The notes under the pieces are model-generated. The model did not search any database and was not told where the DNA came from. It saw nothing but the letters and a program-made list of their open reading frames with translations. From NCBI RefSeq assembly GCF_018128225.1, contig NZ_CP072377.1, positions 1,612,001 through 1,676,000 of the forward strand: a stretch of DNA of 64,000 nt, written 5' to 3'. Below, piece by piece: positions 1-64,000 of this stretch (position 1 is the stretch's first letter; each line of letters begins with the position of its first letter). The position numbers were made by a program, and so were the translations under genes. This stretch comes from Leptotrichia sp. oral taxon 218. Its GTDB lineage: Bacteria; Fusobacteriota; Fusobacteriia; Fusobacteriales; Leptotrichiaceae.

Positions 1-800
1 CAAGACTCCAATGTTCTCACAGAAGTTGTTCCAACCGCTATAACTCTGTTTCCATTTTCTTTAGCTTCATTCACAATTTTTGCAGTTTCTTCGGGAATCC
101 AGTATTTTTCACTATGCATTTTATGCTCAGTCACATCTTCAACCTGCACAGGTCTAAAAGTCCCAAGTCCAACATCTAAAAATACTTCCGTCAAAATAAT
201 ACCTTTTTTTTCTATTTTTTTAAGCAATTCTGTTGTAAAATGAAGTCCCGCAGTCGGTGCTGCAACCGATTCTCCTTTTTTTGCATAAACTGTCTGATAA
301 CGATTTTTGTCTGAAAGTTTTTCAGTTATATAAGGTGGAAGTGGCATCTCTCCCAATTTATCCAATATTTCTTCAAAATTTCCTTCAAACTCAAATCTCA
401 AAACTCTATTCCCATCTTCTTTAATCTCAATTAACTCCGCTTCTAAAAGACCTTTACTAAACACAATTTTCTGTCCTATTTTCAACTTTTTAGCAGGTTT
501 TAGCAAAACTTCCCAAGTGTTTAAATCACATCTTTTTAATAAAAAGCACTCCATCAACGCTCCAATTTCTTCTCCATCCAACTTTTTATGTCCAAAAATT
601 CTTGCAGGAATGACTTTTGTTCTATTTATGACAAGCACATCCCCTTTTTTTAAATAGTCGATTATATCAAAAAAATGTCTGTGTTCAAGTGTCTTTTCTT
701 CTTTATTTAAAACTAAAAGTCTGGAACTATCTCTTGGCTCTGCCGCCTTTTGTGCAATTAATTCCTTTGGCAATTCAAAATCAAAATCTGATATTTTCAC
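1..800 (-). CDS. queA: tRNA preQ1(34) S-adenosylmethionine ribosyltransferase-isomerase QueA (3' end outside window)
   Basis: QueA transfers the ribosyl part of S-adenosylmethionine to preQ1 at the tRNA wobble position, giving epoxyqueuosine. The reading frame is open from a GTG at 800 to the window edge, about 266 residues of a protein that is usually near 340-350. The start is set by AAGGAG six bases upstream. Family-typical stretches read directly: [16 protein letters not shown] at the N-terminus, [24 protein letters not shown], and [11 protein letters not shown] at the truncated end. It is the last gene seen in the prfA-prmC-secreted protein direction, separated from its upstream neighbour by a terminator. 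The only oddity is the GTG start. Confidence 0.95.
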
Positions 801-833
801 TTTTTTCTCCTTATTTTTAAAATTTTTTATGAA

Positions 834-873
834 TTAAAAAAGATGGCAGAAACTAAAAAAGTTCCTGCCAAAA
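834..873 (-). terminator. Rho-independent terminator after the secreted lysozyme-like gene
   Basis: On the minus strand TGGCAGGAAC pairs with GTTTCTGCCA (861-870 with 844-853, one G-T pair) and is followed by TCTTTTTT. It starts a few bases after the stop codon of the gene at 877 and isolates that gene from queA. Confidence 0.85.
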
Positions 874-876
874 AAA

Positions 877-1881
877 TTACAAACTACCTATTACAAATGT
901 TTTATAAGTATCAACTCTGTTGTACCATCCTTGTAACCATCTGCTCTCATTTCTTGGTGCATTTTTTACTCTTCTTTGTAATACATATTTTGCAGAATTA
1001 CTGAATTCTTCTAAAGCACTTTGACCTGTAGCTGTCCCTTTCATATTTTCAAGTACTTGTCTTAGTCCCCAAGCAACATTGTTGTATGAAGAAACACCTG
1101 ACAATCCTTCTCCTTTAAAGTTGACATAATCAATCAAAGCGTAAAGTCCATTCGGAGTCTCAACCATTCTATTAAATTGATTTTTTAAGTTTTCTTTGTT
1201 TGAAGACGCATTTAACATTTTTCCCAATGAAGATTTCAATCTCTCATAGATGAACATCACTTGAATATCTCTTGTGTTATCAAAGAAAGAAATTAATTCT
1301 TGAATATCTTTATCTCCTCTGGATTTTTTGCTCATAAGCTCAGACTTACTTTGCCAAGGTGAAAATCTATTTTCTGCCAAAATTTTTGGCAATTTAATAC
1401 CTTTACTCTTAAAATAAGCGACCATATCAGGAAGACTATCTCCAAATCCGCTTCTTCCGCCACTAGCTTTAAACCAAGTAAAGTGACCTATTCCAAGCGA
1501 TGGGAAATTTTCTCCATCATTCCAGTCAACCAAATTATTTACTGAACCTCCAGTTTCATTTTGAAAAATTTTGTTCGCAACTGATAGCAATTGTTCTCTA
1601 GTCAATTTCAATTCAGGTATCCCATCTTGAGATTTTCCATTTGTTGTAGATACAAACTCTGTGTTACTTGGTTTTGTGTAACTTCCAGTTTGTTGCATAT
1701 TTTTTACGCTTCTATCCGTATTCAAATTGATATTCTGATTATTATATTGATTTTTTATTAAATTTTCTAATTGAGAATTCCCTTGCGCAGATTTTGCTTG
1801 TCCTCCAAACACTGATACTGATAATGTCAGTCCTAATAATAAAATTCCTGCTTTTTTCATGATCGTCCTGTCACAAATCAT
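877..1881 (-). CDS. Secreted protein with a lysozyme-like motif, function unproven
   Basis: A 334-residue exported protein. A Sec signal peptide is visible (lysines, a hydrophobic stretch at about residues 11-26, then GGQA), followed by an Asn/Gln-rich linker to about residue 90 and a globular domain. That domain opens with NETGG (108-112) and GIGHFTWF (130-137), a pattern I associate with a family of secreted proteins related to lysozyme-like hydrolases; the glutamate at 109 could be catalytic. That function is inference. The ATG at 1881 lies seven to nine bases after AGGAG, so I keep it, although the ATG at 1860 (MKKAGILLL) gives a more ordinary signal peptide. It lies 90 bases downstream of prmC and ends in its own terminator. 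Confidence 0.7.
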   Translation of the reverse strand: MICDRTIMKKAGILLLGLTLSVSVFGGQAKSAQGNSQLENLIKNQYNNQNINLNTDRSVKNMQQTGSYTKPSNTEFVSTTNGKSQDGIPELKLTREQLLSVANKIFQNETGGSVNNLVDWNDGENFPSLGIGHFTWFKASGGRSGFGDSLPDMVAYFKSKGIKLPKILAENRFSPWQSKSELMSKKSRGDKDIQELISFFDNTRDIQVMFIYERLKSSLGKMLNASSNKENLKNQFNRMVETPNGLYALIDYVNFKGEGLSGVSSYNNVAWGLRQVLENMKGTATGQSALEEFSNSAKYVLQRRVKNAPRNESRWLQGWYNRVDTYKTFVIGSL

Positions 1882-1972
1882 TAACTCATCTCCTCTTTTT
1901 TTATTTTTTATTTATTTTTTTGAAACTATTTTTTTATCACAAGATAAACGGCTTGTTTCTAAACCAAAATAT

Positions 1973-3076
1973 TTATGAAATTTTTTGTCCAATTACAACT
2001 CTCGCATTTCCATTCAAATCTTCAATAATTTCAACATTTTTAAATCCAAATTTCTCCATGATTTCTTTGACTTTGTCACCTTGCTTAAACCCAATTTCAA
2101 AAATCAAAAAACCATTTTCAGCCAAATAATCTTTAGCTTTACTAGAAATTTCCAAATAAAAATATAATCCATCATTTTCTGCAAAAAGTGCTTCACTCGG
2201 CTCATGTAAAGTATCATCAGACATAATTCCAATTTCACTCAAAGAAACATATGGTGGATTTGACACAATCATATCAAAACTCTTAAATTCAATATTTTCA
2301 AACAAATCCGATTTTATAAATTTTATGTTTTTTGAACCTAGTATTTTTTTATTTTTTTCAGATGTTTTTAATGCTTTTTCTGATATATCCACACCTAAAA
2401 CATAACTATTTTTAATTTCTAGTGCTATTGTTAATCCTATTATACCACTTCCACAGCCAATATCAAGTATTTTTTTTGAATTTTTATTTTCTTTTTCATT
2501 TTTTTTTAAAATTTCAATAGCTTTTTGAACCAAAATTTCAGTATCTTGGCGTGGAATTAACACACCTTTATCCACATAAAATTTTCTTCCATAAAATTCC
2601 TGTTCATTCAAAAGATATTGTATTGGAAAATTTTCTTTCCCAACTTTTGAAATAAATTTTCTTAATTTGTCTTTTTTTTCTTTAGATATTTTTTCATTGT
2701 ACTTTGTAAAAAGCATCATTCTTTCAATTCCCAAAACACTTGAAAATATAATTTCCGCTTTTAACTTAGCTTCACTCACATGATTTTTTTTCAAAAAATC
2801 AATACTTTTAACAAGTAAACTTTTTAAACTGTCATCATCTTTAACTTCAATCGAACTTGAAACATCTTTATTTTTTTTCAATAAATCCGTTAATTTTTCT
2901 TTTATTTCATTAATTTCATTTTGTGAAAGTTTCTTTTCAAAATTTGCATAAAGCATTATTCTTGGCATTTTTAATATTTCTGAAAAAATACTTTCAATTT
3001 TTAATCTAGCATCTTTTACATGTTTTTTTTCCAAATACTCAACAGATTTATTTAATATATCAAGTAATTTATTCAT
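1973..3076 (-). CDS. prmC: Peptide chain release factor N5-glutamine methyltransferase PrmC with duplicated N-terminal domain
   Basis: PrmC methylates the glutamine of the GGQ motif in release factors 1 and 2, using S-adenosylmethionine. The Rossmann methyltransferase domain has the SAM loop [11 protein letters not shown] and the signature NPPY near residue 273. The ATG at 3076 overlaps the end of prfA by eight bases, so translation is probably coupled; longer frames starting inside prfA are not needed. The product is about 367 residues, against about 280 for most PrmC proteins. The excess is a second copy of the N-terminal helical domain: residues about 4-60 and about 76-132 align ([20 protein letters not shown] with [20 protein letters not shown]). 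Confidence 0.93.
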
Positions 3077-4148
3077 TATCACCAACAGCTTTAAGCATTT
3101 CAGCCTGGTCATAAGCAATCAGTGCATCAATCATTTCATCCAAATCTCCGTCCAAAACTGCTTCAAGTCTATGCAAAGTCAATTTAATTCTATGATCTGT
3201 AACTCTTCCTTGTGGAAAGTTATAAGTTCTAATTTTTTCAGATCTATCTCCACTTCCCACTTGAGATCTTCTTTCATTTTCTACTTCTTTTCTCTGTTTT
3301 TCATATTCCATTTCATAAAGTTTTGAAGCTAACACTTTCATCGCAGCTTCTTTATTTTTAATTTGTGAACGCCCATCTTGGGAAGTAACTACTAATCCTG
3401 TTGGTAAATGTGTAATTCTAACCGCCGAATCTGTAGTATTTACATGTTGTCCACCTGCTCCACTTGATCTATAAGTATCAATTTTCAAATCACTCGGATT
3501 AATTTCAACTTCACTTACATCTTCAATTTCAGGAAGCACTGCAACTGTAATTGTTGAAGTATGAACTCTTCCAGAAGATTCAGTTGCAGGAACTCTTTGA
3601 ACTCTGTGAACTCCACTTTCAAATTTTAATCTTGAATAAGCCCCATGCCCTTTAATAAGAAAAGTCACTTCTTTTAATCCACCAACTCCAATTTCACTTT
3701 TATCAATAATTTCTGTTTTCCAACGATTTCTTTCAGCATATCTAGTAAACATTCTAAATATGTCATAAGCAAAAAGTGCTGCTTCATCTCCACCTGCACC
3801 TGCTCTAATTTCCATAATGACATTTTTATCATCATTAGGATCTTTAGGTAATAAAAGCACTTTTAATTCCTCTTCTAATACAGGAATTTTTTCTTCTATC
3901 AAATGAATTTCTTCTAACATCATTTCTTTCATTTCATGATCTTTTTCTATCTTCAAATCTTCTTTAAGATTTTCCATTTCTTCTTTTTGCTCTTTATAAT
4001 AAGTATATTTTTGAACTACTTCATCAATACTGTTCAAAGCTTTATTATATTCCATAATTTTTTTAGGATCACTAGCAACTTCAGGACTCATAAGCAATTC
4101 TGTAAGTTCCTTATGCTTTAAAACAACATCATCTAATTTTTGAAACAT
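3069..4148 (-). CDS. prfA: Peptide chain release factor 1
   Basis: RF1 reads UAA and UAG stop codons and triggers peptide release on the ribosome. The 359-residue length is normal. The codon-recognition tripeptide PAT is seen in [14 protein letters not shown], and the peptidyl-transfer motif GGQ in [15 protein letters not shown] near residue 230; the C-terminal [12 protein letters not shown] is also family-typical. The ATG at 4148 follows AGGAGTGAAAAATA. A promoter lies just upstream at 4214-4242. Its stop overlaps the start of prmC, whose product modifies this protein, a classic pairing. Confidence 0.97.
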
Positions 4149-4213
4149 ATTTATTTTTCACTCCTATTTTTTTCACTTTTCTTTGCTCAATTTCTTCTTC
4201 TATAACAACTTTT

Positions 4214-4242
4214 ATTATAACATATTTTCCTAATTTTTTCAA
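4214..4242 (-). promoter_or_regulatory. Sigma-70-type promoter for prfA-prmC
   Basis: On the minus strand TTGAAA (4237-4242), a 17-base spacer and TATAAT (4214-4219). It lies between the tRNA-Asn gene and prfA, so prfA is not dependent on rRNA operon read-through. Confidence 0.75.
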
Positions 4243-4250
4243 AAAAAAAA

Positions 4251-4327
4251 TGGCGTCCCCGGTTGGACTCGAACCAACGACCCTCTGATTAACAGTCAGA
4301 TGCTCTAACCAGCTGAGCTACGGAGAC
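4251..4327 (-). tRNA. tRNA-Asn (GTT)
   Basis: Cloverleaf with acceptor stem GTCTCCG/CGGGGAC, anticodon loop CTGTTAA (GTT) and encoded CCA. It lies 13 bases after the 5S gene and closes the rRNA operon. Confidence 0.97.
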
Positions 4328-4340
4328 GCAAAAGAAAAAG

Positions 4341-4453
4341 TTTGGCGACTACCTATTTTCCCTAGTATGGACTAAGTATCGTAGGCGTAAGCAGACTTAA
4401 CTTCCGGGTTCGAGATGTAACCGGATGTATCCCTGCTGCAATGGTCACCAAAC
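4341..4453 (-). rRNA. rrf: 5S ribosomal RNA
   Basis: About 113 nt. The minus strand starts GTTTGGTGACCATTGCAGC, contains the conserved CGAACCCGGAAGTTAAG core and ends GTAGTCGCCAAAC, whose ends pair (TTTGGTGAC with GTCGCCAAA). Ends are approximate by a few bases. Confidence 0.95.
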
Positions 4454-4472
4454 AAGTAATTAAATGTCAAAA

Positions 4473-4509
4473 GACAATGAGAAATAAATAGTAGGCAAGT
4501 AAAAGATTA
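4473..4509 (-). other. 3' arm of the 23S processing stem
   Basis: GACAATGAGAAATAAATAGT and the bases that follow pair with 7438-7470 (ATCTTTTACCTACTATTC and onward) with only small mismatches and a short bulge. This would place the precursor 23S ends in one long helix, the usual RNase III substrate. Confidence 0.75.
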
Positions 4510-7406
<2,897 letters not shown>

Positions 7407-7437
7407 TTTTTTATTAACAGAATAATCTATTTTGTTG

Positions 7438-7470
7438 TAATCTTTTACCTACTATTCATTTCCCATTGTC
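7438..7470 (-). other. 5' arm of the 23S processing stem
   Basis: Complement of 4473-4509. The core pairings are CATTGTC with GACAATG and CCTACTATT with AATAGTAGG. It lies between tRNA-Ala and the start of 23S. Confidence 0.75.
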
Positions 7471-7478
7471 CTTAAAAT

Positions 7479-7554
7479 TGGTGGAGATAAGCGGGTTCGA
7501 ACCGCTGACCTCTGCCTTGCAAGGGCAGCGCTCTCCCAACTGAGCTATATCCCC
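7479..7554 (-). tRNA. tRNA-Ala (TGC)
   Basis: Cloverleaf starting GGGGATATAGCTCAG, anticodon loop CTTGCAA (TGC), CCA encoded. It lies in the 16S-23S spacer. Confidence 0.97.
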
Positions 7555-7563
7555 AAACAAGAA

Positions 7564-7640
<77 letters not shown>

Positions 7641-7646
7641 AAAACT

Positions 7647-7662
7647 AAAGAAGAAGAAGTGT
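7647..7662 (-). other. 16S processing stem (3' arm; 5' arm at 9285-9296)
   Basis: AAAGAAGAAGAA at 7647-7658 is complementary over 12 bases to TTCTTCTTCTTT at 9285-9296 in the operon leader, and a nearby ACAC/GTGT extends it. The two arms bracket 16S as a probable RNase III helix. Confidence 0.6.
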
Positions 7663-7679
7663 AAGAAAAACTCTCCTTA

Positions 7680-9187
<1,508 letters not shown>

Positions 9188-9339
9188 TTCAATAATATAT
9201 TTCTATATCTTTTTTTCACCTTTTATTCATTGACGAGATTTATTGCTAAATCTTGACTTGCTTTTTATCTATCACACTACTTTTTCTTCTTCTTTTTTCA
9301 TTGTCCTTGATGTCGACTCTTTTCTTATCGACGAAATAT

Positions 9340-9367
9340 ATTATATCAAAAAAAATTTTGTTGTCAA
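9340..9367 (-). promoter_or_regulatory. rRNA operon promoter
   Basis: Minus strand TTGACA (9362-9367), 16-base spacer, TATAAT (9340-9345). The start would be near 9333, giving a leader of about 145 bases before 16S. The surrounding sequence closely matches the promoter of the tRNA cluster at 16541-16569. The rest of 9188-9339 is leader with no gene. Confidence 0.85.
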
Positions 9368-9472
9368 CACTTTTTTTGAAAATTTTTTGCTTTTTTTTGA
9401 TTTTTTATTTTTTTCAATTTCTATCTAACTAAAATTATAACATAAAATACCTGAAACTTATATGTTTTTATA

Positions 9473-9512
9473 CTAAAAAAACTTGTAAAATCGATAATTG
9501 ACTTTACAAGCT
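9473..9512 (-). terminator. Terminator after the DUF3829-like gene
   Basis: CTTGTAAA (9482-9489) pairs with TTTACAAG (9503-9510). T-rich tracts flank both sides, so it can work in both directions. It lies directly after the stop at 9530 on the minus strand. Confidence 0.75.
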
Positions 9513-9529
9513 TTTTTGCTTTTTATTTT

Positions 9530-10543
9530 TTACTTTTTATTTTTTGCTTGTTTTGCTAAAAGTTTATTGTGCTCTTTTACGACTTCATTGAAAGTTGCCA
9601 CTACATTTTCTGGAGTTCCTTCTTCTGTTTGCGCATAAAATCCATCGCTTATAGATGAATAAGTTGCTTTTTCTTTTTTCTTAATTCTTGTCATAAATTT
9701 ATTTGCTGAATTTTTGAAAATTTTTGCTTTTGCTATAAATGTATCATGATCATTTAAATCAAAACCTTCTTTTTTCATTTGTTTTTCGTTTTTTACACTT
9801 TTTTCAAGTTTTAATAATGATTTATTAATTTTATCAAATATTTTTTTGAAATCTTTGTCATTTCCTTTTATTGTAAAATTACTTGCATCTAATTTTTGCT
9901 TACGAATTTCATTTATAAAATCTTCTCCACTATCTATGTAAACTAACTGTCTATATGTAATAAAAAATTTTCTCTTGTCATAATCTTTTTCCATTAAATT
10001 TTTTACTTCTTTTGATTTTTTCTCAAACGCTTCTTTATAAGCTCTTGCGACACTGTTGTATTTTTCGAGATTATCTAATAATTGTTTATGTAGATTTTCA
10101 CCCAACGAAAAGTTATCTTTTAAATATTGTTTATTTTTGTAATAATTTTTCATACTTTCACTTATAGGTAACATTTTTTCTAAAACTGGCAACATGGCTA
10201 TTGCTTTTTTATCTAAATCATCTTTTTTTTCATTACTCTCTTTTAATTCTTTTAATTTATCTATAAATTCTTTATCTATCGGAATATTTAAGTCTATATC
10301 TTCTGATTGTGATCTATCAATTGTTTTTTCCATTCCAGCATCTTCAAAATAATATAATAGCCCTTTATCTATGCTTAAAATTCTGTTATAAAATCTTATA
10401 TGTTTATTGTATTTCACTTTATTAGCTTCAAGTATTATTTGCTCTTTTGTTTTGAAATTTTTAGGGACTTTATCAACTTTTACAAATTTTGTCATTATTA
10501 CTAGACCAAGCATAATAAATATAAGTAAGCCTATTTTTTTCAT
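9530..10543 (-). CDS. Membrane-anchored or secreted protein, DUF3829 (YiiG)-like
   Basis: 337 residues. Residues 3-22 form a hydrophobic signal or anchor, with no lipobox cysteine. The rest is Lys/Glu-rich and helical, with KYNKHIRFYNRIL and YYFEDAG near the start of the mature part and a charged C-terminal half. The pattern resembles the DUF3829/YiiG group of envelope proteins, whose function is unknown; the family call is from memory. Start ATG after AAGGTATAAAAATTA. It stands alone, divergent from the gene at 10756, and ends at a clear terminator. Confidence 0.6.
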   Translation of the reverse strand: MKKIGLLIFIMLGLVIMTKFVKVDKVPKNFKTKEQIILEANKVKYNKHIRFYNRILSIDKGLLYYFEDAGMEKTIDRSQSEDIDLNIPIDKEFIDKLKELKESNEKKDDLDKKAIAMLPVLEKMLPISESMKNYYKNKQYLKDNFSLGENLHKQLLDNLEKYNSVARAYKEAFEKKSKEVKNLMEKDYDKRKFFITYRQLVYIDSGEDFINEIRKQKLDASNFTIKGNDKDFKKIFDKINKSLLKLEKSVKNEKQMKKEGFDLNDHDTFIAKAKIFKNSANKFMTRIKKKEKATYSSISDGFYAQTEEGTPENVVATFNEVVKEHNKLLAKQAKNKK

Positions 10544-10690
10544 TAATTTTTATACCTTCTTTCTTAAATTAATTTATTTTTTTATTTTTTTATTTTATTT
10601 ATTTTTTGTATTCTTTTTTTCAAAATTTTTTTCTTTTTAAATTATAATAATTTTTAAAGACAATGTCAAGCAATTGAAAAAATAATATAT

Positions 10691-10719
10691 TTGATTATTT
10701 GCAAATTTTAGTATATAAT
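10691..10719 (+). promoter_or_regulatory. Promoter for the DUF3298-like secreted protein
   Basis: TTGATT (10691-10696), 17-base spacer, TATAAT (10714-10719), 37 bases before the start codon at 10756. Confidence 0.7.
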
Positions 10720-10755
10720 ATAGCAAATAAAAAATTTTTTTGAGGTGATTATAAA

Positions 10756-11421
10756 ATGAAAAAACTTACACTGTTGTTTATGGCACTGCTTATGTTTAAT
10801 TTGTCATTTGCGAAACAAAAAGAAAAAGTTGATACAACTTTTACATTTGCAAATCTTAATACCCAATCTGAAAGTGGTTTAACTCCGTTAAAAAGAACCA
10901 AAATTTTAGGAAAATCGAGAGTTGAATATTTTGCATTTTCAGGGAAAAAACCAGATATTGCAAAAGAAATGAATAAATCAATGGAAAAATTTATCCAACA
11001 ATTTAAATCGACTAAAAACAAAACTTACACTGTTACTTCAAAAGTAACTGCAAATAATGGTTCTTTTGTAAGTGTCGCTTTTAACATAGTTGAAAAAGAT
11101 TCAAAAGCTGGAATATTATCTAAAGAAACTGATGGTATTACATTTAATACTAAAAGTGGTAAATCATTATTATTAAAAGATTTATTCGTACCTAATTATG
11201 AAAAAGAATTAGAAAATTTAATCAGTGTTAAATTTACAGAATTAGGGTTACCAAAATCAGATGAAGAAAGATTTAAAGGAGTTTCTAAAAAAACAAATTT
11301 TTATTTAGAAAATGATGCTCTAATTTTAGTTTATAACAATAATTTAGGAACTAGTTTTGCTGATGGACAAGCATTTATTCCTTTTTTATTAAAAGATTTG
11401 GAAGGTATTATTCAACAATAA
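10756..11421 (+). CDS. Secreted DUF3298/RsiV-like protein
   Basis: 221 residues with a clear signal peptide (MKKLTLLFMALLMFNLSFA, cleavage after residue 19). The mature part shows the pattern of the DUF4163-DUF3298 pair: a beta-rich N-terminal part with SVAFNIVEKDSKAG, then LLLKDLFVPNYEKELENLI, NFYLENDALILVYN and a final IPFLLKDLEGII. In Gram-positive RsiV and PdaC this fold binds lysozyme or sits beside peptidoglycan deacetylases; a periplasmic envelope role here is inferred. Strong ribosome site GAGGTGAT at 10742. Monocistronic between a promoter and a bidirectional terminator. Confidence 0.7.
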   Translation: MKKLTLLFMALLMFNLSFAKQKEKVDTTFTFANLNTQSESGLTPLKRTKILGKSRVEYFAFSGKKPDIAKEMNKSMEKFIQQFKSTKNKTYTVTSKVTANNGSFVSVAFNIVEKDSKAGILSKETDGITFNTKSGKSLLLKDLFVPNYEKELENLISVKFTELGLPKSDEERFKGVSKKTNFYLENDALILVYNNNLGTSFADGQAFIPFLLKDLEGIIQQ

Positions 11422-11444
11422 TATTAAAAAAAATTAAAACAAAA

Positions 11445-11483
11445 AGAACTGTCTAAAAATTTCAAATGACAGTTCTATTTTTT
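11445..11483. terminator. Bidirectional terminator
   Basis: AGAACTGTC (11445-11453) pairs with GACAGTTCT (11468-11476). T-runs follow on the plus strand (TTTTTTT) and, on the minus strand, after the mirrored stem. It serves the convergent genes ending at 11421 and 11483. Confidence 0.85.
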
Positions 11484-12472
11484 TATTTAGTTGATTTTTC
11501 AATAATTGCTTCTCTTCTATAAGTATCAATTTTTACATTTGCTCCAATAGGAATTGTAATAAATGGTCTTACATGTCCTGATTTTAACCCTTTTATTATT
11601 GGAACATTAAGTTTTCCAAAATTGTCATAAAAAACTTCGTCTATACTCATATCTGTTGGATCAGCCTTCTTAGGATTTCTAAAATCTCCTATTATTATAC
11701 CTTTCAAATTTTTAAATTTTCCAGCTAATCTAAGCTGTTGTAACATTCTATCCACACGATAGCTATCTTCATTTACTTCTTCCAAAAATAAAATTTTTCC
11801 ATCTGTATTTATTTCATGGTCAGTTCCTAAAGTTGCGACAACCAGCGATAAATTTCCACCAGTAATTCTTCCACTTCCTCGTCCATTCTTCATAATTGTG
11901 TAACTATTATCAAAATCCAATAAATTATATGAAGAATTACTCATAAATGCTTTATCAAATGAATTTTCTGTCGTCACTGGAATCTCTTTTAAATTATCCG
12001 CCATTGGTCCGTGAAAAGTAACAAGTCCTGTTTTTTCGTTGATTGCAAGTAATAAAGTTGTGATGTCACTAAATCCTGAAATGATTTTAGGATTTTTTCT
12101 AATTACATCATAATTTAACTTATCAATAAATCTAATTGAACCGTAACCTCCTCTAATTGCAAAAATTGCATTTATTCTAGGATTTGCAAACATATCGTTT
12201 ATATCTTTTGCTCTTAATTCGTCACTTCCTCCAAATCCATACCATTTTGAATCAAATGATTTTCCGAAAACAACATTAAACCCTCTGTTTCGCAAATATT
12301 CAACTTCATACATCGCATTATCTCCCTTATAATTTGCCGGTGCCACTAAACCAATTGTATCACCTGGTTTTAATCCTTTCGGAATAATAATTTCATTATT
12401 TCCAACAGCAAATGCACACAAACTAAATAATAAATTTATTAAAAAAAATAACAGTTTATTTTTTACTTTCAA
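11483..12472 (-). CDS. Muramoyltetrapeptide LD-carboxypeptidase, S66 family, exported
   Basis: S66 enzymes remove the terminal D-alanine from muramoyl tetrapeptides during peptidoglycan recycling. The catalytic triad is visible: nucleophile serine in IRGGYGSIRF, glutamate in LFLEEVNED and histidine in KSGHVRPFITIPIG. The start is the TTG at 12472 after GGAGGGAAAATT, giving about 329 residues with a signal peptide (KVKNKLLFFLINLLFSLCAFA). Most LdcA enzymes are cytoplasmic, so export suggests periplasmic action. Longer in-frame starts run into the adjacent IStron end and are rejected. The leader is interrupted by the mobile element at 12528-14420; a promoter lies on its far side. Confidence 0.88.
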   Translation of the reverse strand: MKVKNKLLFFLINLLFSLCAFAVGNNEIIIPKGLKPGDTIGLVAPANYKGDNAMYEVEYLRNRGFNVVFGKSFDSKWYGFGGSDELRAKDINDMFANPRINAIFAIRGGYGSIRFIDKLNYDVIRKNPKIISGFSDITTLLLAINEKTGLVTFHGPMADNLKEIPVTTENSFDKAFMSNSSYNLLDFDNSYTIMKNGRGSGRITGGNLSLVVATLGTDHEINTDGKILFLEEVNEDSYRVDRMLQQLRLAGKFKNLKGIIIGDFRNPKKADPTDMSIDEVFYDNFGKLNVPIIKGLKSGHVRPFITIPIGANVKIDTYRREAIIEKSTK

Positions 12473-12530
12473 AATTTTCCCTCCGCTTATTAAATTTTTT
12501 ATAATATTTGTAAAACTCTCTACAAATCCT

Positions 12531-12560
12531 GAACCTCCCACGACTAAAGTCGCAGGGTTC
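12531..12560 (-). repeat. Right-end hairpin of the IStron
   Basis: Minus strand GAACC...GCGACTTTAGTCGT...GGTTC, an imperfect hairpin 48 bases after the tnpB stop. In IS200/IS605 elements this end also forms the 3' part of the TnpB guide RNA, and in IStrons the 3' splice site lies here. Confidence 0.75.
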
Positions 12561-12607
12561 TAAAATCTTTAAAAATATTCAAAAATTTTCTAAGAAGTTT
12601 GATAGCT

Positions 12608-13855
12608 TTACACTACCCTTATTCTTTTAGGTGTGTTCAGCTCACCTCTATTGTATAGGATACTTAAATCCACAACTTTACTTTTCCTTAATATGTTTAA
12701 TGCTCCATTACAATCTGCATTTATGAGTTTACCTATGCTTGTTTGATATAGTCCTCTTTTTATCCTTTTTCCACTGAATATATATTCTTGCAGATTTTCT
12801 TTATCATATATTGGAATTTCATCTCCATCAAAGAAACTTGCTTTTGATGTATAACTTTCTTCTTGTAGTTTGAATTCTATTCCATATAGTTTACATAGAT
12901 ATATTAATTTATCTCTTAATTTTCCATATGGTATGTTTACAAAGTTCTGATTATTTATACTTCCTATATTTGAATTTCTTTGAAAATCTTCGTTACATCC
13001 TAGAACTAGTTTTCCTATATCATTATTAAGACAATAATTTACAATTATTCTTGCTGCTTTTGAAAGATAATCTTCTATACGATTATTTCTCTTTCTAGTT
13101 ATTCTCTTTTGTCTTAATGTTGTGTGCTTAATCTTTTGCTTATCTTTAATGCTTTGCAATTTTGCATTTGTCTTGTTATAGTATTGATTAATTGACTTTA
13201 ATTTTCTACCATCTATTATGAATGAAGTTCCAGTATTTGTAACACAAGTACAAAGATTGTTTATACCTAAATCAATTCCTAGTACATTTTCTTTATTTAA
13301 TTCCCTTTGAACTTCTTCTACCTCATAAGTATATTGAATTTCAAAGTACCTAGAATGTTGTTTTGGTATTATTCTAATCTCTTTTATCTTCTTGCCTTTT
13401 AATACTGGTGGTAGCTTAATTTTAACTTCCTGATGAGTTTTCTTAAACGAATTTGAATAAGGAACTATCAGCATATCATCTTTTAATCTAACAAAACCTA
13501 TAACAAGAGTTGTAAAACCATCTTTATCAAGATATTTAGGTAATTTTATTTTTTTATTATCATATTGACCATTTTTAGCAAGTTTTAAAAGTCCAAAAAA
13601 TGATTTAAAACTTCCGTCTACTTCTTTTAGAATTTGTTGTGCCATATTAGAATTTAATTTTTTATAGTTCTCACTATTTTTAAGCATCTTATAGTTTTCA
13701 TTATAACTTAAATACTTTTTATTTTTAAAATAGTATTGTCTAACATTGTATATAGCCTGATTCTTTAAATTCTTAGCTATATGGCACAAATATTTTAAAT
13801 TTCTAAACTCCTTTTTACTAAGATGTTTTACCTGTTGTTTTAAAGTTAAATACAT
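12608..13855 (-). CDS. tnpB: TnpB RNA-guided nuclease of the IStron (zinc ribbon missing)
   Basis: TnpB proteins are omega-RNA-guided DNA endonucleases that help IS200/IS605 elements persist. The three RuvC acidic residues are present: D195 in GIDLGINNL, E289 in LGCNEDFQ and D381 in INADCNGALNI. Where canonical TnpB has a CxxC...CxxC zinc ribbon, this one reads EESYTSKASFFDGDEIP and then GKRIKRGLYQTSIGK, without cysteine pairs. Start is the ATG at 13855 after a perfect AAGGAGGTG; the GTG nine bases earlier is inside the spacing. About 415 residues, full length. The omega-RNA is expected to overlap the 3' end and extend to 12531. Confidence 0.92.
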   Translation of the reverse strand: MYLTLKQQVKHLSKKEFRNLKYLCHIAKNLKNQAIYNVRQYYFKNKKYLSYNENYKMLKNSENYKKLNSNMAQQILKEVDGSFKSFFGLLKLAKNGQYDNKKIKLPKYLDKDGFTTLVIGFVRLKDDMLIVPYSNSFKKTHQEVKIKLPPVLKGKKIKEIRIIPKQHSRYFEIQYTYEVEEVQRELNKENVLGIDLGINNLCTCVTNTGTSFIIDGRKLKSINQYYNKTNAKLQSIKDKQKIKHTTLRQKRITRKRNNRIEDYLSKAARIIVNYCLNNDIGKLVLGCNEDFQRNSNIGSINNQNFVNIPYGKLRDKLIYLCKLYGIEFKLQEESYTSKASFFDGDEIPIYDKENLQEYIFSGKRIKRGLYQTSIGKLINADCNGALNILRKSKVVDLSILYNRGELNTPKRIRVV

Positions 13856-13882
13856 AGATATCACCTCCTTTTCATCAGAGAT

Positions 13883-13888
13883 ATTATA
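13883..13888 (-). promoter_or_regulatory. Possible -10 element of the IStron tnpB
   Basis: Minus strand TATAAT, 28 bases before the ATG at 13855. No good -35 is seen at 16-18 bases, so this is tentative. Confidence 0.4.
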
Positions 13889-13954
13889 CTATATATCCTA
13901 CATTTTATCTATTAAAAAGTAATATTTTTTAAATATTTTTAAAGTTTTTAAAAC

Positions 13955-14377
13955 CCCGCAGCAGCGGGAAGCGTCGTTCACATAAGTACGCTACTACTTA
14001 TGCAGTTCTCTCATGAACTTCTTGTTATCTCTAACAAGCACAGACTATATCTTATCCATAGTGTATTTTGGCACCTTAGGCGAAACCACTTCCAATACCA
14101 ATCGCTTGTATTGTACTCCCCTCACGAGGGATAGTCGTTGAACTTTCCTTTTCAGGATTAGCTGCTGATTGTCTATTATCATAATGTTTAGAATTTAACC
14201 TTGCATCATCTAGTATATTTTTTCTGCTTTCGCCACCATCACACTTATACCATATATTATTACCTAGGTATTATGTTGTGGTCATACTAGCTTTAAGAGT
14301 TCCCAGCAGTTCAGTTTCTTGCACGGTTTTGCTCCGTGTCTACATACAAGTTTCCCTATATGCTTACTAAAATTTTC
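13955..14377 (-). ncRNA. Group I self-splicing intron core
   Basis: Read on the minus strand. The R element GTTCAACGACTA (14132-14143) and S element AAGATATAGTC (14043-14053) are classic; GACTAT pairs with ATAGTC as P7. CTGCTG (14304-14309) pairs with CAGCAG (14162-14167) as a P4-like helix. Between the P7 strands lie CCCTCGTGAGGGG and CAATAC...GTATTG, fitting P7.1/P7.2 of subgroup IA introns. Downstream are P9-type hairpins: CTTGTTA-GAGA-TAACAAG, AGTTC-ATGAGA-GAACT, and CCCGC-TGCT-GCGGG at 13955-13968. There is no open frame inside. Splice sites and P1 were not assigned. Confidence 0.82.
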
Positions 14378-14419
14378 GTACAATTCATCTCACGACTAAA
14401 GTCGCGAGTGTTCTTGTAC
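14378..14419 (-). repeat. Left-end structure of the IStron
   Basis: TTGTAC (14414-14419) and GTACAA (14378-14383) form an outer stem around the inner hairpin CTCGCGACTTTAGTCGTGAG (14389-14408). The inner hairpin repeats the right-end core. Confidence 0.7.
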
Positions 14420-14432
14420 TATTTAATAAAAA

Positions 14433-14461
14433 AGTATAACATAAAAAATAAATTATCACAA
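14433..14461 (-). promoter_or_regulatory. Promoter reading into the IStron and the LD-carboxypeptidase gene
   Basis: Minus strand TTGTGA (14456-14461), 17-base spacer, TATACT (14433-14438). The start would be near 14426, only a few bases before the left end of the IStron, so the carboxypeptidase message would contain the whole element. Confidence 0.6.
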
Positions 14462-14497
14462 TAAAATAAAAATTAAAAATACTAAAATTATTTTTTC

Positions 14498-14524
14498 TTG
14501 ACTTATTTTAAAATATGTTATACC
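14498..14524 (+). promoter_or_regulatory. Possible promoter for truA
   Basis: TTGACT (14498-14503), a short 15-base spacer and TATACC (14519-14524). The spacing is sub-optimal. A purine-rich leader follows up to the start codon. Confidence 0.4.
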
Positions 14525-14606
14525 ATTTTAAAAAAATAAAATAATAATTAAAACAATAATTTTTTAAAGAAAAAAAGAAAAAAAGAAAGAAAGAAAAGAA
14601 AAAAAT

Positions 14607-15344
14607 ATGAAAAAAAACATAAAAATAATTTACCAATACGATGGAAGTAAATTTTCTGGTTTTCAAAGACAAAAGTCACAAAAAACTGTGCAAGGAGAAA
14701 TTGAAAAAATTATAAAAAATTCTTTTTCTCAAGAAATAAATATGATTTCATCAGGTCGAACAGATAAAGGCGTTCACGCTTATGAGCAAGTATCAAATTT
14801 TTTTATTGACAAAAATATACCGATTGAGCCGATAAAAAGACAGCTTAATAAAAGTTTAAAAGGCGAGATAAAAATTTTAGCAATAAACGAGGTTTCTGAT
14901 ACATTTAATGCTCGATTTGATGCAAAAAGTCGTACTTATCTCTACATTATGAAGCTAGAAGATAAAATTACACCGTTTGAGAGTTCTTATGTCACGCCGA
15001 TTACAAAATCAATTGAAGTAAAAAAGTTTCAAAAAATTATGGATGAATTTATTGGAATTCATAATTTCAGCAGTTTTATGAAAAAAGATAAAGCGTATAG
15101 AAATCCTGTGAGAGAAATTTTTTACATAAAATGTTACTCTGAAAATAATACAATAAAAATTGAAATTTGTGGAAATGGATTTTTGAAAACAATGGTTAGA
15201 ATAATGATTGGTTCTGCACTTTCTGTTTATTTTGAAAAAGAAAATAGCGATTATATAAAAAAAAGACTTGAAAATCCAGATGAAAACTGTAAAAAAATAT
15301 TAGCTCGTTCTGAAGGACTATATTTATATAAAGTTAATTATTAA
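14607..15344 (+). CDS. truA: tRNA pseudouridine(38-40) synthase TruA
   Basis: TruA converts uridines 38-40 of the tRNA anticodon arm to pseudouridine. The catalytic aspartate sits in SGRTDKGVHA near residue 54, preceded by YDGSKFSGFQRQ; a later FLKTMVRIMIGS segment is also family-typical. The 245-residue length is normal. No clear Shine-Dalgarno sequence is seen; instead a run of A and G of about 40 bases precedes the ATG. Divergent from the IStron and carboxypeptidase unit. Confidence 0.95.
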   Translation: MKKNIKIIYQYDGSKFSGFQRQKSQKTVQGEIEKIIKNSFSQEINMISSGRTDKGVHAYEQVSNFFIDKNIPIEPIKRQLNKSLKGEIKILAINEVSDTFNARFDAKSRTYLYIMKLEDKITPFESSYVTPITKSIEVKKFQKIMDEFIGIHNFSSFMKKDKAYRNPVREIFYIKCYSENNTIKIEICGNGFLKTMVRIMIGSALSVYFEKENSDYIKKRLENPDENCKKILARSEGLYLYKVNY

Positions 15345-15467
15345 AATTTTAAATTACAAATTAATTCAATAGAATAAATTAATAAATTAAAGTAAAGTAA
15401 AAAAAGATAAGATAGAAAAGAAAATTAAAGTAAAAAAGAAAGAAAGGAAAGGAAAGAAAGAAGATTT

Positions 15468-15938
15468 ATGGAAAACTATAAAATAAAAGTTTTAGACGCA
15501 AAAAAAGATTCAGATTTGCTGTTTAAAATAGTGGAGCATGAAAACGAAGTATTTGGAGAAGCGACGGTTGGAAATTGGAATATAAAGCCATTTGCAAAAT
15601 ATGGAAAAGTTTTTGCTGCGATAACTGACGATGAAAAAGAAGAACTGATTTCAGTAATTGAAGTTCTTAGCAGTTTTGACGAAGATTTAGCTTACATCTA
15701 CGGAGTTTCTACAGTTCCAAAATTTGAGAAAAAAGGTTATGCAACAAAACTTTTGGAGTATACAATTCAATATTTAAAAAAAATAGGAATCAAAAAATTT
15801 GAACTAACCGTCGATATTGACAATTTTGCCGCACAAAAAATCTACAAAAAATTAAATTTTAAAATTGTAGAAGATTTAGAAAATGAATATGGCGATAATG
15901 TTAAAAGATATTTGATGAGATATGTTCAAAAAAAGTAA
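15468..15938 (+). CDS. GNAT-family N-acetyltransferase
   Basis: 156 residues. The acetyl-CoA binding motif A is YGVSTVPKFEKKGYATKLLEY (the core pattern is the KKGYAT loop followed by a helix), followed by a strand with KFELTVDIDNFAAQKIYKKLNF, the usual C-terminal GNAT pattern. The substrate cannot be read from sequence. It lies about 120 bases after truA behind a purine-rich leader with repeated AAGGAAAGG, which can serve as ribosome site. Confidence 0.85.
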   Translation: MENYKIKVLDAKKDSDLLFKIVEHENEVFGEATVGNWNIKPFAKYGKVFAAITDDEKEELISVIEVLSSFDEDLAYIYGVSTVPKFEKKGYATKLLEYTIQYLKKIGIKKFELTVDIDNFAAQKIYKKLNFKIVEDLENEYGDNVKRYLMRYVQKK

Positions 15939-15986
15939 AAAAAAATAAAAATAAATAAAAAAGGGTGTTATAAACATTTTTTTATA

Positions 15987-16018
15987 TAAAAAAAAATACC
16001 AATACCAGAAGGATTGAT
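15987..16018 (-). terminator. Terminator of the five-tRNA cluster
   Basis: On the minus strand ATCAATCC pairs with GGTATTGGT across a TTCT loop (one bulge), followed by nine T. It lies 20 bases after tRNA-Leu. Confidence 0.65.
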
Positions 16019-16036
16019 ATAAACAAAACTATTTTA

Positions 16037-16120
16037 TGGTGCGAAAGGTGGGACTCGAACCCACATGTCAAAGACGCTAGATCCTAAGTCTAGTGCGTAT
16101 GCCAATTTCGCCACTCTCGC
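16037..16120 (-). tRNA. tRNA-Leu (TAG)
   Basis: 84-nt tRNA with a variable arm (GCGTCTTTGACATG region), anticodon loop CTTAGGA (TAG), CCA encoded. Last gene of the cluster. Confidence 0.96.
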
Positions 16121-16137
16121 AAAAACTATTTTTAAAA

Positions 16138-16213
16138 TGGTGAGCCATACTGGGATCGAACCAGTGACACCTTGATTAAAAGTCAAGTGCTCTACCGACT
16201 GAGCTAATGGCTC
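16138..16213 (-). tRNA. tRNA-Lys (TTT)
   Basis: Acceptor GAGCCAT/ATGGCTC, anticodon loop CTTTTAA (TTT), discriminator A and CCA encoded. Confidence 0.96.
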
Positions 16214-16219
16214 ATATTA

Positions 16220-16296
16220 TGGGGTGATCGACGGGACTTGAACCCGCGACAACCAGTGCCACAAACTGGCGCTCTACCAACTGAACTACGATCACC
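16220..16296 (-). tRNA. tRNA-His (GTG)
   Basis: Anticodon loop TTTGTGG (GTG). The extra 5' G (G-1) opposite discriminator C73, the histidine identity feature, is encoded. CCA encoded. Confidence 0.96.
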
Positions 16297-16333
16297 ATAT
16301 ATATGAAAGTTTTATTTTAATTTTTAAATAAAA

Positions 16334-16409
16334 TGGAGCGGGAGACGAGGGTCGAACTCGCGACATTCAGCTTGGAAGGCTGACGCTCTACCAACTGAGC
16401 TACTCCCGC
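16334..16409 (-). tRNA. tRNA-Gly (TCC)
   Basis: Acceptor GCGGGAG/CTCCCGC, anticodon loop CTTCCAA (TCC), discriminator T, CCA encoded. Confidence 0.96.
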
Positions 16410-16416
16410 AAATTAG

Positions 16417-16493
16417 TGGTCGGTGTAGTAGGATTTGAACCTACGACCCCCTGCTCCCAAGGCAGGTGCGCTACCGAACTGCGCTATACACCG
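16417..16493 (-). tRNA. tRNA-Pro (TGG)
   Basis: Acceptor CGGTGTA/TACACCG, anticodon loop CTTGGGA (TGG), CCA encoded. First gene of the cluster Pro-Gly-His-Lys-Leu. Confidence 0.96.
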
Positions 16494-16540
16494 TTCCCAA
16501 GTTATTAAGTTTCTTTCTTAATATCCATTGGACGAGATAT

Positions 16541-16569
16541 ATAATATCATAAAAAAATTTTTTTGTCAA
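16541..16569 (-). promoter_or_regulatory. Promoter of the Pro-Gly-His-Lys-Leu tRNA cluster
   Basis: Minus strand TTGACA (16564-16569), 17-base spacer, TATTAT (16541-16546). The block AGTGTTGACA, an A/T-tract spacer and TATATxTCGTC is shared with the rRNA operon promoter. Confidence 0.82.
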
Positions 16570-16823
16570 CACTTTTTTTAAAATTTTTTTGATATTTTTC
16601 TCAAATTGTTTAAAAAGTCAGGAAAATAAACCATTTTTAAGAATATAAAAAAATTTTATTTTAGCTTCATATAGATAAAAAATATAAATTTTGATATACT
16701 TTTTTTGAAAATAAAGAAAAATAAAATAAAATAAAGAATAGTACGAAAAAAAAGAAAAGAAAGGAGAAGGAATAGGAAGAGGAAGAGAAAGAAACGAAAA
16801 TAAATGGAAAGAAAGGAAAAAAT
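16570..16823 (+). other. Gene-free stretch with a purine-rich leader
   Basis: 16570-16700 is AT-rich with no feature I can name. About 16728-16823, directly before cobD, is almost entirely A and G on the plus strand, with AAGGA close enough to the ATG to act as ribosome site. No cobalamin riboswitch pattern was seen. Confidence 0.5.
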
Positions 16824-17936
16824 ATGGATTTTCATGGCGGAAATATTTATAAGGTTTTTAGAGAAAAAAAAATTAAAAATATATTGGATTATAGCTCAAA
16901 TATTAATCCATTCGGGATTTCAAAAAAGTTAAAAAAAGTTATTTTTGAAAATCTGGAGATTTTGGAAAAATACCCCGATCCAGATTATTTTGAGTTGCGG
17001 GAAAAAATTGCAAAAAAAAATGGATTTAATTTGGAAAATATAATTTTGGGAAATGGAGCGACAGAAATTATATTTTTAATTGCAAAAGTTTTAGATCCAA
17101 AAAAAGTTTTGATTGTGGCACCAACTTTTGGGGAATACGAAAGAGCGGTAAAAAATTTACAAGATAAAGTTGAAATTCAATATTTTGAACTTGAAGAAAA
17201 AGAAAATTTCATATTTAATCAAAAAAAATTTGATAATATAATTGAAAAAAATTTTGATTTAGTTGTAATTTGCAATCCTAATAATCCAACTGGGAAATTT
17301 TTGAAAAAGGAAGAAATGGAAAAAATTTTAAGAAAATGTAACGAAAAAAGCACAAAACTTCTCGTAGATGAAGCATTTATTGAATTTGTTGAAAATTGGA
17401 GAGAAGAAACGATTGCTCATACAAAAGTTGATAAAAAAAATTTATTTGTAATTCGAGCATTTACAAAATTTTTTGCAATACCAGGACTTAGACTTGGTTA
17501 CGGGATTTGTTTTGATAAAGAGATTATTTGTAAAATGAATGAGAAAAAAGAACCGTGGAGCGTCAATAATTTGGCTGAAATTGCTGGAATTTGTGTGCTT
17601 GATGACTTAGAATATATAAAAAAGACAGAAAATTGGATAAAAAAAGAAAAAAAATATATGTTTGAAAAATTGTCAAAAATTAAAGAAATTGAAGTTTTTG
17701 AAACAGAAGTGAATTTTATCTTGGGAAAAATAAAAGATAGCTATTTTGAAAAAGGAATGGATTCTGAAAAATTGCAGGAAAAAATGTTAAAAAATGGAAT
17801 TTTAATTAGAAATGCCGAAAATTTTATATTTTTAAATAAAAGATTTTTTAGACTTGCAATTAAAGATAGAGAAAATAATGATATTGTTTTAAAGAAGTTA
17901 GCGTCAATTTTTTCAAAAAAATACAAAAATTTATAA
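16824..17936 (+). CDS. cobD: Threonine-phosphate decarboxylase-like PLP aminotransferase (CobD/HisC family)
   Basis: CobD makes (R)-1-amino-2-propanol phosphate for the cobalamin nucleotide loop from threonine phosphate. The N-terminal DFHGGNIYKV is typical of CobD rather than HisC. The PLP lysine lies in AFTKFFAIPGLRLGYG near residue 220, CNPNNPTGK is the cofactor loop, and DEAFIEF carries the PLP aspartate. Length 370 is normal. Other cobalamin genes (cbiG, cobJ, cobU) occur at 31.5-35.5 kb, which supports the call over histidinol-phosphate aminotransferase. Confidence 0.82.
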   Translation: MDFHGGNIYKVFREKKIKNILDYSSNINPFGISKKLKKVIFENLEILEKYPDPDYFELREKIAKKNGFNLENIILGNGATEIIFLIAKVLDPKKVLIVAPTFGEYERAVKNLQDKVEIQYFELEEKENFIFNQKKFDNIIEKNFDLVVICNPNNPTGKFLKKEEMEKILRKCNEKSTKLLVDEAFIEFVENWREETIAHTKVDKKNLFVIRAFTKFFAIPGLRLGYGICFDKEIICKMNEKKEPWSVNNLAEIAGICVLDDLEYIKKTENWIKKEKKYMFEKLSKIKEIEVFETEVNFILGKIKDSYFEKGMDSEKLQEKMLKNGILIRNAENFIFLNKRFFRLAIKDRENNDIVLKKLASIFSKKYKNL

Positions 17937-18016
17937 TCTTGTAGTTCTTTAAAAATTGTGGTAAAATACATAAAGAATGAATAGATATTTTTGAAAGGAG
18001 AATTAAAAAATTACGG

Positions 18017-19737
18017 ATGGAATTGTTGACGAATAAAATAAAAAAATTGTTTTCTGAAAATATAAATAAAATTTTGAAAATAATTTTTCGGATAAAATCG
18101 ATATACAAAATTCTACGAAAAAAGAATTTGGAGATTTTCAAACGAATTTTGCTTTGGTCAGTTCTAAATTAATTGGAAAAAATCCTAGAGAAATAGCGAC
18201 AAAAGTTGTTACAGAATTCGAGAAAAACGAAATTATTGAAAAACTTGAAATCGCTGGACCTGGATTTATCAATATTTTTTTGAAAAATGAATTTTTAAAC
18301 GAAGAAATTAAAAAATTAGAAAATGAAAAATATGACTTTTCTTTTTTAGATACTGACAAAACAGTGATTATTGACTATTCTTCTCCAAACATTGCAAAAA
18401 GAATGCATATTGGACATTTGAGAAGTACAATAATTGGACATTCAATAAAAAAAATACTGGAATTTTTGGGAATAAAAGTTATTTCTGACAATCACATCGG
18501 AGATTGGGGAACCCAGTTTGGAAAACTTATTGTTGGATACAAAAATTGGCTGGATAAAGATTCCTATGAAAAAGATCCAATTGGAGAACTTGAACGAATT
18601 TATGTTTTATTTTCAGACAAAGTAAAAGAAGACCCGACTCTTGAAGAGAGCGCAAGATCAGAATTAAAAAAATTGCAGCAAGGTGATAGTGAAAATATTA
18701 AACTTTGGAAAGAGTTTATTGAAATTTCCTTAAAAGAATATAACAAGGTATACGACAGGCTTGGAATAAAATTTGATTATTATTACGGCGAATCTTTTTA
18801 CAACGATATGATGCCAGAAATTTTAAAAGAACTAAAAGAAAGAAATATTGCAAAGGAAGATCAAGGAGCACTAGTTGTATTTTTTGACGAGGATAAATTG
18901 CCGCCAGCAATTGTTCAAAAAAAAGACGGAAGTTTTTTGTATGCGACATCAGATCTTGCGACTGTGAAATTTAGAAAAGAAAAACTAAAAGTAGACGAAG
19001 CTATTTATGTGACGGATGACAGACAGCAGAATCACTTTAAACAGGTGTTTGAAATTGGAAAAATGTTAGGTGAACCTTACGATTACAAAAAATTACATGT
19101 GATTTTTGGAATTATGAGATTTGGAGATGTAATTTTTTCTTCAAGAAGTGGAAATATTATAAGACTTGTCGATTTGCTTGATGAAGCTAAAAAGCAAGTT
19201 AAACAAGTTATTAACGAAAAAAATCCTGATATTCCAGAAGATGAGAAAGATGAAATTGCTGAAACTATTGGAAGCGGAGCGATAAAATATTTTGATTTAA
19301 GTCAAAATAGAACTAGTGATGTAACATTTACTTGGGACAAAGTTTTAAATTTTGAAGGAAATACTGGACCATATTTACAATATACATATGTTAGAATTAT
19401 GTCTATCTTTAGAAAATTAAAAGAAGAAAACATCACTTTAGAAAATAAAGAAATTGTTTTAGAAAATATGGACGGAATTGAAAGAGAACTTGCAGTTTCG
19501 CTTTTGAGATTTCCACAATTTGTTGTGAAAGCGTATGAAACACTAAAACCTAATATTATTGCTGAATATCTGTTTGACACAGCAAAATTATTTAATAACT
19601 TTTATAATTCAAAACAGATATTGAAAGAAGAAAATCCAAAAGTTCGAGATGCTAGAATTTTACTAGCGCAAAAAACTGCATTTATTTTAAAGCAAGGATT
19701 GGATTTATTAGGAATTAATACTGTAAATAGAATGTAA
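18017..19737 (+). CDS. argS: Arginyl-tRNA synthetase, frameshifted near the 5' end in this sequence
   Basis: ArgRS charges tRNA-Arg. The main frame contains the class I signature HIGHLRST (as MHIGHLRS), the FSSRSGN region in place of KMSKS, and a C-terminal anticodon-binding domain ending LLGINTVNRM. The expected N-terminus (ELLTNKIKKLFSENINKIL) is in another frame from the ATG at 18017. Frames change at 18077-18088 (AAAATAATTTTTC): one extra A or T would join them into a full protein continuing NFSDKIDIQNSTKKEFGDF. As read, the upstream frame stops at codon 52, and the main frame could begin only at a TTG (18154), without part of the N-terminal domain. The AGGAG at about 17996-18000 is unusually far (16 bases) from the ATG. 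Confidence 0.9.
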
Positions 19738-19808
19738 AATAAAATAAAGTAAAAGAGTAATTATAACATCAGGGGAAAAAAATTAATTTAAAATTGTATT
19801 AATATTAA

Positions 19809-19836
19809 TTGAGAATTAATGATTATAGTGTATACT
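19809..19836 (+). promoter_or_regulatory. Promoter of the candidate small RNA
   Basis: TTGAGA (19809-19814), 16-base spacer, TATACT (19831-19836). Confidence 0.65.
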
Positions 19837-19842
19837 ATACTC

Positions 19843-19918
19843 AGATCGATAAAAAGATCTAAAACCTCAATTAACCCCCCCTTTTATGAGACCTCTTTTT
19901 CGAAAGAGGTCTTTTACT
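19843..19918 (+). ncRNA. Candidate small RNA with a C-rich loop and strong terminator
   Basis: About 75 nt between argS and the next gene. It has its own promoter, a 5' hairpin AGATC/GATCT (19843-19847, 19856-19860), an unpaired segment holding seven consecutive C followed by TTTT, and a terminator AGACCTCTTT-TTCG-AAAGAGGTCT (19889-19912) with a T-run. No open frame is visible. The C-run could pair with G-rich ribosome sites. It could alternatively be an attenuated leader of the gene at 19986. Confidence 0.6.
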
Positions 19919-19985
19919 TTAATTAAGGGGATTAAATTTATTAACTAAAAAAATTTTTTAAATAAAAAAAGAAAAGAGGAAAAAA

Positions 19986-20276
19986 ATGGCTAAAAAAAAT
20001 GAATTTTCTTACAGTTACAGAGATGACAATGATTCGACAGGAGCAAACAAACTGTTAAAAAAAGCGGTATTATTGTTTATAATTTCTGCAATTTTGGTTG
20101 CAATATCACATTTTTTCTTAATTAAGGAAAAAGAATCTTTGGTGTCAAAAGCTCCTATTTTAAAAGAAAATAAGGAAAAATTGACAAAAGAGCTTGGTGA
20201 AATTAATGATCAAATTAAGTATACTGAAGATGGAAATAAAAGAACACAAGAAATTATAAAAAAATATGACAAATAA
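19986..20276 (+). CDS. Small single-pass membrane protein with coiled coil
   Basis: 96 residues. A polar N-terminus of about 24 residues (FSYSYRDDNDSTG), one transmembrane helix at about 25-46 (AVLLFIISAILVAISHFFLI), then a Lys/Glu-rich heptad-like helix to the end. I do not recognise a family. It lies 41 bases before the polysaccharide deacetylase, whose product has a similar layout (membrane helix then coiled coil), so the two may interact; that is inference. Ribosome site AGAGGAAAAAA. Confidence 0.7.
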   Translation: MAKKNEFSYSYRDDNDSTGANKLLKKAVLLFIISAILVAISHFFLIKEKESLVSKAPILKENKEKLTKELGEINDQIKYTEDGNKRTQEIIKKYDK

Positions 20277-20317
20277 AATAAAATAAAATAAATTAAATTA
20301 AATTGAGAGGTAAAAAA

Positions 20318-21178
20318 ATGAAAAAAGGAATAGCAATAATTGGAATAATTGCTGCCTGTGCAGGATTTGCATACTCAGGTTGGCATATTTTAGGAACAAC
20401 ATCTAAATTAGTAAAAAATCATAGTTTAAACAGCAACATTAAAAAATTGGAAAAAGAAAAAAGTAAAAAAGAAAAAGTTTTGGATGAATTGACTAAAAAG
20501 AATGAAGAACTTACAGCAAAATACGAACAAATGAAAAAAGATGGAAAAATAAAAATAGTTCATTTGACATTTGACGACGGTCCTTCAAATAATACTGAGA
20601 AAATTTTGGAAATATTAAAAAGAAATAACATAAAAGCAACTTTTTTTGTGATAGGACGTAACCAAAATAAATATAAGGAAATAATAGACGCAGGACATGC
20701 AATAGGGCTTCACAGTTATACACATGATTACAAATATATTTATGCAAATGAACACAATTTCTTTGAAGATTTGTATAGATTACGGGATGCTGTAAAAGCT
20801 AAAACTGGAAAAGATGTTAGAATTACAAGATTCCCTGGAGGTTCTAGCAATGCAATTGCATCAAAAGCCTTGAAACAACAAATTATTACTAGAATGGCAA
20901 GAGAAGGGTATATTTATCACGATTGGAACTGTGATTCAACAGATGCTAGTGGAAATGGAGTACCTGTACAAAAATTAATTAAATATGGAATTTGTACTAA
21001 TCACCCAGAAATTGATGTTTTGATGCACGACACAAATGTTAAAGGAACAACTGTTCAAGCATTGCAAACTATTATTGATGGATATAGAAAAGCAGGATAC
21101 AGTTTTGAAGTAATTACACCTAGCAGCATGAAAATTCAGCATGTAAAACAACCTGAATTAAAAGATTTGAAAAAATAG
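20318..21178 (+). CDS. Membrane-anchored polysaccharide deacetylase (NodB/CE4 domain)
   Basis: CE4 enzymes remove N-acetyl groups from peptidoglycan or other polysaccharides using a metal. The ordered motifs are all visible: TFDDGP (about 84-89), HSYTH with the two metal histidines (132, 136), RFPGGSS, a tryptophan motif HDWNCDSTDASG and VLMHDT. The N-terminus has a hydrophobic anchor (IAIIGIIAACAGFAYSG) and a coiled coil at about 40-75 that places the domain outside the inner membrane. The start is the ATG at 20318 after GAGAGGTAAAAAA; the upstream TTG at 20303 overlaps that site. 286 residues. Confidence 0.9.
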   Translation: MKKGIAIIGIIAACAGFAYSGWHILGTTSKLVKNHSLNSNIKKLEKEKSKKEKVLDELTKKNEELTAKYEQMKKDGKIKIVHLTFDDGPSNNTEKILEILKRNNIKATFFVIGRNQNKYKEIIDAGHAIGLHSYTHDYKYIYANEHNFFEDLYRLRDAVKAKTGKDVRITRFPGGSSNAIASKALKQQIITRMAREGYIYHDWNCDSTDASGNGVPVQKLIKYGICTNHPEIDVLMHDTNVKGTTVQALQTIIDGYRKAGYSFEVITPSSMKIQHVKQPELKDLKK

Positions 21179-21266
21179 TAATTAAAATTTTGAATAAAAA
21201 TTATATTTTAATAAATAATTTTATTTAAATAAAAAGTTTTTATGATTTAATTAAGAAAAAACTAAG

Positions 21267-21294
21267 TTGTAAAACTGATAGCATATGGTATAAT
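21267..21294 (+). promoter_or_regulatory. Promoter for rlpA
   Basis: TTGTAA (21267-21272), 16-base spacer, TATAAT (21289-21294). Confidence 0.65.
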
Positions 21295-21340
21295 ATTAAA
21301 ATAATAAAAAATATTTATAATTATAGAAGGAGAGTTTTTA

Positions 21341-21847
21341 ATGAAAAAAATAATTACAATGCTATCAGTTTTGTCATTATCACTATCATTAACAGCAAAA
21401 GAGAATACAACACAAAATCAGGAAAATAATAGTCAAAATATAATTTTTATAAGAAAAGAAATGATGAAAAAAGCCGATAGTTTAGATTTTAATGTTTCAA
21501 AAAGTGACAATAAGTCGGTTATGACAATAAGAAAAGAAGATTTGGATAATTTTACTCACTATCAAAGTGGTGTGGCTTCTTTTTATAGCAAAAGCTTGAA
21601 CGGAAGTAAAACTTCAAATGGAGAAAGACATGTATCAACTGCAATGGTAGCAGCTCACAAAAGTTTACCATTTGGAACAAAAGTAAAAGTTACAAATTTA
21701 AATAATGGAAAATCCGTTATTGTGAGAATTAATGACAGAGGACCTTTTGTCAAAGGAAGAGTTATTGATCTAAGTTATGCGGCATTTTCACAAATTGAAA
21801 GTCCTGGAAAAGGTGTAACAAAAGTGGAATTACAAGTATTAAAATAA
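21341..21847 (+). CDS. rlpA: RlpA-like septal ring lytic transglycosylase domain protein
   Basis: 168 residues with a signal peptide ([19 protein letters not shown]). The C-terminal double-psi beta-barrel is clear: [55 protein letters not shown]. RlpA proteins act on peptidoglycan, preferring strands without stem peptides. There is no lipobox and no C-terminal SPOR domain, so septal targeting is not evident. Ribosome site GAAGGAGAG. Single gene with its own promoter, in an envelope-focused neighbourhood. Confidence 0.88.
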
Positions 21848-21912
21848 AAAATAACTAAATTAAAACATATAAAAATATAAAAAAACTTGAAAATTAGAAA
21901 GGTGGAAAAATA

Positions 21913-22623
21913 GTGTTAAATGGAAAAATAGCTTTAATTACAGGTGGCTCAAGAGGAATTGGAAAAGAAATTGCATTAAAATATGCTGAAAATGGAGCAA
22001 CTGTTATTTCTGGAGATTTAATTGATCCAGATTACAGCCACGAAAATATAACTCACATCAAATTAAATGTAACTGACAGAGAAAATATTAAAGAAGTTGC
22101 AAAAGAATTAAAAGAAAAATATGGAAGATTAGATATTTTAGTGAATAATGCTGGAATTACAAGAGATTCATTACTTCAAAGAATGAAAGAATCAGATTGG
22201 GATTTAGTTGTTGACATTAACTTAAAAGGTGTTTACAATGTAATGCAAGGATTTGTTTCGCTACTTTTAAAAAGTAAAGCTTCAAGTGTTATAAATATGG
22301 CTTCAGTAGTTGGAGTTGACGGAAATACAGGACAAACTAACTATGCGGCAACAAAAGGCGGAGTTATAGCAATGGCTAAAACTTGGGCTAAAGAATTTGG
22401 AAGAAAAAATTTGAGAGCAAATGCAATAGCACCTGGATTTATTAAAACTGATATGACTCATGTTTTACCTGAAAAAATCGTTGAAACTGTTTTAGCTAAC
22501 ACTCCATTGAGAAGAATGGGAGATGCACAAGATGTAGCAGAAGCAGCGTTATTCTTAGCAAGTGACGCTTCTAAATTTATAACTGGACAAGTTTTAAGAA
22601 TTGACGGAGGTTTAAATTTATAA
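21913..22623 (+). CDS. fabG: 3-oxoacyl-[acyl-carrier-protein] reductase FabG-like
   Basis: Short-chain dehydrogenase of 236 residues that would reduce 3-oxoacyl-ACP with NADPH in fatty acid elongation. Cofactor loop GGSRGIGKEIA, NNAGITRD, catalytic serine in NMASVVG and YxxxK in NYAATKGG, and C-terminal FITGQVLRIDGGL. The start is the GTG at 21913 after AAAGGTGG. FabG cannot be separated with certainty from other SDR reductases by sequence alone, and no other fab gene is adjacent. The RNase H gene follows after 26 bases. Confidence 0.82.
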   Translation: MLNGKIALITGGSRGIGKEIALKYAENGATVISGDLIDPDYSHENITHIKLNVTDRENIKEVAKELKEKYGRLDILVNNAGITRDSLLQRMKESDWDLVVDINLKGVYNVMQGFVSLLLKSKASSVINMASVVGVDGNTGQTNYAATKGGVIAMAKTWAKEFGRKNLRANAIAPGFIKTDMTHVLPEKIVETVLANTPLRRMGDAQDVAEAALFLASDASKFITGQVLRIDGGLNL

Positions 22624-22649
22624 AATTATAAATTTATAAATTTTAAATT

Positions 22650-23285
22650 ATGGCAAAAGTATATGCTTATTATTTGGTGAATAGCGGCACAAGCGGAATT
22701 TTAGAAAGCTGGGAAGAATGCAAAAAAGTTGTTTTAAAGAAAAAGGCTAGATATAAATCTTTTGAAAATATAAAAGAAGCACAGGAATGGCTTGACTCTG
22801 GAGCAAAATATGAAAAAAAAGAAAAGAACGACATCGAAATTATAAGTAAAATTTTTCAAAGCGACATAGATTGCTTGGCAATTTATTTTGATGCAGGAAC
22901 TGGAAGAGGTAATGGAGTCGAAGTAAGACTATCAGATTATAAGGGAAACCCACTTTTATACAAAATTTTACCCAAAGAAAAGATTAATGAATTTGGAAAT
23001 TACTATGTTGCAAAACATAGGACAAATAATTTTGGAGAATTAGTTGGACTTTATGCAGCATTAGTTTTTGCTAAAAAATATGACATAAAAAAAATTATGG
23101 GAGATAGTTCGCTTGTGCTTGATTACTGGTCTATGGGACGCTATAACGCAGGTAATCTTGAATCTGACACAATAGAGCTTATAAAAAAAGTTACTCTGAT
23201 GAGAAAAAAATTTGAAAATCAAAATGGAATCATTAAAAAAATTTCAGGGGACATAAACCCTGCTGATTTGGGATTTCATAAATAA
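22650..23285 (+). CDS. Ribonuclease H with N-terminal RNase H1/caulimovirus-like domain
   Basis: RNase H cuts the RNA strand of RNA-DNA hybrids. Residues 1-50 match the small hybrid-binding domain (KVYAYYLVNSGTSGI..., KKARYKSFENIKEAQEWL). The catalytic domain shows the four acidic residues in context: FDAGTGRG, NNFGELVGLYAA, MGDSSLVLDYW and NPADLGFHK. 211 residues. No Shine-Dalgarno sequence precedes the ATG; translation may be coupled to fabG. Confidence 0.87.
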   Translation: MAKVYAYYLVNSGTSGILESWEECKKVVLKKKARYKSFENIKEAQEWLDSGAKYEKKEKNDIEIISKIFQSDIDCLAIYFDAGTGRGNGVEVRLSDYKGNPLLYKILPKEKINEFGNYYVAKHRTNNFGELVGLYAALVFAKKYDIKKIMGDSSLVLDYWSMGRYNAGNLESDTIELIKKVTLMRKKFENQNGIIKKISGDINPADLGFHK

Positions 23286-23337
23286 GAATATTATATTAGA
23301 AATATTAGAATAAGATAAAAAAGGGAGAGTATTTTTT

Positions 23338-23871
23338 ATGAAAAAAATATTTGTTATAATTATGTTATTCGCTATTTGCGTTATTGGAATTTCTGCAACA
23401 AAAGATCAACAATTTAAAATTCCTAAAGCTAAAACAGCGAAAACAAAAACAAAAAAATTGAAAACAACTGACAAAAATTATGAAGGCGAATATTTGAGAG
23501 CTACAAACACATTTGTTTATACAAAAGATAATTTGGTTTTTCCAAATAAAATTATTTCTTACACTGTAAAAGATGAAAGTGGCTTACTTGATGGGATCTA
23601 CAATTTTGCAGCAGAAAAATATGGAGTAACTGAAGCTGATTTAATTGGATTAAATGTTTCTGGAACAATATCTAAAAAAGATAAAGTTATAACAATTAAA
23701 AAAATCACAAATTATCAAATTCCTAAAGATAAAATATTAGGTGAAGAAGAAGCATTTGGAACTGATGATTATGAATCAACAACAAATGATAATGCTACTG
23801 ATGAAACAGAAGGAACTGACAGTAACATATTTCAAGCAAACCCTAGTAATGATGGTCTGTTACAAAACTAA
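23338..23871 (+). CDS. Secreted protein of unknown function
   Basis: 177 residues. A signal peptide (MKKIFVIIMLFAICVIGISA) is followed by a Lys/Thr-rich linker to about residue 45, a possible small beta domain containing FPNKIISYTVKDESG and KYGVTEADLIGLNV, and an acidic Asp/Thr/Asn-rich tail from about residue 135. I do not recognise the family. Ribosome site GGGAGAG. It ends at a terminator shared in position with the convergent rho gene. Confidence 0.7.
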   Translation: MKKIFVIIMLFAICVIGISATKDQQFKIPKAKTAKTKTKKLKTTDKNYEGEYLRATNTFVYTKDNLVFPNKIISYTVKDESGLLDGIYNFAAEKYGVTEADLIGLNVSGTISKKDKVITIKKITNYQIPKDKILGEEEAFGTDDYESTTNDNATDETEGTDSNIFQANPSNDGLLQN

Positions 23872-23898
23872 GGAAATTAGAAAAAATATTTGTTAAAA

Positions 23899-23932
23899 AT
23901 TAATTCTTGTAATTCAAGGATTAATTTTTTTT
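23899..23932 (+). terminator. Terminator of the secreted protein gene
   Basis: TTAATTCTTG pairs with CAAGGATTAA (one G-T pair) and is followed by TTTTTTTT. Confidence 0.75.
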
Positions 23933-23933
23933 A

Positions 23934-23965
23934 TAAAAAAACTGCACTAAAAATCTTTAGCGCAG
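23934..23965 (-). terminator. Terminator of rho
   Basis: Minus strand CTGCGCTA pairs with TAGTGCAG (23942-23965), followed by seven T. It abuts the convergent terminator at 23899-23932. Confidence 0.8.
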
Positions 23966-23974
23966 CATAAAAAT

Positions 23975-25425
23975 TTATTTTTTTAATATTAAATTTTCAA
24001 GTAATTCATCGTTATTTTTATATAGTTTTGTAAGTTCAATTAATTTTTTCATCCCTTCAACTTCTGACATTCCACTAAGTTCTCTTCTAAGAGTCCAAAT
24101 TTTTTCCAAATTTTTTTTAGGGATTAATAGTTCTTCTCTTCTTGTTCCACTTTTTAGCACATCTATAGCTGGAAAAATTCTAAGTTGCTCAAGAGTTCGA
24201 CTCAAAATAATTTCCATATTTCCAGTACCTTTAAATTCTTCAAAAATAACTTCGTCCATTCTGCTTCCAGTTTCAATAAGCGCAGTTGCGATAATTGTAA
24301 GACTTCCACCATTTTTAATATTTCTTGCAGCTCCTAAAATCTTTTTGGATAATAAAGTGCATTGGGGTCAATTCCACCTGAAATTAATTTTCCACTTGAT
24401 GGAATTGTGATGTTGTAAGATCTTGCAAGTCGTGTCAAGCTATCCATTAAAATTAAGATGTCTTTTCCACGCTCAACTTCTCTTTTTGCCATTTCTAGCA
24501 CATTTTCAGTAACTTGCGTGTGAATTCTAGGATCTTCGTCAAATGTCGCTGAATAAACTTCGGCTTCTTTCACATTTTCTTTTATATCCGTAACTTCTTC
24601 AGGTCGTTCGTCAATTAACAAAATCCAAACATCAATTTCAGGATTATATTTTATGATATCATTCGCAAGTGTCGATAAAAGTACAGTTTTCCCAGCTTTT
24701 GGGGGAGCTACGATAAGTCCTCTCTGTCCTTTTCCAATCGGAGAAATTAAATCGATTATTCTTGAAGAAACTTCACCTGAGCCAAGATTTAATTTTTCAT
24801 CAGGATAAGATGGAATCAAATCGTCAAAAAATGGTCTTTCTAGTGATTTTTCAGGCAAATCTCCGTTTACCAGAAGCACTTTTAAAATCCCGTAATTTTT
24901 TTCTGTTCCAATCGGTATTCTAAGCTCTCCAAACACAATATCTTCATTTCTCAAATAAAATCTTTTAATTTGGGAAATTGAAACATAGACATCTGGTCCA
25001 ACAGAAGTATTTCGTAAAAATCCGTAAGTTGAACCATTCATAATATCAAGTTTTCCAAAACCGTAAGTTTTTCCTTCTTCTTCGCCTTTTTTTATAAGAA
25101 TAGCATTTATCAAGTCAGATTTTGCCATCCCAGAAAATCCTTCAATTTTATATTCTTTTGCCATTTTTTTCAAAGTTGTAACATTTTTAGAAAGAATATC
25201 TTTTATCATCTCTTCTTCCTGATGTTTTTCTTGAAAATTCTTATCTTGTAAAAATTTTTCCGAATTTTTAAATTCTTGTTGATTTTTTTCTGTTTCGTCA
25301 ATTTTCTCTATTTTTTCAGCTTCATTTTTTTTAATTAAATTTTCTTCTTTTAAAGCCATTTCTGTTTCACCAAGTTTCTGTTCAACTATTTTTTTCGGTC
25401 TTCCTCTTTTCTTTTTTTCTTCCAT
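23975..25425 (-). CDS. rho: Transcription termination factor Rho, frameshifted in this sequence
   Basis: Rho is the hexameric RNA helicase that ends transcription. In order: a Lys/Glu-rich insert of about 80 residues, the helical Rho N-domain (TLKKMAKEYKIEGFSGMAKSDL), the RNA-binding cold-shock fold (YGFLRN...YVSISQIKRF), and the ATPase with Walker A APPKAGKT and Walker B DILILMDSLTR. The frame breaks at 24336-24339: after PNALYYPKRF it hits TAG. One extra T in the minus-strand TTTT gives FLGAARNIKNGGSLTIIATA and joins the C-terminal frame that ends at 23975. Start ATG 25425 overlaps the miaB stop by one base (TAATG). Confidence 0.92.
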
Positions 25426-26753
25426 TATTCTCCCACCAACTCTCCATATAATGTCCAAGTTTTTGCGTCATTAATTTTAATATTTACAAATTTACCTTTT
25501 AAATTTTTCCCATTATTTTTAAATAAAACAACTTTATGAGTTGAAGTTCTTCCAGTTAGCATTTTAGGATTTTTTCGACTAGGTCCTTCAACCAAAACTT
25601 TTATCGTTTGTCCCAAGTATTTTTGACTTTCTTCTCTAGCTTTCATATTTTGAAGTCTAATAAGTTTTTGCAATCTTTCATTTTTAACTTTTTCATCGAC
25701 TTGATTTTCCATTGTAGCCGCCGGAGTTCCAGTTCTTTTAGAATACATAAACATATATGCATTTTCAAATCCAACTTCATTTACAACATCCATTGTATCT
25801 TGAAAATCTTCATCAGTTTCTCCGGGAAATCCAACGATAATATCTGTTGTCAAACCAATATCAGGTATTTTTTCTTTAATTTTTTTTGCAAGTTTTATAT
25901 ATTCTTCTTTTGTGTAACCACGATTCATCGCATCTAAAATCTTTGTTGAACCAGATTGCAGCGGCAGGTGTAACATTCTAGCTATTTTAGAATTTTTTGC
26001 TATTGCGTCAATCACATCATCACTAAAGTCTTTTGGATGCGGCGATACATATTTTATCCAGAAATCTCCTTCAACTGCGGCACTTCTTTTTAGCAACTCA
26101 GCAAAATTATCACTTTTATCAGCCAAATCACTTCCATAAGAATTTACATTTTGTCCCAAAAACAATATTTCTTTATAACCTTTTTTTGTATATTGCTCAA
26201 CATCTCTTACAACTTCATTAATTGGTACAGAACGCTCCATTCCACGCACATATGGAACTATACAAAAAGTACAGTAATTATTACATCCATAGGTTATTGA
26301 AATTGATGCAACTATGTCATCTCCAAAATCAGCGTCAACTCTGGTAGGAAGTTCGTCTTCATCGTCAACCATAACTATATGAGTTTCTTCACCTTTTTCA
26401 ATTCTTTCAATAATATCAGGAATTCTTCCAATATTCTGATTTCCCAAAACCAAATCGACATAAGGTGTTCTTTTTATAAATTCATCTCTCACTTCTTGTG
26501 CAAGACATCCAGTTACACCTATTATCATATGTCCATCTTTTTCTTCTTTAATTCTTTTCAAATCCCCTAATTTCCCATAAACTTTTGTTGCAGCACCTTC
26601 TCTTACTGTACAAGTATTAAGAAATACCAAATCTGAATGTTCAATATCCTCAGTCATTTCATAACCCATTTTTTTTAACATCTGAGTCATTTTTGCACTT
26701 TCATTTACATTCATTTGACATCCGTATGTTATTACAGTTGCTCTTTTTTCCAC
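25425..26753 (-). CDS. miaB: tRNA-2-methylthio-N6-dimethylallyladenosine synthase MiaB
   Basis: Radical-SAM enzyme that adds the methylthio group to i6A37 of tRNAs. The N-terminal UPF0004 domain has its cluster cysteines in TYGCQMNVNES, LNTCTVREGA and GVTGCLAQE; the radical-SAM cluster motif is YGCNNYCTFC; a C-terminal TRAM domain begins near LGQTIKVLVEG. The start is the GTG at 26753 after GGAGG; longer in-frame starts lack a ribosome site. About 442 residues. A promoter lies at 26893-26921. It is translationally joined to rho. Confidence 0.95.
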   Translation of the reverse strand: MEKRATVITYGCQMNVNESAKMTQMLKKMGYEMTEDIEHSDLVFLNTCTVREGAATKVYGKLGDLKRIKEEKDGHMIIGVTGCLAQEVRDEFIKRTPYVDLVLGNQNIGRIPDIIERIEKGEETHIVMVDDEDELPTRVDADFGDDIVASISITYGCNNYCTFCIVPYVRGMERSVPINEVVRDVEQYTKKGYKEILFLGQNVNSYGSDLADKSDNFAELLKRSAAVEGDFWIKYVSPHPKDFSDDVIDAIAKNSKIARMLHLPLQSGSTKILDAMNRGYTKEEYIKLAKKIKEKIPDIGLTTDIIVGFPGETDEDFQDTMDVVNEVGFENAYMFMYSKRTGTPAATMENQVDEKVKNERLQKLIRLQNMKAREESQKYLGQTIKVLVEGPSRKNPKMLTGRTSTHKVVLFKNNGKNLKGKFVNIKINDAKTWTLYGELVGE

Positions 26754-26892
26754 TTTTTCCTCCTTCAAAATTCCTTTTAGCACTAAAAAATAAATGCCAA
26801 ATATTTTATTAATTTTTTTATTTATTTTTTTCTGATTTACATATTTTGATATGCTCTTCAATTTGAAAATTGTTTTTAAAATAATCTAAATA

Positions 26893-26921
26893 GTTATAAC
26901 ATAATTAATTAATTTTTTCAA
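26893..26921 (-). promoter_or_regulatory. Promoter for miaB-rho
   Basis: Minus strand TTGAAA (26916-26921), 17-base spacer, TATAAC (26893-26898). The leader of about 130 bases to the GTG start shows no obvious structure. Confidence 0.65.
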
Positions 26922-27030
26922 GTTAGTAATTAATTTCAGATGAAATAAAATATCCATCTTTCTCTTCAAGAGTTATTAATCCTTTTCTTATCTAAACTTG
27001 AATTATACTATTTTTATATTCTAGTGTATT

Positions 27031-27420
27031 CTATAAACCATTTATTTCAATTTCAAGATAACTATTTATATCTCGTGGCATTTCTAAAAACTCCTTTTTT
27101 CCTAATAGAGCTCTTTTGAATTCTTCTATTGTACAACTCCAATTATCATAGTCTCCAAACCAATCTATAAAATCTACTCTGTCTTTGAATATAAAAAAAT
27201 CTAATGTTTCTCCATAGCCCTCAACACATTCTTTTTCACCATTCTTTATTTTTTCTATTTCTTTTAGAAAATAGTCTATTCCCTCAGATTTTATTTCAGT
27301 TAATTTCCTACTAAGAAATACAGAATAACCTATATTATATTTTTCTCCGTTAATAATACTACAGAATTCTCCCCATAATTCTCCATTTTTACTTATATAA
27401 TAATAGAATTTCATTTTCAT
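27031..27420 (-). CDS. Small cytosolic protein, possible immunity protein
   Basis: 129 residues, acidic and rich in aromatic residues (KFYYYISKNGELWGEF, DRVDFIDWFGDYDNW), without signal or membrane segments. Strong ribosome site AAGGAGGTATAAA before ATG 27420. I do not recognise a named family. Its size, composition and position, next to another small gene and a decayed toxin-like fragment, are typical of immunity genes of polymorphic toxins; that role is inference. Confidence 0.6.
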   Translation of the reverse strand: MKMKFYYYISKNGELWGEFCSIINGEKYNIGYSVFLSRKLTEIKSEGIDYFLKEIEKIKNGEKECVEGYGETLDFFIFKDRVDFIDWFGDYDNWSCTIEEFKRALLGKKEFLEMPRDINSYLEIEINGL

Positions 27421-27504
27421 TTTATACCTCCTTCATAAATAGGCTATCCTAATGTATGATTATAATTAATACATCCTTGTATTTGTATTCTTAATTCTAA
27501 TTTT

Positions 27505-27720
27505 TTAAATATACATCATAATTTTTTCTTTATATTCCTTTAAATCTTCTTCTGTCATTTTATTTAGCATTTTTAACTTAGAAAATTCATTAACAAAATA
27601 TTTAAATAAAAATCTATCTTTCATATTTAATATTTCTATCAAACAATTTTTGTCTTGTTCTTCGCAATATTTTTCTATAAATTTTCTTAATATTGCATAT
27701 TCTTCTATCCAACCTTTCAT
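27505..27720 (-). CDS. Small hypothetical protein directly after a toxin-like remnant
   Basis: 71 residues, helical and charged (MKGWIEEYAILRKFIEKYCEEQ). Ribosome site GAGGGAACATC. The ATG overlaps a TGA (ATGA) that ends one frame of the preceding remnant, the usual toxin-immunity junction. Family not recognised; immunity function inferred from position only. Confidence 0.5.
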   Translation of the reverse strand: MKGWIEEYAILRKFIEKYCEEQDKNCLIEILNMKDRFLFKYFVNEFSKLKMLNKMTEEDLKEYKEKIMMYI

Positions 27721-28110
27721 GATGTTCCCTCTTTTCTCTTAATATTAAATCTATTCTTGGATTTGGTAAAATATCCAATTTATCGTATTTTATATCCATT
27801 TTATCAACAGGAAGCAATTGAAAAGCACCACCTTGACCATATTCGGGATACGACATAGCAAACGGTTTCGACTCTTTTCCAGTATCTCCCTTAGTATAGG
27901 GAATTCTTACTTTTGGATTTCCTCATTGATAACTTGTTTAATTAAATCTTCCATTTTGTATATCCTAGTATCGTATACTGTTTTAGGATTTCTTACAAAT
28001 TCTCTATATTCCATAACACCATTATTCAATTCAACATTATAAATATTATTTTGATTTTCAAATATTCGTTTTACAGAAGTTACGGTATTATTTACACTCC
28101 ATTTTAACAC
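27718..28110 (-). pseudogene. Decayed C-terminal toxin-like fragment
   Basis: Three short frames join if single-base shifts are allowed: 28110-27907 (starting MLKWSVNNTVTSVKRIF and ending INEEIQK), then NPKVRIPYTKGDTGKESK ... PEYGQGGAFQLLPVD ... DILPNP, then NRFNIKRKEGTS with a TGA at the start of the next gene. The Y/GQGG-Q-L pattern with a short tail ending at an immunity-like gene resembles C-terminal toxin domains (possibly TNT-like), but the match is weak. The 5' part of any parent gene is missing; the fragment begins 14 bases after the AAA-ATPase-like gene. Confidence 0.5.
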
Positions 28111-28124
28111 CTTTACTTAAACCT

Positions 28125-29792
28125 CTATTTAAAAACAACCTTCACTTCTTTCCCATAAAACGCAACCCCAATCTTCAAAATATTCTTTATCCCTCTTGCC
28201 TTCAGTTTCGTATCATATTTCTTCTCATCAATCTGTTTCAACGCCTTCTGTGCTCTCTCTTCCATCCCCTTTTTCGTCTTCGATATTTTAAATTCCATAA
28301 GATACGCCTTCTCATTGCTTTTTATTGGAATCATCGCAAGATCGTATCTTCCATATCCACTCTCATCATTTGAAATAATCTCATACTTCCCCATCAAAAA
28401 TCCTACAAGCCCTATCATAAACACCTGATAAATCTTCTCCATTTCCTTATCCAAGTCAAAATGACTCAGCATATTTATCATTATTTCTCCCAATGTCTTT
28501 TCAAATTTCTTAATATCTCCATTTTCAAGTGCTTTTATCAAAATATTTGTTTTTACTTCTGTTCCAAAAAATCTATTTAAAAACATATTCCCAAAATATT
28601 TTCGTATTTCCTTATTTGGAATTCTCAAGTTATAAACATCTGTATATTCTGAAGTTACATCTATTTCTTTTTGTTTTTCATCTTTTGTTAAATACCCACT
28701 GTATAAGAGTAATTGCCATATTTCATCATCATTATTTAAAAGACTTTTTATTGTCGTTCCATCCGAAATATATTTTTCAATGCTTTCCCCATCGGTAAAT
28801 CGTTTCAAATCATCATAAACACTTTCTCCAGCATGATCAAGCATATTTTCTAGAAGTGTATTTCCTGAAACATTTGCCCAATATGCCTTGATTTCTCCAT
28901 TATCAATATAATTCACAATAGACCATGGATTATACACTTCACTTTCTCCAAAAATATATCCATCATACCATTCTTTAACCTCTTCAATTTTGTATTTCAT
29001 ACCAAAGTAATCTAGCATTTCAATCACTTCACTTTCAAGAAGTCCAAAATATTCTGAATATTTTTTATTTAATATTGTATCTACTTTTAAATTATTTAAA
29101 CCAGAGAATATCCCTTCCTTTATAATCCTTGTTATTCCTGTCAAAATACCATATTTCAAGGAATTGTTTGTCTTTAGTGCTGAACTGTAAAATGTTTGAA
29201 AAAAATTGATTGCCTCATTGTAGTATCCTTTATCAAAGGCATTTATTATTGGAGCGTCGTATTCATCTATTAAAATTATGACTTTTTCTCCATAATATTT
29301 ATTTAAATAATTTGACAAATCTAAAAGTGAAGTTTTAAAACTTTCTTCACTATCTCTCATTTCCCAAATTTTATCAAATTCTCTTTTTTCGACAATATTT
29401 AATTTCTCTCTCACAAACTCATATTTATTAAAAATTTTATACATTGTTTTTTTTAGATTTTCAAAACATTTCTCCCAAGTATCTCCCTTTAAATCCTTCA
29501 GTGAAATGAAAATTACAGGATATTTCCCCTGTTCGCTCATATATTCACTATTATATATTTTCAAATTTTCAAAAAGTTTTTTATTTTCCTCTTTATTTTT
29601 TACATCAAAAAAGCATTTCAACATCGACATATTCAATGTTTTTCCAAATCTTCGTGGTCTTGTAAAAAGGGTTACAGGAGCTCTGTTTATTAATAATTTC
29701 TCTATTAGCAATGTTTTATCTACATAATAATAATCTTCCCTTACTATTCTTTCAAAGTCTTCAATTCCCACAGGAACAGCTTTTTTTCTCAT
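28125..29792 (-). CDS. AAA-ATPase-like protein with C-terminal PD-(D/E)XK nuclease-like domain (intact copy)
   Basis: 555 residues. The N-terminal AAA-ATPase-like domain (PF09820 type) has a Walker A-like loop TRPRRFGKT at about 44-52 and Walker B VIILIDEYDAP near 175. The C-terminal DUF1703-type domain carries a nuclease-like pattern, YGRYDLAMIP then YLMEFKISK near 490-515. The family is abundant in Leptotrichia and Bacteroidetes; its function is not known. Ribosome site GAGGGAG; extended -10 promoter at 29839. A close paralogue at 41938-43596 was cut by a TnpB element. Confidence 0.87.
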   Translation of the reverse strand: MRKKAVPVGIEDFERIVREDYYYVDKTLLIEKLLINRAPVTLFTRPRRFGKTLNMSMLKCFFDVKNKEENKKLFENLKIYNSEYMSEQGKYPVIFISLKDLKGDTWEKCFENLKKTMYKIFNKYEFVREKLNIVEKREFDKIWEMRDSEESFKTSLLDLSNYLNKYYGEKVIILIDEYDAPIINAFDKGYYNEAINFFQTFYSSALKTNNSLKYGILTGITRIIKEGIFSGLNNLKVDTILNKKYSEYFGLLESEVIEMLDYFGMKYKIEEVKEWYDGYIFGESEVYNPWSIVNYIDNGEIKAYWANVSGNTLLENMLDHAGESVYDDLKRFTDGESIEKYISDGTTIKSLLNNDDEIWQLLLYSGYLTKDEKQKEIDVTSEYTDVYNLRIPNKEIRKYFGNMFLNRFFGTEVKTNILIKALENGDIKKFEKTLGEIMINMLSHFDLDKEMEKIYQVFMIGLVGFLMGKYEIISNDESGYGRYDLAMIPIKSNEKAYLMEFKISKTKKGMEERAQKALKQIDEKKYDTKLKARGIKNILKIGVAFYGKEVKVVFK

Positions 29793-30099
29793 AAAATCAC
29801 TCCCTCTTTTATTTTCTTATAAATTTTAATATATGTTAATTATACCACAACTTGATATTTAAAATAAAGTCATTTAGATACTCTGTGGCACTTTATTTCT
29901 GAATTTTAATATTTGAAACATTTTAAGAACTAGTTTTGAATTCTTAAATTTATATAAAAATTTTACACACTCCATTGCTCAAATATAATTTAAATTTTCT
30001 TTATCTGTATTTTTATTTATGGTTCTTTTTACTTATTTTTGTACTTTATATCTTTAATAAATTTAATTGTCTTTTTCTCTATAAAATTTTTCATAGCAT
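29793..30099. other. Gene-free stretch with one promoter
   Basis: AT-rich. The only signal I see is TGGTATAAT on the minus strand (TATAAT at 29839-29844, extended -10) that would serve the AAA-ATPase-like gene, with no convincing -35. Confidence 0.5.
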
Positions 30100-30663
30100 T
30101 TACTCTTTTTTAGAATTTAAAATTTCATTCAATACACAAATCGCACTTTCGTTATTCTTATCTAACTCTAAAATTTCTTTTGCTACTTTCTCTGCCTCTT
30201 CATCATCCATTAAATGTTCTGGAAGTCCATAAAAACTTAGTAAAGTTACTAAATTTTCAAGATCTTTTTCAATTTTTACTGCTTCTCTAGCATGAAAAAT
30301 GCCAACAGCATAAGCTCCTTCAACACAGCAAAATGTAAATGATAGCAAACTTGCTGACAAATTTAACCAAATTACATTTTCTGTTTTTTTATACATATAT
30401 TGTGAAAATCCATAAAAAGTGAAACTTTCTGTAACATCAGCCATATTCCATATTATTTCATATATTTCTTGTTTATTAATATTCACTATTTTTTTATTTG
30501 CTTCTTCATAATTTGCATTTAATATATCCACTCCAACTTCTTTCAATACATTTAACATATTTTCATCATATTTTTTCAACATATCTTTAGTAAATATACT
30601 TTTCATATTTTCTGTAAACATTTTTCTCATTTTTTTGTTATAAGTTTCTTTTATATTTTTCAT
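30100..30663 (-). CDS. Soluble helical protein of unknown function
   Basis: 187 residues, helical, no signal peptide. The centre reads FTFCCVEGAYAVGIFHAREAVKIEKDL and the C-terminus EEAEKVAKEILELDKNNESA, a repeat-like helix-turn pattern similar to TPR helices. I recall similar proteins of unknown role beside toxin or membrane genes in Bacillota, but cannot name a family with confidence. It lies four bases after the membrane protein gene at 30668, so the two are co-transcribed. Confidence 0.65.
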   Translation of the reverse strand: MKNIKETYNKKMRKMFTENMKSIFTKDMLKKYDENMLNVLKEVGVDILNANYEEANKKIVNINKQEIYEIIWNMADVTESFTFYGFSQYMYKKTENVIWLNLSASLLSFTFCCVEGAYAVGIFHAREAVKIEKDLENLVTLLSFYGLPEHLMDDEEAEKVAKEILELDKNNESAICVLNEILNSKKE

Positions 30664-30667
30664 TTTT

Positions 30668-31504
30668 TTATCCTTTTATTTTATAATGCATAGGTAAAAA
30701 CACTGAATTACTCGACAATAAAATTCTATCAACATTTTTAATTTTTAATTTTAAGTCATCTTTGTCAAAAAAATAGTTATTTTTTTTTATATAAATTTCT
30801 TTATTCGCATTAAAAATTTTTATTTGGTCATTATTTAAATAATTGATTTTATAATTATACCTTTTTATTTTAACGAATAACATAATAATTAAACATATTG
30901 ATATTTTTATTTTATAGAAAAAATAAAATAATAATATTAAAAATATTATTACTATTTTATTTTCGATAAAACTTTTATATTCTAAAATTTTTTCATTTTT
31001 ACTTTCAAAGAAAAATAATCTTTGTTTTAATTCTTTAAATATTTCTTCATAATTAATAACATTACTTATTATTATACTATTTTTATCGCTTTTAAATAAC
31101 TCTTCTTGTCTATTAAATAAACTTGTATTATTGGTTGGAAAATTTATTATTATATCTGCTGAATTCAATAAGTTTTTTCTCAGAAAAATCATTTCTATTT
31201 TATTATATCTTATTTTTTTACTTTCTGTTCCAAAAAAAATTTCTAAATAATTTTCTGAAAATATTATTTTCTTTTCTTTTAATCCTATTAATAAGTTAAG
31301 AAAAATTTGTAATATAACTATAAATATATAAAATATCATAACAAAAACAGCATTAATTAATAAAATATAATAATGTTTTATATCACTTTTTATAAAAAAA
31401 ATAAATATAGGACTCATAAAGTATACACAAATATATGCAATTAGCAGCATTCTAAATTCACTATAATGATAGTCTATTTTTTTACTTTTGATCTCAAATT
31501 CCAC
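30668..31504 (-). CDS. Membrane protein with PH-like segment
   Basis: About 278 residues. Two transmembrane helices (about 24-70), then a soluble part with IRYNKIEMIFLRKNLLNSADIIINF, a bPH-domain-like strand pattern, then a further hydrophobic pair (about 195-225) and a basic tail. The start is the GTG at 31504, six bases after GGGGAGG. It resembles the protein at 46711 in layout and in the RKNxLxSxDIxxNF segment. Function unknown. Confidence 0.65.
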   Translation of the reverse strand: MEFEIKSKKIDYHYSEFRMLLIAYICVYFMSPIFIFFIKSDIKHYYILLINAVFVMIFYIFIVILQIFLNLLIGLKEKKIIFSENYLEIFFGTESKKIRYNKIEMIFLRKNLLNSADIIINFPTNNTSLFNRQEELFKSDKNSIIISNVINYEEIFKELKQRLFFFESKNEKILEYKSFIENKIVIIFLILLFYFFYKIKISICLIIMLFVKIKRYNYKINYLNNDQIKIFNANKEIYIKKNNYFFDKDDLKLKIKNVDRILLSSNSVFLPMHYKIKG

Positions 31505-31571
31505 ATTTGACCTCCCCATTAAATTCATTTGTTTTCACATCTTACTTTAAATCTCTATTTAAAAATAACTT

Positions 31572-32150
31572 TTACTTTATTTTCATCGGAATTCCTGAAA
31601 CTACAAAATACGCTTCATCAGCTTTTTCTGCAACAAACTGATTCATTTTTCCAGCAATTTCGCGAAAATATCTGCCAAGCGGATAAGCGGGAACAAGGCC
31701 CATTCCCACTTCATTTGACACAATTACAACATTTTCAAAATTTTTAAAAATTTCAAACAAATTTTGAACTTCCTTTTCCACATTTTTATCACATTTTTCC
31801 AATTGATTTTTTTCAGGTTTTTCCCAATCTATTTCTTCATTTTCAAAAATAATATTGCTTATCATATTCGTCAAACAATCTACAAGCATATTATTTTTTT
31901 TATTTTTTTTATTTTCATTCATTACTTCTTCCAAACTTTGTGAAAAATTTTTATAACTTTCAACCGTAATCCAATTATTTTTTCTTCTCGTTTTATGCAA
32001 TTCAACTTTTTTTTGCATTTCTTCATCAAAGACAACCGAAGTTGCAAGATACACATTTTTTTGCTTTCCATCATTCAAAGATAAAAGTAAATCTTCCGCA
32101 AATTTACTTTTCCCACTTTTTGCTCCACCTGTCACATAAATTATTGCCAT
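31572..32150 (-). CDS. cobU: Adenosylcobinamide kinase / adenosylcobinamide-phosphate guanylyltransferase
   Basis: CobU phosphorylates adenosylcobinamide and transfers GMP to it during assembly of the cobalamin lower ligand. P-loop GGAKSGKS at residues 8-15, NMLVDCLTNMISN and the end motif VVSNEVGMGLVPAYPLGRYF are all typical. 192 residues, a normal length. It follows cobJ by 32 bases in the same direction. Confidence 0.95.
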   Translation of the reverse strand: MAIIYVTGGAKSGKSKFAEDLLLSLNDGKQKNVYLATSVVFDEEMQKKVELHKTRRKNNWITVESYKNFSQSLEEVMNENKKNKKNNMLVDCLTNMISNIIFENEEIDWEKPEKNQLEKCDKNVEKEVQNLFEIFKNFENVVIVSNEVGMGLVPAYPLGRYFREIAGKMNQFVAEKADEAYFVVSGIPMKIK

Positions 32151-32182
32151 CTTTCCTCTTTCTAATTTCTTAAAATTTTTAT

Positions 32183-32926
32183 TTAATATTCATACTTTTT
32201 GCTATATCCTCTTGGAGTTATAATCTTCCCATTTTTCACATAAGTATTTGAATTTCCAATTATCATAATTGTGAGCATGTCTATTTCATGTTTTGTCATC
32301 TCTTCTAAAGTCGTCACAACATATTTTTCATTTTCTCTTCCTGCATTTCTAACTATCGCAACTGGAGTCATTTTTGGCTTATACTTTAGCATAATCTTTT
32401 GTGCTTCTTCAATTTGCGTAACTCTCCCTCGACTTTTCGGATTGTAGATACTTACAACAAAATCCCCTTGTGCTGCAAGTTCCAATCTTTTTTTTATAAG
32501 TTCCCAGTCGGTCAGTAAATTACTTAGGCTAATTGTCACATAATCGTGCATAACAGGAGCTCCCGTTATTGCAGCAGCTGCATTTGTAGCTGTAACTCCT
32601 GGTATTACTTCGACTTCTATTTTGTCATCCGCAATTTCTAACATAATCCCAGCCATTCCATAAACTCCAGCATCTCCACTACTGATAAGAGCCACATTTT
32701 TCCCATCTTTTGCCATCTTCAAAACATCAGTACATCTATCAACTTCTTTCATCATCGAAGAACTTACAATTTCTTTATTGGGATAATACTCTTTTACCAA
32801 ATCTGTATAAGTTTTATACCCAACAATAACATCACTTTTTTCCATCGCTTCATATGCTCTAAATGTCATATCTCCTTTTTTCCCAGGTCCAATTCCTACT
32901 ACATAAATTTTTCCATTTTTATTCAT
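32183..32926 (-). CDS. cobJ: Precorrin-3B / cobalt-factor III C17-methyltransferase
   Basis: SAM-dependent corrin-ring methyltransferase that contracts the ring (CbiH in the anaerobic route). Motifs VVGIGPGKKGDMT, SSGDAGVYGMAG and IPGVTATNAAAA are typical, as is SLSNLLTDWELIKKRL. 247 residues. AGGAGG precedes the ATG. With cbiG present, the anaerobic name cbiH would also suit. Confidence 0.93.
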   Translation of the reverse strand: MNKNGKIYVVGIGPGKKGDMTFRAYEAMEKSDVIVGYKTYTDLVKEYYPNKEIVSSSMMKEVDRCTDVLKMAKDGKNVALISSGDAGVYGMAGIMLEIADDKIEVEVIPGVTATNAAAAITGAPVMHDYVTISLSNLLTDWELIKKRLELAAQGDFVVSIYNPKSRGRVTQIEEAQKIMLKYKPKMTPVAIVRNAGRENEKYVVTTLEEMTKHEIDMLTIMIIGNSNTYVKNGKIITPRGYSKKYEY

Positions 32927-32975
32927 TTTTTCCTCCTAAATTACTATATTTTAATAAATTTTTATTTTATTATTT

Positions 32976-34412
32976 TTAATCTCTTCCACCATATTTTGCT
33001 TCAACATTTTTATAATCTTCTCCCAATATTTTATTTACAAATTTAAAAAAATCTAAATTTTCATTTTGACCTACAAAAACTGTTAATATTTTATCTTCAT
33101 TTTCATCATCATACACATAAAATTTATTGTCTTTACTGTCAGTTCCTTTTCTTAAAAATACTCCTTCTGAAATTTCTTCATCTTCTTCTCTTTTTCCAAA
33201 AATAAGAATTCTAACAATTTTTTCTTTTTCTTTCAAATCTTTTAATTTTATTTTTTTCTCAAAATCTTTATTTTTTCCTAAAAAAACAAGTTTACAATTT
33301 AATCCATCACATCCAAATGTCCAATCGAAAATCTTTTTCTCCTTGTCTATTCTCGTTTCGATATAGTCAAATTTTTTTTGATTAACAATTTGCTTTATTT
33401 GTTCATCATCTGAGAGTGATTCAAAATTTTTTCTCTTTTCTTCTAAATAACTATCGTTTTCAATAGTTTCACCGTTTTTCGTATTTTCCATAATTCTTTT
33501 AAACATTTCAGTTTCGTCCAGTCTTTTTATCAATTTTTCAAAGTTTTTTCCTTCTTTTGCTGCCTCTCCAGAAAATTCTTTCAAAGCCAGTGTCACTTTG
33601 ATTAACAAAGCAGTAATTATTTCTTTATTTTGATTATACTCAGCCACTTCCTTAGAAATCTGTTTATTCGCAATTTTATTTATAAAATCATTGACCATTC
33701 CTTCAGTATCACTTGTAAACGCTTTTAGGATACCACCAACCATAAAAAAAGTTAATTGATCAGAATAGGCTTCTTCATCAGAAATTCTGTATTTTTCTAG
33801 CAAATTTTTATTATCAAGTATTTTATCAATTTCATCCATTTTTTGCGTTATTTCATCTATTTTCTGTTTCATTAACTTAGAATTTCCATCTTCTTTTATA
33901 TTTTCCGTTTCTTTTGATATATATTCAAAAAAATCTATTCCCTTCAAATAATACTGATTATCGCTAATCTTTTTAACTTTTTCAAAATACTCATTTTTTA
34001 TATTTTTGTTTTCAGAACAATTCCAGAAGTCCCTTCCCAAAACGAAATTTTTTCTATCTTCAGGAATATCCATTTTCAAATATTCTGAAATATATTTTTT
34101 CTTCTGAGGATCATTTGGTATCCCAGTCACAAAATATGATTCTATCAATCTTTCCAAGGCAACATAATTTCTTTTATCTTTCAGATAAAGTTTTTCCCAT
34201 TCATCCTTGCTTTCAGTTGCCTTTTTCCCATCTCCATCTTCTTCTACAAATCCTTCTCCAAATTTCTTATCCAATTTTACAGTTTCATCAATTATTTCTT
34301 GTTTTACACCTGTTTTTGATAAATCTTGCTGGATTTTTTCCTTCATTGTTAAGGCGGCTAAATTTAAGTTTATTATAAAAAATAGTGCTAATGTAAAAAG
34401 TATTTTTTTCAT
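32976..34412 (-). CDS. Secreted protein of unknown function, paralogue B
   Basis: 478 residues with a signal peptide (MKKILFTLALFFIINLNLAA). The mature N-terminus, LTMKEKIQQDLSKTGVKQEIIDET, matches the protein at 35611 (YTLRESVQETLSKRGIKQSIIDET). The middle is a Lys/Glu-rich helical region suggestive of TPR-like repeats; the C-terminal 130 residues look beta-rich (FDWTFGCDGLNCKLVFLGK). Function unknown. It lies between cbiG and cobJ in one run of genes. Confidence 0.7.
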   Translation of the reverse strand: MKKILFTLALFFIINLNLAALTMKEKIQQDLSKTGVKQEIIDETVKLDKKFGEGFVEEDGDGKKATESKDEWEKLYLKDKRNYVALERLIESYFVTGIPNDPQKKKYISEYLKMDIPEDRKNFVLGRDFWNCSENKNIKNEYFEKVKKISDNQYYLKGIDFFEYISKETENIKEDGNSKLMKQKIDEITQKMDEIDKILDNKNLLEKYRISDEEAYSDQLTFFMVGGILKAFTSDTEGMVNDFINKIANKQISKEVAEYNQNKEIITALLIKVTLALKEFSGEAAKEGKNFEKLIKRLDETEMFKRIMENTKNGETIENDSYLEEKRKNFESLSDDEQIKQIVNQKKFDYIETRIDKEKKIFDWTFGCDGLNCKLVFLGKNKDFEKKIKLKDLKEKEKIVRILIFGKREEDEEISEGVFLRKGTDSKDNKFYVYDDENEDKILTVFVGQNENLDFFKFVNKILGEDYKNVEAKYGGRD

Positions 34413-34516
34413 ATTTTCTCCTTGATTTTCTTGTTTTTAGATATTAAATATTTAAATTAAATTGGAAAGTCTTATGAAATTTATTTTTTCTCAAAATCAA
34501 TTTCAATTCTTTGATC

Positions 34517-35530
34517 CTACATTTCTTCTTCAAAAATTGAAATTGTAATTCCTTCTAACTTAACTTTCTTTACTAAAAAACTACCTTTTCTGCTCGAAGC
34601 TAAATATGCACAAGGCTCGGAAACGCCGTACACTCCAATTTGATTTTTTACAAATTCTGAACGCTCTTCGACTAAATCTTCTACTTCCAAAATTTTTTCT
34701 TTTTCAAAAAATTCTATTGGAATATTTAATTCGGTCATTGCTTCTAAAAGTCCAATTTCATCAGATTTTACCCAAGCGGATGCGGCTTTTTTTATCGAAT
34801 CCATTTCTAAATTTTGAGTTTCCATTACATAATTTATTTTTTCGATAATTTTTTCTTTTGGCGTATTTCTTTTACAGCCGATTCCGAGAATGATATTTTT
34901 AGGAATAATTTTAGAAATTTCGATATTTTTTCTGTTTGAGACAATTATTGCTCCAGCACAATTTTTGTCGTTTTCTACGATATTTTTTGGCAAATGAATG
35001 CTCACATTTTCTCCATTTACGATAAGCGAAGTCACTCTCTTGGCATCGTCCAAACTTTCCAATTTTGCTTTAATTTTTTGTGACAATGTGTCAACCGCAA
35101 TTTTCCCACCGACGTCAGAAGCTGTTGTAATTACTGGGATTGCTCCGATTCCATTTGCAATTTTTTTACATTCTTCATTTGCACCGCCAAGATGTCCTGA
35201 AAGCAATGAAATCACAAAATTAGCGTGGTCATCAACTGTAATAACAGCTGGATCTGTGTCCTTGCTTTTAAATTTCCCTTCAATAATTCTCACAACTGCT
35301 CCAGTCGCCGCAACGAAAATATGCAAATCATATTTATCAAATGTCTTTTCTAATAAAATTGGCACTCGCTCATTTATCACAAATAAATTTTCCACATTTT
35401 CACTTTCAAGATTGAGCATATTTGCCACTCTTTGTGACACATAAATATGCAAATTTTTATAAACATTGTTTCTTATTTTTAAACATGTTTCGTATCCGTT
35501 TTTGCTTACGCAATATACTGCTGTTTTCAT
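34517..35530 (-). CDS. cbiG: Cobalt-precorrin 5A hydrolase CbiG
   Basis: CbiG opens the delta-lactone of cobalt-precorrin 5A in anaerobic cobalamin synthesis. FVAATGAVVRII, VDDHANFVISLLSGHLGGAN and ILGIGCKRNTPKEKI match the N-terminal, middle and C-terminal parts of the family; 337 residues is normal. AAAGGAG precedes the ATG. Its presence shows that the organism uses the oxygen-independent corrin pathway. Confidence 0.95.
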   Translation of the reverse strand: MKTAVYCVSKNGYETCLKIRNNVYKNLHIYVSQRVANMLNLESENVENLFVINERVPILLEKTFDKYDLHIFVAATGAVVRIIEGKFKSKDTDPAVITVDDHANFVISLLSGHLGGANEECKKIANGIGAIPVITTASDVGGKIAVDTLSQKIKAKLESLDDAKRVTSLIVNGENVSIHLPKNIVENDKNCAGAIIVSNRKNIEISKIIPKNIILGIGCKRNTPKEKIIEKINYVMETQNLEMDSIKKAASAWVKSDEIGLLEAMTELNIPIEFFEKEKILEVEDLVEERSEFVKNQIGVYGVSEPCAYLASSRKGSFLVKKVKLEGITISIFEEEM

Positions 35531-35610
35531 TTTTTCTCCTTTTTTGTTAAATTTATTCGAAAATTTTAAAATAATATTTCAAAATAACTCTTATATTTTT
35601 AATAATTAGA

Positions 35611-36591
35611 TTATTTTTCTAGTTCTTTTATTATTTTATAAAGTTTAGTTTTTTCTAGTTCATTTACAAATTGTTTTCCTTCTTCTTCATCAATTGAAGT
35701 TACCATTGTTATTATCAACAAATATGTCCTTTCTGGTACAATATTATATCTTATTGCATCTTCTGTCATTTTTTCATTATTTGCAATATTTTTTAAATAA
35801 TAATTTTTTATTTCTTCTCTAGTTTTCAAATCAAGTCCTTTTGATCCTTTTGAATTTTCTTCCATTAATTCATTAATTTTTGAAGCATGAAGCAAAAAAT
35901 TAAAATTATAAACAAGTTCATCTACAACACCAAATTCTCTTTTATTTTGTTCAGATTGAAAAAAATCTTCTACAATTTTAAGATTTTCAACTTGCTTCTT
36001 AGAATTTTTTTCAATTTCTTCCAAATCCTTTTCATTTGTTGCCAAATCCTCAACAGTATCACTAAATTTTTTACTTTTACTCAATAAATCAATATCTGTG
36101 AGAACGATCTCTATCAATTTATAAACAGCCGGTCTGTCCTTATATTTTTCCTTAATTTTATCAAAATATTCTTGTGCTTTTTTCTTTTCCCCAATTTGAT
36201 AATAATAAAATCCACTCATGCTCCAAGATTCAAAATCGGTAATATCTTTTTCTTTCAAATTTTCTTCAAGCAACTTTTTAGCTTTTAAAATACTTTGCGT
36301 ATCACCTTTTATTGAATATATTGAAATCAAATATTGTTTAATTTGAATATTATTTTTATCCTTTTTTAATAACTTTTCTGCTTTATTAATCAAACTACTG
36401 ATTTCATTTTTTTGTGGAATAATCGACATTCTACCTTTTGAATACAACAAGAAGTCTGATGTTTCATCAATTATACTTTGTTTTATTCCCCTTTTTGAAA
36501 GCGTTTCCTGAACAGATTCCCTAAGCGTGTATGCATTTGCTCCTAAACTTGTTGCTAAAAAAATTGTAATTGCAAAAATTAATTTTTTCAT
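35611..36591 (-). CDS. Secreted TPR-like protein of unknown function, paralogue A
   Basis: 326 residues. Signal peptide MKKLIFAITIFLATSLGANA. Helical repeats such as KAKKLLEENLKEKDITDFES and GEKKKAQEYFDKIKEKYKDRP look like tetratricopeptide units. Shares its mature N-terminus with the protein at 32976. Ribosome site AAAGGAG. Function unknown; a periplasmic scaffold is a guess. Confidence 0.7.
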   Translation of the reverse strand: MKKLIFAITIFLATSLGANAYTLRESVQETLSKRGIKQSIIDETSDFLLYSKGRMSIIPQKNEISSLINKAEKLLKKDKNNIQIKQYLISIYSIKGDTQSILKAKKLLEENLKEKDITDFESWSMSGFYYYQIGEKKKAQEYFDKIKEKYKDRPAVYKLIEIVLTDIDLLSKSKKFSDTVEDLATNEKDLEEIEKNSKKQVENLKIVEDFFQSEQNKREFGVVDELVYNFNFLLHASKINELMEENSKGSKGLDLKTREEIKNYYLKNIANNEKMTEDAIRYNIVPERTYLLIITMVTSIDEEEGKQFVNELEKTKLYKIIKELEK

Positions 36592-36622
36592 AAAATTTTC
36601 TCCTTTTTTCTATTTTTTAAAT

Positions 36623-37990
36623 CTATAATTTTAACCTTTTATACAGTAATTTCTTTTCTTTTTTTGGTATTTTACTTTTTTCTATAATTCCTTTAGATTT
36701 TAAAATTTCCAAAATTTTCTTTTTATCATCCGATTCAAAATGAATAAAATCTTCAATTAATCCTTCATATTCTGGTACTTTTCTAAATACATATTTTTTT
36801 AATACTAATTTAGAAAGTTTACTTTTTAAAAGTTTTATCCAATTTTCTATCAAATCTGATTTTTTAATTTCTTGTATTTCATTTTCAACTATTAGTTCGT
36901 TCGTATAAGTTTTTCCCAAAATACTATCTATAAAATATTTAGATACTTTTTTTACACGAAGATAAACTATTCTCTGCTTTATAATAAAATATATAATAAA
37001 TATTAAATTTAATCCTAAAAGTTGATAAAAACTCTCATAACTAAAATTCTGATATTTTAAATGATAAATTAAATAAATGATTGGTTCAAAAAATAAATAA
37101 CAATTTGTCATTCCTGATGAAAAACCTCCTTCTATCTCTTTATAATTTATAAGTGCATCCCAATCTAAAATAAGGAAGATTATTCCTATAACTAATGAAA
37201 TTATCCAATAATTAATTTGTAAACTTCCCATTAACATAAGCATAATTCCTGTAAATTGTAGACATAAAGGAATTAAAGTTATATAAAAAACATAGCCTGA
37301 AATTGCTTCATTACTTATTTTTTTCATTTTATATTTAAACATCATATTTTCTATATTTAAGAAAAATTGTTTTGAAAAAATCCAATTTTTCAAAATATTT
37401 TCATTACTATTTATACATAAACCCAAAATTTTGTTATATTTTAGAAAAAAATATTTTTTAATAAATTTTTTTATCCCTTTTTCTGAATTGGCTTCGTATT
37501 CTTTTAATATTTCCTTCGATTCACTTTTACCATTATTCATAAGGTTATATTTAAAAAAATCTTTTTCAAATTTATTTTGATTTAAAATTTTATCTATTTT
37601 ATTCGCAAATCTCAAATTATCAGTTTCAACACACTTATCACCTTCAAAAATCAAACTGTAAATTTTATTTATATCTTGTGTCGTACATTCTTTTTTCAAT
37701 TTATCAAAAAAATTTTTTCTTTCCATAAAGGAAAATGAAATATTTGATGATTCATAATATTCTTTTAATAATTTTTCTATCTCACTATTTTTAAAATATT
37801 GAAATTTTTCTGTTTCTAAGATTGTTTCCTCAATCTCTTCATCAACATCATCTTCTTCATAATCATTTATTGATAAATAATATTCAGGATAAAATTTTTT
37901 CAACGCTTTGTAATATTTATTATATTTTTCTCGATTCCAAAAAATTATATCTTTAAAATATTTAAAAATTTTAAATAATTTTATTTTCAT
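36623..37990 (-). CDS. Multi-pass membrane protein of unknown function
   Basis: 455 residues. A charged helical N-terminal region of about 220 residues is followed by four to five transmembrane helices (about 235-345) and a basic C-terminal tail. I see no recognisable motif. ATG after AGAGGG. It starts 12 bases after the Nudix fusion gene stops and is followed 31 bases later by the secreted TPR-like gene, so it sits inside one long transcription unit. Confidence 0.65.
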   Translation of the reverse strand: MKIKLFKIFKYFKDIIFWNREKYNKYYKALKKFYPEYYLSINDYEEDDVDEEIEETILETEKFQYFKNSEIEKLLKEYYESSNISFSFMERKNFFDKLKKECTTQDINKIYSLIFEGDKCVETDNLRFANKIDKILNQNKFEKDFFKYNLMNNGKSESKEILKEYEANSEKGIKKFIKKYFFLKYNKILGLCINSNENILKNWIFSKQFFLNIENMMFKYKMKKISNEAISGYVFYITLIPLCLQFTGIMLMLMGSLQINYWIISLVIGIIFLILDWDALINYKEIEGGFSSGMTNCYLFFEPIIYLIYHLKYQNFSYESFYQLLGLNLIFIIYFIIKQRIVYLRVKKVSKYFIDSILGKTYTNELIVENEIQEIKKSDLIENWIKLLKSKLSKLVLKKYVFRKVPEYEGLIEDFIHFESDDKKKILEILKSKGIIEKSKIPKKEKKLLYKRLKL

Positions 37991-38002
37991 AAATCCCTCT
38001 TT

Positions 38003-38770
38003 TTAAACTTCCATCTCAAACACATTAATCACAGGCGTTTCATAAGGATGAACCTCCTTAATCAAATAATACGCTAACTCACAAAATTCTTTTTTCACTC
38101 TAAATTTCATAATTTTCTCATTAGCAACACTTGATTTTCCAACTTCTCCATCAAAAGGATTCCCTCCTTCCAAAGTTTTCCAATGTCCAATTCCATCAAT
38201 TGTAGAATAGACATCTGCATAAAAGCCTTCTGTCAAAAGATTGTATTTTTGTAAGTTTTCCACAATTTTTTCCACATAATTTTCTGGAACAAAAACTTCA
38301 AAACAACTATATTTTTCTTTAAATTCTAATTTTGAGCTCAATAAATTATCGTTTTCATAATTTAAAGTTAAATAAAAAAATGGTGTATTTTTAAATAATA
38401 ATTCTAAAAATATTTTGTCGCCTTCCCACAATTTTAAATCAAAAATTTCTTTTTTGGGAATCCATTTTAAGTTGCCTTCATCACATTCATGCTGATTTCC
38501 TGAAAAATCCGAACTTGTGTAAAGATACATAAATAGCGGCTCATCATCGTTGTAATTAAAAATCACAAGTCCACGAAATTCATAACTATTCAATTCGTAG
38601 CCAGTTTCCTCTTGAACTTCTCTTTTTAAGCACTCTTCAGGTGTTTCCCCAGCTTCCAATTTCCCGCCAATTCCTAGCCATTTTCCTTTATTTATATCAT
38701 TTTTCTTTTTAGTTCTATGTAGCATTAGATATTTTTCATCTTTTTCTAAATAACATAATGTTGTAATCAC
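38003..38770 (-). CDS. Nudix hydrolase fused to a YqfO/CutA-like domain
   Basis: 255 residues. Residues about 1-130 are a Nudix hydrolase of the MutT/8-oxo-dGTP type with a full Nudix box, GGKLEAGETPEECLKREVQE followed by ETGYEL. Residues about 145-255 match the extra domain found in NIF3/YqfO proteins and related to CutA: FEVFVPENYVEKIVENL, GHWKTLEGGNPFDGEVG, VHPYETPVINVFE. The fusion is unusual. GTG start after AAGGAG. First gene of the run that leads into the cobalamin genes. Confidence 0.85.
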   Translation of the reverse strand: MITTLCYLEKDEKYLMLHRTKKKNDINKGKWLGIGGKLEAGETPEECLKREVQEETGYELNSYEFRGLVIFNYNDDEPLFMYLYTSSDFSGNQHECDEGNLKWIPKKEIFDLKLWEGDKIFLELLFKNTPFFYLTLNYENDNLLSSKLEFKEKYSCFEVFVPENYVEKIVENLQKYNLLTEGFYADVYSTIDGIGHWKTLEGGNPFDGEVGKSSVANEKIMKFRVKKEFCELAYYLIKEVHPYETPVINVFEMEV

Positions 38771-38895
38771 TTTTATCTCCTTTTTTATTTTATTTATAAA
38801 ATATTATACCATATAGTTATATTACTTTAAAACTGAATTTTAAAAACTACATTTATCTTCTAACAAACAAAATACGATAAATCTAATTTTATTAT

Positions 38896-38925
38896 TAAAA
38901 TAAAAAAAGAACATTTAAGTTCTTT
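38896..38925 (-). terminator. Terminator after the GNAT gene
   Basis: AAAGAAC (38906-38912) pairs with GTTCTTT (38919-38925); a T-run follows on the minus strand. It lies about 125 bases after the stop at 39050. Confidence 0.65.
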
Positions 38926-39049
38926 CATATTTTACATTTTTTCCATTTATTGCAATTTAAACTTCTGTCAATTCTCTTAATTCACTCCAATCTTTAAACA
39001 AATTTTTTATCAAAATAAATTTTTTCTAATTATAAAAAATCACCATCTA

Positions 39050-39547
39050 TCAAAAATTTTCGTAAAAAATAATCCTCATATTATACCAAACCGCACCCCC
39101 ATGAATCGACTCTGATAACCCTTCATTCACAAACCCAATCTTCTCATAAAACGGAACAAGCCTATCTTTACAAGTCAATACAACACCCTTTCTTCCATCA
39201 CTTTTCACATCTTCCACAACTTTTCTCAAAACTTTCTCAGCATAACCTCTCCGTCTAAATTCTGGAAGTGTGTTCACTCCAAAAATCATCTGCCAATCAC
39301 CATTTTCATCATGTAATTTAGGATTTTCAAACATTTCATCTGTCAAAATTTCATCATTCGTAGCCATCCCATTTACAAATGAAACAATTTTACCATCCTC
39401 ATTTTCCAAAATCCAAAAAAAATCTGGATAAACTTCCAATCTCCCACGAAAACTCTCTTCAGTTGCCGCCTCTGTAGCTGGAAAACACTCTGCTTCTATT
39501 TTTGTCAATTCTTCTAAATCATTAATTGTCGCTTTTCTAATTCCCAT
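39050..39547 (-). CDS. GNAT-family N-acetyltransferase
   Basis: 165 residues. Acetyl-CoA loop motif VNTLPEFRRRGYAEKVLRKV, then GVVLTCKDRLVPFYEKIGFVNEG, the usual C-terminal half. It resembles arylalkylamine/serotonin-type acetyltransferases in bacteria, but the substrate is not readable. Single gene between two Nudix genes. ATG after AAAAGG. Confidence 0.85.
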   Translation of the reverse strand: MGIRKATINDLEELTKIEAECFPATEAATEESFRGRLEVYPDFFWILENEDGKIVSFVNGMATNDEILTDEMFENPKLHDENGDWQMIFGVNTLPEFRRRGYAEKVLRKVVEDVKSDGRKGVVLTCKDRLVPFYEKIGFVNEGLSESIHGGAVWYNMRIIFYENF

Positions 39548-39828
39548 TTTTTATTTTTCCTTTTCTAATTTTTTATAAACTTTCAAAATTAAGAGAGTAC
39601 AAATTTCGTATAATAAAATAATTAATTAATTTATTTAGTTTACAGGTTTTAAAAAAATTAAATACTCTCAAAACTAATAATAATAATCTATTTTTTTACT
39701 TTCTAGAACAATTAGAATAAACAATATTCCTGTTTCTAAAAAATTTCAACTTATGAAATTTCAACTAATTCCTGACATTCTTTACCATGTATTATATTTT
39801 AAGTTTACACAAAATTATGGATACTCTC

Positions 39829-40464
39829 TTAATCAAAAACAACCTTCCATTTATCCCTATTTCTATTCGCCTCAAAGCACATTTTTACTTGCTCAGCCGT
39901 AATTTTTTTTGTTTCCAGTTCAGGTAATTCATCAATCCCAAAATATCTACTGCCAACCGTTTCAATATTTTTCTCAAATTTTCCACTCACATATTTACAC
40001 AAAACAAATACTTTCGTTATACCATATGGAATCTTTCTTCCAAGACCTTTCGTCACATCAAGTAAAGCAATAATCATTTCAGCACTAGCCTCAATCCCAG
40101 CTTCTTCCTTAACTTCCTTCAACACATTTTCCTTCACAGAAAGATAAACATCTGCCCATCCACCTGGCAATGCCCATTTCCCATTACTTTCCTGAATCAA
40201 AAGAATCTTATCATCTTCAAAAATCACGCCTCTCACATCAATCTTAGGCGTCTGATATCCAACTTCATTACAAAATAAATCCTTTACCTTTTCTATCGAA
40301 ATCTCAGTTTTGTGTGCCACCATTTCTGCTGAAATTTCCCTAATTCTCTCAAATCGCTCAATATCAAATTTATCTTTTCCATAAGCAAGTCCTGCTTGTG
40401 CTAGACTTTGAAGTTCAATTGCCCAGTCTAACCATTTTTGTTCTTCTTCTTCATTTTTATTCAC
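39829..40464 (-). CDS. Nudix hydrolase with N-terminal Nudix_N domain
   Basis: 211 residues. Residues 1-65 match the helical domain that precedes the catalytic domain in a group of ADP-ribose pyrophosphatase-like enzymes (WLDWAIELQSLAQAGLAYGK). The Nudix box is present as GGWADVYLSVKENVLKEVKE followed by EAGIEA. Start is a GTG at 40464 after GGGTGAT. Its stop codon is part of an 11-base inverted repeat with 39589-39599. Confidence 0.85.
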   Translation of the reverse strand: MNKNEEEEQKWLDWAIELQSLAQAGLAYGKDKFDIERFERIREISAEMVAHKTEISIEKVKDLFCNEVGYQTPKIDVRGVIFEDDKILLIQESNGKWALPGGWADVYLSVKENVLKEVKEEAGIEASAEMIIALLDVTKGLGRKIPYGITKVFVLCKYVSGKFEKNIETVGSRYFGIDELPELETKKITAEQVKMCFEANRNRDKWKVVFD

Positions 40465-40533
40465 TGATTATCACCCACTGTTTTAAAGTTATTACTTAAC
40501 TGCTATTTTTCAAATTTTCTATAAATATCTAAT

Positions 40534-40583
40534 TTATTTACTAAAAACTTTTACTTTCTTCCCATAAAATGCTATCCCTATCT
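40534..40583 (-). pseudogene. Detached 3' end of the interrupted AAA-ATPase-like gene
   Basis: Encodes the tail IGIAFYGKKVKVFSK and a stop, matching the end of the intact paralogue (IGVAFYGKEVKVVFK). It was separated from 41938-43596 by the TnpB element at 40584-41981. Confidence 0.9.
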
Positions 40584-40591
40584 GTGAACTA

Positions 40592-40613
40592 CTCCCGCTT
40601 TTAGAAGCGGGAG
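40592..40613 (-). repeat. Right-end hairpin of the TnpB element
   Basis: CTCCCGCTT pairs with AAGCGGGAG. With the region up to the tnpB stop it probably forms the omega-RNA scaffold; the guide would be the host sequence just beyond 40584. Confidence 0.75.
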
Positions 40614-40694
40614 CTTCTTGGGAAGTATCTGCTTTTGTTAGCCAAATATATTTACCAAGCTCTTCGGGTAGTTCCTACCCTGTTTTTTTATTTC

Positions 40695-41792
40695 CTAATA
40701 TTTCAACATCAATTTTCCAATGTTTTTTATATTCAATGCCGCATTGTAATCTCTATCAATTTCAATCCCACAGCACTCACATCTATAACTTCTTTCTGAT
40801 AATTTCAGTTCCTCTTTAACATTTCCACATTTACTACAAGTTTTCGATGACGGAAACCACTTATCTATCTTCAAAAATTGTTTCCCTAAAAATATCAGTT
40901 TATACTCAAGCATTCTCAAAAACATTCCCCATCCATTATCTCCTACACTTTTCCCAAAATTTAATGCCTGGCTCATCCCTTTCATATTCAAATCCTCAAC
41001 AACCACAGCATTATAATCTTCAGACAATTTTTTCGATAATTTATGTAGAAAATCTCTTCGGCAATTTTTGATATACTCATGCAACTTTGATATTTTCGCT
41101 TTTTGTTTATACCAATTTTTAGAAAATTTTACTTTTCTCGATAATGATTTTTGTAATTTCTTCAATTTTTTCTCCAACATCCTAAAATATCTTGGATAAT
41201 CAGCCCTTTGGTTTTCAGAGCTGACAAATAATTCAGACATTGAAAAATCAAGTCCAATCACTTTATCATTACTTGGTATTTTTTGAATTTCTTTTTCAAA
41301 TTCCGTCAAAACAGAAACATAGTAATTTCCATTACTATTTGTCAATGTTACTGACTTTATCTTGTAATCTTTTGTTATTTCTCTATGATATTTTAATTTA
41401 ACTTTTTTCAATTTTGGCAAAACCAAATATTTATTTTCTTCAATTCGTATTGAATTATTCACACAATTTGTCGTATAACTTTTAACATTATTCTTTTTAG
41501 ATTTGAACCTTGGAAATTTTGCCCTCTTCTGAAAGAAATTCGTAAACGATCGTTTTACATTCAATTGAGCATTCGAAAGTGCCAAACTGTCTACTTCTTT
41601 TAGAAATTGATTTTCACTTTTCAAACTGGCAGGTGTAATTATTTTATTTTTTCCAGTTTCTTCATAAAATTTATTCGCAGTATACAAAATTTTGTTGTAA
41701 ACAAAACGAACACATCCAAAAGTCTTATTTATCAATAATTCCTGATCTTTATTTGGATAAATTCTGTATTTGAATGCCAAATTATATTTCAT
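40695..41792 (-). CDS. tnpB: TnpB RNA-guided nuclease (canonical, with zinc ribbon)
   Basis: 365 residues, full length. RuvC residues D182 (GLDFSMSELF), E266 (VVVEDLNMKGM) and D348 (EIDRDYNAALNI) are present, and the zinc ribbon is intact (CSKCG with C319/C322, then CECCG with C338/C341). The N-terminal HTH-like region FKYRIYPNKDQ is typical. Start ATG after AGGAGGTG; promoter at 41887-41915. All catalytic residues are retained, so activity is plausible. No tnpA is present, so transposition would need help in trans. Confidence 0.95.
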   Translation of the reverse strand: MKYNLAFKYRIYPNKDQELLINKTFGCVRFVYNKILYTANKFYEETGKNKIITPASLKSENQFLKEVDSLALSNAQLNVKRSFTNFFQKRAKFPRFKSKKNNVKSYTTNCVNNSIRIEENKYLVLPKLKKVKLKYHREITKDYKIKSVTLTNSNGNYYVSVLTEFEKEIQKIPSNDKVIGLDFSMSELFVSSENQRADYPRYFRMLEKKLKKLQKSLSRKVKFSKNWYKQKAKISKLHEYIKNCRRDFLHKLSKKLSEDYNAVVVEDLNMKGMSQALNFGKSVGDNGWGMFLRMLEYKLIFLGKQFLKIDKWFPSSKTCSKCGNVKEELKLSERSYRCECCGIEIDRDYNAALNIKNIGKLMLKY

Positions 41793-41886
41793 AAAATTAC
41801 ACCTCCTTTTGATTTTGAATATTATTTTTAATTATTTCTTTAGAGATTTTATCATTAATGATTTCTCTTCGATATTTTATACAAAA

Positions 41887-41915
41887 ATTGTATCATAAGA
41901 GTATCCTTTTTTCAA
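41887..41915 (-). promoter_or_regulatory. Promoter of the canonical tnpB
   Basis: Minus strand TTGAAA (41910-41915), 17-base spacer, TACAAT (41887-41892), inside the left end of the element. Confidence 0.6.
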
Positions 41916-41937
41916 TTTTTTTTACAAAAAAAGCAAT

Positions 41938-43596
41938 TCATCTCCCACTTATAGAAGTCAGAGACTTCTTGCTATCTTTTGTTAAAATTTTTTTTATTCC
42001 TCTAGCCTTTAATCTCGTGTCATATTTTTTCTCATCAATCTGTTTTAGAGCTTCTTCTGCCTTTAAAGTCATCCTATTTTCCGTTTTAGAAATTTTAAAT
42101 TCCATTAAATACGCTTTTTCATTGCTTTTTATTGGAATCATCGCAAGATCATATCTTCCATATCCGCTCTCATTATTTGAAATAATTTCATATTTTCCCA
42201 TCAAAAATCCTACAAGACCTATCATAAACACTTGATAAATTTTCTCCATTTCACTATCCAAATCAAAATGACTAAGCATATTTACCATTATTTCACCTAA
42301 TGTCTTTTCAAATTTCTTAATATCTCCACTTTCTAATGCTTTTATCAAAATACTTGTTTTCAATTCTGTTCCAAAAAATCTATTTAAAAACATATTCCCA
42401 AAATATTTTCTAATTTCCTTATTTGGAATTTTTAAATTATAAATATTTGTATATTCTGAAGTTTCATCAATTTCAATTTGTTCTTTAGCCTTTGTCAAAT
42501 ATCCGCTATACAAAAACAATTGCCATATTTCGTCATCGTTACTCAAAAGACTTTTTATCGTTGTCCCATCTGAAATATATTTTTCAATACTTTCTCCATC
42601 AGTAAATCGCTTTAAATCTGTATAAACATCTTCTCCCGCTTGATCTAACATATTTTCTAAAAGTGTATTTCCAGAAACATTTGCCCAATATGCTTTTATT
42701 TCTCCATTATCAACATAATTTATGATTGACCAAGGATTATAAACTCTTTTATCTCCAAAAATATATCCATTATACCATTCTTTAACTTCTTCAATTTTAT
42801 ATTTCATTTCAAAATAATCAAGCATTTTAATTACTTCACTTTCAAGAAGTCCAAAATACTCTGAAAATTTTTTATTTAAAATAGTATCTACCTTCAAATT
42901 ATTTAATCCAGAAAAAATCTCTTCCTTTATAATCCAAGTTATCCCAGTCAAAATCCCATATTTCAAAGAATCATTAGTTTTTAATGCCGAACTATAAAAT
43001 ACTTGAAAAAAATTTATTGCTTCATTGTAATAACCTTTATCAAAAGCATTAATTATTGGTGCATCATATTCGTCTATTAAAATTATTACTTTTTTCCCAT
43101 AATATTTGTAAATATAATTTGATAATAATTTTAAAGCAGTTTCATAATCACCTTTTTCCTCTTCATAAAATATTTTATCAAATTTTATTTTATCTCGCTT
43201 ATTCATTATTTCTCTCATATCTTCAAATTCAGCATACAAATCAGAAATAAAAGATTTTAAATTTTCAAAAGTATCTTCCCAAGTATCCGCCCTTAAATCC
43301 TTCAACGAAACAAAAATAACAGGATATTTCCCTTGCTCTTTCATATATTCGCTACCAAATATCTTCAATCCCTCAAAAAGTGTCCTATTCTCATCTTTAT
43401 TTCTCACATCAAAAAAATACTTAATCATCGACATATTAAGCGTTTTTCCAAATCTTCTCGGTCTTGTAAAAAGTGTCACAGCAGCTCTATTTACAAGAAT
43501 ATCTTCTATTAACATTGACTTATCTACATAATAATAATTATCTTTTATTATATCTTCAAAATTTTCAATTCCTATAGGTATTGCTTTTTTCTCCAT
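41938..43596 (-). CDS. AAA-ATPase-like/PD-(D/E)XK protein, 3' end replaced by TnpB element
   Basis: 552 residues. Paralogue of the gene at 28125: Walker A-like TRPRRFGKT, Walker B VIILIDEYDAP and the nuclease-like YGRYDLAMIP...YLMEFKISK are all kept. The native frame ends at 41982; the last 14 residues (TKDSKKSLTSISGR) are read from the left end of the inserted element and replace a native tail of 16. Because the nuclease-like core is upstream of the break, some function may remain. Ribosome site AAGGGGG. Confidence 0.87.
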   Translation of the reverse strand: MEKKAIPIGIENFEDIIKDNYYYVDKSMLIEDILVNRAAVTLFTRPRRFGKTLNMSMIKYFFDVRNKDENRTLFEGLKIFGSEYMKEQGKYPVIFVSLKDLRADTWEDTFENLKSFISDLYAEFEDMREIMNKRDKIKFDKIFYEEEKGDYETALKLLSNYIYKYYGKKVIILIDEYDAPIINAFDKGYYNEAINFFQVFYSSALKTNDSLKYGILTGITWIIKEEIFSGLNNLKVDTILNKKFSEYFGLLESEVIKMLDYFEMKYKIEEVKEWYNGYIFGDKRVYNPWSIINYVDNGEIKAYWANVSGNTLLENMLDQAGEDVYTDLKRFTDGESIEKYISDGTTIKSLLSNDDEIWQLFLYSGYLTKAKEQIEIDETSEYTNIYNLKIPNKEIRKYFGNMFLNRFFGTELKTSILIKALESGDIKKFEKTLGEIMVNMLSHFDLDSEMEKIYQVFMIGLVGFLMGKYEIISNNESGYGRYDLAMIPIKSNEKAYLMEFKISKTENRMTLKAEEALKQIDEKKYDTRLKARGIKKILTKDSKKSLTSISGR

Positions 43597-43716
43597 AAAA
43601 TCCCCCTTAAAATTTTATTTATTTCTCATATCTATCTGTCTAATCATTTTTTTATATTTTATTTAAGATACCAAAAAATTTTTTGTTATTATCTTTTTTT
43701 ATGAATGGGATTATAT

Positions 43717-44763
43717 TTAATCTGCTAACTCGCTTTTTTTATCCCACATACCGTCTTTTATATAATAAAATATCATTGAAACTAATAATTTCATTGTGAT
43801 ACCAAAAGATAAGACATCTCTACTATTTTTTTTAAATACATTATTAGATAATTCTGTATAATTTCTTATTATCATAAACATAAATCCATTAAATAGTACA
43901 TATAATAATATTATTACAGTTATTGAGATTAACAACCTTTTTCTTATAACTTGTGTTATTTTCTTTTCAGAAAAAAATTTTAAAAAAACAAATACATATA
44001 GTTGTTCCAGTAAAAGTATTACGAGTCTTAAAATAATAAACCACTTATAGCTATTCTCATTACCTAAATCTGATATTTTCATATTTTTAACATTTAAGAA
44101 ATTCCAAGAATCAAGTTGAATATAGATAACTAATGCCATAAACATTAGAAACATTACTATACCAAATTTTTTTATAAATATTCTAATTCCTAAAATTATC
44201 ATCATTATATATGCTATAAACAACACAATCATGATAGAAAATATGATATAACTTATATTTAAATTTTTGTTGCACCAAAAATAAATAAATAAAATTAAAA
44301 TTAAAACTGGAATTCCAATTTTTAAACAATAATTTTTTTTCCTATTTTTCGAATTTATATTTTTTTCAATTTGATTTTTAATATTTTTGCCCTTTTTATT
44401 TTCAATTTTTTTTAACAAATGAAACCGTTTGATGTGTCGCATCAGGCTTATCCACATAAACTTTTTATTTTCAATTTTTTTTAACAAATGAAACCACAAC
44501 GAGAATAGTAATAATAATATTGGTAATATTATTATTATAAGATCTACAATAGGTAGTGGAAACTCTTTTATAGGAATTATTAATAACTTGCATCTAAGAC
44601 AATTGACTAAATTAAAAAGACAATTGACTAAATTAAAAATTTTTTTTTTGTATATATAGCATTTATTATCAAAAAATACAGAAGAGCATACTCCCCATAC
44701 AATAATAATTACAAAAAGACATTTAAATTGCCAGCTCCATTTTTCTTCTTTTTCTAAACTCAT
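43717..44763 (-). CDS. Multi-pass membrane protein with internal duplications
   Basis: About 348 residues, seven or so hydrophobic helices, no motif I recognise. Two in-frame repeats are visible: FNLVNCL twice in tandem (a 21-bp DNA repeat at 44598-44639) and FHLLKKIENKK twice 23 residues apart (a 35-bp DNA repeat at 44392-44426 and 44461-44495). Start ATG 44763 after AAAGGAAG; the longer start at 44787 has no ribosome site. It follows deoB by 31 bases. Confidence 0.65.
   Translation of the reverse strand: MSLEKEEKWSWQFKCLFVIIIVWGVCSSVFFDNKCYIYKKKIFNLVNCLFNLVNCLRCKLLIIPIKEFPLPIVDLIIIILPILLLLFSLWFHLLKKIENKKFMWISLMRHIKRFHLLKKIENKKGKNIKNQIEKNINSKNRKKNYCLKIGIPVLILILFIYFWCNKNLNISYIIFSIMIVLFIAYIMMIILGIRIFIKKFGIVMFLMFMALVIYIQLDSWNFLNVKNMKISDLGNENSYKWFIILRLVILLLEQLYVFVFLKFFSEKKITQVIRKRLLISITVIILLYVLFNGFMFMIIRNYTELSNNVFKKNSRDVLSFGITMKLLVSMIFYYIKDGMWDKKSELAD
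44392..44495 (-). repeat. 35-bp direct repeat, 69-bp period
   Basis: The 35 bases at 44392-44426 recur exactly at 44461-44495. The 69-base period keeps the reading frame of the membrane protein. Confidence 0.85.
44598..44639 (-). repeat. 21-bp tandem repeat
   Basis: GACAATTGACTAAATTAAAA plus A, repeated twice without a gap (44598-44618, 44619-44639), inside the same gene and in frame. Confidence 0.9.
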
Positions 44764-44794
44764 ATTCTTCCTTTCATTATATAACATTTTTTAT

Positions 44795-45970
44795 TTATAA
44801 AATCTCTTTCGCAAAACTCCCCTCATTTTCAGTTCCCAATAGAAGTTCTTCAACAGTTGCCGCAATATCAGCAAAAGTTTTTCTAGTTCCAATATTTACA
44901 TTCTTTTTAACATTTTTTCCGTAAATCAATATTGGAATGTACTCTCTTGTGTGGTCAGTCCCTTTATAAGTAGGATCATTTCCGTGATCGGCAGTGATAA
45001 TCAAGATTTCATCATCTTTCAAGTTTTTTTCAATTTCAGGCAACCAATTGTCAAATTCAATCAAAGCATTTACATAACCTTCCACATTTCTTCTATGCCC
45101 ATAAACTGCATCAAAGTCAACCAAATTAGTAAAAATCAATCCTTTTGTATCTTCTTTCAATGCCACAATTGTTTTTTTAATTCCATCCAAATTATCCTGA
45201 TTAGCTTTTCTATTGTCTGTAATTCCTTTTCCATTGAACAGGTCGCTCGTTTTTCCAATTCCAACTACATCAAGTCCAGCTTTTTCCAATCTTTCAAGCA
45301 TTGTTTCTTTTGGCGGATCAATCGAAAAATCGTGTCTGTTTGCAGTTCTTTTAAATTCTCCAACTTTTTTACCAACATAAGGTCTTGCAATTACCCTTGC
45401 TACAGGCGATTTTTCATTACAAATTTCAAGTGCAATTTCACATGCTTTGTAAAGTTCTTCAAGTGGTATAATTTCTTCATTCGCAGCAATCTGAAACACA
45501 GGATCTGCCGAACCGTAAACTATCCAATTTCCAGTTTTAATTTGTTCTTCTCCATATTGATCAATCGCTACAGTCCCTGAAATTGGCTTATTCAACATAG
45601 CTTTTCTTCCAGTTTTTTCTTCAAATTCCTTTATAACTTCATCTGAAAATCCATTTTGATAGTTTGGAAACGGTCTTTCCAATGGCACACCAGCAATTTC
45701 CCAATGTCCAGTCGTAGAATCTTTTCCATGCGACACCTCAATCGCTCTTCCATAGGCCCCTTCAGCACTTTCCACAGCTGGAGTTCCTTCAATCTCAGTA
45801 ATATTTCCAAGTCCTAATTTACCCATATTAGGCAAACTCATTCCACCATGAGCTTTCGCCATATTCCCTAAAGTATTTGATCCGCAATCATCAAACAAAT
45901 TCGCATCAGGCAATTCTCCTGCTCCAACACTGTCTAAAACTATTATTGTTATTCTTTCTATTTTTTTCAT
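44795..45970 (-). CDS. deoB: Phosphopentomutase DeoB
   Basis: DeoB interconverts (deoxy)ribose-1-phosphate and -5-phosphate in nucleoside salvage. Alkaline-phosphatase superfamily metal motifs are seen: IIVLDSVGAGELPDA at the N-terminus, GKDSTTGHWEIAG (phosphorylated threonine) and ITADHGNDPTYKGTDHTRE near the end. 391 residues, normal. AAAGGAAG precedes the ATG. deoC, the next step, is at 52.8 kb. Confidence 0.97.
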   Translation of the reverse strand: MKKIERITIIVLDSVGAGELPDANLFDDCGSNTLGNMAKAHGGMSLPNMGKLGLGNITEIEGTPAVESAEGAYGRAIEVSHGKDSTTGHWEIAGVPLERPFPNYQNGFSDEVIKEFEEKTGRKAMLNKPISGTVAIDQYGEEQIKTGNWIVYGSADPVFQIAANEEIIPLEELYKACEIALEICNEKSPVARVIARPYVGKKVGEFKRTANRHDFSIDPPKETMLERLEKAGLDVVGIGKTSDLFNGKGITDNRKANQDNLDGIKKTIVALKEDTKGLIFTNLVDFDAVYGHRRNVEGYVNALIEFDNWLPEIEKNLKDDEILIITADHGNDPTYKGTDHTREYIPILIYGKNVKKNVNIGTRKTFADIAATVEELLLGTENEGSFAKEIL

Positions 45971-46043
45971 TTTTTATCTTCCTTTCTTTTTTATTTAATT
46001 ATATCTTTTATCTGTTTTAAAAGCAATTGATTTTAAGATTTTT

Positions 46044-46622
46044 TTATTCATCAGAACCATAAACAATCATTAATAAATGTTCTTTGTACCGTATTATTCC
46101 AGCTGAAAAAACATTATATGCATAAAATTCACTTAAAATATCTTCATATTTCTTTATCGCTAAATAAAAATTTACAGGCTCACCAAACCAATGTGTTATT
46201 TGATAAAAAAAATGTCTTACATTCCAGTATTGTTCCTTTTTATCTGCTTTATTTTCTAAATTTTCAATTATTTCCTCAACAGTAAATTCTGTTTGCAATT
46301 TAATAAATTCAGAAATTCTATCGTAACCAGTTTTTGTTTCATTTTGTTTTATCAGCTTTTCGTATTTTCTATTTTTTTTGAAAACAATGTTCAATTTTTC
46401 CAATTTTTTTCTAATATTATCATCTTTTTTTTCAGATGAACTATTTGCATAATATTGCAATAATTTTTTCTTTATTATTTCATTCAAATCATTATTTTTA
46501 TCATTATCAATAAAAAATGTATCAATATATATTGCCGTATATTCAGGACAAATCTTCATCCCATTATTCCAACACATTGAAACACCTTCAATAAATCCTT
46601 CAATGTAATCCTTATTCTTCAT
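46044..46622 (-). CDS. Soluble protein of unknown function
   Basis: 192 residues, charged and mostly helical, no signal peptide. C-terminal part WNVRHFFYQITHWFGEPVNFYLA is rich in aromatics. Family not recognised. It follows the membrane protein at 46711 by about 90 bases in the same direction, echoing the pair at 30100-31504. Confidence 0.6.
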   Translation of the reverse strand: MKNKDYIEGFIEGVSMCWNNGMKICPEYTAIYIDTFFIDNDKNNDLNEIIKKKLLQYYANSSSEKKDDNIRKKLEKLNIVFKKNRKYEKLIKQNETKTGYDRISEFIKLQTEFTVEEIIENLENKADKKEQYWNVRHFFYQITHWFGEPVNFYLAIKKYEDILSEFYAYNVFSAGIIRYKEHLLMIVYGSDE

Positions 46623-46710
46623 TGTAATAATTCCTTTTCAAAATCATTATTTTTAATAGAAAATATAAACATGTGTAATATTCATATAAATACATACTAT
46701 TTTTATAATT

Positions 46711-47589
46711 TCAATTATCATATTTTTTATAATTTTTAGGCATAACATTATTCTGAAAATAATAATAATCCCTTTTATAAAAATAATTTTCATAATTAAT
46801 CACTACTTTTTCATCTGTTTCCAAAAAACTGTCTACAATATAAATTCCTTTTTTCTTTTCAAATATTGATATACTGTAATTACTATATCTTTTCATAATA
46901 TAATCTTTTCTAAAAAATTTTATCATAATCATCACTAGTAATAATATTATTATTACAAATAGTTCAATCATTAATTCTAAATCCCCCCAAGCAACTCCAA
47001 CCGAAAAAATTGATACTATGCTAAATATTGAACAGCACAACATATGAAATCTTTCAAAAATTGAATATTTCACATATAATTTTTCTCCATTCACTTTTTC
47101 ACGAATTTCTTTTTTTGGATAACCTATTTTCTCCAACAAATATTCCAAAATTTCATCTTTATTTTTTATATCACAAAAAACATAACTTTTCTCATGATTA
47201 TTTTCTATTGAAACATCAGTTATCAAATTGCATAAATACTTATAAACACTTATTGTACTGTCAAAATTCAAAAGAATATCATAAGAACTTAGTATATTTT
47301 TTCTCACTATCAATTTTTTTATATCACTATATTCAATAGTTTTCTCAAAAAATATACCTTTTATTTTCACTTCATAATCAAAAAAATCAAATTTCATCTT
47401 ACTTTTAATAATCATTACCAAAAGAAATCTATAAACAAAATAACTTATTCCAATAACCAAAAAAATTATTCCAACCTTTTCTTTTTTATTAAATAAAATA
47501 TCAATTCCTCCTAATAAATGACTTAAATATATTACTAGAAAAAATATATCCCACATATTAATTTCAAATTTTGAATATTTTATTTCCAT
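46711..47589 (-). CDS. Membrane protein with PH-like segment (paralogous layout to 30668)
   Basis: About 292 residues. Two transmembrane helices near the N-terminus, a soluble segment with IEYSDIKKLIVRKNILSSYDILLNF, two more helices (about 185-230), and a basic aromatic tail. The start is the ATG at 47589 after GGAG; a TTG 15 bases earlier overlaps the ribosome site. Function unknown; bPH-like domains often sense membrane state. Confidence 0.63.
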   Translation of the reverse strand: MEIKYSKFEINMWDIFFLVIYLSHLLGGIDILFNKKEKVGIIFLVIGISYFVYRFLLVMIIKSKMKFDFFDYEVKIKGIFFEKTIEYSDIKKLIVRKNILSSYDILLNFDSTISVYKYLCNLITDVSIENNHEKSYVFCDIKNKDEILEYLLEKIGYPKKEIREKVNGEKLYVKYSIFERFHMLCCSIFSIVSIFSVGVAWGDLELMIELFVIIILLLVMIMIKFFRKDYIMKRYSNYSISIFEKKKGIYIVDSFLETDEKVVINYENYFYKRDYYYFQNNVMPKNYKKYDN

Positions 47590-47610
47590 ATAATTTATCT
47601 CCAAATTTTA

Positions 47611-47832
47611 TTATTTCTTCCTATATCTTCTCCCTTTTCTCTCTCCAATCGCTTCCAAAATCCCACCTTTCACAAGTTTATTCAAAAATCTTCTCGCCGT
47701 AGAATCCGAAACATTCAAAATCTTTTGAGCCTCACTATTATCAATATAATTATTTTTCTCAAAATATACTTTTAGTATTTTCAACCTTTGAAACTCTTTA
47801 TCAGTCATTTTATCAGTCAAAATATCAGTCAT
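47611..47832 (-). CDS. Small winged-helix DNA-binding protein
   Basis: 73 residues. An N-terminal MTDILTDKMTDKEF repeat leads into a winged helix (NSEAQKILNVSDSTARRFLNKLVKGGIL, then ERKGRRYRKK). This is the usual C-terminal HTH of AlbA_2-type ATP-binding proteins, here standing alone. It follows the DUF4143 ATPase by 16 bases, so it may regulate that operon or be a leftover domain. Confidence 0.65.
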   Translation of the reverse strand: MTDILTDKMTDKEFQRLKILKVYFEKNNYIDNSEAQKILNVSDSTARRFLNKLVKGGILEAIGERKGRRYRKK

Positions 47833-47848
47833 TTCCCAACATTTCTAA

Positions 47849-49174
47849 CTATCCCTTATCATTTCTTTCTTTTTCCACAATATTTCCAATTTCCTCTGCC
47901 ATATACAACGGTAAATTTAACAACCATTCTTCTTTTTTATAATCATTCATTGATATTCTTACTGATATTTCGGGGTTATATTTTTCTTTATACATTTTCA
48001 AACTTTTTGCTTTCAAATTTACTTCAGCTTTTACTTCGACAGGGATTACACTTTCTCCATTATCTAATAAAAAATCAATTTCACATGAACCACGGTCATT
48101 TGTGTAATAATATGTATTCAAATTTTCAATTGTAACAAGTTGCTGCAGCACATATTGTTCTGTTAATGCTCCTTTAAATTCAACAAATAGTTTATTTCCT
48201 TCAATAAGCGTACTCTGATTCAATCCTGTCATGCAGGTAAGAAGTCCTGTATCAAGTAAAAATAATTTAAAAGCCTTTAAATCCTCGTATACTTTTAATG
48301 GAAGTTTAGGATTATTAACCCTGTTCACTTTATAAATAAGACCACAATCAATAAGCCACATTAATGCCATTTCATATTCTTTTGCCCTCGCACCTTCTCT
48401 AACCAGACCATAGATAAACTTTTTATTTTCTTTTGCAAGTTGTGATGGAATACTATTCCATAACATTCTCAATCTAGGCACAATTTCATTTGGAGCATGT
48501 TTTGAAAAATCCTGTTCATAAGCTAAAAGTATACGCTTTTGAATTTCCCTTACTTCATTAAAATCCTTATTTTCCGAAAAATGAAGTACACATTCAGGCA
48601 TTCCACCTACAAAATAATAGTATTTAAGCATATCTATAAATTTTTGCTTAAACACTTTTATCATCTGATAATCATTATTTTCAACAAGTTTTAAAAATTT
48701 TTCATTCCCTGTGGCAAGTAAAAATTCCTTAAAAGATAAAGGATACAACTTTAAAAAGTCAATTTTCCCAACTGGAAATGATGTTCCCTCATGCAGTGCA
48801 ACTCCTAGCAACGAACCTGCACAAACAATATGATACTGCTGTGCATTTTCGTAAAAATATTTAAGGCTGGAAATTGCTCTTGGAACTTCCTGAACTTCAT
48901 CAAAAATAATCAAAGTTTCTTCAGGTACTATTTTTATTCCACTATAAAGCTCAATCCCCATAATCAGTCGCTCTACATCTAAATCTGTTTCAAACAATTC
49001 TTTCATATTAGAATTAGAATCAAAATTTATATAAACTGTATTTTTATAAGCCTTCTTTCCAAATTCCTTCATAAGCCAAGTTTTCCCCACTTGTCTTGCC
49101 CCTTGTATAATCAAAGGTTTCCTATTTTTCTTATTTTTCCATTCATAAAGATTTTCAATAGCAATTCTATACAT
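47849..49174 (-). CDS. AAA-14/DUF4143 ATP-binding protein
   Basis: 441 residues. Walker A IIQGARQVGKTWL near residues 22-34, Walker B TLIIFDEVQEVP near 88-98 and sensor AGSLLGV, followed by the C-terminal DUF4143 domain, which has a restriction-nuclease-like pattern (GSCEIDFLLDNGESVIPVEVKAE). The family is common, often multi-copy, and functionally obscure. ATG after AAAAGAGGTG. A pair of 15-bp direct repeats lies upstream (49220, 49285). Confidence 0.88.
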   Translation of the reverse strand: MYRIAIENLYEWKNKKNRKPLIIQGARQVGKTWLMKEFGKKAYKNTVYINFDSNSNMKELFETDLDVERLIMGIELYSGIKIVPEETLIIFDEVQEVPRAISSLKYFYENAQQYHIVCAGSLLGVALHEGTSFPVGKIDFLKLYPLSFKEFLLATGNEKFLKLVENNDYQMIKVFKQKFIDMLKYYYFVGGMPECVLHFSENKDFNEVREIQKRILLAYEQDFSKHAPNEIVPRLRMLWNSIPSQLAKENKKFIYGLVREGARAKEYEMALMWLIDCGLIYKVNRVNNPKLPLKVYEDLKAFKLFLLDTGLLTCMTGLNQSTLIEGNKLFVEFKGALTEQYVLQQLVTIENLNTYYYTNDRGSCEIDFLLDNGESVIPVEVKAEVNLKAKSLKMYKEKYNPEISVRISMNDYKKEEWLLNLPLYMAEEIGNIVEKERNDKG

Positions 49175-49219
49175 AAAACACCTCTTTTTATAACTTTATG
49201 TATGAAATATAGCATATTT

Positions 49220-49299
49220 CAACAAAAATTACAATGAAAAAATGTAGATATTATACACTTTTTACAACGAAAAATGTAAATATACAACAAAAATTACAA
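49220..49299. repeat. Pair of 15-bp direct repeats upstream of a DUF4143 ATPase gene
   Basis: CAACAAAAATTACAA at 49220-49234 and again at 49285-49299, 65 bases apart, flanking a TATAAT-like element on the minus strand. They could be operator sites. Confidence 0.6.
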
Positions 49300-49410
49300 C
49301 AGCATTCTCAAAAACTTGTAAAAATTATTTCAAAAAATCTTATCAAATCAAGTTTACGATAAACCCATTATTTTAATAAAAGAAAAATCTCAAAATCATT
49401 CCCAACAAAC

Positions 49411-50136
49411 TTACTCCACCTCAAAAACCGCCATATACGGCAAATGATCCGACAACTTAGTCCAATCCCTTGAATCATCATTAATATAAAAACTCTTTTT
49501 CACTTTGTAATCTGCACCCTTTTTCACCATCACATAATCAATTCTAGCCGTTTCAAGTTCCCTATTTTCTGAGTTATTATTATTTTCCAAATCTTTACCC
49601 TCAAAATAGCTGTCATTCCAATCTTTCCTAATTTTCGCATAATATTCTGTCGTTGGTAAAAGATTAAAATCTCCACACAAAAACTTCACATCGCCCTTAA
49701 ATCCCTCAATTGCAGTAAACAAATCATCCAATTCCTCATTTTTATTGTCCAAACTGTTATCAAGATGTGTATTCACAACTAAAATTTTCTTTTTAAATTT
49801 TGAAGTATTCAATCTAGCCGCCAAAACTTGCCTTTTTTCCTTGCTTTTTCCAGGTAACTGATGAATGTAAATATTTTTCACATCATACTTTGAAATAAAC
49901 GCAATTCCAAACTCACCTTTATCAAAATCCATTGTTTTCTGAAAATAATGATAATGATAACCCAATTCCTGTGCCATTTCCTGTACAATATCCCGAAATT
50001 TGCTTCTTTTTGTATTTCTATCAACTTCCTGAAGTCCGATAAAATCTGGATTATACTTTTTTAAGCTCCGAGCAAGTTCCCTTCCATTGGTAAGTCTTGC
50101 CCCAAAAATATTGTATGTTATAATTCTAAATTCCAT
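49411..50136 (-). CDS. Endonuclease/exonuclease/phosphatase family protein
   Basis: 241 residues with the metal-dependent EEP fold: RIITYNIFGA, GLQEVDRN (metal glutamate), VVNTHLDNS, FLCGDFNLLP, RIDYVMVKK and a final LSDHLPYMA (catalytic histidine). Substrate could be DNA, phosphoinositide or sphingomyelin-type phosphodiesters; not resolvable here. No signal peptide. Confidence 0.87.
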   Translation of the reverse strand: MEFRIITYNIFGARLTNGRELARSLKKYNPDFIGLQEVDRNTKRSKFRDIVQEMAQELGYHYHYFQKTMDFDKGEFGIAFISKYDVKNIYIHQLPGKSKEKRQVLAARLNTSKFKKKILVVNTHLDNSLDNKNEELDDLFTAIEGFKGDVKFLCGDFNLLPTTEYYAKIRKDWNDSYFEGKDLENNNNSENRELETARIDYVMVKKGADYKVKKSFYINDDSRDWTKLSDHLPYMAVFEVE

Positions 50137-50199
50137 TTTTGTTTCCTATCTTTTTTATTTTATCTGTAAAAAAATTAATTTTTCTTTGATTAAAATCAT

Positions 50200-50928
50200 T
50201 TATTCATAACTTTGATTTTTATCTTTTCCATCTCCATTAGGAAGCACTTCAAATGTATTATAATCCGCACCTTCTAAAATTTTTCCCTTAAAATAAATGT
50301 TTTTATCGTCTTTTATAAATTTTTTATTCAAGAATTTGACTTTATCCTTATTAATTCCTTCTATTTTATGAATTTCGTAACTTATACTTGCATCTGTACC
50401 AAGACAGTCTGATTGTATTATTTCTATATAATACACATTATATTTATCTTTCCCATAAAACGAACTGTATTCTATTTTTTCTGATAAAAATTCAAATGTT
50501 TCAGGATCTTTAATTTTTCCATCCTTCCAAAATCCTAAACTACGACTCCCACTATAAACACTATTTTTATCTTTTGCATATTCTTTATTTAAAACTTTAA
50601 AACTTACAATATCAGCAAGAATTATTTTTCTATTTTTATAATAAATTTCGTTATCATTTCTCCAATAATTCCATCCCAATTTCTCAAAATTTTTAATTTT
50701 TAATTTTTTTATTTTTTTACCCCTATAATAAACATTCTTATCATCTTTCAAAAGATTATCTCCTATCAACTCAGCAGTTTTCGGATTTGCTCCTTTTAAA
50801 ATTTTACTTTCATAATAAACCTTATCTTTATCTATCGAATAATATTCTCCTATAATTTGTGCAACATCTCCAAATCCCACATTTGCCAAAACTAGAAATA
50901 ACAATACTTTTAAGATATTTTTCTTCAC
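50200..50928 (-). CDS. Exported DKNYY-repeat protein
   Basis: 242 residues with a signal peptide (KKNILKVLLFLVLANVGFG). Repeats of the DKNYY type: SIDKDKVYYESKIL, KDDKNVYYRGKKI, YAKDKNSVYSGSR, YGKDKYNVYYIE, KDDKNIYFKGKIL, each followed by GAxxxTFE or similar. The family is of unknown function and common in Fusobacteria and Leptospira-like genomes. GTG start after AAAGGAGAATAT. Confidence 0.85.
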   Translation of the reverse strand: MKKNILKVLLFLVLANVGFGDVAQIIGEYYSIDKDKVYYESKILKGANPKTAELIGDNLLKDDKNVYYRGKKIKKLKIKNFEKLGWNYWRNDNEIYYKNRKIILADIVSFKVLNKEYAKDKNSVYSGSRSLGFWKDGKIKDPETFEFLSEKIEYSSFYGKDKYNVYYIEIIQSDCLGTDASISYEIHKIEGINKDKVKFLNKKFIKDDKNIYFKGKILEGADYNTFEVLPNGDGKDKNQSYE

Positions 50929-50997
50929 ATATTCTCCTTTCGATTCAAATTCAATTTTATAAATTTCTTTTCAAACAAAAATTACAATAAAAATATC

Positions 50998-51711
50998 TCA
51001 CTCCCAAACATCATCTTTCATATCCGCTTTCCTCATCCCCGAAACAAACCTATTTCCTTTCACAAAAAATCTCAACTTTTTCTCAGTCCAAACACCTTTA
51101 TTCGGAACTCCAATTCTCGCAGAAACACCTATTTTCTTAGGAATTTTAGCATTTTCAAAATCAAGATACAAATATTTCTCATCTATTTTAGAAATATCAT
51201 ATTTAATTTTAAAATTTTTATTCTCTAATTTTTCAGAAAATTTTTCAATTTCAAACATATTTTCCTCAACAATCTGAATTTCCGTCTTATAAAATCTGTC
51301 GTCAATTCCAAACGCCTTTGTAAATTTTCCTGGACCATTACTCACTAAAATTCCACATTTTCCACGATTTTCTTCCATTCTTTCAACATTCAAAATTGGC
51401 TCTATAGCTCTAATTAACACACTTTGCGGATTTCCTTTCTCACAAGTCACAATATTTAACATTTTATGAGAGTGTATCGAGTGAATATAAACAGTTCCAG
51501 CTTTTTCAAACAATGCTTCTACTTTTGGAGTCCGTTTTTTCCCATAACCGTGAGCCGCTCTGTCAAATTCACCCAAATACGCCTCTGTTTCAACAATGTA
51601 TCCAGCAAATATCTCATTTTCACTTTTTGAAATCAAAATTTTCCCAAGTAACTCCTTTGCTACCGTAATCGTGTCTTTCTTGTAAAATTTCTCTATTTCT
51701 TCAAAAATCAT
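50998..51711 (-). CDS. mpg: DNA-3-methyladenine glycosylase (AAG/MPG family)
   Basis: Removes alkylated purines and starts base excision repair. Catalytic region IVETEAYLGEFDRAAHGYG near residues 39-57, then KRTPKVEALFEKAGTVYIHS and VLIRAIEPI are family-typical. 237 residues. The C-terminus (RIGVPNKGVWTEKKLRFFVKG) fits too. ATG after AGGAAG. Single gene. Confidence 0.93.
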   Translation of the reverse strand: MIFEEIEKFYKKDTITVAKELLGKILISKSENEIFAGYIVETEAYLGEFDRAAHGYGKKRTPKVEALFEKAGTVYIHSIHSHKMLNIVTCEKGNPQSVLIRAIEPILNVERMEENRGKCGILVSNGPGKFTKAFGIDDRFYKTEIQIVEENMFEIEKFSEKLENKNFKIKYDISKIDEKYLYLDFENAKIPKKIGVSARIGVPNKGVWTEKKLRFFVKGNRFVSGMRKADMKDDVWE

Positions 51712-51887
51712 TTTTTCTCTTCCTTTTTCTATATTTCCATACTATTTCCCATTAGATAGGAATTCTATTTAATGAGAGATCAAAATTCCTTAGCAAAAAA
51801 TAAATAAAATATTTTCCTATTTTTCAAATGATATTTAGTATAAAATTTTTGTATGAAATTCTTATATTTTCAAATATTTTCAAATTT

Positions 51888-52709
51888 TTAATCAATATAT
51901 TTTTTCAACTGGCTTTTATGGATAAAACCTCGATATTCCTTTGCTTTTGAGAGTTTATTACTTTCATCAGGATACTCAACATCAAAAACATAATACCAGT
52001 CTCCATATTTTGTAATATATTTCACAACAGTTCCATTATCCATTTTTGAAACAATTTTTGATTCTTTTGTCGGTTTTTCACGCAAATTCGCATATCCATC
52101 CTTTGAACTCACTTCATATTTTTTTAAATCAAAAGGTTCATTAGGATCTGAAAATTCTTCTTCAGAATCCTTCGATTTTTTCGTTTTTATTTCAGTAATT
52201 TTCGATTTCGCACCATCAACTCTCTTTAATTCTGTAGCATAAGCATAAACAGTCGTAAAATCACATTCTGTATACGGCAAAACTTTTTTTATCTTAACTG
52301 TCGCTGGAACTTCAAATTTCCCTTTACTAATTTTTTGCATTTTTTTGTACTCTTCTGGAAAACTTTTCTTCAATGTTTCAGTTATAATTTTCTCATCCTT
52401 AGCTGCTTCCTTTTCATAATCCACATTCACATCTGGATTATTATAGTCAAAATCTCTAAGCCTCAAAACTAAGGGTTTCCCATTCACAATATCCTTATTT
52501 TCAGGATAAAACAGCATTTCGCCATATCCAGTACCCGAGCAAGGCACCTCTGGATCACTTTTATCCCAATCCATCTTAAAAATCCCTCTTAAATTCAAAA
52601 TTACACCGTTATCAGTCAATAAAATTTCTTGAGCATTAGTATTTTTTCCAAAACTAATTACAGAAATCAATAGCAAAAATACAAAAAATAAATAATTTTT
52701 AATTTTCAT
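51888..52709 (-). CDS. Exported protein with C-terminal bacterial SH3 domain
   Basis: 273 residues. Signal peptide (MKIKNYLFFVFLLLISVISFG), an unknown N-terminal part with MDWDKSDPEVPCSGTGYGEM, and an SH3b domain over the last 70 residues (GYANLREKPTKESKIVSKM ... YITKYGDWYYVF). SH3b domains bind peptidoglycan or peptides. Start is the ATG at 52709 after AAAAGGTGGGAAAG rather than the GTG inside that site. Confidence 0.78.
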   Translation of the reverse strand: MKIKNYLFFVFLLLISVISFGKNTNAQEILLTDNGVILNLRGIFKMDWDKSDPEVPCSGTGYGEMLFYPENKDIVNGKPLVLRLRDFDYNNPDVNVDYEKEAAKDEKIITETLKKSFPEEYKKMQKISKGKFEVPATVKIKKVLPYTECDFTTVYAYATELKRVDGAKSKITEIKTKKSKDSEEEFSDPNEPFDLKKYEVSSKDGYANLREKPTKESKIVSKMDNGTVVKYITKYGDWYYVFDVEYPDESNKLSKAKEYRGFIHKSQLKKYID

Positions 52710-52742
52710 CTTTCCCACCTTTTTTAGAAAATTTATTATTTG

Positions 52743-52796
52743 TAAAAATTATAATTTTTTGACAAGGGGTATTGACCCCTTGATATCATAATTTTT
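52743..52796 (-). terminator. Terminator after deoC
   Basis: CAAGGGG pairs with CCCCTTG, with outer AATTAT/ATAATT pairing and a following TTTTT on the minus strand. It is one of the few GC-rich hairpins in the intergenic DNA. Confidence 0.65.
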
Positions 52797-52827
52797 TTAT
52801 TCAAAGAAAAAAATACTTTTTCAAAAT

Positions 52828-53496
52828 TTAATATCCAGAACTTTTGTTTTCAGCCCCAGTTACAATCGCAATTCCAGAACTTGTTCCCAATCTTTCAGCA
52901 CCCAATTCAATATATTTTTTCGCAGTCTCAAAGTCTCTCACTCCACCACTTGCCTTAACTTTAGCCTTATCTCCAACTGTTTTTTTCATAAGTTCCACAT
53001 CTTCAAATGTAGCCCCTCCAGTTCCAAAACCTGTCGAAGTTTTCACAAAATCAGCATTCGCATTAACAGCCAATTCACACGCCTTCACTTTTTCCTCATC
53101 AGTCAAATAGCAAGTTTCAATAATCACTTTCAAGATATTTTTCCCAATCGCTTCCTTAATTCTTCTAATTTCGTTTTCCACCAATTCATAATCCTTATCT
53201 TTCAATGCTCCAACATTAATAACCATATCAATTTCTGAAGCACCATCTTCAATCGCCTTTTTCGCCTCGAATACCTTTACATCAGTCGCCATAGCCCCCA
53301 AAGGAAACCCAACTACTGCTGCAACCTTTACATCACTATCCTTAACTTGACTAAAAGCATACTCAACATTTGCCCCATTTACACAAACTGAATAAAATCC
53401 ATATTCCCTCGCTTCATCGCACAATTTTTTTATATCTTCTCTTGTAGCACTCGCCTTCAAAATTGTGTGATCGATAAATTTGCTTATTTTCATCAT
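52828..53496 (-). CDS. deoC: Deoxyribose-phosphate aldolase DeoC
   Basis: Splits 2-deoxyribose-5-phosphate to glyceraldehyde-3-phosphate and acetaldehyde. [42 protein letters not shown] and the Schiff-base lysines in FVKTSTGF and KVKASGGVR are visible. Start is set at the ATG at 53496, seven bases after GAAGGG; neighbouring ATGs at 53502 and 53493 are possible. About 222 residues. Functionally linked to deoB at 44795, though not in the same operon. Confidence 0.96.
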
Positions 53497-53543
53497 TACC
53501 ATTCCCTTCTTTAATTTTTTATTTATTGTTTTTATTCTACTTA

Positions 53544-53571
53544 AGTATACCTACTTTTTTTCTTTTAGCAA
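53544..53571 (-). promoter_or_regulatory. Promoter for deoC
   Basis: Minus strand TTGCTA (53566-53571), 16-base spacer, TATACT (53544-53549). Confidence 0.6.
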
Positions 53572-53656
53572 CACTATTTTATATAACAAAAAATACTGAA
53601 AAATATTATTTTTAATCAATATTGTTCTTTACAATTATTCAATTTTTACGGTTAGC

Positions 53657-54865
53657 TTATTTTACTAAAAATTCTATCAAATTTACATGCTTTATCCCAT
53701 TTCTTGACATATCAAATTCATCCATCGACAGCACATATTTTGGATAATTGTCTTTAATATTTTCTAAAACTGAAAATTCTCTTTCTTTTGTATCTTCTGA
53801 TGCCAGTAGATAACTCACCTGAATATATATTGTTTCATCATTTTTTTTACAGACAAAATCTACTTCAAGATTATCTACCTTTCCAATTTTTACATTATAT
53901 CCTCTTCTTAACATTTCAAAGTACACAATATTTTCCAGTACTTGATTTATATCTTTTTGATTATTTTCCATTATTGCTTCCCTTATTCCATGATCAGCTA
54001 TGTAATATTTTTCATTCACATTCAATATCTTCTTTCCTAATAAATCATTTCTAGCAACTCGGTAAACTAAAAATGCCTCTTCACATGCTTTTATATAGTT
54101 TAGTATTGTCTCTGTTGCAACTTTTCTATTCTCGCTTTTAAAAAATTTAGAAATTGATGTTGCTGAAAATGTATTTCCAATATTCATAACAACATAATTT
54201 ATTATTCTTTCAAGCAAATCTGTATCTCTAATATTATTTCTCTGGGTAATATCCTTTAATATAATGGAAGCATACAAATCCTGTAAATATTGCATACTTG
54301 CTTCAAAATTATAATCCAAATTATGAAGAAACGGCATTCCTCCAAATTTTATATAGTCTTGAAATGCTTCTTTTAAATCTATTTCTTTATTTTTCTCTTT
54401 CATAATTTCAAAAAATTCTTTAAATGAAAACGGATACACAACAAATTCAATATATCTCCCAGCCAGATATGTCGAAAGTTCCCCTGAAAGCAGCTTGGCG
54501 TTTGAACCTGTGATATAAATATCAAAATTAAAGTCTTCATCCACCCTCAAAGAGTTCACACATCTTTCCCATTCTTCCACTTCTTGAATCTCATCTAAAA
54601 AAATATAGTAGCTCTTATATTTATCATCAACCTTATTTAAAATAAAATCATACAATCTCTCATAATTTTTTAGATTTCTATATTTCAAATTTTCAAAATT
54701 AATATAAATAAACTGATTTTCATTTATTCCTCTATTCTTTAATTCCTCCATTAAAAGCTTCAACATAACCGATTTTCCGCTTCTTCTTATTCCTGTCAAA
54801 ACCTTTATCACATCTTTATCAATAAAAGGTACTATTTGTTTTATATACTCATCTCTTTTTAACAT
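53657..54865 (-). CDS. AAA-14/DUF4143 ATP-binding protein (second copy)
   Basis: About 402 residues. Walker A TGIRRSGKSVML near residues 24-35, Walker B YYIFLDEIQEVEEW, sensor TGSNAKLL, then the C-terminal DUF4143 part with VDFVCKKNDETIYIQV, again nuclease-like. Only distantly similar to the copy at 47849. The start is the ATG at 54865 after AAAAGAGGTGATAAG; an 18-base longer start lies inside the ribosome site. Two 14-bp direct repeats lie upstream. Confidence 0.87.
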   Translation of the reverse strand: MLKRDEYIKQIVPFIDKDVIKVLTGIRRSGKSVMLKLLMEELKNRGINENQFIYINFENLKYRNLKNYERLYDFILNKVDDKYKSYYIFLDEIQEVEEWERCVNSLRVDEDFNFDIYITGSNAKLLSGELSTYLAGRYIEFVVYPFSFKEFFEIMKEKNKEIDLKEAFQDYIKFGGMPFLHNLDYNFEASMQYLQDLYASIILKDITQRNNIRDTDLLERIINYVVMNIGNTFSATSISKFFKSENRKVATETILNYIKACEEAFLVYRVARNDLLGKKILNVNEKYYIADHGIREAIMENNQKDINQVLENIVYFEMLRRGYNVKIGKVDNLEVDFVCKKNDETIYIQVSYLLASEDTKEREFSVLENIKDNYPKYVLSMDEFDMSRNGIKHVNLIEFLVK

Positions 54866-54914
54866 CTTATCACCTCTTTTCAATTATAACTTACAAAAAA
54901 ATAAAAATCAATAT

Positions 54915-54968
54915 TTTTATCAGTTATATCTAACAAAAATATCTTTTTTTATAATTTTATCAGTTATA
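54915..54968. repeat. Pair of 14-bp direct repeats upstream of the second DUF4143 ATPase gene
   Basis: TTTTATCAGTTATA at 54915-54928 and 54955-54968, exactly 40 bases (about four helical turns) apart. The spacing suits a regulator bound twice on one face. Confidence 0.6.
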
Positions 54969-55042
54969 ACTTAGTAAATAAATACGAAAATTTAAAAAGA
55001 TTAGCTTTCACTTTATGCAAAAACTAATCCTTATTTAACTCA

Positions 55043-55318
55043 TTAAAATTCATAATGTGTCCACATACTAATAATATTTATCCTTTTTTCTTTCTCAATA
55101 ACTTCATAAACAAGTCTATGCTGTTTATTAATTCTCCTTGAATAATATCCCTTCAAATCTTTAGTTAAAATCTCGTAAGATGGTGGCGTTTGAAAAGGAT
55201 TTTTCTTTATAAGATTTATCAATTTATCTACATTATTTTTTAATGCTGGAAATTGTTTTATTTTCTCCTTGTCTTTATTAGCTTTCTTTAAAATATAAAT
55301 CTTATATTCTTCTACCAT
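55043..55318 (-). CDS. yoeB: Txe/YoeB-family mRNA interferase toxin
   Basis: 91 residues, RelE superfamily. The C-terminal YSRRINKQHRLVYEV ... IISMWTHYEF is the YoeB signature, with the conserved arginine, histidine and tyrosine. YoeB cuts mRNA on the ribosome. The ATG at 55318 overlaps the end of the antitoxin gene by seven bases. Confidence 0.93.
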   Translation of the reverse strand: MVEEYKIYILKKANKDKEKIKQFPALKNNVDKLINLIKKNPFQTPPSYEILTKDLKGYYSRRINKQHRLVYEVIEKEKRINIISMWTHYEF

Positions 55319-55551
55319 TCAAAAACCTCATAATCTTCATCAGTAGCATTCTTTGCAGTTTCAATCTTTTCTTTCATATTTGGATCCGATAATAAGTATA
55401 AAGTTTCTAATAAACCGTTATATTCAGCTTCACTAATAATAATTGCATTTCCTTTTTTTGTATTCACATTAATAACATCATTATAGTCAATCGCTAATTC
55501 TAAATAAGAAAATAAATTTTTTCTCAAATTAGTTGCATTTGTATTTGTCAC
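55312..55551 (-). CDS. yefM: Phd/YefM-family antitoxin
   Basis: 79 residues starting TNTNATNLRKNLFSYLELAI, with the N-terminal DNA-binding fold of YefM, a middle IIISEAEYNGLLETLYLLSDP and an acidic C-terminal tail that would wrap the toxin. Start is a GTG at 55551, eight bases after AAAGGAG; the upstream GTG at 55569 lies before that site. Promoter and operator-like palindrome lie just upstream. Confidence 0.92.
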   Translation of the reverse strand: MTNTNATNLRKNLFSYLELAIDYNDVINVNTKKGNAIIISEAEYNGLLETLYLLSDPNMKEKIETAKNATDEDYEVFEW

Positions 55552-55570
55552 AAAAATCACTCCTTTCACC

Positions 55571-55606
55571 TATGTACATAATACAGTACATAAATAAAAA
55601 AGTCAA
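55571..55606 (-). promoter_or_regulatory. Promoter and operator of the YefM-YoeB operon
   Basis: Minus strand TTGACT (55601-55606), 17-base spacer, TATTAT (55578-55583). The -10 is enclosed by TATGTAC ... TATGTACATA (55571-55592), imperfect dyads with TGTAC cores, like the TGTACA sites known for YefM of Escherichia coli. Confidence 0.75.
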
Positions 55607-55619
55607 GATTTTTTTCATA

Positions 55620-56525
55620 TTACAAAACCTTATCTTTCAAATACTTCCACAATACAACCATCAAAGCCACCATTATCACAAAAATTATTCCAAGTGCAAA
55701 AAATCCTTTGTCTTGAAGCGGCAACTTCACATTCATTCCATAAAATCCAAAAATCATATTTGGAACTGTGATTAGTATTGTCGCCGCTGCCAAAACTTTC
55801 ATTGTAATATTCATATTATTTCCAATATATGAAGAGTATGTTTCCCGTGTTGTTTTACAAATTTCACAATACGAAGACGACAAATCAAGTGTAAAATTTA
55901 TTTCTTGTAAAATTCTCGTCATGTATTCCTCAAATTGCTGAAATTGCTCATCTTCTTTCAAATTCTCAACAACATAATCCAAGTTTCTCATTGCAATATT
56001 GTAAACATAAAAACCCTGCTCCACTTCCGAAAGTGAAATCAGTTTCTCATTACTTTGCTGCTCCCTCAAAACCGTTTCAATCTTGTCGTGTTCTCCAATT
56101 AAAATTCGTACATATTTATACAAACTTTGAGAAATTTTATGAAGCATATTTAGAAAAAAACGATTTTCCTCAAGAATGTCATCTCTCAATTCAGCATATT
56201 CTTCAACAAAATCATAAAAATCTTCAAAATAGTCATCATCTAAAATGACAACCCTATCCTCCCTCATACAAATTACAATTGGATTAATCTCATAAGATGT
56301 AACCTCTTTATCTATCACAGGTTTCTTCACAGTCGGATAATATAATTTATAAATTTCCCAGTCTGATTTTGAAATTCTCGGAGTAAAAGTTTCTTCATCA
56401 ATTACATTTTTTATCTTTTCTTCATCCATCTCCAATCTTTCAGACACAATTCTATAATCTTCATCTTTCAAATTATATACATACGAAATTGTTTTCCCAC
56501 TTTTTGTATCTATTCTTTTTATCAT
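55620..56525 (-). CDS. CorA-family divalent cation transporter
   Basis: 301 residues. A long acidic cytoplasmic funnel, a stalk helix, then two C-terminal transmembrane helices with the selectivity motif GMN in IFGFYGMNVKLPL and a basic end (WKYLKDKVL). The TM2 sequence and soluble loop fit CorA-type Mg2+/Co2+ channels. Ribosome site AAGGAAGG. Single gene. Confidence 0.92.
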   Translation of the reverse strand: MIKRIDTKSGKTISYVYNLKDEDYRIVSERLEMDEEKIKNVIDEETFTPRISKSDWEIYKLYYPTVKKPVIDKEVTSYEINPIVICMREDRVVILDDDYFEDFYDFVEEYAELRDDILEENRFFLNMLHKISQSLYKYVRILIGEHDKIETVLREQQSNEKLISLSEVEQGFYVYNIAMRNLDYVVENLKEDEQFQQFEEYMTRILQEINFTLDLSSSYCEICKTTRETYSSYIGNNMNITMKVLAAATILITVPNMIFGFYGMNVKLPLQDKGFFALGIIFVIMVALMVVLWKYLKDKVL

Positions 56526-56650
56526 AGCAACCTTCCTTGATTATTCCTAAAATTTTTTACTTTAATCAATAAATTATATCAAAAAACAGCGGCTATTTCA
56601 ATTTTCAAAAAATTTTTTTAAACTAAATTTCATACAAAATTTTAAATTAT

Positions 56651-56692
56651 ACTAAAAAAATCACAATCAAATCAATAATCGTGATTTTTTTA
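56651..56692 (-). terminator. Terminator of the flotillin gene
   Basis: AAAAAATCAC (56655-56664) pairs with GTGATTTTTT (56681-56690); T-runs on both strands. Follows the stop at 56718. Confidence 0.75.
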
Positions 56693-56717
56693 TCTTTAAA
56701 TATTTTTAATAAAAAGA

Positions 56718-58262
56718 TTATCCCTTATTGTTCTCTTCTTCACCTTCTTTTCCTTTTCTAACGACATCATCTTTTTTAATACTATCCAGCACTTTTCCGC
56801 CCAAAAATCCTGCAAGCAGCGATTTTATATCAATGCCTGCTCCATCAGAAATTCCATCATTGATTTTTCCGATACTTTGAGTGATGTCAGAAATCAATTT
56901 GCTTGTATTTCCGTCTCCGTACATTGTTATTTTATCAATATTGTTTAATGGCGCTGCCACATTTTTTGCAACTTCAGGAAGTGCTTTAAAGTACATTTCT
57001 GCAACTGCTGCTTCTCCATATTTTTTCATTGCTTCCGCTTTTTTATCAAGTCCTTCTGCTTCTGCTAATAATGCTTCTTTTTTACCTCTAGCTTCTGCAA
57101 GCAACATTTTTTCTTTTGCACCAGCTTCAGCGTTACCTCTAGCTTCTATTCCTTCAGCCTCTGCTAACATTTTAATTTTTACTGCATTTGCTTCTGCTTC
57201 CGCCTGAATTTTCTTTGCCTCTGCCTCTGCCAAAGCCTGTAATTTTATTCCTTCAGCTTGTCTTTGCCGTTTATAAAGTTCAGCATCTGCTTGTCTTTGT
57301 TCTTCAACTAATCTTGCTTCAGCGTCTTTTGTCATATTGTACAATTTTGCATCGGCTTTTATTTGCTGATCAATTTTAATTTCACTTTCAAGTTTTGCTT
57401 TATTTGCACGAATTGCTTGATCTTGCTGAGTGAAATTTGCATCTCCTATAACTTCTTCATACTCTTTACGGTTTTTTTCTTTTTGAATATCGTAAGTTAT
57501 ATCTGCAAGAGCTTGTTTTGTATCACTTTCTATTTTCAAATCCGCTTGTTTAATTTTCAGTGCATTTTGCTTTTCCGCAATTTCTTCCTGAGTTTTTATT
57601 TCAATATCCTGTGCTTCTTTATAAGCCTGTGCTTTCGCAATCGCAACTTCCTTTTCTGAATTGGCTTTTGCAATACTTGCATCTTTTGAAATTTTAGTTG
57701 TATTTTCAATTCCTAAGTTATCAATAACTCCCTTTTCATCAGTAAACGACTGTACATTAAACGATTTTAGCTCAAGTCCCATCTTTCTCAAATCGTCAAT
57801 TACATTTTCTTCAACTTTCTGATTAAAAACTTTTCGATTTTGAACCATATCCTTTAAATTCATCTGTCCGATAATTTCTCTTAAATTACCTTCCAGAACA
57901 TCTTTTATCGCATTACTCATATACTCATGATTTTTATTCAAAAAATTTTTACTTGCAATAAGCATTATCTCCTGTGCCGTTCCCACCTGCAATTTTACAA
58001 TTGCATCAGCTTTTATATTAATAAAATCATTGGTAGGCACAAACTGCTTTGTATCCACATCGACAGAAAATACTGCCAAATCAAGATAATCGACTCTCTC
58101 AAAAGCTCTCACATAAAATGCAAGTCTTCCGCTAACCATTCTTTTTCTAAATCCTGAAATAAACGCCATTTTATCATTCGGCACTCTCACATAAGCAAAC
58201 AATGATAAAACAAGTCCAAGAACAATTAGAATAATAAGTCCATAAAATATAATCACTCTCAT
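56718..58262 (-). CDS. Flotillin (SPFH domain) membrane scaffold protein
   Basis: 514 residues. An N-terminal membrane helix (3-24), the SPFH/PHB domain (about 25-200), and a long Ala/Glu coiled coil with repeated EAEA units (about 215-430), as in bacterial FloT/YuaG. Flotillins organise membrane microdomains. The C-terminal 80 residues are Gly/Asp-rich with a charged tail. No NfeD partner gene is adjacent. ATG after AAAGGGAG. Confidence 0.92.
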   Translation of the reverse strand: MRVIIFYGLIILIVLGLVLSLFAYVRVPNDKMAFISGFRKRMVSGRLAFYVRAFERVDYLDLAVFSVDVDTKQFVPTNDFINIKADAIVKLQVGTAQEIMLIASKNFLNKNHEYMSNAIKDVLEGNLREIIGQMNLKDMVQNRKVFNQKVEENVIDDLRKMGLELKSFNVQSFTDEKGVIDNLGIENTTKISKDASIAKANSEKEVAIAKAQAYKEAQDIEIKTQEEIAEKQNALKIKQADLKIESDTKQALADITYDIQKEKNRKEYEEVIGDANFTQQDQAIRANKAKLESEIKIDQQIKADAKLYNMTKDAEARLVEEQRQADAELYKRQRQAEGIKLQALAEAEAKKIQAEAEANAVKIKMLAEAEGIEARGNAEAGAKEKMLLAEARGKKEALLAEAEGLDKKAEAMKKYGEAAVAEMYFKALPEVAKNVAAPLNNIDKITMYGDGNTSKLISDITQSIGKINDGISDGAGIDIKSLLAGFLGGKVLDSIKKDDVVRKGKEGEEENNKG

Positions 58263-58345
58263 CTTTTTTACTCCCTTTCAAAATTTTTTTCACTATTAGT
58301 TTACCACATAATTTTATTTAAGCAAGATTAAATATAAATTTCCTA

Positions 58346-58373
58346 TTGTTTTTTTTATTTTTTAGGATATAAT
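58346..58373 (+). promoter_or_regulatory. Promoter for the small secreted protein
   Basis: TTGTTT (58346-58351), 16-base spacer, TATAAT (58368-58373). Confidence 0.6.
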
Positions 58374-58421
58374 ATAGTAAACTATGTGAAAAATATATCT
58401 TAATAAATGGAGTTGATTTTT

Positions 58422-58658
58422 ATGAAAAAATTTATCTTATCGGCATTTCTTTTATTTGGAGTTTTAGGATTTTCTAGATATGTTGAAAGATGTTCTGTTA
58501 CATCGAGAAACACTTGTGTAAGTGCTGATACTGGAAAAACATTTCATTTTAAAGGTGACCCTTTTGGAACATTATTTTATAACGGATATTGGACAGTTGA
58601 ATTTACTGGATCAGGTTACCGTAACTTAGAATTAACTGATGTGTATTTAGCCGACTAA
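58422..58658 (+). CDS. Small secreted protein of unknown function
   Basis: 78 residues with a signal peptide (MKKFILSAFLLFGVLGFS), leaving about 60 mature residues with two cysteines (RCSVTSRNTCVS) that may form a disulfide and an aromatic beta-rich remainder. The start is the ATG at 58422 after GGAG; an upstream ATG overlaps that site. Its own promoter and terminator make it a single-gene unit, so it is probably real. Family not recognised. Confidence 0.7.
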   Translation: MKKFILSAFLLFGVLGFSRYVERCSVTSRNTCVSADTGKTFHFKGDPFGTLFYNGYWTVEFTGSGYRNLELTDVYLAD

Positions 58659-58666
58659 AAATAAAA

Positions 58667-58706
58667 GTTATTCAGAATGTATTTTCTATTTCTGAATAGC
58701 TTTTTT
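58667..58706 (+). terminator. Terminator of the small secreted protein gene
   Basis: GTTATTCAGAA (58667-58677) pairs with TTCTGAATAGC (58690-58700) with one mismatch-tolerant G-T, then TTTTTT. Confidence 0.8.
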
Positions 58707-58805
58707 ATTTTTTTATTTTACATCTTGTCAAACTAATTTACAACTTCTAAAAATATTTTTATTTATTTCTGTTATTTAATAAATTTTCTCAAATCAATAT
58801 ATTTA

Positions 58806-60230
58806 TTAATCATTTTTCAAAAAAATAAATGCAAAGATAACCATAATTATGCCGTAAATATAAATTAAATATTTGAATAATCTAAAATTACATAAATTTA
58901 TCAAAATAATAGTTGCAACTATAATTAAAAATGTCAACACAATTAATTGCAAAAACTGTTTTATAATTTCAATTTTCACATTTCTTCCAAAAGCGACAGG
59001 TCTTAAAACTCTATTTATAAGTGGAGTGAAACTGTTTAAAATTATTATTGCATAAAATAATACTTCGTTTTCAATTTTTTGTGACAAAAATATTGAAGTC
59101 ACAAGTGCCATCATTATTCCAAAATAAATCTTTCCAATTGAAAAAACTGGAGTTGTTGGCATATCTGTTGCCATAAAAATTCCAACTAATAATATTTCTC
59201 CTATTGGAATTTTAGAAATTTCAGGGACAAAAAATGACAAAATTGACATCAATAAAAAAAAGCTCAAAGGAGTAAATAACGATATTCTTTTTTTTATTGC
59301 CAAATAAATTCCACCTAAAATTAATGCCAGTCCTGAAAAAGTTCCGATTGAGTTTGACTGACTTAAAATTAAACTATCTAAAAATTTTGTAAACGGCGAA
59401 TCTAAAATATTTCTGAATATTTTTAAATTTAAAATTTGAAAATTTGTATTCGAAAGTTTAAATTTCAAAAATACTTTTTCAAAAAATATTAATACAAAAA
59501 ATTTCCCAACAACTGCAGGGTTATACAAGTTTTTTCCAAGTCCGCCGTATAACATTTTTCCAAAAATAACAGCACACGCTCCGCCAAAAATTGCAAAATA
59601 ATATGGCACAAAAGCTGGAAGCATCAAAGAAAATATTATTCCTGTGACCACCGCCGACAAATCTTTTATTGAATCTTTTTCTTTTTTAAAAAAAACTGCT
59701 GTGATAATTTTTTCTGTCAAAACTGTTGAGATAACTGAAATCAAGATTAATAAAAACGATTTTATTCCGCATAAAAAAATTGAAACTAAAATAGATGGAA
59801 GTAATGCCAAAATAACATCTGTCATTATTTTTTCCACAGTATCACTAGCGTAAATAAATGGAGAAAAAAATCTTTTTTTAGATTTTATATCAGAAGCAAT
59901 TTTTAGCATTTTTTTTGCTTTTTCCAATAATTCTTCCGCTTCTTTTTCTTTTTTTATTTGTTTTTCTTTTTTTGAAATCTCTTTTTCTTCATTGTTTTTA
60001 TTTAATTTAAAAAATTTATGTGATTTTTTTTTATTTTTTTTAGTTTTTTCTTTTTTATTATTCTCTTTTTTTAAATTGTCTTTTTCTTTTTCTTTTTCTT
60101 CTTCTTCATTTTCTATATTTTTATCAGACTTGGATCTTTTTTCACTTTCGTCTTCAAACAAAAATGTCTCTCCCCTATTTTTTTTAGATCGTATTCCTAA
60201 AATTTCTTCCATCAGCGATTTTTCATCCAT
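58806..60230 (-). CDS. rnfD: RnfD-like subunit of the Rnf ion-pumping complex, flavin motif not seen
   Basis: 474 residues: a Lys/Glu-rich cytoplasmic extension of about 110 residues, then about nine transmembrane helices. GKMLYGGLGKNLYNPAVVGKF and FMATDMPTTPVF are RnfD-typical. The segment that should carry the covalent-FMN threonine (S/T-G/S-A-T-P-L) reads instead LDSPFTKFLDSLILSQSNSI, without it. RnfCDGEAB pumps Na+ or H+ between ferredoxin and NAD. Ribosome site GGAGGTGG lies in the end of rnfC. No rnfG, E, A or B follows. Confidence 0.87.
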   Translation of the reverse strand: MDEKSLMEEILGIRSKKNRGETFLFEDESEKRSKSDKNIENEEEEKEKEKDNLKKENNKKEKTKKNKKKSHKFFKLNKNNEEKEISKKEKQIKKEKEAEELLEKAKKMLKIASDIKSKKRFFSPFIYASDTVEKIMTDVILALLPSILVSIFLCGIKSFLLILISVISTVLTEKIITAVFFKKEKDSIKDLSAVVTGIIFSLMLPAFVPYYFAIFGGACAVIFGKMLYGGLGKNLYNPAVVGKFFVLIFFEKVFLKFKLSNTNFQILNLKIFRNILDSPFTKFLDSLILSQSNSIGTFSGLALILGGIYLAIKKRISLFTPLSFFLLMSILSFFVPEISKIPIGEILLVGIFMATDMPTTPVFSIGKIYFGIMMALVTSIFLSQKIENEVLFYAIIILNSFTPLINRVLRPVAFGRNVKIEIIKQFLQLIVLTFLIIVATIILINLCNFRLFKYLIYIYGIIMVIFAFIFLKND

Positions 60231-60233
60231 AAA

Positions 60234-61574
60234 TTAACTTTCCACCTCCAAATTAATAAGTTCAATCAAAATTTCTTTCCCATTTTTAATGCTCTCAATC
60301 AAAGGTACTCTAGCTGGACAGACATATTCACAAGCACCACACTCAATACAATTAAAAATATTTGCGTTTAGCATCTTTACATATCTTCCTTTTTCATAAT
60401 ATTCCGAAAACTCAAACGGAATTAAATTCATCGGACAAACTTCAACACATCTTCCACATGAAATACAATTTTTTGACTCAATTTTTTCTTCATTTAAAAA
60501 TATTACTCCAGAAGTCCCTTTAATAATTGGCGTACTAGGTTCTTTCACTTTATTTCCCATCATTGGTCCGCCAAAAATAATTTTATCCGTTTTTGTGATG
60601 TTTAAAGACTCAATTATATGAACAAGTGGCGTTCCTATTCTAATTTTATAGTTTCCAGCATTTTGAACTTCTTCTCCCGAAACTGTGACAATTCTCTCAA
60701 TTAGCGGTTTTCCTTCAAAAAAAGCGTCATAAATTGCTTTAATCGTTCCAACATTACTCACAATAACTCCTTTTTCAATGGTTAATTCCCCTTTTTGAAT
60801 TTTTTTACCAGTAATTTTATCAATTAATAAAATTTCACTTCCTTGCGGATAATCAGCTGACAAAATTTTAATTTGCAAATCTATGTTCACTTCTCTTGCC
60901 ATTCTCTCAAAAATGCTGACTAATTCCTTATTTTTTTCTGAAATTGCAATAACCATATGTCTTGGTCTTAAAACTTTCTCAGCCACTTTAATTCCACGGC
61001 AAATTTCTTTTGCATAATTTTTCATAAGCAAATAGTCCGCCGTCAAATAAGGTTCACTTTCCATTCCATTAATAATAAATGTATCAATTTTTTCAAGTTT
61101 TATATTATATTTAGCCGCCACTGGAAATCCTGCTCCACCAAGACCCACAATCCCAGCTTCTTCAATAATTTTCAAAATTTCTTCACTTGTTGTCATCCGA
61201 AGTTCTCTTACATCTCTTTTTACAAGTTTCACCTGTTCTTCCTTAAAATTATTTTTAATAATTATTGTTCTAACTTTACTTCCATCAGGCAAAAAATTTT
61301 TCATAATTCTAATAACTTTTCCTGAAACAGGCGAATGGATATTTGCCGAAATATTTCCATAACCTTGCGCTATTTTCTCATATTTTCTAACTTCTTGACC
61401 AACTCTCACAATCTCAAAAGCTCTCTCCCCCTTATGTTGCAAAAGCGGAACAAAAAATATCTCACTTTCTGAAATTTTTTTTAAGCTCATATTTTTAGTA
61501 ACAATTTTCATATCTTCAATTTGATTATCTTTTGTTTTATCTTTTTTTAAAAAATTTTTTTCTTTAAACTCCAT
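60234..61574 (-). CDS. rnfC: RnfC subunit of the Rnf complex
   Basis: 446 residues. RnfC is the NADH-side subunit. An N-terminal barrel-sandwich part (HSPVSGKVIRI), the flavin/NADH region GLGGAGFPVAAKYN, INGMESEPYLTADYLL, and two C-terminal 4Fe-4S motifs, CISCGRCVEVCP and CIECGACEYVCP. The canonical ECEP cysteine is serine here. It overlaps the rnfD ribosome site, so the two are translated together. Confidence 0.93.
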   Translation of the reverse strand: MEFKEKNFLKKDKTKDNQIEDMKIVTKNMSLKKISESEIFFVPLLQHKGERAFEIVRVGQEVRKYEKIAQGYGNISANIHSPVSGKVIRIMKNFLPDGSKVRTIIIKNNFKEEQVKLVKRDVRELRMTTSEEILKIIEEAGIVGLGGAGFPVAAKYNIKLEKIDTFIINGMESEPYLTADYLLMKNYAKEICRGIKVAEKVLRPRHMVIAISEKNKELVSIFERMAREVNIDLQIKILSADYPQGSEILLIDKITGKKIQKGELTIEKGVIVSNVGTIKAIYDAFFEGKPLIERIVTVSGEEVQNAGNYKIRIGTPLVHIIESLNITKTDKIIFGGPMMGNKVKEPSTPIIKGTSGVIFLNEEKIESKNCISCGRCVEVCPMNLIPFEFSEYYEKGRYVKMLNANIFNCIECGACEYVCPARVPLIESIKNGKEILIELINLEVES

Positions 61575-61817
61575 TTTTTCTATTTTATCCTTTTATCCTT
61601 TTATTCTTTTATTTATACTCTTATTCTCTTAATTTCTTTATCTTCTTAATTATTTTATTTTTTTATTTTTTCATTAAATTTACATAAATTTTTAGAATTA
61701 TACTTTGCTTTTGTTTATTATATCATAACTATTTATTATATTATATATTTTTTTAATATTTTATTATGAAAAGTTATTAAGAAACGAAAATCTTTTATAT
61801 AATTGTATTTACAAAAA

Positions 61818-61862
61818 AATAAAACTCAGATAATTTACTTAATTAAATTTATCTGAGCTTTT
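61818..61862. terminator. Bidirectional terminator
   Basis: CTCAGATAA (61825-) pairs with TTATCTGAG (61849-61857); T-runs follow on both strands. It closes the secreted protein gene that ends at 61866. Confidence 0.75.
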
Positions 61863-61865
61863 TTA

Positions 61866-62354
61866 TTATTTATTTTGTAGCGGCTGTACTGGCTGTATTT
61901 CTACATATCCCTCCAACTGTTTAAATTTATTTGTTTTTACAAATTTTTCTTGCATTTTTTTATAATCTTCATCTGTCAATTTTTTAGCTTTTTCTCCATC
62001 TGAATACGAGCTTTTCATAAATATTGCCACTTCAACAATCCCAAAAGCCTCTTTATCAGCGTCATAATTATCTTTCAATGCCTTTTTAGAAACTTTAGCA
62101 TTTTCAATATCATTTATATAATCGTCTACAAGCTGAATTTTATCTCCACTTTCAAGATATTTCTCAGATTTTTTTATAAAATTTTCCAAAACTTTTGCAT
62201 ATTCCTGACTATTCAATTCTTTTGAGTTACTTTTTAAACTTTTCAATGTAGTCAAAGTTTTTTTAACATTTTTAATTTTTTCATTTTTTACTTTTGCATT
62301 TCCAATATAGCTTACGCTCATCACAAGTAAAATTACTACAAATATTTTTTTCAT
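61866..62354 (-). CDS. Secreted protein of unknown function
   Basis: 162 residues with a signal peptide (MKKIFVVILLVMSVSYIGNA). The mature part is helical and Lys-rich, with a proline-containing tail (IQPVQPLQNK). No motif recognised. AAAGGAG before the ATG; single gene between terminator and a promoterless gap of about 200 bases. Confidence 0.65.
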   Translation of the reverse strand: MKKIFVVILLVMSVSYIGNAKVKNEKIKNVKKTLTTLKSLKSNSKELNSQEYAKVLENFIKKSEKYLESGDKIQLVDDYINDIENAKVSKKALKDNYDADKEAFGIVEVAIFMKSSYSDGEKAKKLTDEDYKKMQEKFVKTNKFKQLEGYVEIQPVQPLQNK

Positions 62355-62576
62355 TTTTTCTCCTTTTATATTTATTCAAGTTCCAAATATTTTTTTATTA
62401 TATACTTCAACTATTATTAAGGTCGTTGAATAGGCTTTTAATTTAATTATATTTAACATATTATCCATAATTCTAAAATTTTTTTATTATTTTATTATTT
62501 ATTATTTCATTACTTCACTAATTTTTTATATTGTTTTTATTTTTCAAAAAAATATAAAATTTTTTGTAAAAAGTAG

Positions 62577-62605
62577 TTGCAATTTTTTTCTTTTTGTGAT
62601 ATAAT
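62577..62605 (+). promoter_or_regulatory. Promoter of the Val-Asp-Phe tRNA cluster
   Basis: TTGCAA (62577-62582), 17-base spacer, TATAAT (62600-62605), 23 bases before tRNA-Val. Confidence 0.8.
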
Positions 62606-62628
62606 AATTGAGTAGTAAATAATGTGAT

Positions 62629-62704
62629 GGTCGCATAGCTCAGTTGGGAGAGCACCTGCCTTACAAGCAGGGGGTCATTGGTTCGAGCCCAATTGTGACC
62701 ACCA
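62629..62704 (+). tRNA. tRNA-Val (TAC)
   Basis: Starts GGTCGCATAGCTCAG, anticodon loop CTTACAA (TAC), CCA encoded. Confidence 0.97.
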
Positions 62705-62712
62705 TTTTTTTT

Positions 62713-62789
62713 GGAGGTGTAGCTCAGTTGGTTAGAGTGCTTGCCTGTCACGCAAGATGTCGCGAGTTCGAGTCTCGTCACTTCCGCCA
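62713..62789 (+). tRNA. tRNA-Asp (GTC)
   Basis: Starts GGAGGTGTAGCTCAG, anticodon loop CTGTCAC (GTC), CCA encoded. Confidence 0.97.
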
Positions 62790-62794
62790 TTTAT

Positions 62795-62870
62795 GCCCAG
62801 ATAGCTCAGTCGGTAGAGCAAGGGACTGAAAATCCCTGTGTCCGTGGTTCGATTCCGCGTCTGGGCACCA
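62795..62870 (+). tRNA. tRNA-Phe (GAA)
   Basis: Acceptor GCCCAGA/TCTGGGC, anticodon loop CTGAAAA (GAA), CCA encoded. Confidence 0.97.
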
Positions 62871-62876
62871 TTACTT

Positions 62877-62907
62877 AATTGATAATACCAGTTATCAATT
62901 TTTTTTA
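62877..62907 (+). terminator. Terminator of the Val-Asp-Phe tRNA cluster
   Basis: AATTGATAA (62877-62885) pairs with TTATCAATT (62892-62900), then a run of eight T. Confidence 0.85.
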
Positions 62908-62928
62908 TTTTAAAATTTTTTTCTTATA

Positions 62929-62972
62929 AAAAATGTATCTTTTGGATTTTTTCCATCAGATACATTTTTATT
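62929..62972. terminator. Second hairpin with flanking A and T runs
   Basis: AAATGTATCT pairs with AGATACATTT, with A before and T after, so it can end transcripts in both directions. It may stop lpxD transcription from the other side. Confidence 0.5.
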
Positions 62973-63118
62973 TTGGATTGAATCAAAGAAATAAGATAAA
63001 ATTTTTTTATGTTTTATCCCCTGGATCATTCATTAAAAATATAACGATTATAATCCAAATGATTATGCTTATGTCCAAGATTTTACCTTTTTTTATCAGA
63101 ATAAAATAAAATGAAATT

Positions 63119-64000
63119 TTATTTATTTTCCAATTTTCTTTCCAATTTTTTTACTTTTTTCACAAGTTCAGGAACTCTTCCCATAGACATTTTTATTCGC
63201 AAATCATCTATATGCTCTCTTAATGGAAATCCTGACATTTGCTTTCCATCAGGTACATTATTTGTTACACCTGATTTTGCAGCAATTACAACATTGTTTC
63301 CTATTTTTAAATGTCCTGCTACTCCAACTTGACCTGCAAGAGTTGTATTATCTCCGACTTCCACACTTCCTGAAATTCCCACTTGCGCTATTATAAAACA
63401 GTTTGAACCTATTATGTCATTGTGAGCAATATGAACTAAATTGTCAATTTTAGTTCCTTTTTTTATTATCGTATCACCAATTGCTCCTCTATCAACACAA
63501 GTATTTGCTCCTATTTCTACTTCATCTTCCAAAATTACATTTCCAATTTGCTCTATTTTTACATTGTTCCCTTTTACTTTTATATATCCAAATCCATCTG
63601 AACCAATTACCGCTCCTGGCTGAAAAATACATCTTTTTCCAATTTTACAAAATTCTCTTATTGTAACATTTGGATATACAATTGTTCCATCGCCAATTTC
63701 TGTACCTTCAAATATTGAAACATTTGGATAAATAACAACATTTTTCCCTATTTTTACATTGTGACCGATATATGTATTAATTTTTGAAACATTTGCTGTC
63801 TCGTCTATCACTGCCGAATCTTCTATTGGCTTTTCAAAAGGTTTTACTTTTGGTTTAAAATGATTTAACAAAATCGGCATTATTTCTCTAGGATTTTCAT
63901 CCACTACAATAAATGTTTTATCTTTTGGCAAATTTGGAATTTTGGGAACTATTAAAGCTCCAGCATTACATTTGTCAATATTTTTTAACATTTTTTCATC
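63119..64000 (-). CDS. lpxD: UDP-3-O-acylglucosamine N-acyltransferase LpxD (5' end outside window)
   Basis: LpxD adds the second acyl chain to UDP-glucosamine in lipid A synthesis. The frame is open to the window edge (DEK then [15 protein letters not shown]), so about 40-50 N-terminal residues lie outside. The left-handed beta-helix is clear as hexapeptide repeats ([38 protein letters not shown]), and the catalytic histidine lies in [13 protein letters not shown]. The C-terminal helix is basic. It supports an outer membrane with lipopolysaccharide. Confidence 0.96.

Follow-up and report, generated by a model that had tools for sequence, protein, structure and literature searches.

A putative group A IStron of Leptotrichia sp. 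oral taxon 218, uniting a class IA2 group I intron and a tnpB-only IS200/IS605 element, in a genome with 34 IStron copies

An intergenic element composed of a group I intron followed by tnpB was located on the minus strand of the window, the whole stretch of 64,000 nucleotides analysed here (Table 1). Judging from its sequence, this element is, with a probability of about 0.93, a group A IStron in which a class IA2 group I intron is joined to a tnpB-only IS200/IS605 element. Its anatomy and exact ends were read directly: the insertion follows TTTAT, one of the three pentanucleotides (TTGAT, ATTAT, TTTAT) characteristic of group A, ends with TCAG and lacks target duplication; subterminal palindromes of the IS200/IS605 type are present, the IS part begins after P9.2 following a GAACGA-like motif (GTGAACGAC at 13973-13981), and the coding sequence is an ORF B of the IS200/IS605 type, in a group where ORF A may be absent. 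The original prediction had placed an IStron-like element between 14420 and 12528; the element does lie there, its precise boundaries being 14425 and 12529. The matching hairpin cores it had claimed were recovered at both ends (CTCGCGACTTTAGTCGTGAG and GAACCCTGCGACTTTAGTCGTGGGAGGTTC).

Table 1. Features of the IStron and its flanks (positions in the window).
Feature	Position	Strand	Remarks
Promoter-like TTGTGA-17-TATACT	14433..14461	-	just ahead of the insertion; consensus match; also in genome G006
Target TTTAT (5' flank), closing 5 nt of the 5' exon; presumed TAM	14426..14430	-	precedes 28/28 family-1 copies
Whole IStron	12529..14425	-	1897 bp; 5' end 14425, 3' end 12529; layout common to 28 family-1 copies
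Ribozyme part (group I intron of class IA2 architecture)	13973..14425	-	ends with GAACGAC; Rfam RF00028, own model, covariation
Left-end hairpin, in P1 loop	14389..14408	-	core CTCGCGACTTTAGTCGTGAG; compared with resident IS605
Internal guide sequence GUAAG	14363..14367	-	pairs with 5' exon UUUAU (P1), U-G at splice site; fold
P2 hairpin	14343..14362	-	alignment and covariation
P2.1 hairpin	14322..14338	-	75.5% of cells paired; TTGAT rows misfit these columns
P3 5' strand	14313..14318	-	pairs with 14082-14087; 4/6 pairs change on both sides
P4 5' strand	14304..14309	-	pairs with 14162-14167
P5 5' strand	14284..14290	-	partner 14210-14216; 4/7 pairs change on both sides
P5 3' strand	14210..14216	-	covariation
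P4 3' strand	14162..14167	-	covariation
P6 hairpin	14146..14157	-	2/3 drawn pairs well kept
P7 5' strand	14131..14136	-	pairs with 14043-14048, crosses P3; overlaps R element 14132-14143
P7.1 and P7.2 hairpins	14093..14130	-	class IA2 mark
P3 3' strand	14082..14087	-	covariation
P8	14056..14080	-	alignment and covariation
P7 3' strand	14043..14048	-	inside S element 14043-14053
P9, P9.1, P9.2 hairpins	13981..14038	-	alignment and covariation
Promoter-like site ahead of tnpB	13883..13911	-	TAGATA, 17, TATAAT; consensus match only
tnpB	12608..13864	-	418 aa from GTG; open; Pfam, NCBIfam; dN/dS
Conserved tail downstream of tnpB, with the right end; presumed guide-RNA scaffold	12529..12607	-	3' splice site after G12529
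Right-end hairpin GAACC...GGTTC	12531..12560	-	core GAACCCTGCGACTTTAGTCGTGGGAGGTTC; fold; similar hairpin at resident IS605 right end
Flank, would-be guide of the window copy (length assumed)	12513..12528	-	inferred from IS200/IS605 guide RNAs

A covariance search of the intron region confirmed the presence of a group I intron, with a match to the full Rfam model RF00028 (Intron_gpI) at 14021-14367 in a narrow scan (46.6 bits, E 8.1e-11). This score lies below the gathering score of 50, which is a database threshold and not a biological feature; the T4 td intron, taken as a control, reaches 40.3 bits, and sibling introns reach 72.5 (family 2) and 71.1 bits. No group I intron was listed at the window element in wide Rfam scans, a negative that is put down to search filters, which are laxer on short input. 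With our own model R1, built from a set including the window copy, the intron scored 182.4 bits. The predicted R element (GTTCAACGACTA at 14132-14143), S element (AAGATATAGTC at 14043-14053), P4, P7 and P9 hairpins are all present on the minus strand, and P4, P7 and the P9 hairpins are conserved. The architecture is that of class IA2, with a P3-P9 core containing a P3/P7 pseudoknot, the class marks P7.1 and P7.2 as given in Tourasse 2014 (PMC4227781), P9.1 and P9.2, together with pairing of the 5' exon UUUAU with the guide GUAAG. P1 is the minimum-free-energy fold (z -5.4), and a U-A pair in it is replaced by G-C on both sides in the TTGAT rows. A 3'-terminal G is found in all 34 copies, which end with TTCAG; the right ends were located by motif, and comparison with relatives bore them out at three of the sites.

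Among the 44 introns of alignment A1, 96.1% of cells are paired (only about 75% in P2.1 and P6), and 29 of the 82 modelled pairs change on both sides. Four of five covariation measures were reached by 0/500 shuffles; the fifth, further pair types, was not above shuffles (57 vs 58.7; 447/500). These introns come from 64 extracted (63 distinct), A1 excluding one cobK intron of L095 whose end was misread; alignment A2 holds 24 of 40 distinct cores, 3 sequences having yielded no core, and A3 was built without L134 and L135. A layout that recurs in 34 places of the genome, with the Rfam E value given above and a covariation score met in 0/500 shuffles, is beyond chance. The predicted combination of group I intron and tnpB is borne out by the group I model, by covariation including the P3/P7 pseudoknot, by the same-layout copies and by uninterrupted sites in relatives, as well as by the terminal G and by a 5' exon that pairs with the guide and places a U-G pair at the splice junction.

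The site of the window copy was found without the element in 2 related genomes (2 relatives read out of 13 truA loci), and element-free sites lack the intron and tnpB parts alike. That intron and tnpB stem from two unrelated neighbouring insertions has a vanishingly small probability, and is ruled out for this genome because those sites lack both parts and the copies share one layout. TnpBs 49-67% identical do occur elsewhere, and 6 of 7 such loci gave no convincing intron-model match; intron and tnpB therefore look separable in evolution.

The predicted full tnpB is open from end to end, with a likely start at the ATG at 13855 after AAGGAGG (415 aa). Its product matches Pfam OrfB_IS605 (1.8e-30) and the NCBIfam guided_TnpB model (207.9 bits, cut-off 100). 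Selection on tnpB is directly observed, with a dN/dS of 0.19 over 20 copies (20 of the 22 open copies, chosen by length). Of the RuvC residues predicted to be intact, the aspartates D198 and D384 are invariant, whereas the RuvC-II glutamate, found at its usual place in ISDra2/IS8301 and other IS200/IS605 elements, is absent from that canonical place in the window TnpB, where the residue varies among relatives. E335/E336 are invariant in 9/9 TnpBs, and this pair, in EESYTSK, may replace the canonical glutamate; another E, three residues beyond the canonical place, is invariant in family 1 (24/24), but not in wider relatives. No CxxC pair of a C-terminal zinc finger, a frequent though not universal feature, was seen by eye in the window TnpB, and a search of solved structures by sequence gave no match at E 0.01. 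Rearranged TnpBs are treated in PMC10711439.

The tail downstream of tnpB is conserved, with a diversity of 0.041 (82 bases including the stop codon, in 21 of the 22 open copies, chosen by length) vs 0.172 at synonymous sites, and 12529-12660 folds with a z of -4.3. An overlap of the guide RNA with the tnpB 3' end was considered and rejected: the expected synonymous drop was sought and not found, the last 40 codons showing 0.148 vs 0.172, with 38% of windows equally low.

The genome carries 34 IStron copies of two families, amounting to 2.9% of its length, an unusually large load. A phylum search covered 98 genomes, using stricter filters and no more than 31 candidates per genome, so its negatives are not firm. 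Family 1 comprises 28 copies after TTTAT (with an extra T after the pentanucleotide in one) and family 2 comprises 6 after TTGAT, and the guides match their targets, GUAAG with UUUAU and GUCAG with UUGAU; this exon/guide covariation is a direct observation. Eighteen of the 34 copies lie in frames open on both sides (cut-off of 37 codons each side, chosen after the table was seen; 17/34 at 40), all of them in sense; once gene strand and site bias are allowed for, an all-sense outcome has a chance of 3.4e-4. Part of this bias is due to replication direction, since 31/34 copies are co-directional with replication. Of the 8 intron-less controls, one likewise interrupts an open frame in the sense direction, which leaves the contrast with 18/34 IStrons weak (p 0.044). 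As to insertion phase, 1 of 12 family-1 open-frame copies is in phase 1 vs 174/804 TTTAT sites, which is not significant by hand estimate. Pfam was queried with 30 of the 36 gene halves, and 4/30 gave no family match. The split genes include recJ (809949), interrupted by a family-1 copy, and topA (1103699), the genome's only type IA topoisomerase gene and probably essential, interrupted by a family-2 copy; both junctions are continuous in 12/12 relatives.

If the intron part were a decayed ribozyme, the element would amount to an ordinary tnpB-only IS disrupting the genes it enters, too recently for the frames on either side to have decayed. Core changes in some copies (a G insertion within the R element of the copy at 31829; G for A in P7 of the copy at 125057) fit such decay, which is nevertheless very improbable in view of the two-sided covariation, the sense orientation of 18/18 open-frame copies and the splitting of the only topoisomerase IA gene, whose copy has a broken tnpB yet a ribozyme of 72.5 bits (Rfam).

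For the window copy itself, the promoter-like site deserves attention. The element begins at 14425, 7 bases after the -10 box that ends at 14433, and the 5' exon may therefore be too short for normal splicing: with some 0-2 exon bases, too few for P1, this copy could fail to splice and serve the S66 peptidase gene as a leader in which tnpB and guide RNA are contained. G006 has the promoter-like site and leader without the element, in keeping with this possibility. The transcription start is, however, inferred, transcripts from further upstream would supply a full exon, and this AT-rich region is generally rich in promoter-like matches (27 vs 13.8 expected). A non-splicing window copy is a serious candidate at rather less than an even chance.

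No TnpA is encoded in any of the 34 IStrons, and the genome's 4 Y1 matches all lie outside them. A resident intron-less IS605 with TnpA shares the target TTTAT and has similar ends, its left-end hairpin using the same stem with a different half, as also occurs in 2/28 family-1 copies. Genus-wide mobilisation in trans by this target-sharing IS605 was rejected, given that its TnpA (93-100% identical) occurs in just 2/8 intron-bearing genomes. A second TnpA type, 134-138 aa long and 38-41% identical, is present in 8/8 intron-bearing and 0/5 intron-free genomes (p 0.0008); the 38% limit was chosen with the list already in view, the ends of its IS605 differ, and the distribution may simply reflect shared descent.

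A mechanism can be proposed in which, at the DNA level, a tnpB-only IS200/IS605 element would insert exactly after TTTAT without target duplication, while in RNA the element in its entirety would act as a class IA2 group I intron whose guide GUAAG pairs with the UUUAU exon. Splicing would join the flanks at the element ends, so that sense insertions inside genes could be rendered harmless; an IStron inside a bacterial gene, if self-splicing, would remove itself from the message. Directed by a guide RNA derived from the 3' end, TnpB would cleave TTTAT sites that lack the element and thereby help it to persist, and splicing would remove the guide, making the two uses of one transcript mutually exclusive. 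A balance between splicing and guide RNA was reportedly described by Zedaveinyte in 2024. TnpA may come in trans from elsewhere, the intron-less IS605, whose ends are similar, being a possible source. Tentatively, and at slightly worse than even odds, the 34 IStrons may form a splicing burden needed by the host, with at least 18 protein genes, including the only topoisomerase IA gene, working solely through self-splicing; the elements would be non-autonomous and moved in trans by the resident intron-less IS605, which shares their target and resembles them at its ends, and the TTTAT/TTGAT change, carried by a matching guide change, would let DNA targeting and RNA splicing evolve as a unit.

In IStrons one can study how harmless splicing conflicts with persistence driven by guide RNA. 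The 34 natural copies in this genome fall into two target classes; 18 lie in open frames, and one occupies a probably essential gene. Intact and broken tnpB beside the same kind of ribozyme allow host selection for splicing to be tested against element selection for TnpB. The copies also bear on how IStrons without ORF A move, a question raised in Tourasse 2014 (PMC4227781).

The kind of IStron found in the window is already known, and fusobacterial IStrons have been described for Fusobacterium and Leptotrichia. Genome G001, which we take to be L. buccalis, has a single IStron that lies after TTGAT and aligns with family 2, whose TnpB belongs to another branch than the window TnpB. This copy is probably LbISt1 (Leptotrichia buccalis), which is listed with FnISt1 and FnISt2 (Fusobacterium nucleatum) in Tourasse 2014 (PMC4227781); with these and the five IStron copies of F. 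nucleatum polymorphum reported in 2007 (PMC1924603), the lineage does have described IStrons, of which the original prediction was unaware. According to the 2014 paper (PMC4227781), LbISt1 resembles the window element as a group A IStron with a class IA2 intron and a tnpB without complete tnpA, but differs in size (1760 vs 1897 bp), number (one copy per strain vs 28 copies after TTTAT) and guide. FnISt1 and FnISt2 are also fusobacterial group A IStrons, with two families in one strain as in this genome; by their description (PMC4227781), they have 1-6 copies per strain and other sizes. CdISt1 of Clostridioides difficile, whose splicing is confirmed according to PMC4227781, shares group A, the T-rich pentanucleotide, the TCAG end and an IS after P9.2, and differs by description in its copy number (9-24 per strain) and in the ORF A that some of its copies carry. 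Finally, ISDra2/IS8301 and other IS200/IS605 elements share with the window element the T-rich pentanucleotide target, subterminal hairpins, lack of target duplication and TnpB, whereas in them the intron is absent and tnpA is present.

The element in the window is a single unit of 1897 bp (Table), flanked on the left by sequence ending in TTTAT and on the right by unrelated sequence, with TAAATAG as its first and GGTTCAG as its last bases. It comprises a non-coding 5' third, and a tnpB ORF fills most of the remainder. The original prediction of an IStron, i.e., a group I intron combined with tnpB, was confirmed as an observation, and its interpretation is supported by an Rfam match, by covariation and by exact ends in relatives. 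The covariance search that it had proposed gave a match to model positions 1-253 of the Rfam group I model RF00028 in a narrow scan (46.6 bits, E 8.1e-11), slightly below the gathering score of 50, whereas wide scans did not list the intron. For comparison, the T4 td intron used as positive control scored 40.3, the sole copy in a related genome (G001) 71.1, and a sibling from family 2 (copies after TTGAT; family 1, including the window copy, follows TTTAT) 72.5.

Table. Coordinates of the features discussed (locus coordinates refer to extracted sequences)
Feature	Position	Strand
IStron in the window	12529-14425	minus
tnpB ORF of this IStron	12608-13864
Peptidase ORF, upstream GTG	12541
Peptidase ORF, likely TTG start	12472
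IStron in topA	L022 around 2456-2904; genome 1103699	minus
IStron in yggS-like gene	L046 4117-4576; genome 1788871
IStron with G inserted in R element	L060 around 4136-4635
IStron with G for A in P7	L044 around 2553-3014
TTTAT-targeting IS605, first	L062; 461.8 kb
TTTAT-targeting IS605, second	L176; 1993.6 kb
Copies with hairpin close to that of this IS605	449178; 31829
Gene with two ORF-less introns	L094 2317-3785; L095 2485-4730; L096 1989-3470
Intron in Selenomonadaceae MAG	L131 2699-2845
Core-model matches of 35-46 bits	G009:C4:263765-263938; G090:C1:4157760-4157901; G088:C62:4209-4362; G042:C31:12625-12782

Covariation was assessed in 44 introns from the host and related genomes, out of 63 distinct ones extracted, on a structure of 82 pairs placed by hand. 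Across the alignment, 96.1% of cells were paired and 29 of the pairs showed two-sided changes; pairing dropped to 34-42% when partners were slid by 1-3 columns. Four of five covariation measures were reached by none of 500 shuffles, while the fifth, further pair types, showed no excess over them (447/500). The weakest helices were P2.1 and P6 (75.5 and 73.5% of cells paired). P3 exhibited two-sided change in four of its six pairs (GAAACU/GGUUUC vs. CUACUC/GGGUAG). Its crossing with P7, a helix that hardly varies, is the mark of the group I fold. P7.1, P7.2, P9.1, and P9.2 appear among the marks of class IA2 in passages of an earlier IStron survey (Tourasse 2014, PMC4227781).

When the strand of the window copy was folded, exon UUUAU paired with guide GUAAG, with U-G at the junction (z -5.4), and the left-end DNA hairpin fell in the P1 loop. 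The final base is G in all 34 copies of the genome, whose right ends were found by motif, the exact ends being confirmed by relatives at three sites. Family 2 combines target TTGAT with guide GUCAG, so that a single pair between exon and guide is changed from U-A to G-C, suggesting that DNA target and RNA splice site change together. TTGAT, ATTAT, and TTTAT are group A targets according to passages of the same survey (Tourasse 2014, PMC4227781).

The window copy has truA on one side and an S66 peptidase gene on the other. Comparison with strains lacking the element, also proposed originally, revealed the same intergenic region without it in the two relatives read (G006 and G008). A promoter-like site matching the consensus, TTGTGA-17-TATACT, ends 7 bases ahead of the element and is also present in G006. 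If this were a real promoter, the 5' exon would be nearly absent and normal splicing doubtful, and tnpB would share a transcript with the peptidase gene. Upstream of its likely start, a TTG after GGAGGG, the peptidase ORF stays open as far as a GTG within the right end of the IStron.

The host genome carries an unusual IStron load: 28 family-1 copies, one of them internally deleted (1172 bp), and 6 of family 2, together 63,572 bases or 2.9% of the genome, besides short relics. The maximum per strain stated in passages of Tourasse 2014 (PMC4227781) is 24. Four MITE-like elements of 265-320 bp (L034, L035, L036, and L038) retain the two ends and little besides. When 37 or more open codons in compatible phase were required on each side, 18 of the 34 copies lay in open frames, all 18 in sense orientation. 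This bias is due in part to co-direction with replication (31/34 copies and 151/186 other ORFs; origin placed at dnaA, terminus assumed opposite). Once the direction of genes and the frequencies of sites are allowed for, 18/18 would arise by chance with a probability of 3.4e-4, and the two open-frame copies running counter to replication are both sense too. Pfam was queried with 30 of the 36 gene halves, and 4 of these 30 had no family; matching domains in both halves were found for mannose-6-phosphate isomerase, HIGH_NTase1, two EamA transporters, RecJ, NTP_transferase/ManC, topoisomerase, DprA, and DUF2207. The copy in a yggS-like gene, the sole phase-1 case among the 18, carries a single additional T where the 5' exon meets the element, belonging to one or the other, which on hand reading puts an early stop in frame. 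Two other open-frame copies have a G inserted in the R element and a G for A in P7 (R element), respectively, changes that may weaken the ribozyme.

The only two Topoisom_bac matches in the genome are the halves of one gene, topA, split by a family-2 IStron with a broken tnpB. In all 12 of the other genomes from this genus, the frame continues for 786-820 codons and the junction is continuous and in frame (12/12; TTGAT in 11, TTAAT in one); the matched stretch has no stop in 11 and one TAA, somewhere within it, in G012. Most bacteria studied so far cannot do without topoisomerase I, so the topA copy very likely splices. dprA, upstream of topA, also holds an IStron. Similarly, recJ is split by a family-1 copy and continuous in 12/12 relatives, where the site reads TTTAT^GAAAAG with slight variation (TTTTT ahead of the junction in one, GAAGAG behind it in one).

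The window TnpB matched OrfB_IS605 (1.8e-30) and Cas12f1-like_TNB (2.4e-8) in Pfam and guided_TnpB in NCBIfam (207.9 bits, cut-off 100). The tnpB frame is open throughout in 22 family-1 copies, and 3 of the 6 family-2 genes have one long frame of 369. Among 20 equal-length family-1 genes (190 pairs), dN/dS was 0.19, and the 82-base tail from the stop codon showed fourfold lower diversity than synonymous sites (0.041 vs. 0.172; 21 copies). The claim of intact RuvC residues held only in part: among the window TnpB and eight relatives (50-95% identical), D198 and D384 are invariant (9/9), whereas the canonical RuvC-II glutamate place is unconserved. Its work may be done by E335 or E336 in EESYTSK, invariant among the nine; a glutamate three residues past the canonical place remains a second candidate, as it is invariant within family 1 (24/24). 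The zinc finger is absent from the window TnpB; passages of PMC10711439 describe TnpBs and Fanzors with a glutamate shifted near the zinc finger.

All four Y1 transposases found in this genome lie outside IStrons and belong to two IS605 types. One intron-less type, with TnpA, occurs twice after TTTAT. Its left end resembles family 1, with a hairpin close to those of two copies, while the window copy hairpin has another half; its last 33 bases are identical to one family-2 copy and one base off another. The second of these IS605 elements lies inside an open frame, in sense (216/242 codons). Passages of Tourasse 2014 (PMC4227781) consider trans mobilisation unlikely, as no ORF A IStron occurred in genomes with truncated copies. 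An intron-less donor would answer this objection; the presence of that TnpA in only 2 of the 8 intron-bearing genomes of the genus counts against such mobilisation.

Matches to our core intron model (R1) occurred in 12 of the 98 phylum genomes scanned and in 8 of 13 from the genus, the same 8 as in a DNA search. Four weaker fusobacterial matches, of 35-46 bits, are possibly other group I introns. Three related genomes contain a gene with two group I introns that lack ORFs and follow TTGAT, and in L095 a family-1 IStron in the last exon brings the number of introns in this bacterial gene to three. In L094 the middle exon matched precorrin-6A reductase (cobK; 87.1 bits, a fragment below cut-off), L095 being assigned by likeness. 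TnpB relatives 49-67% identical were found in MAGs of Selenomonadaceae, Mollicutes, and Synergistaceae (two loci), in Pseudalkalibacillus and in two viral contigs. In the Selenomonadaceae MAG, whose TnpB shares 63% identity with that of the window, an intron is present upstream (116 bits), whereas near the others the best intron-model matches were at most 19 bits, taken as chance. Thus, this TnpB lineage seems to occur both in company of the intron and by itself. Among the papers listed on IStrons, on Leptotrichia group I introns or TnpB, and on TnpB and splicing, none described a heavy load of IStrons in Leptotrichia; Zedaveinyte 2024 (Science, adm8189) may add IStrons. LbISt1 of L. buccalis was the one Leptotrichia IStron found on record, whereas the original prediction had been made without knowledge of any described from this lineage. 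The window element is a further IStron of a kind already known, and the unusual part is the load of its genome.
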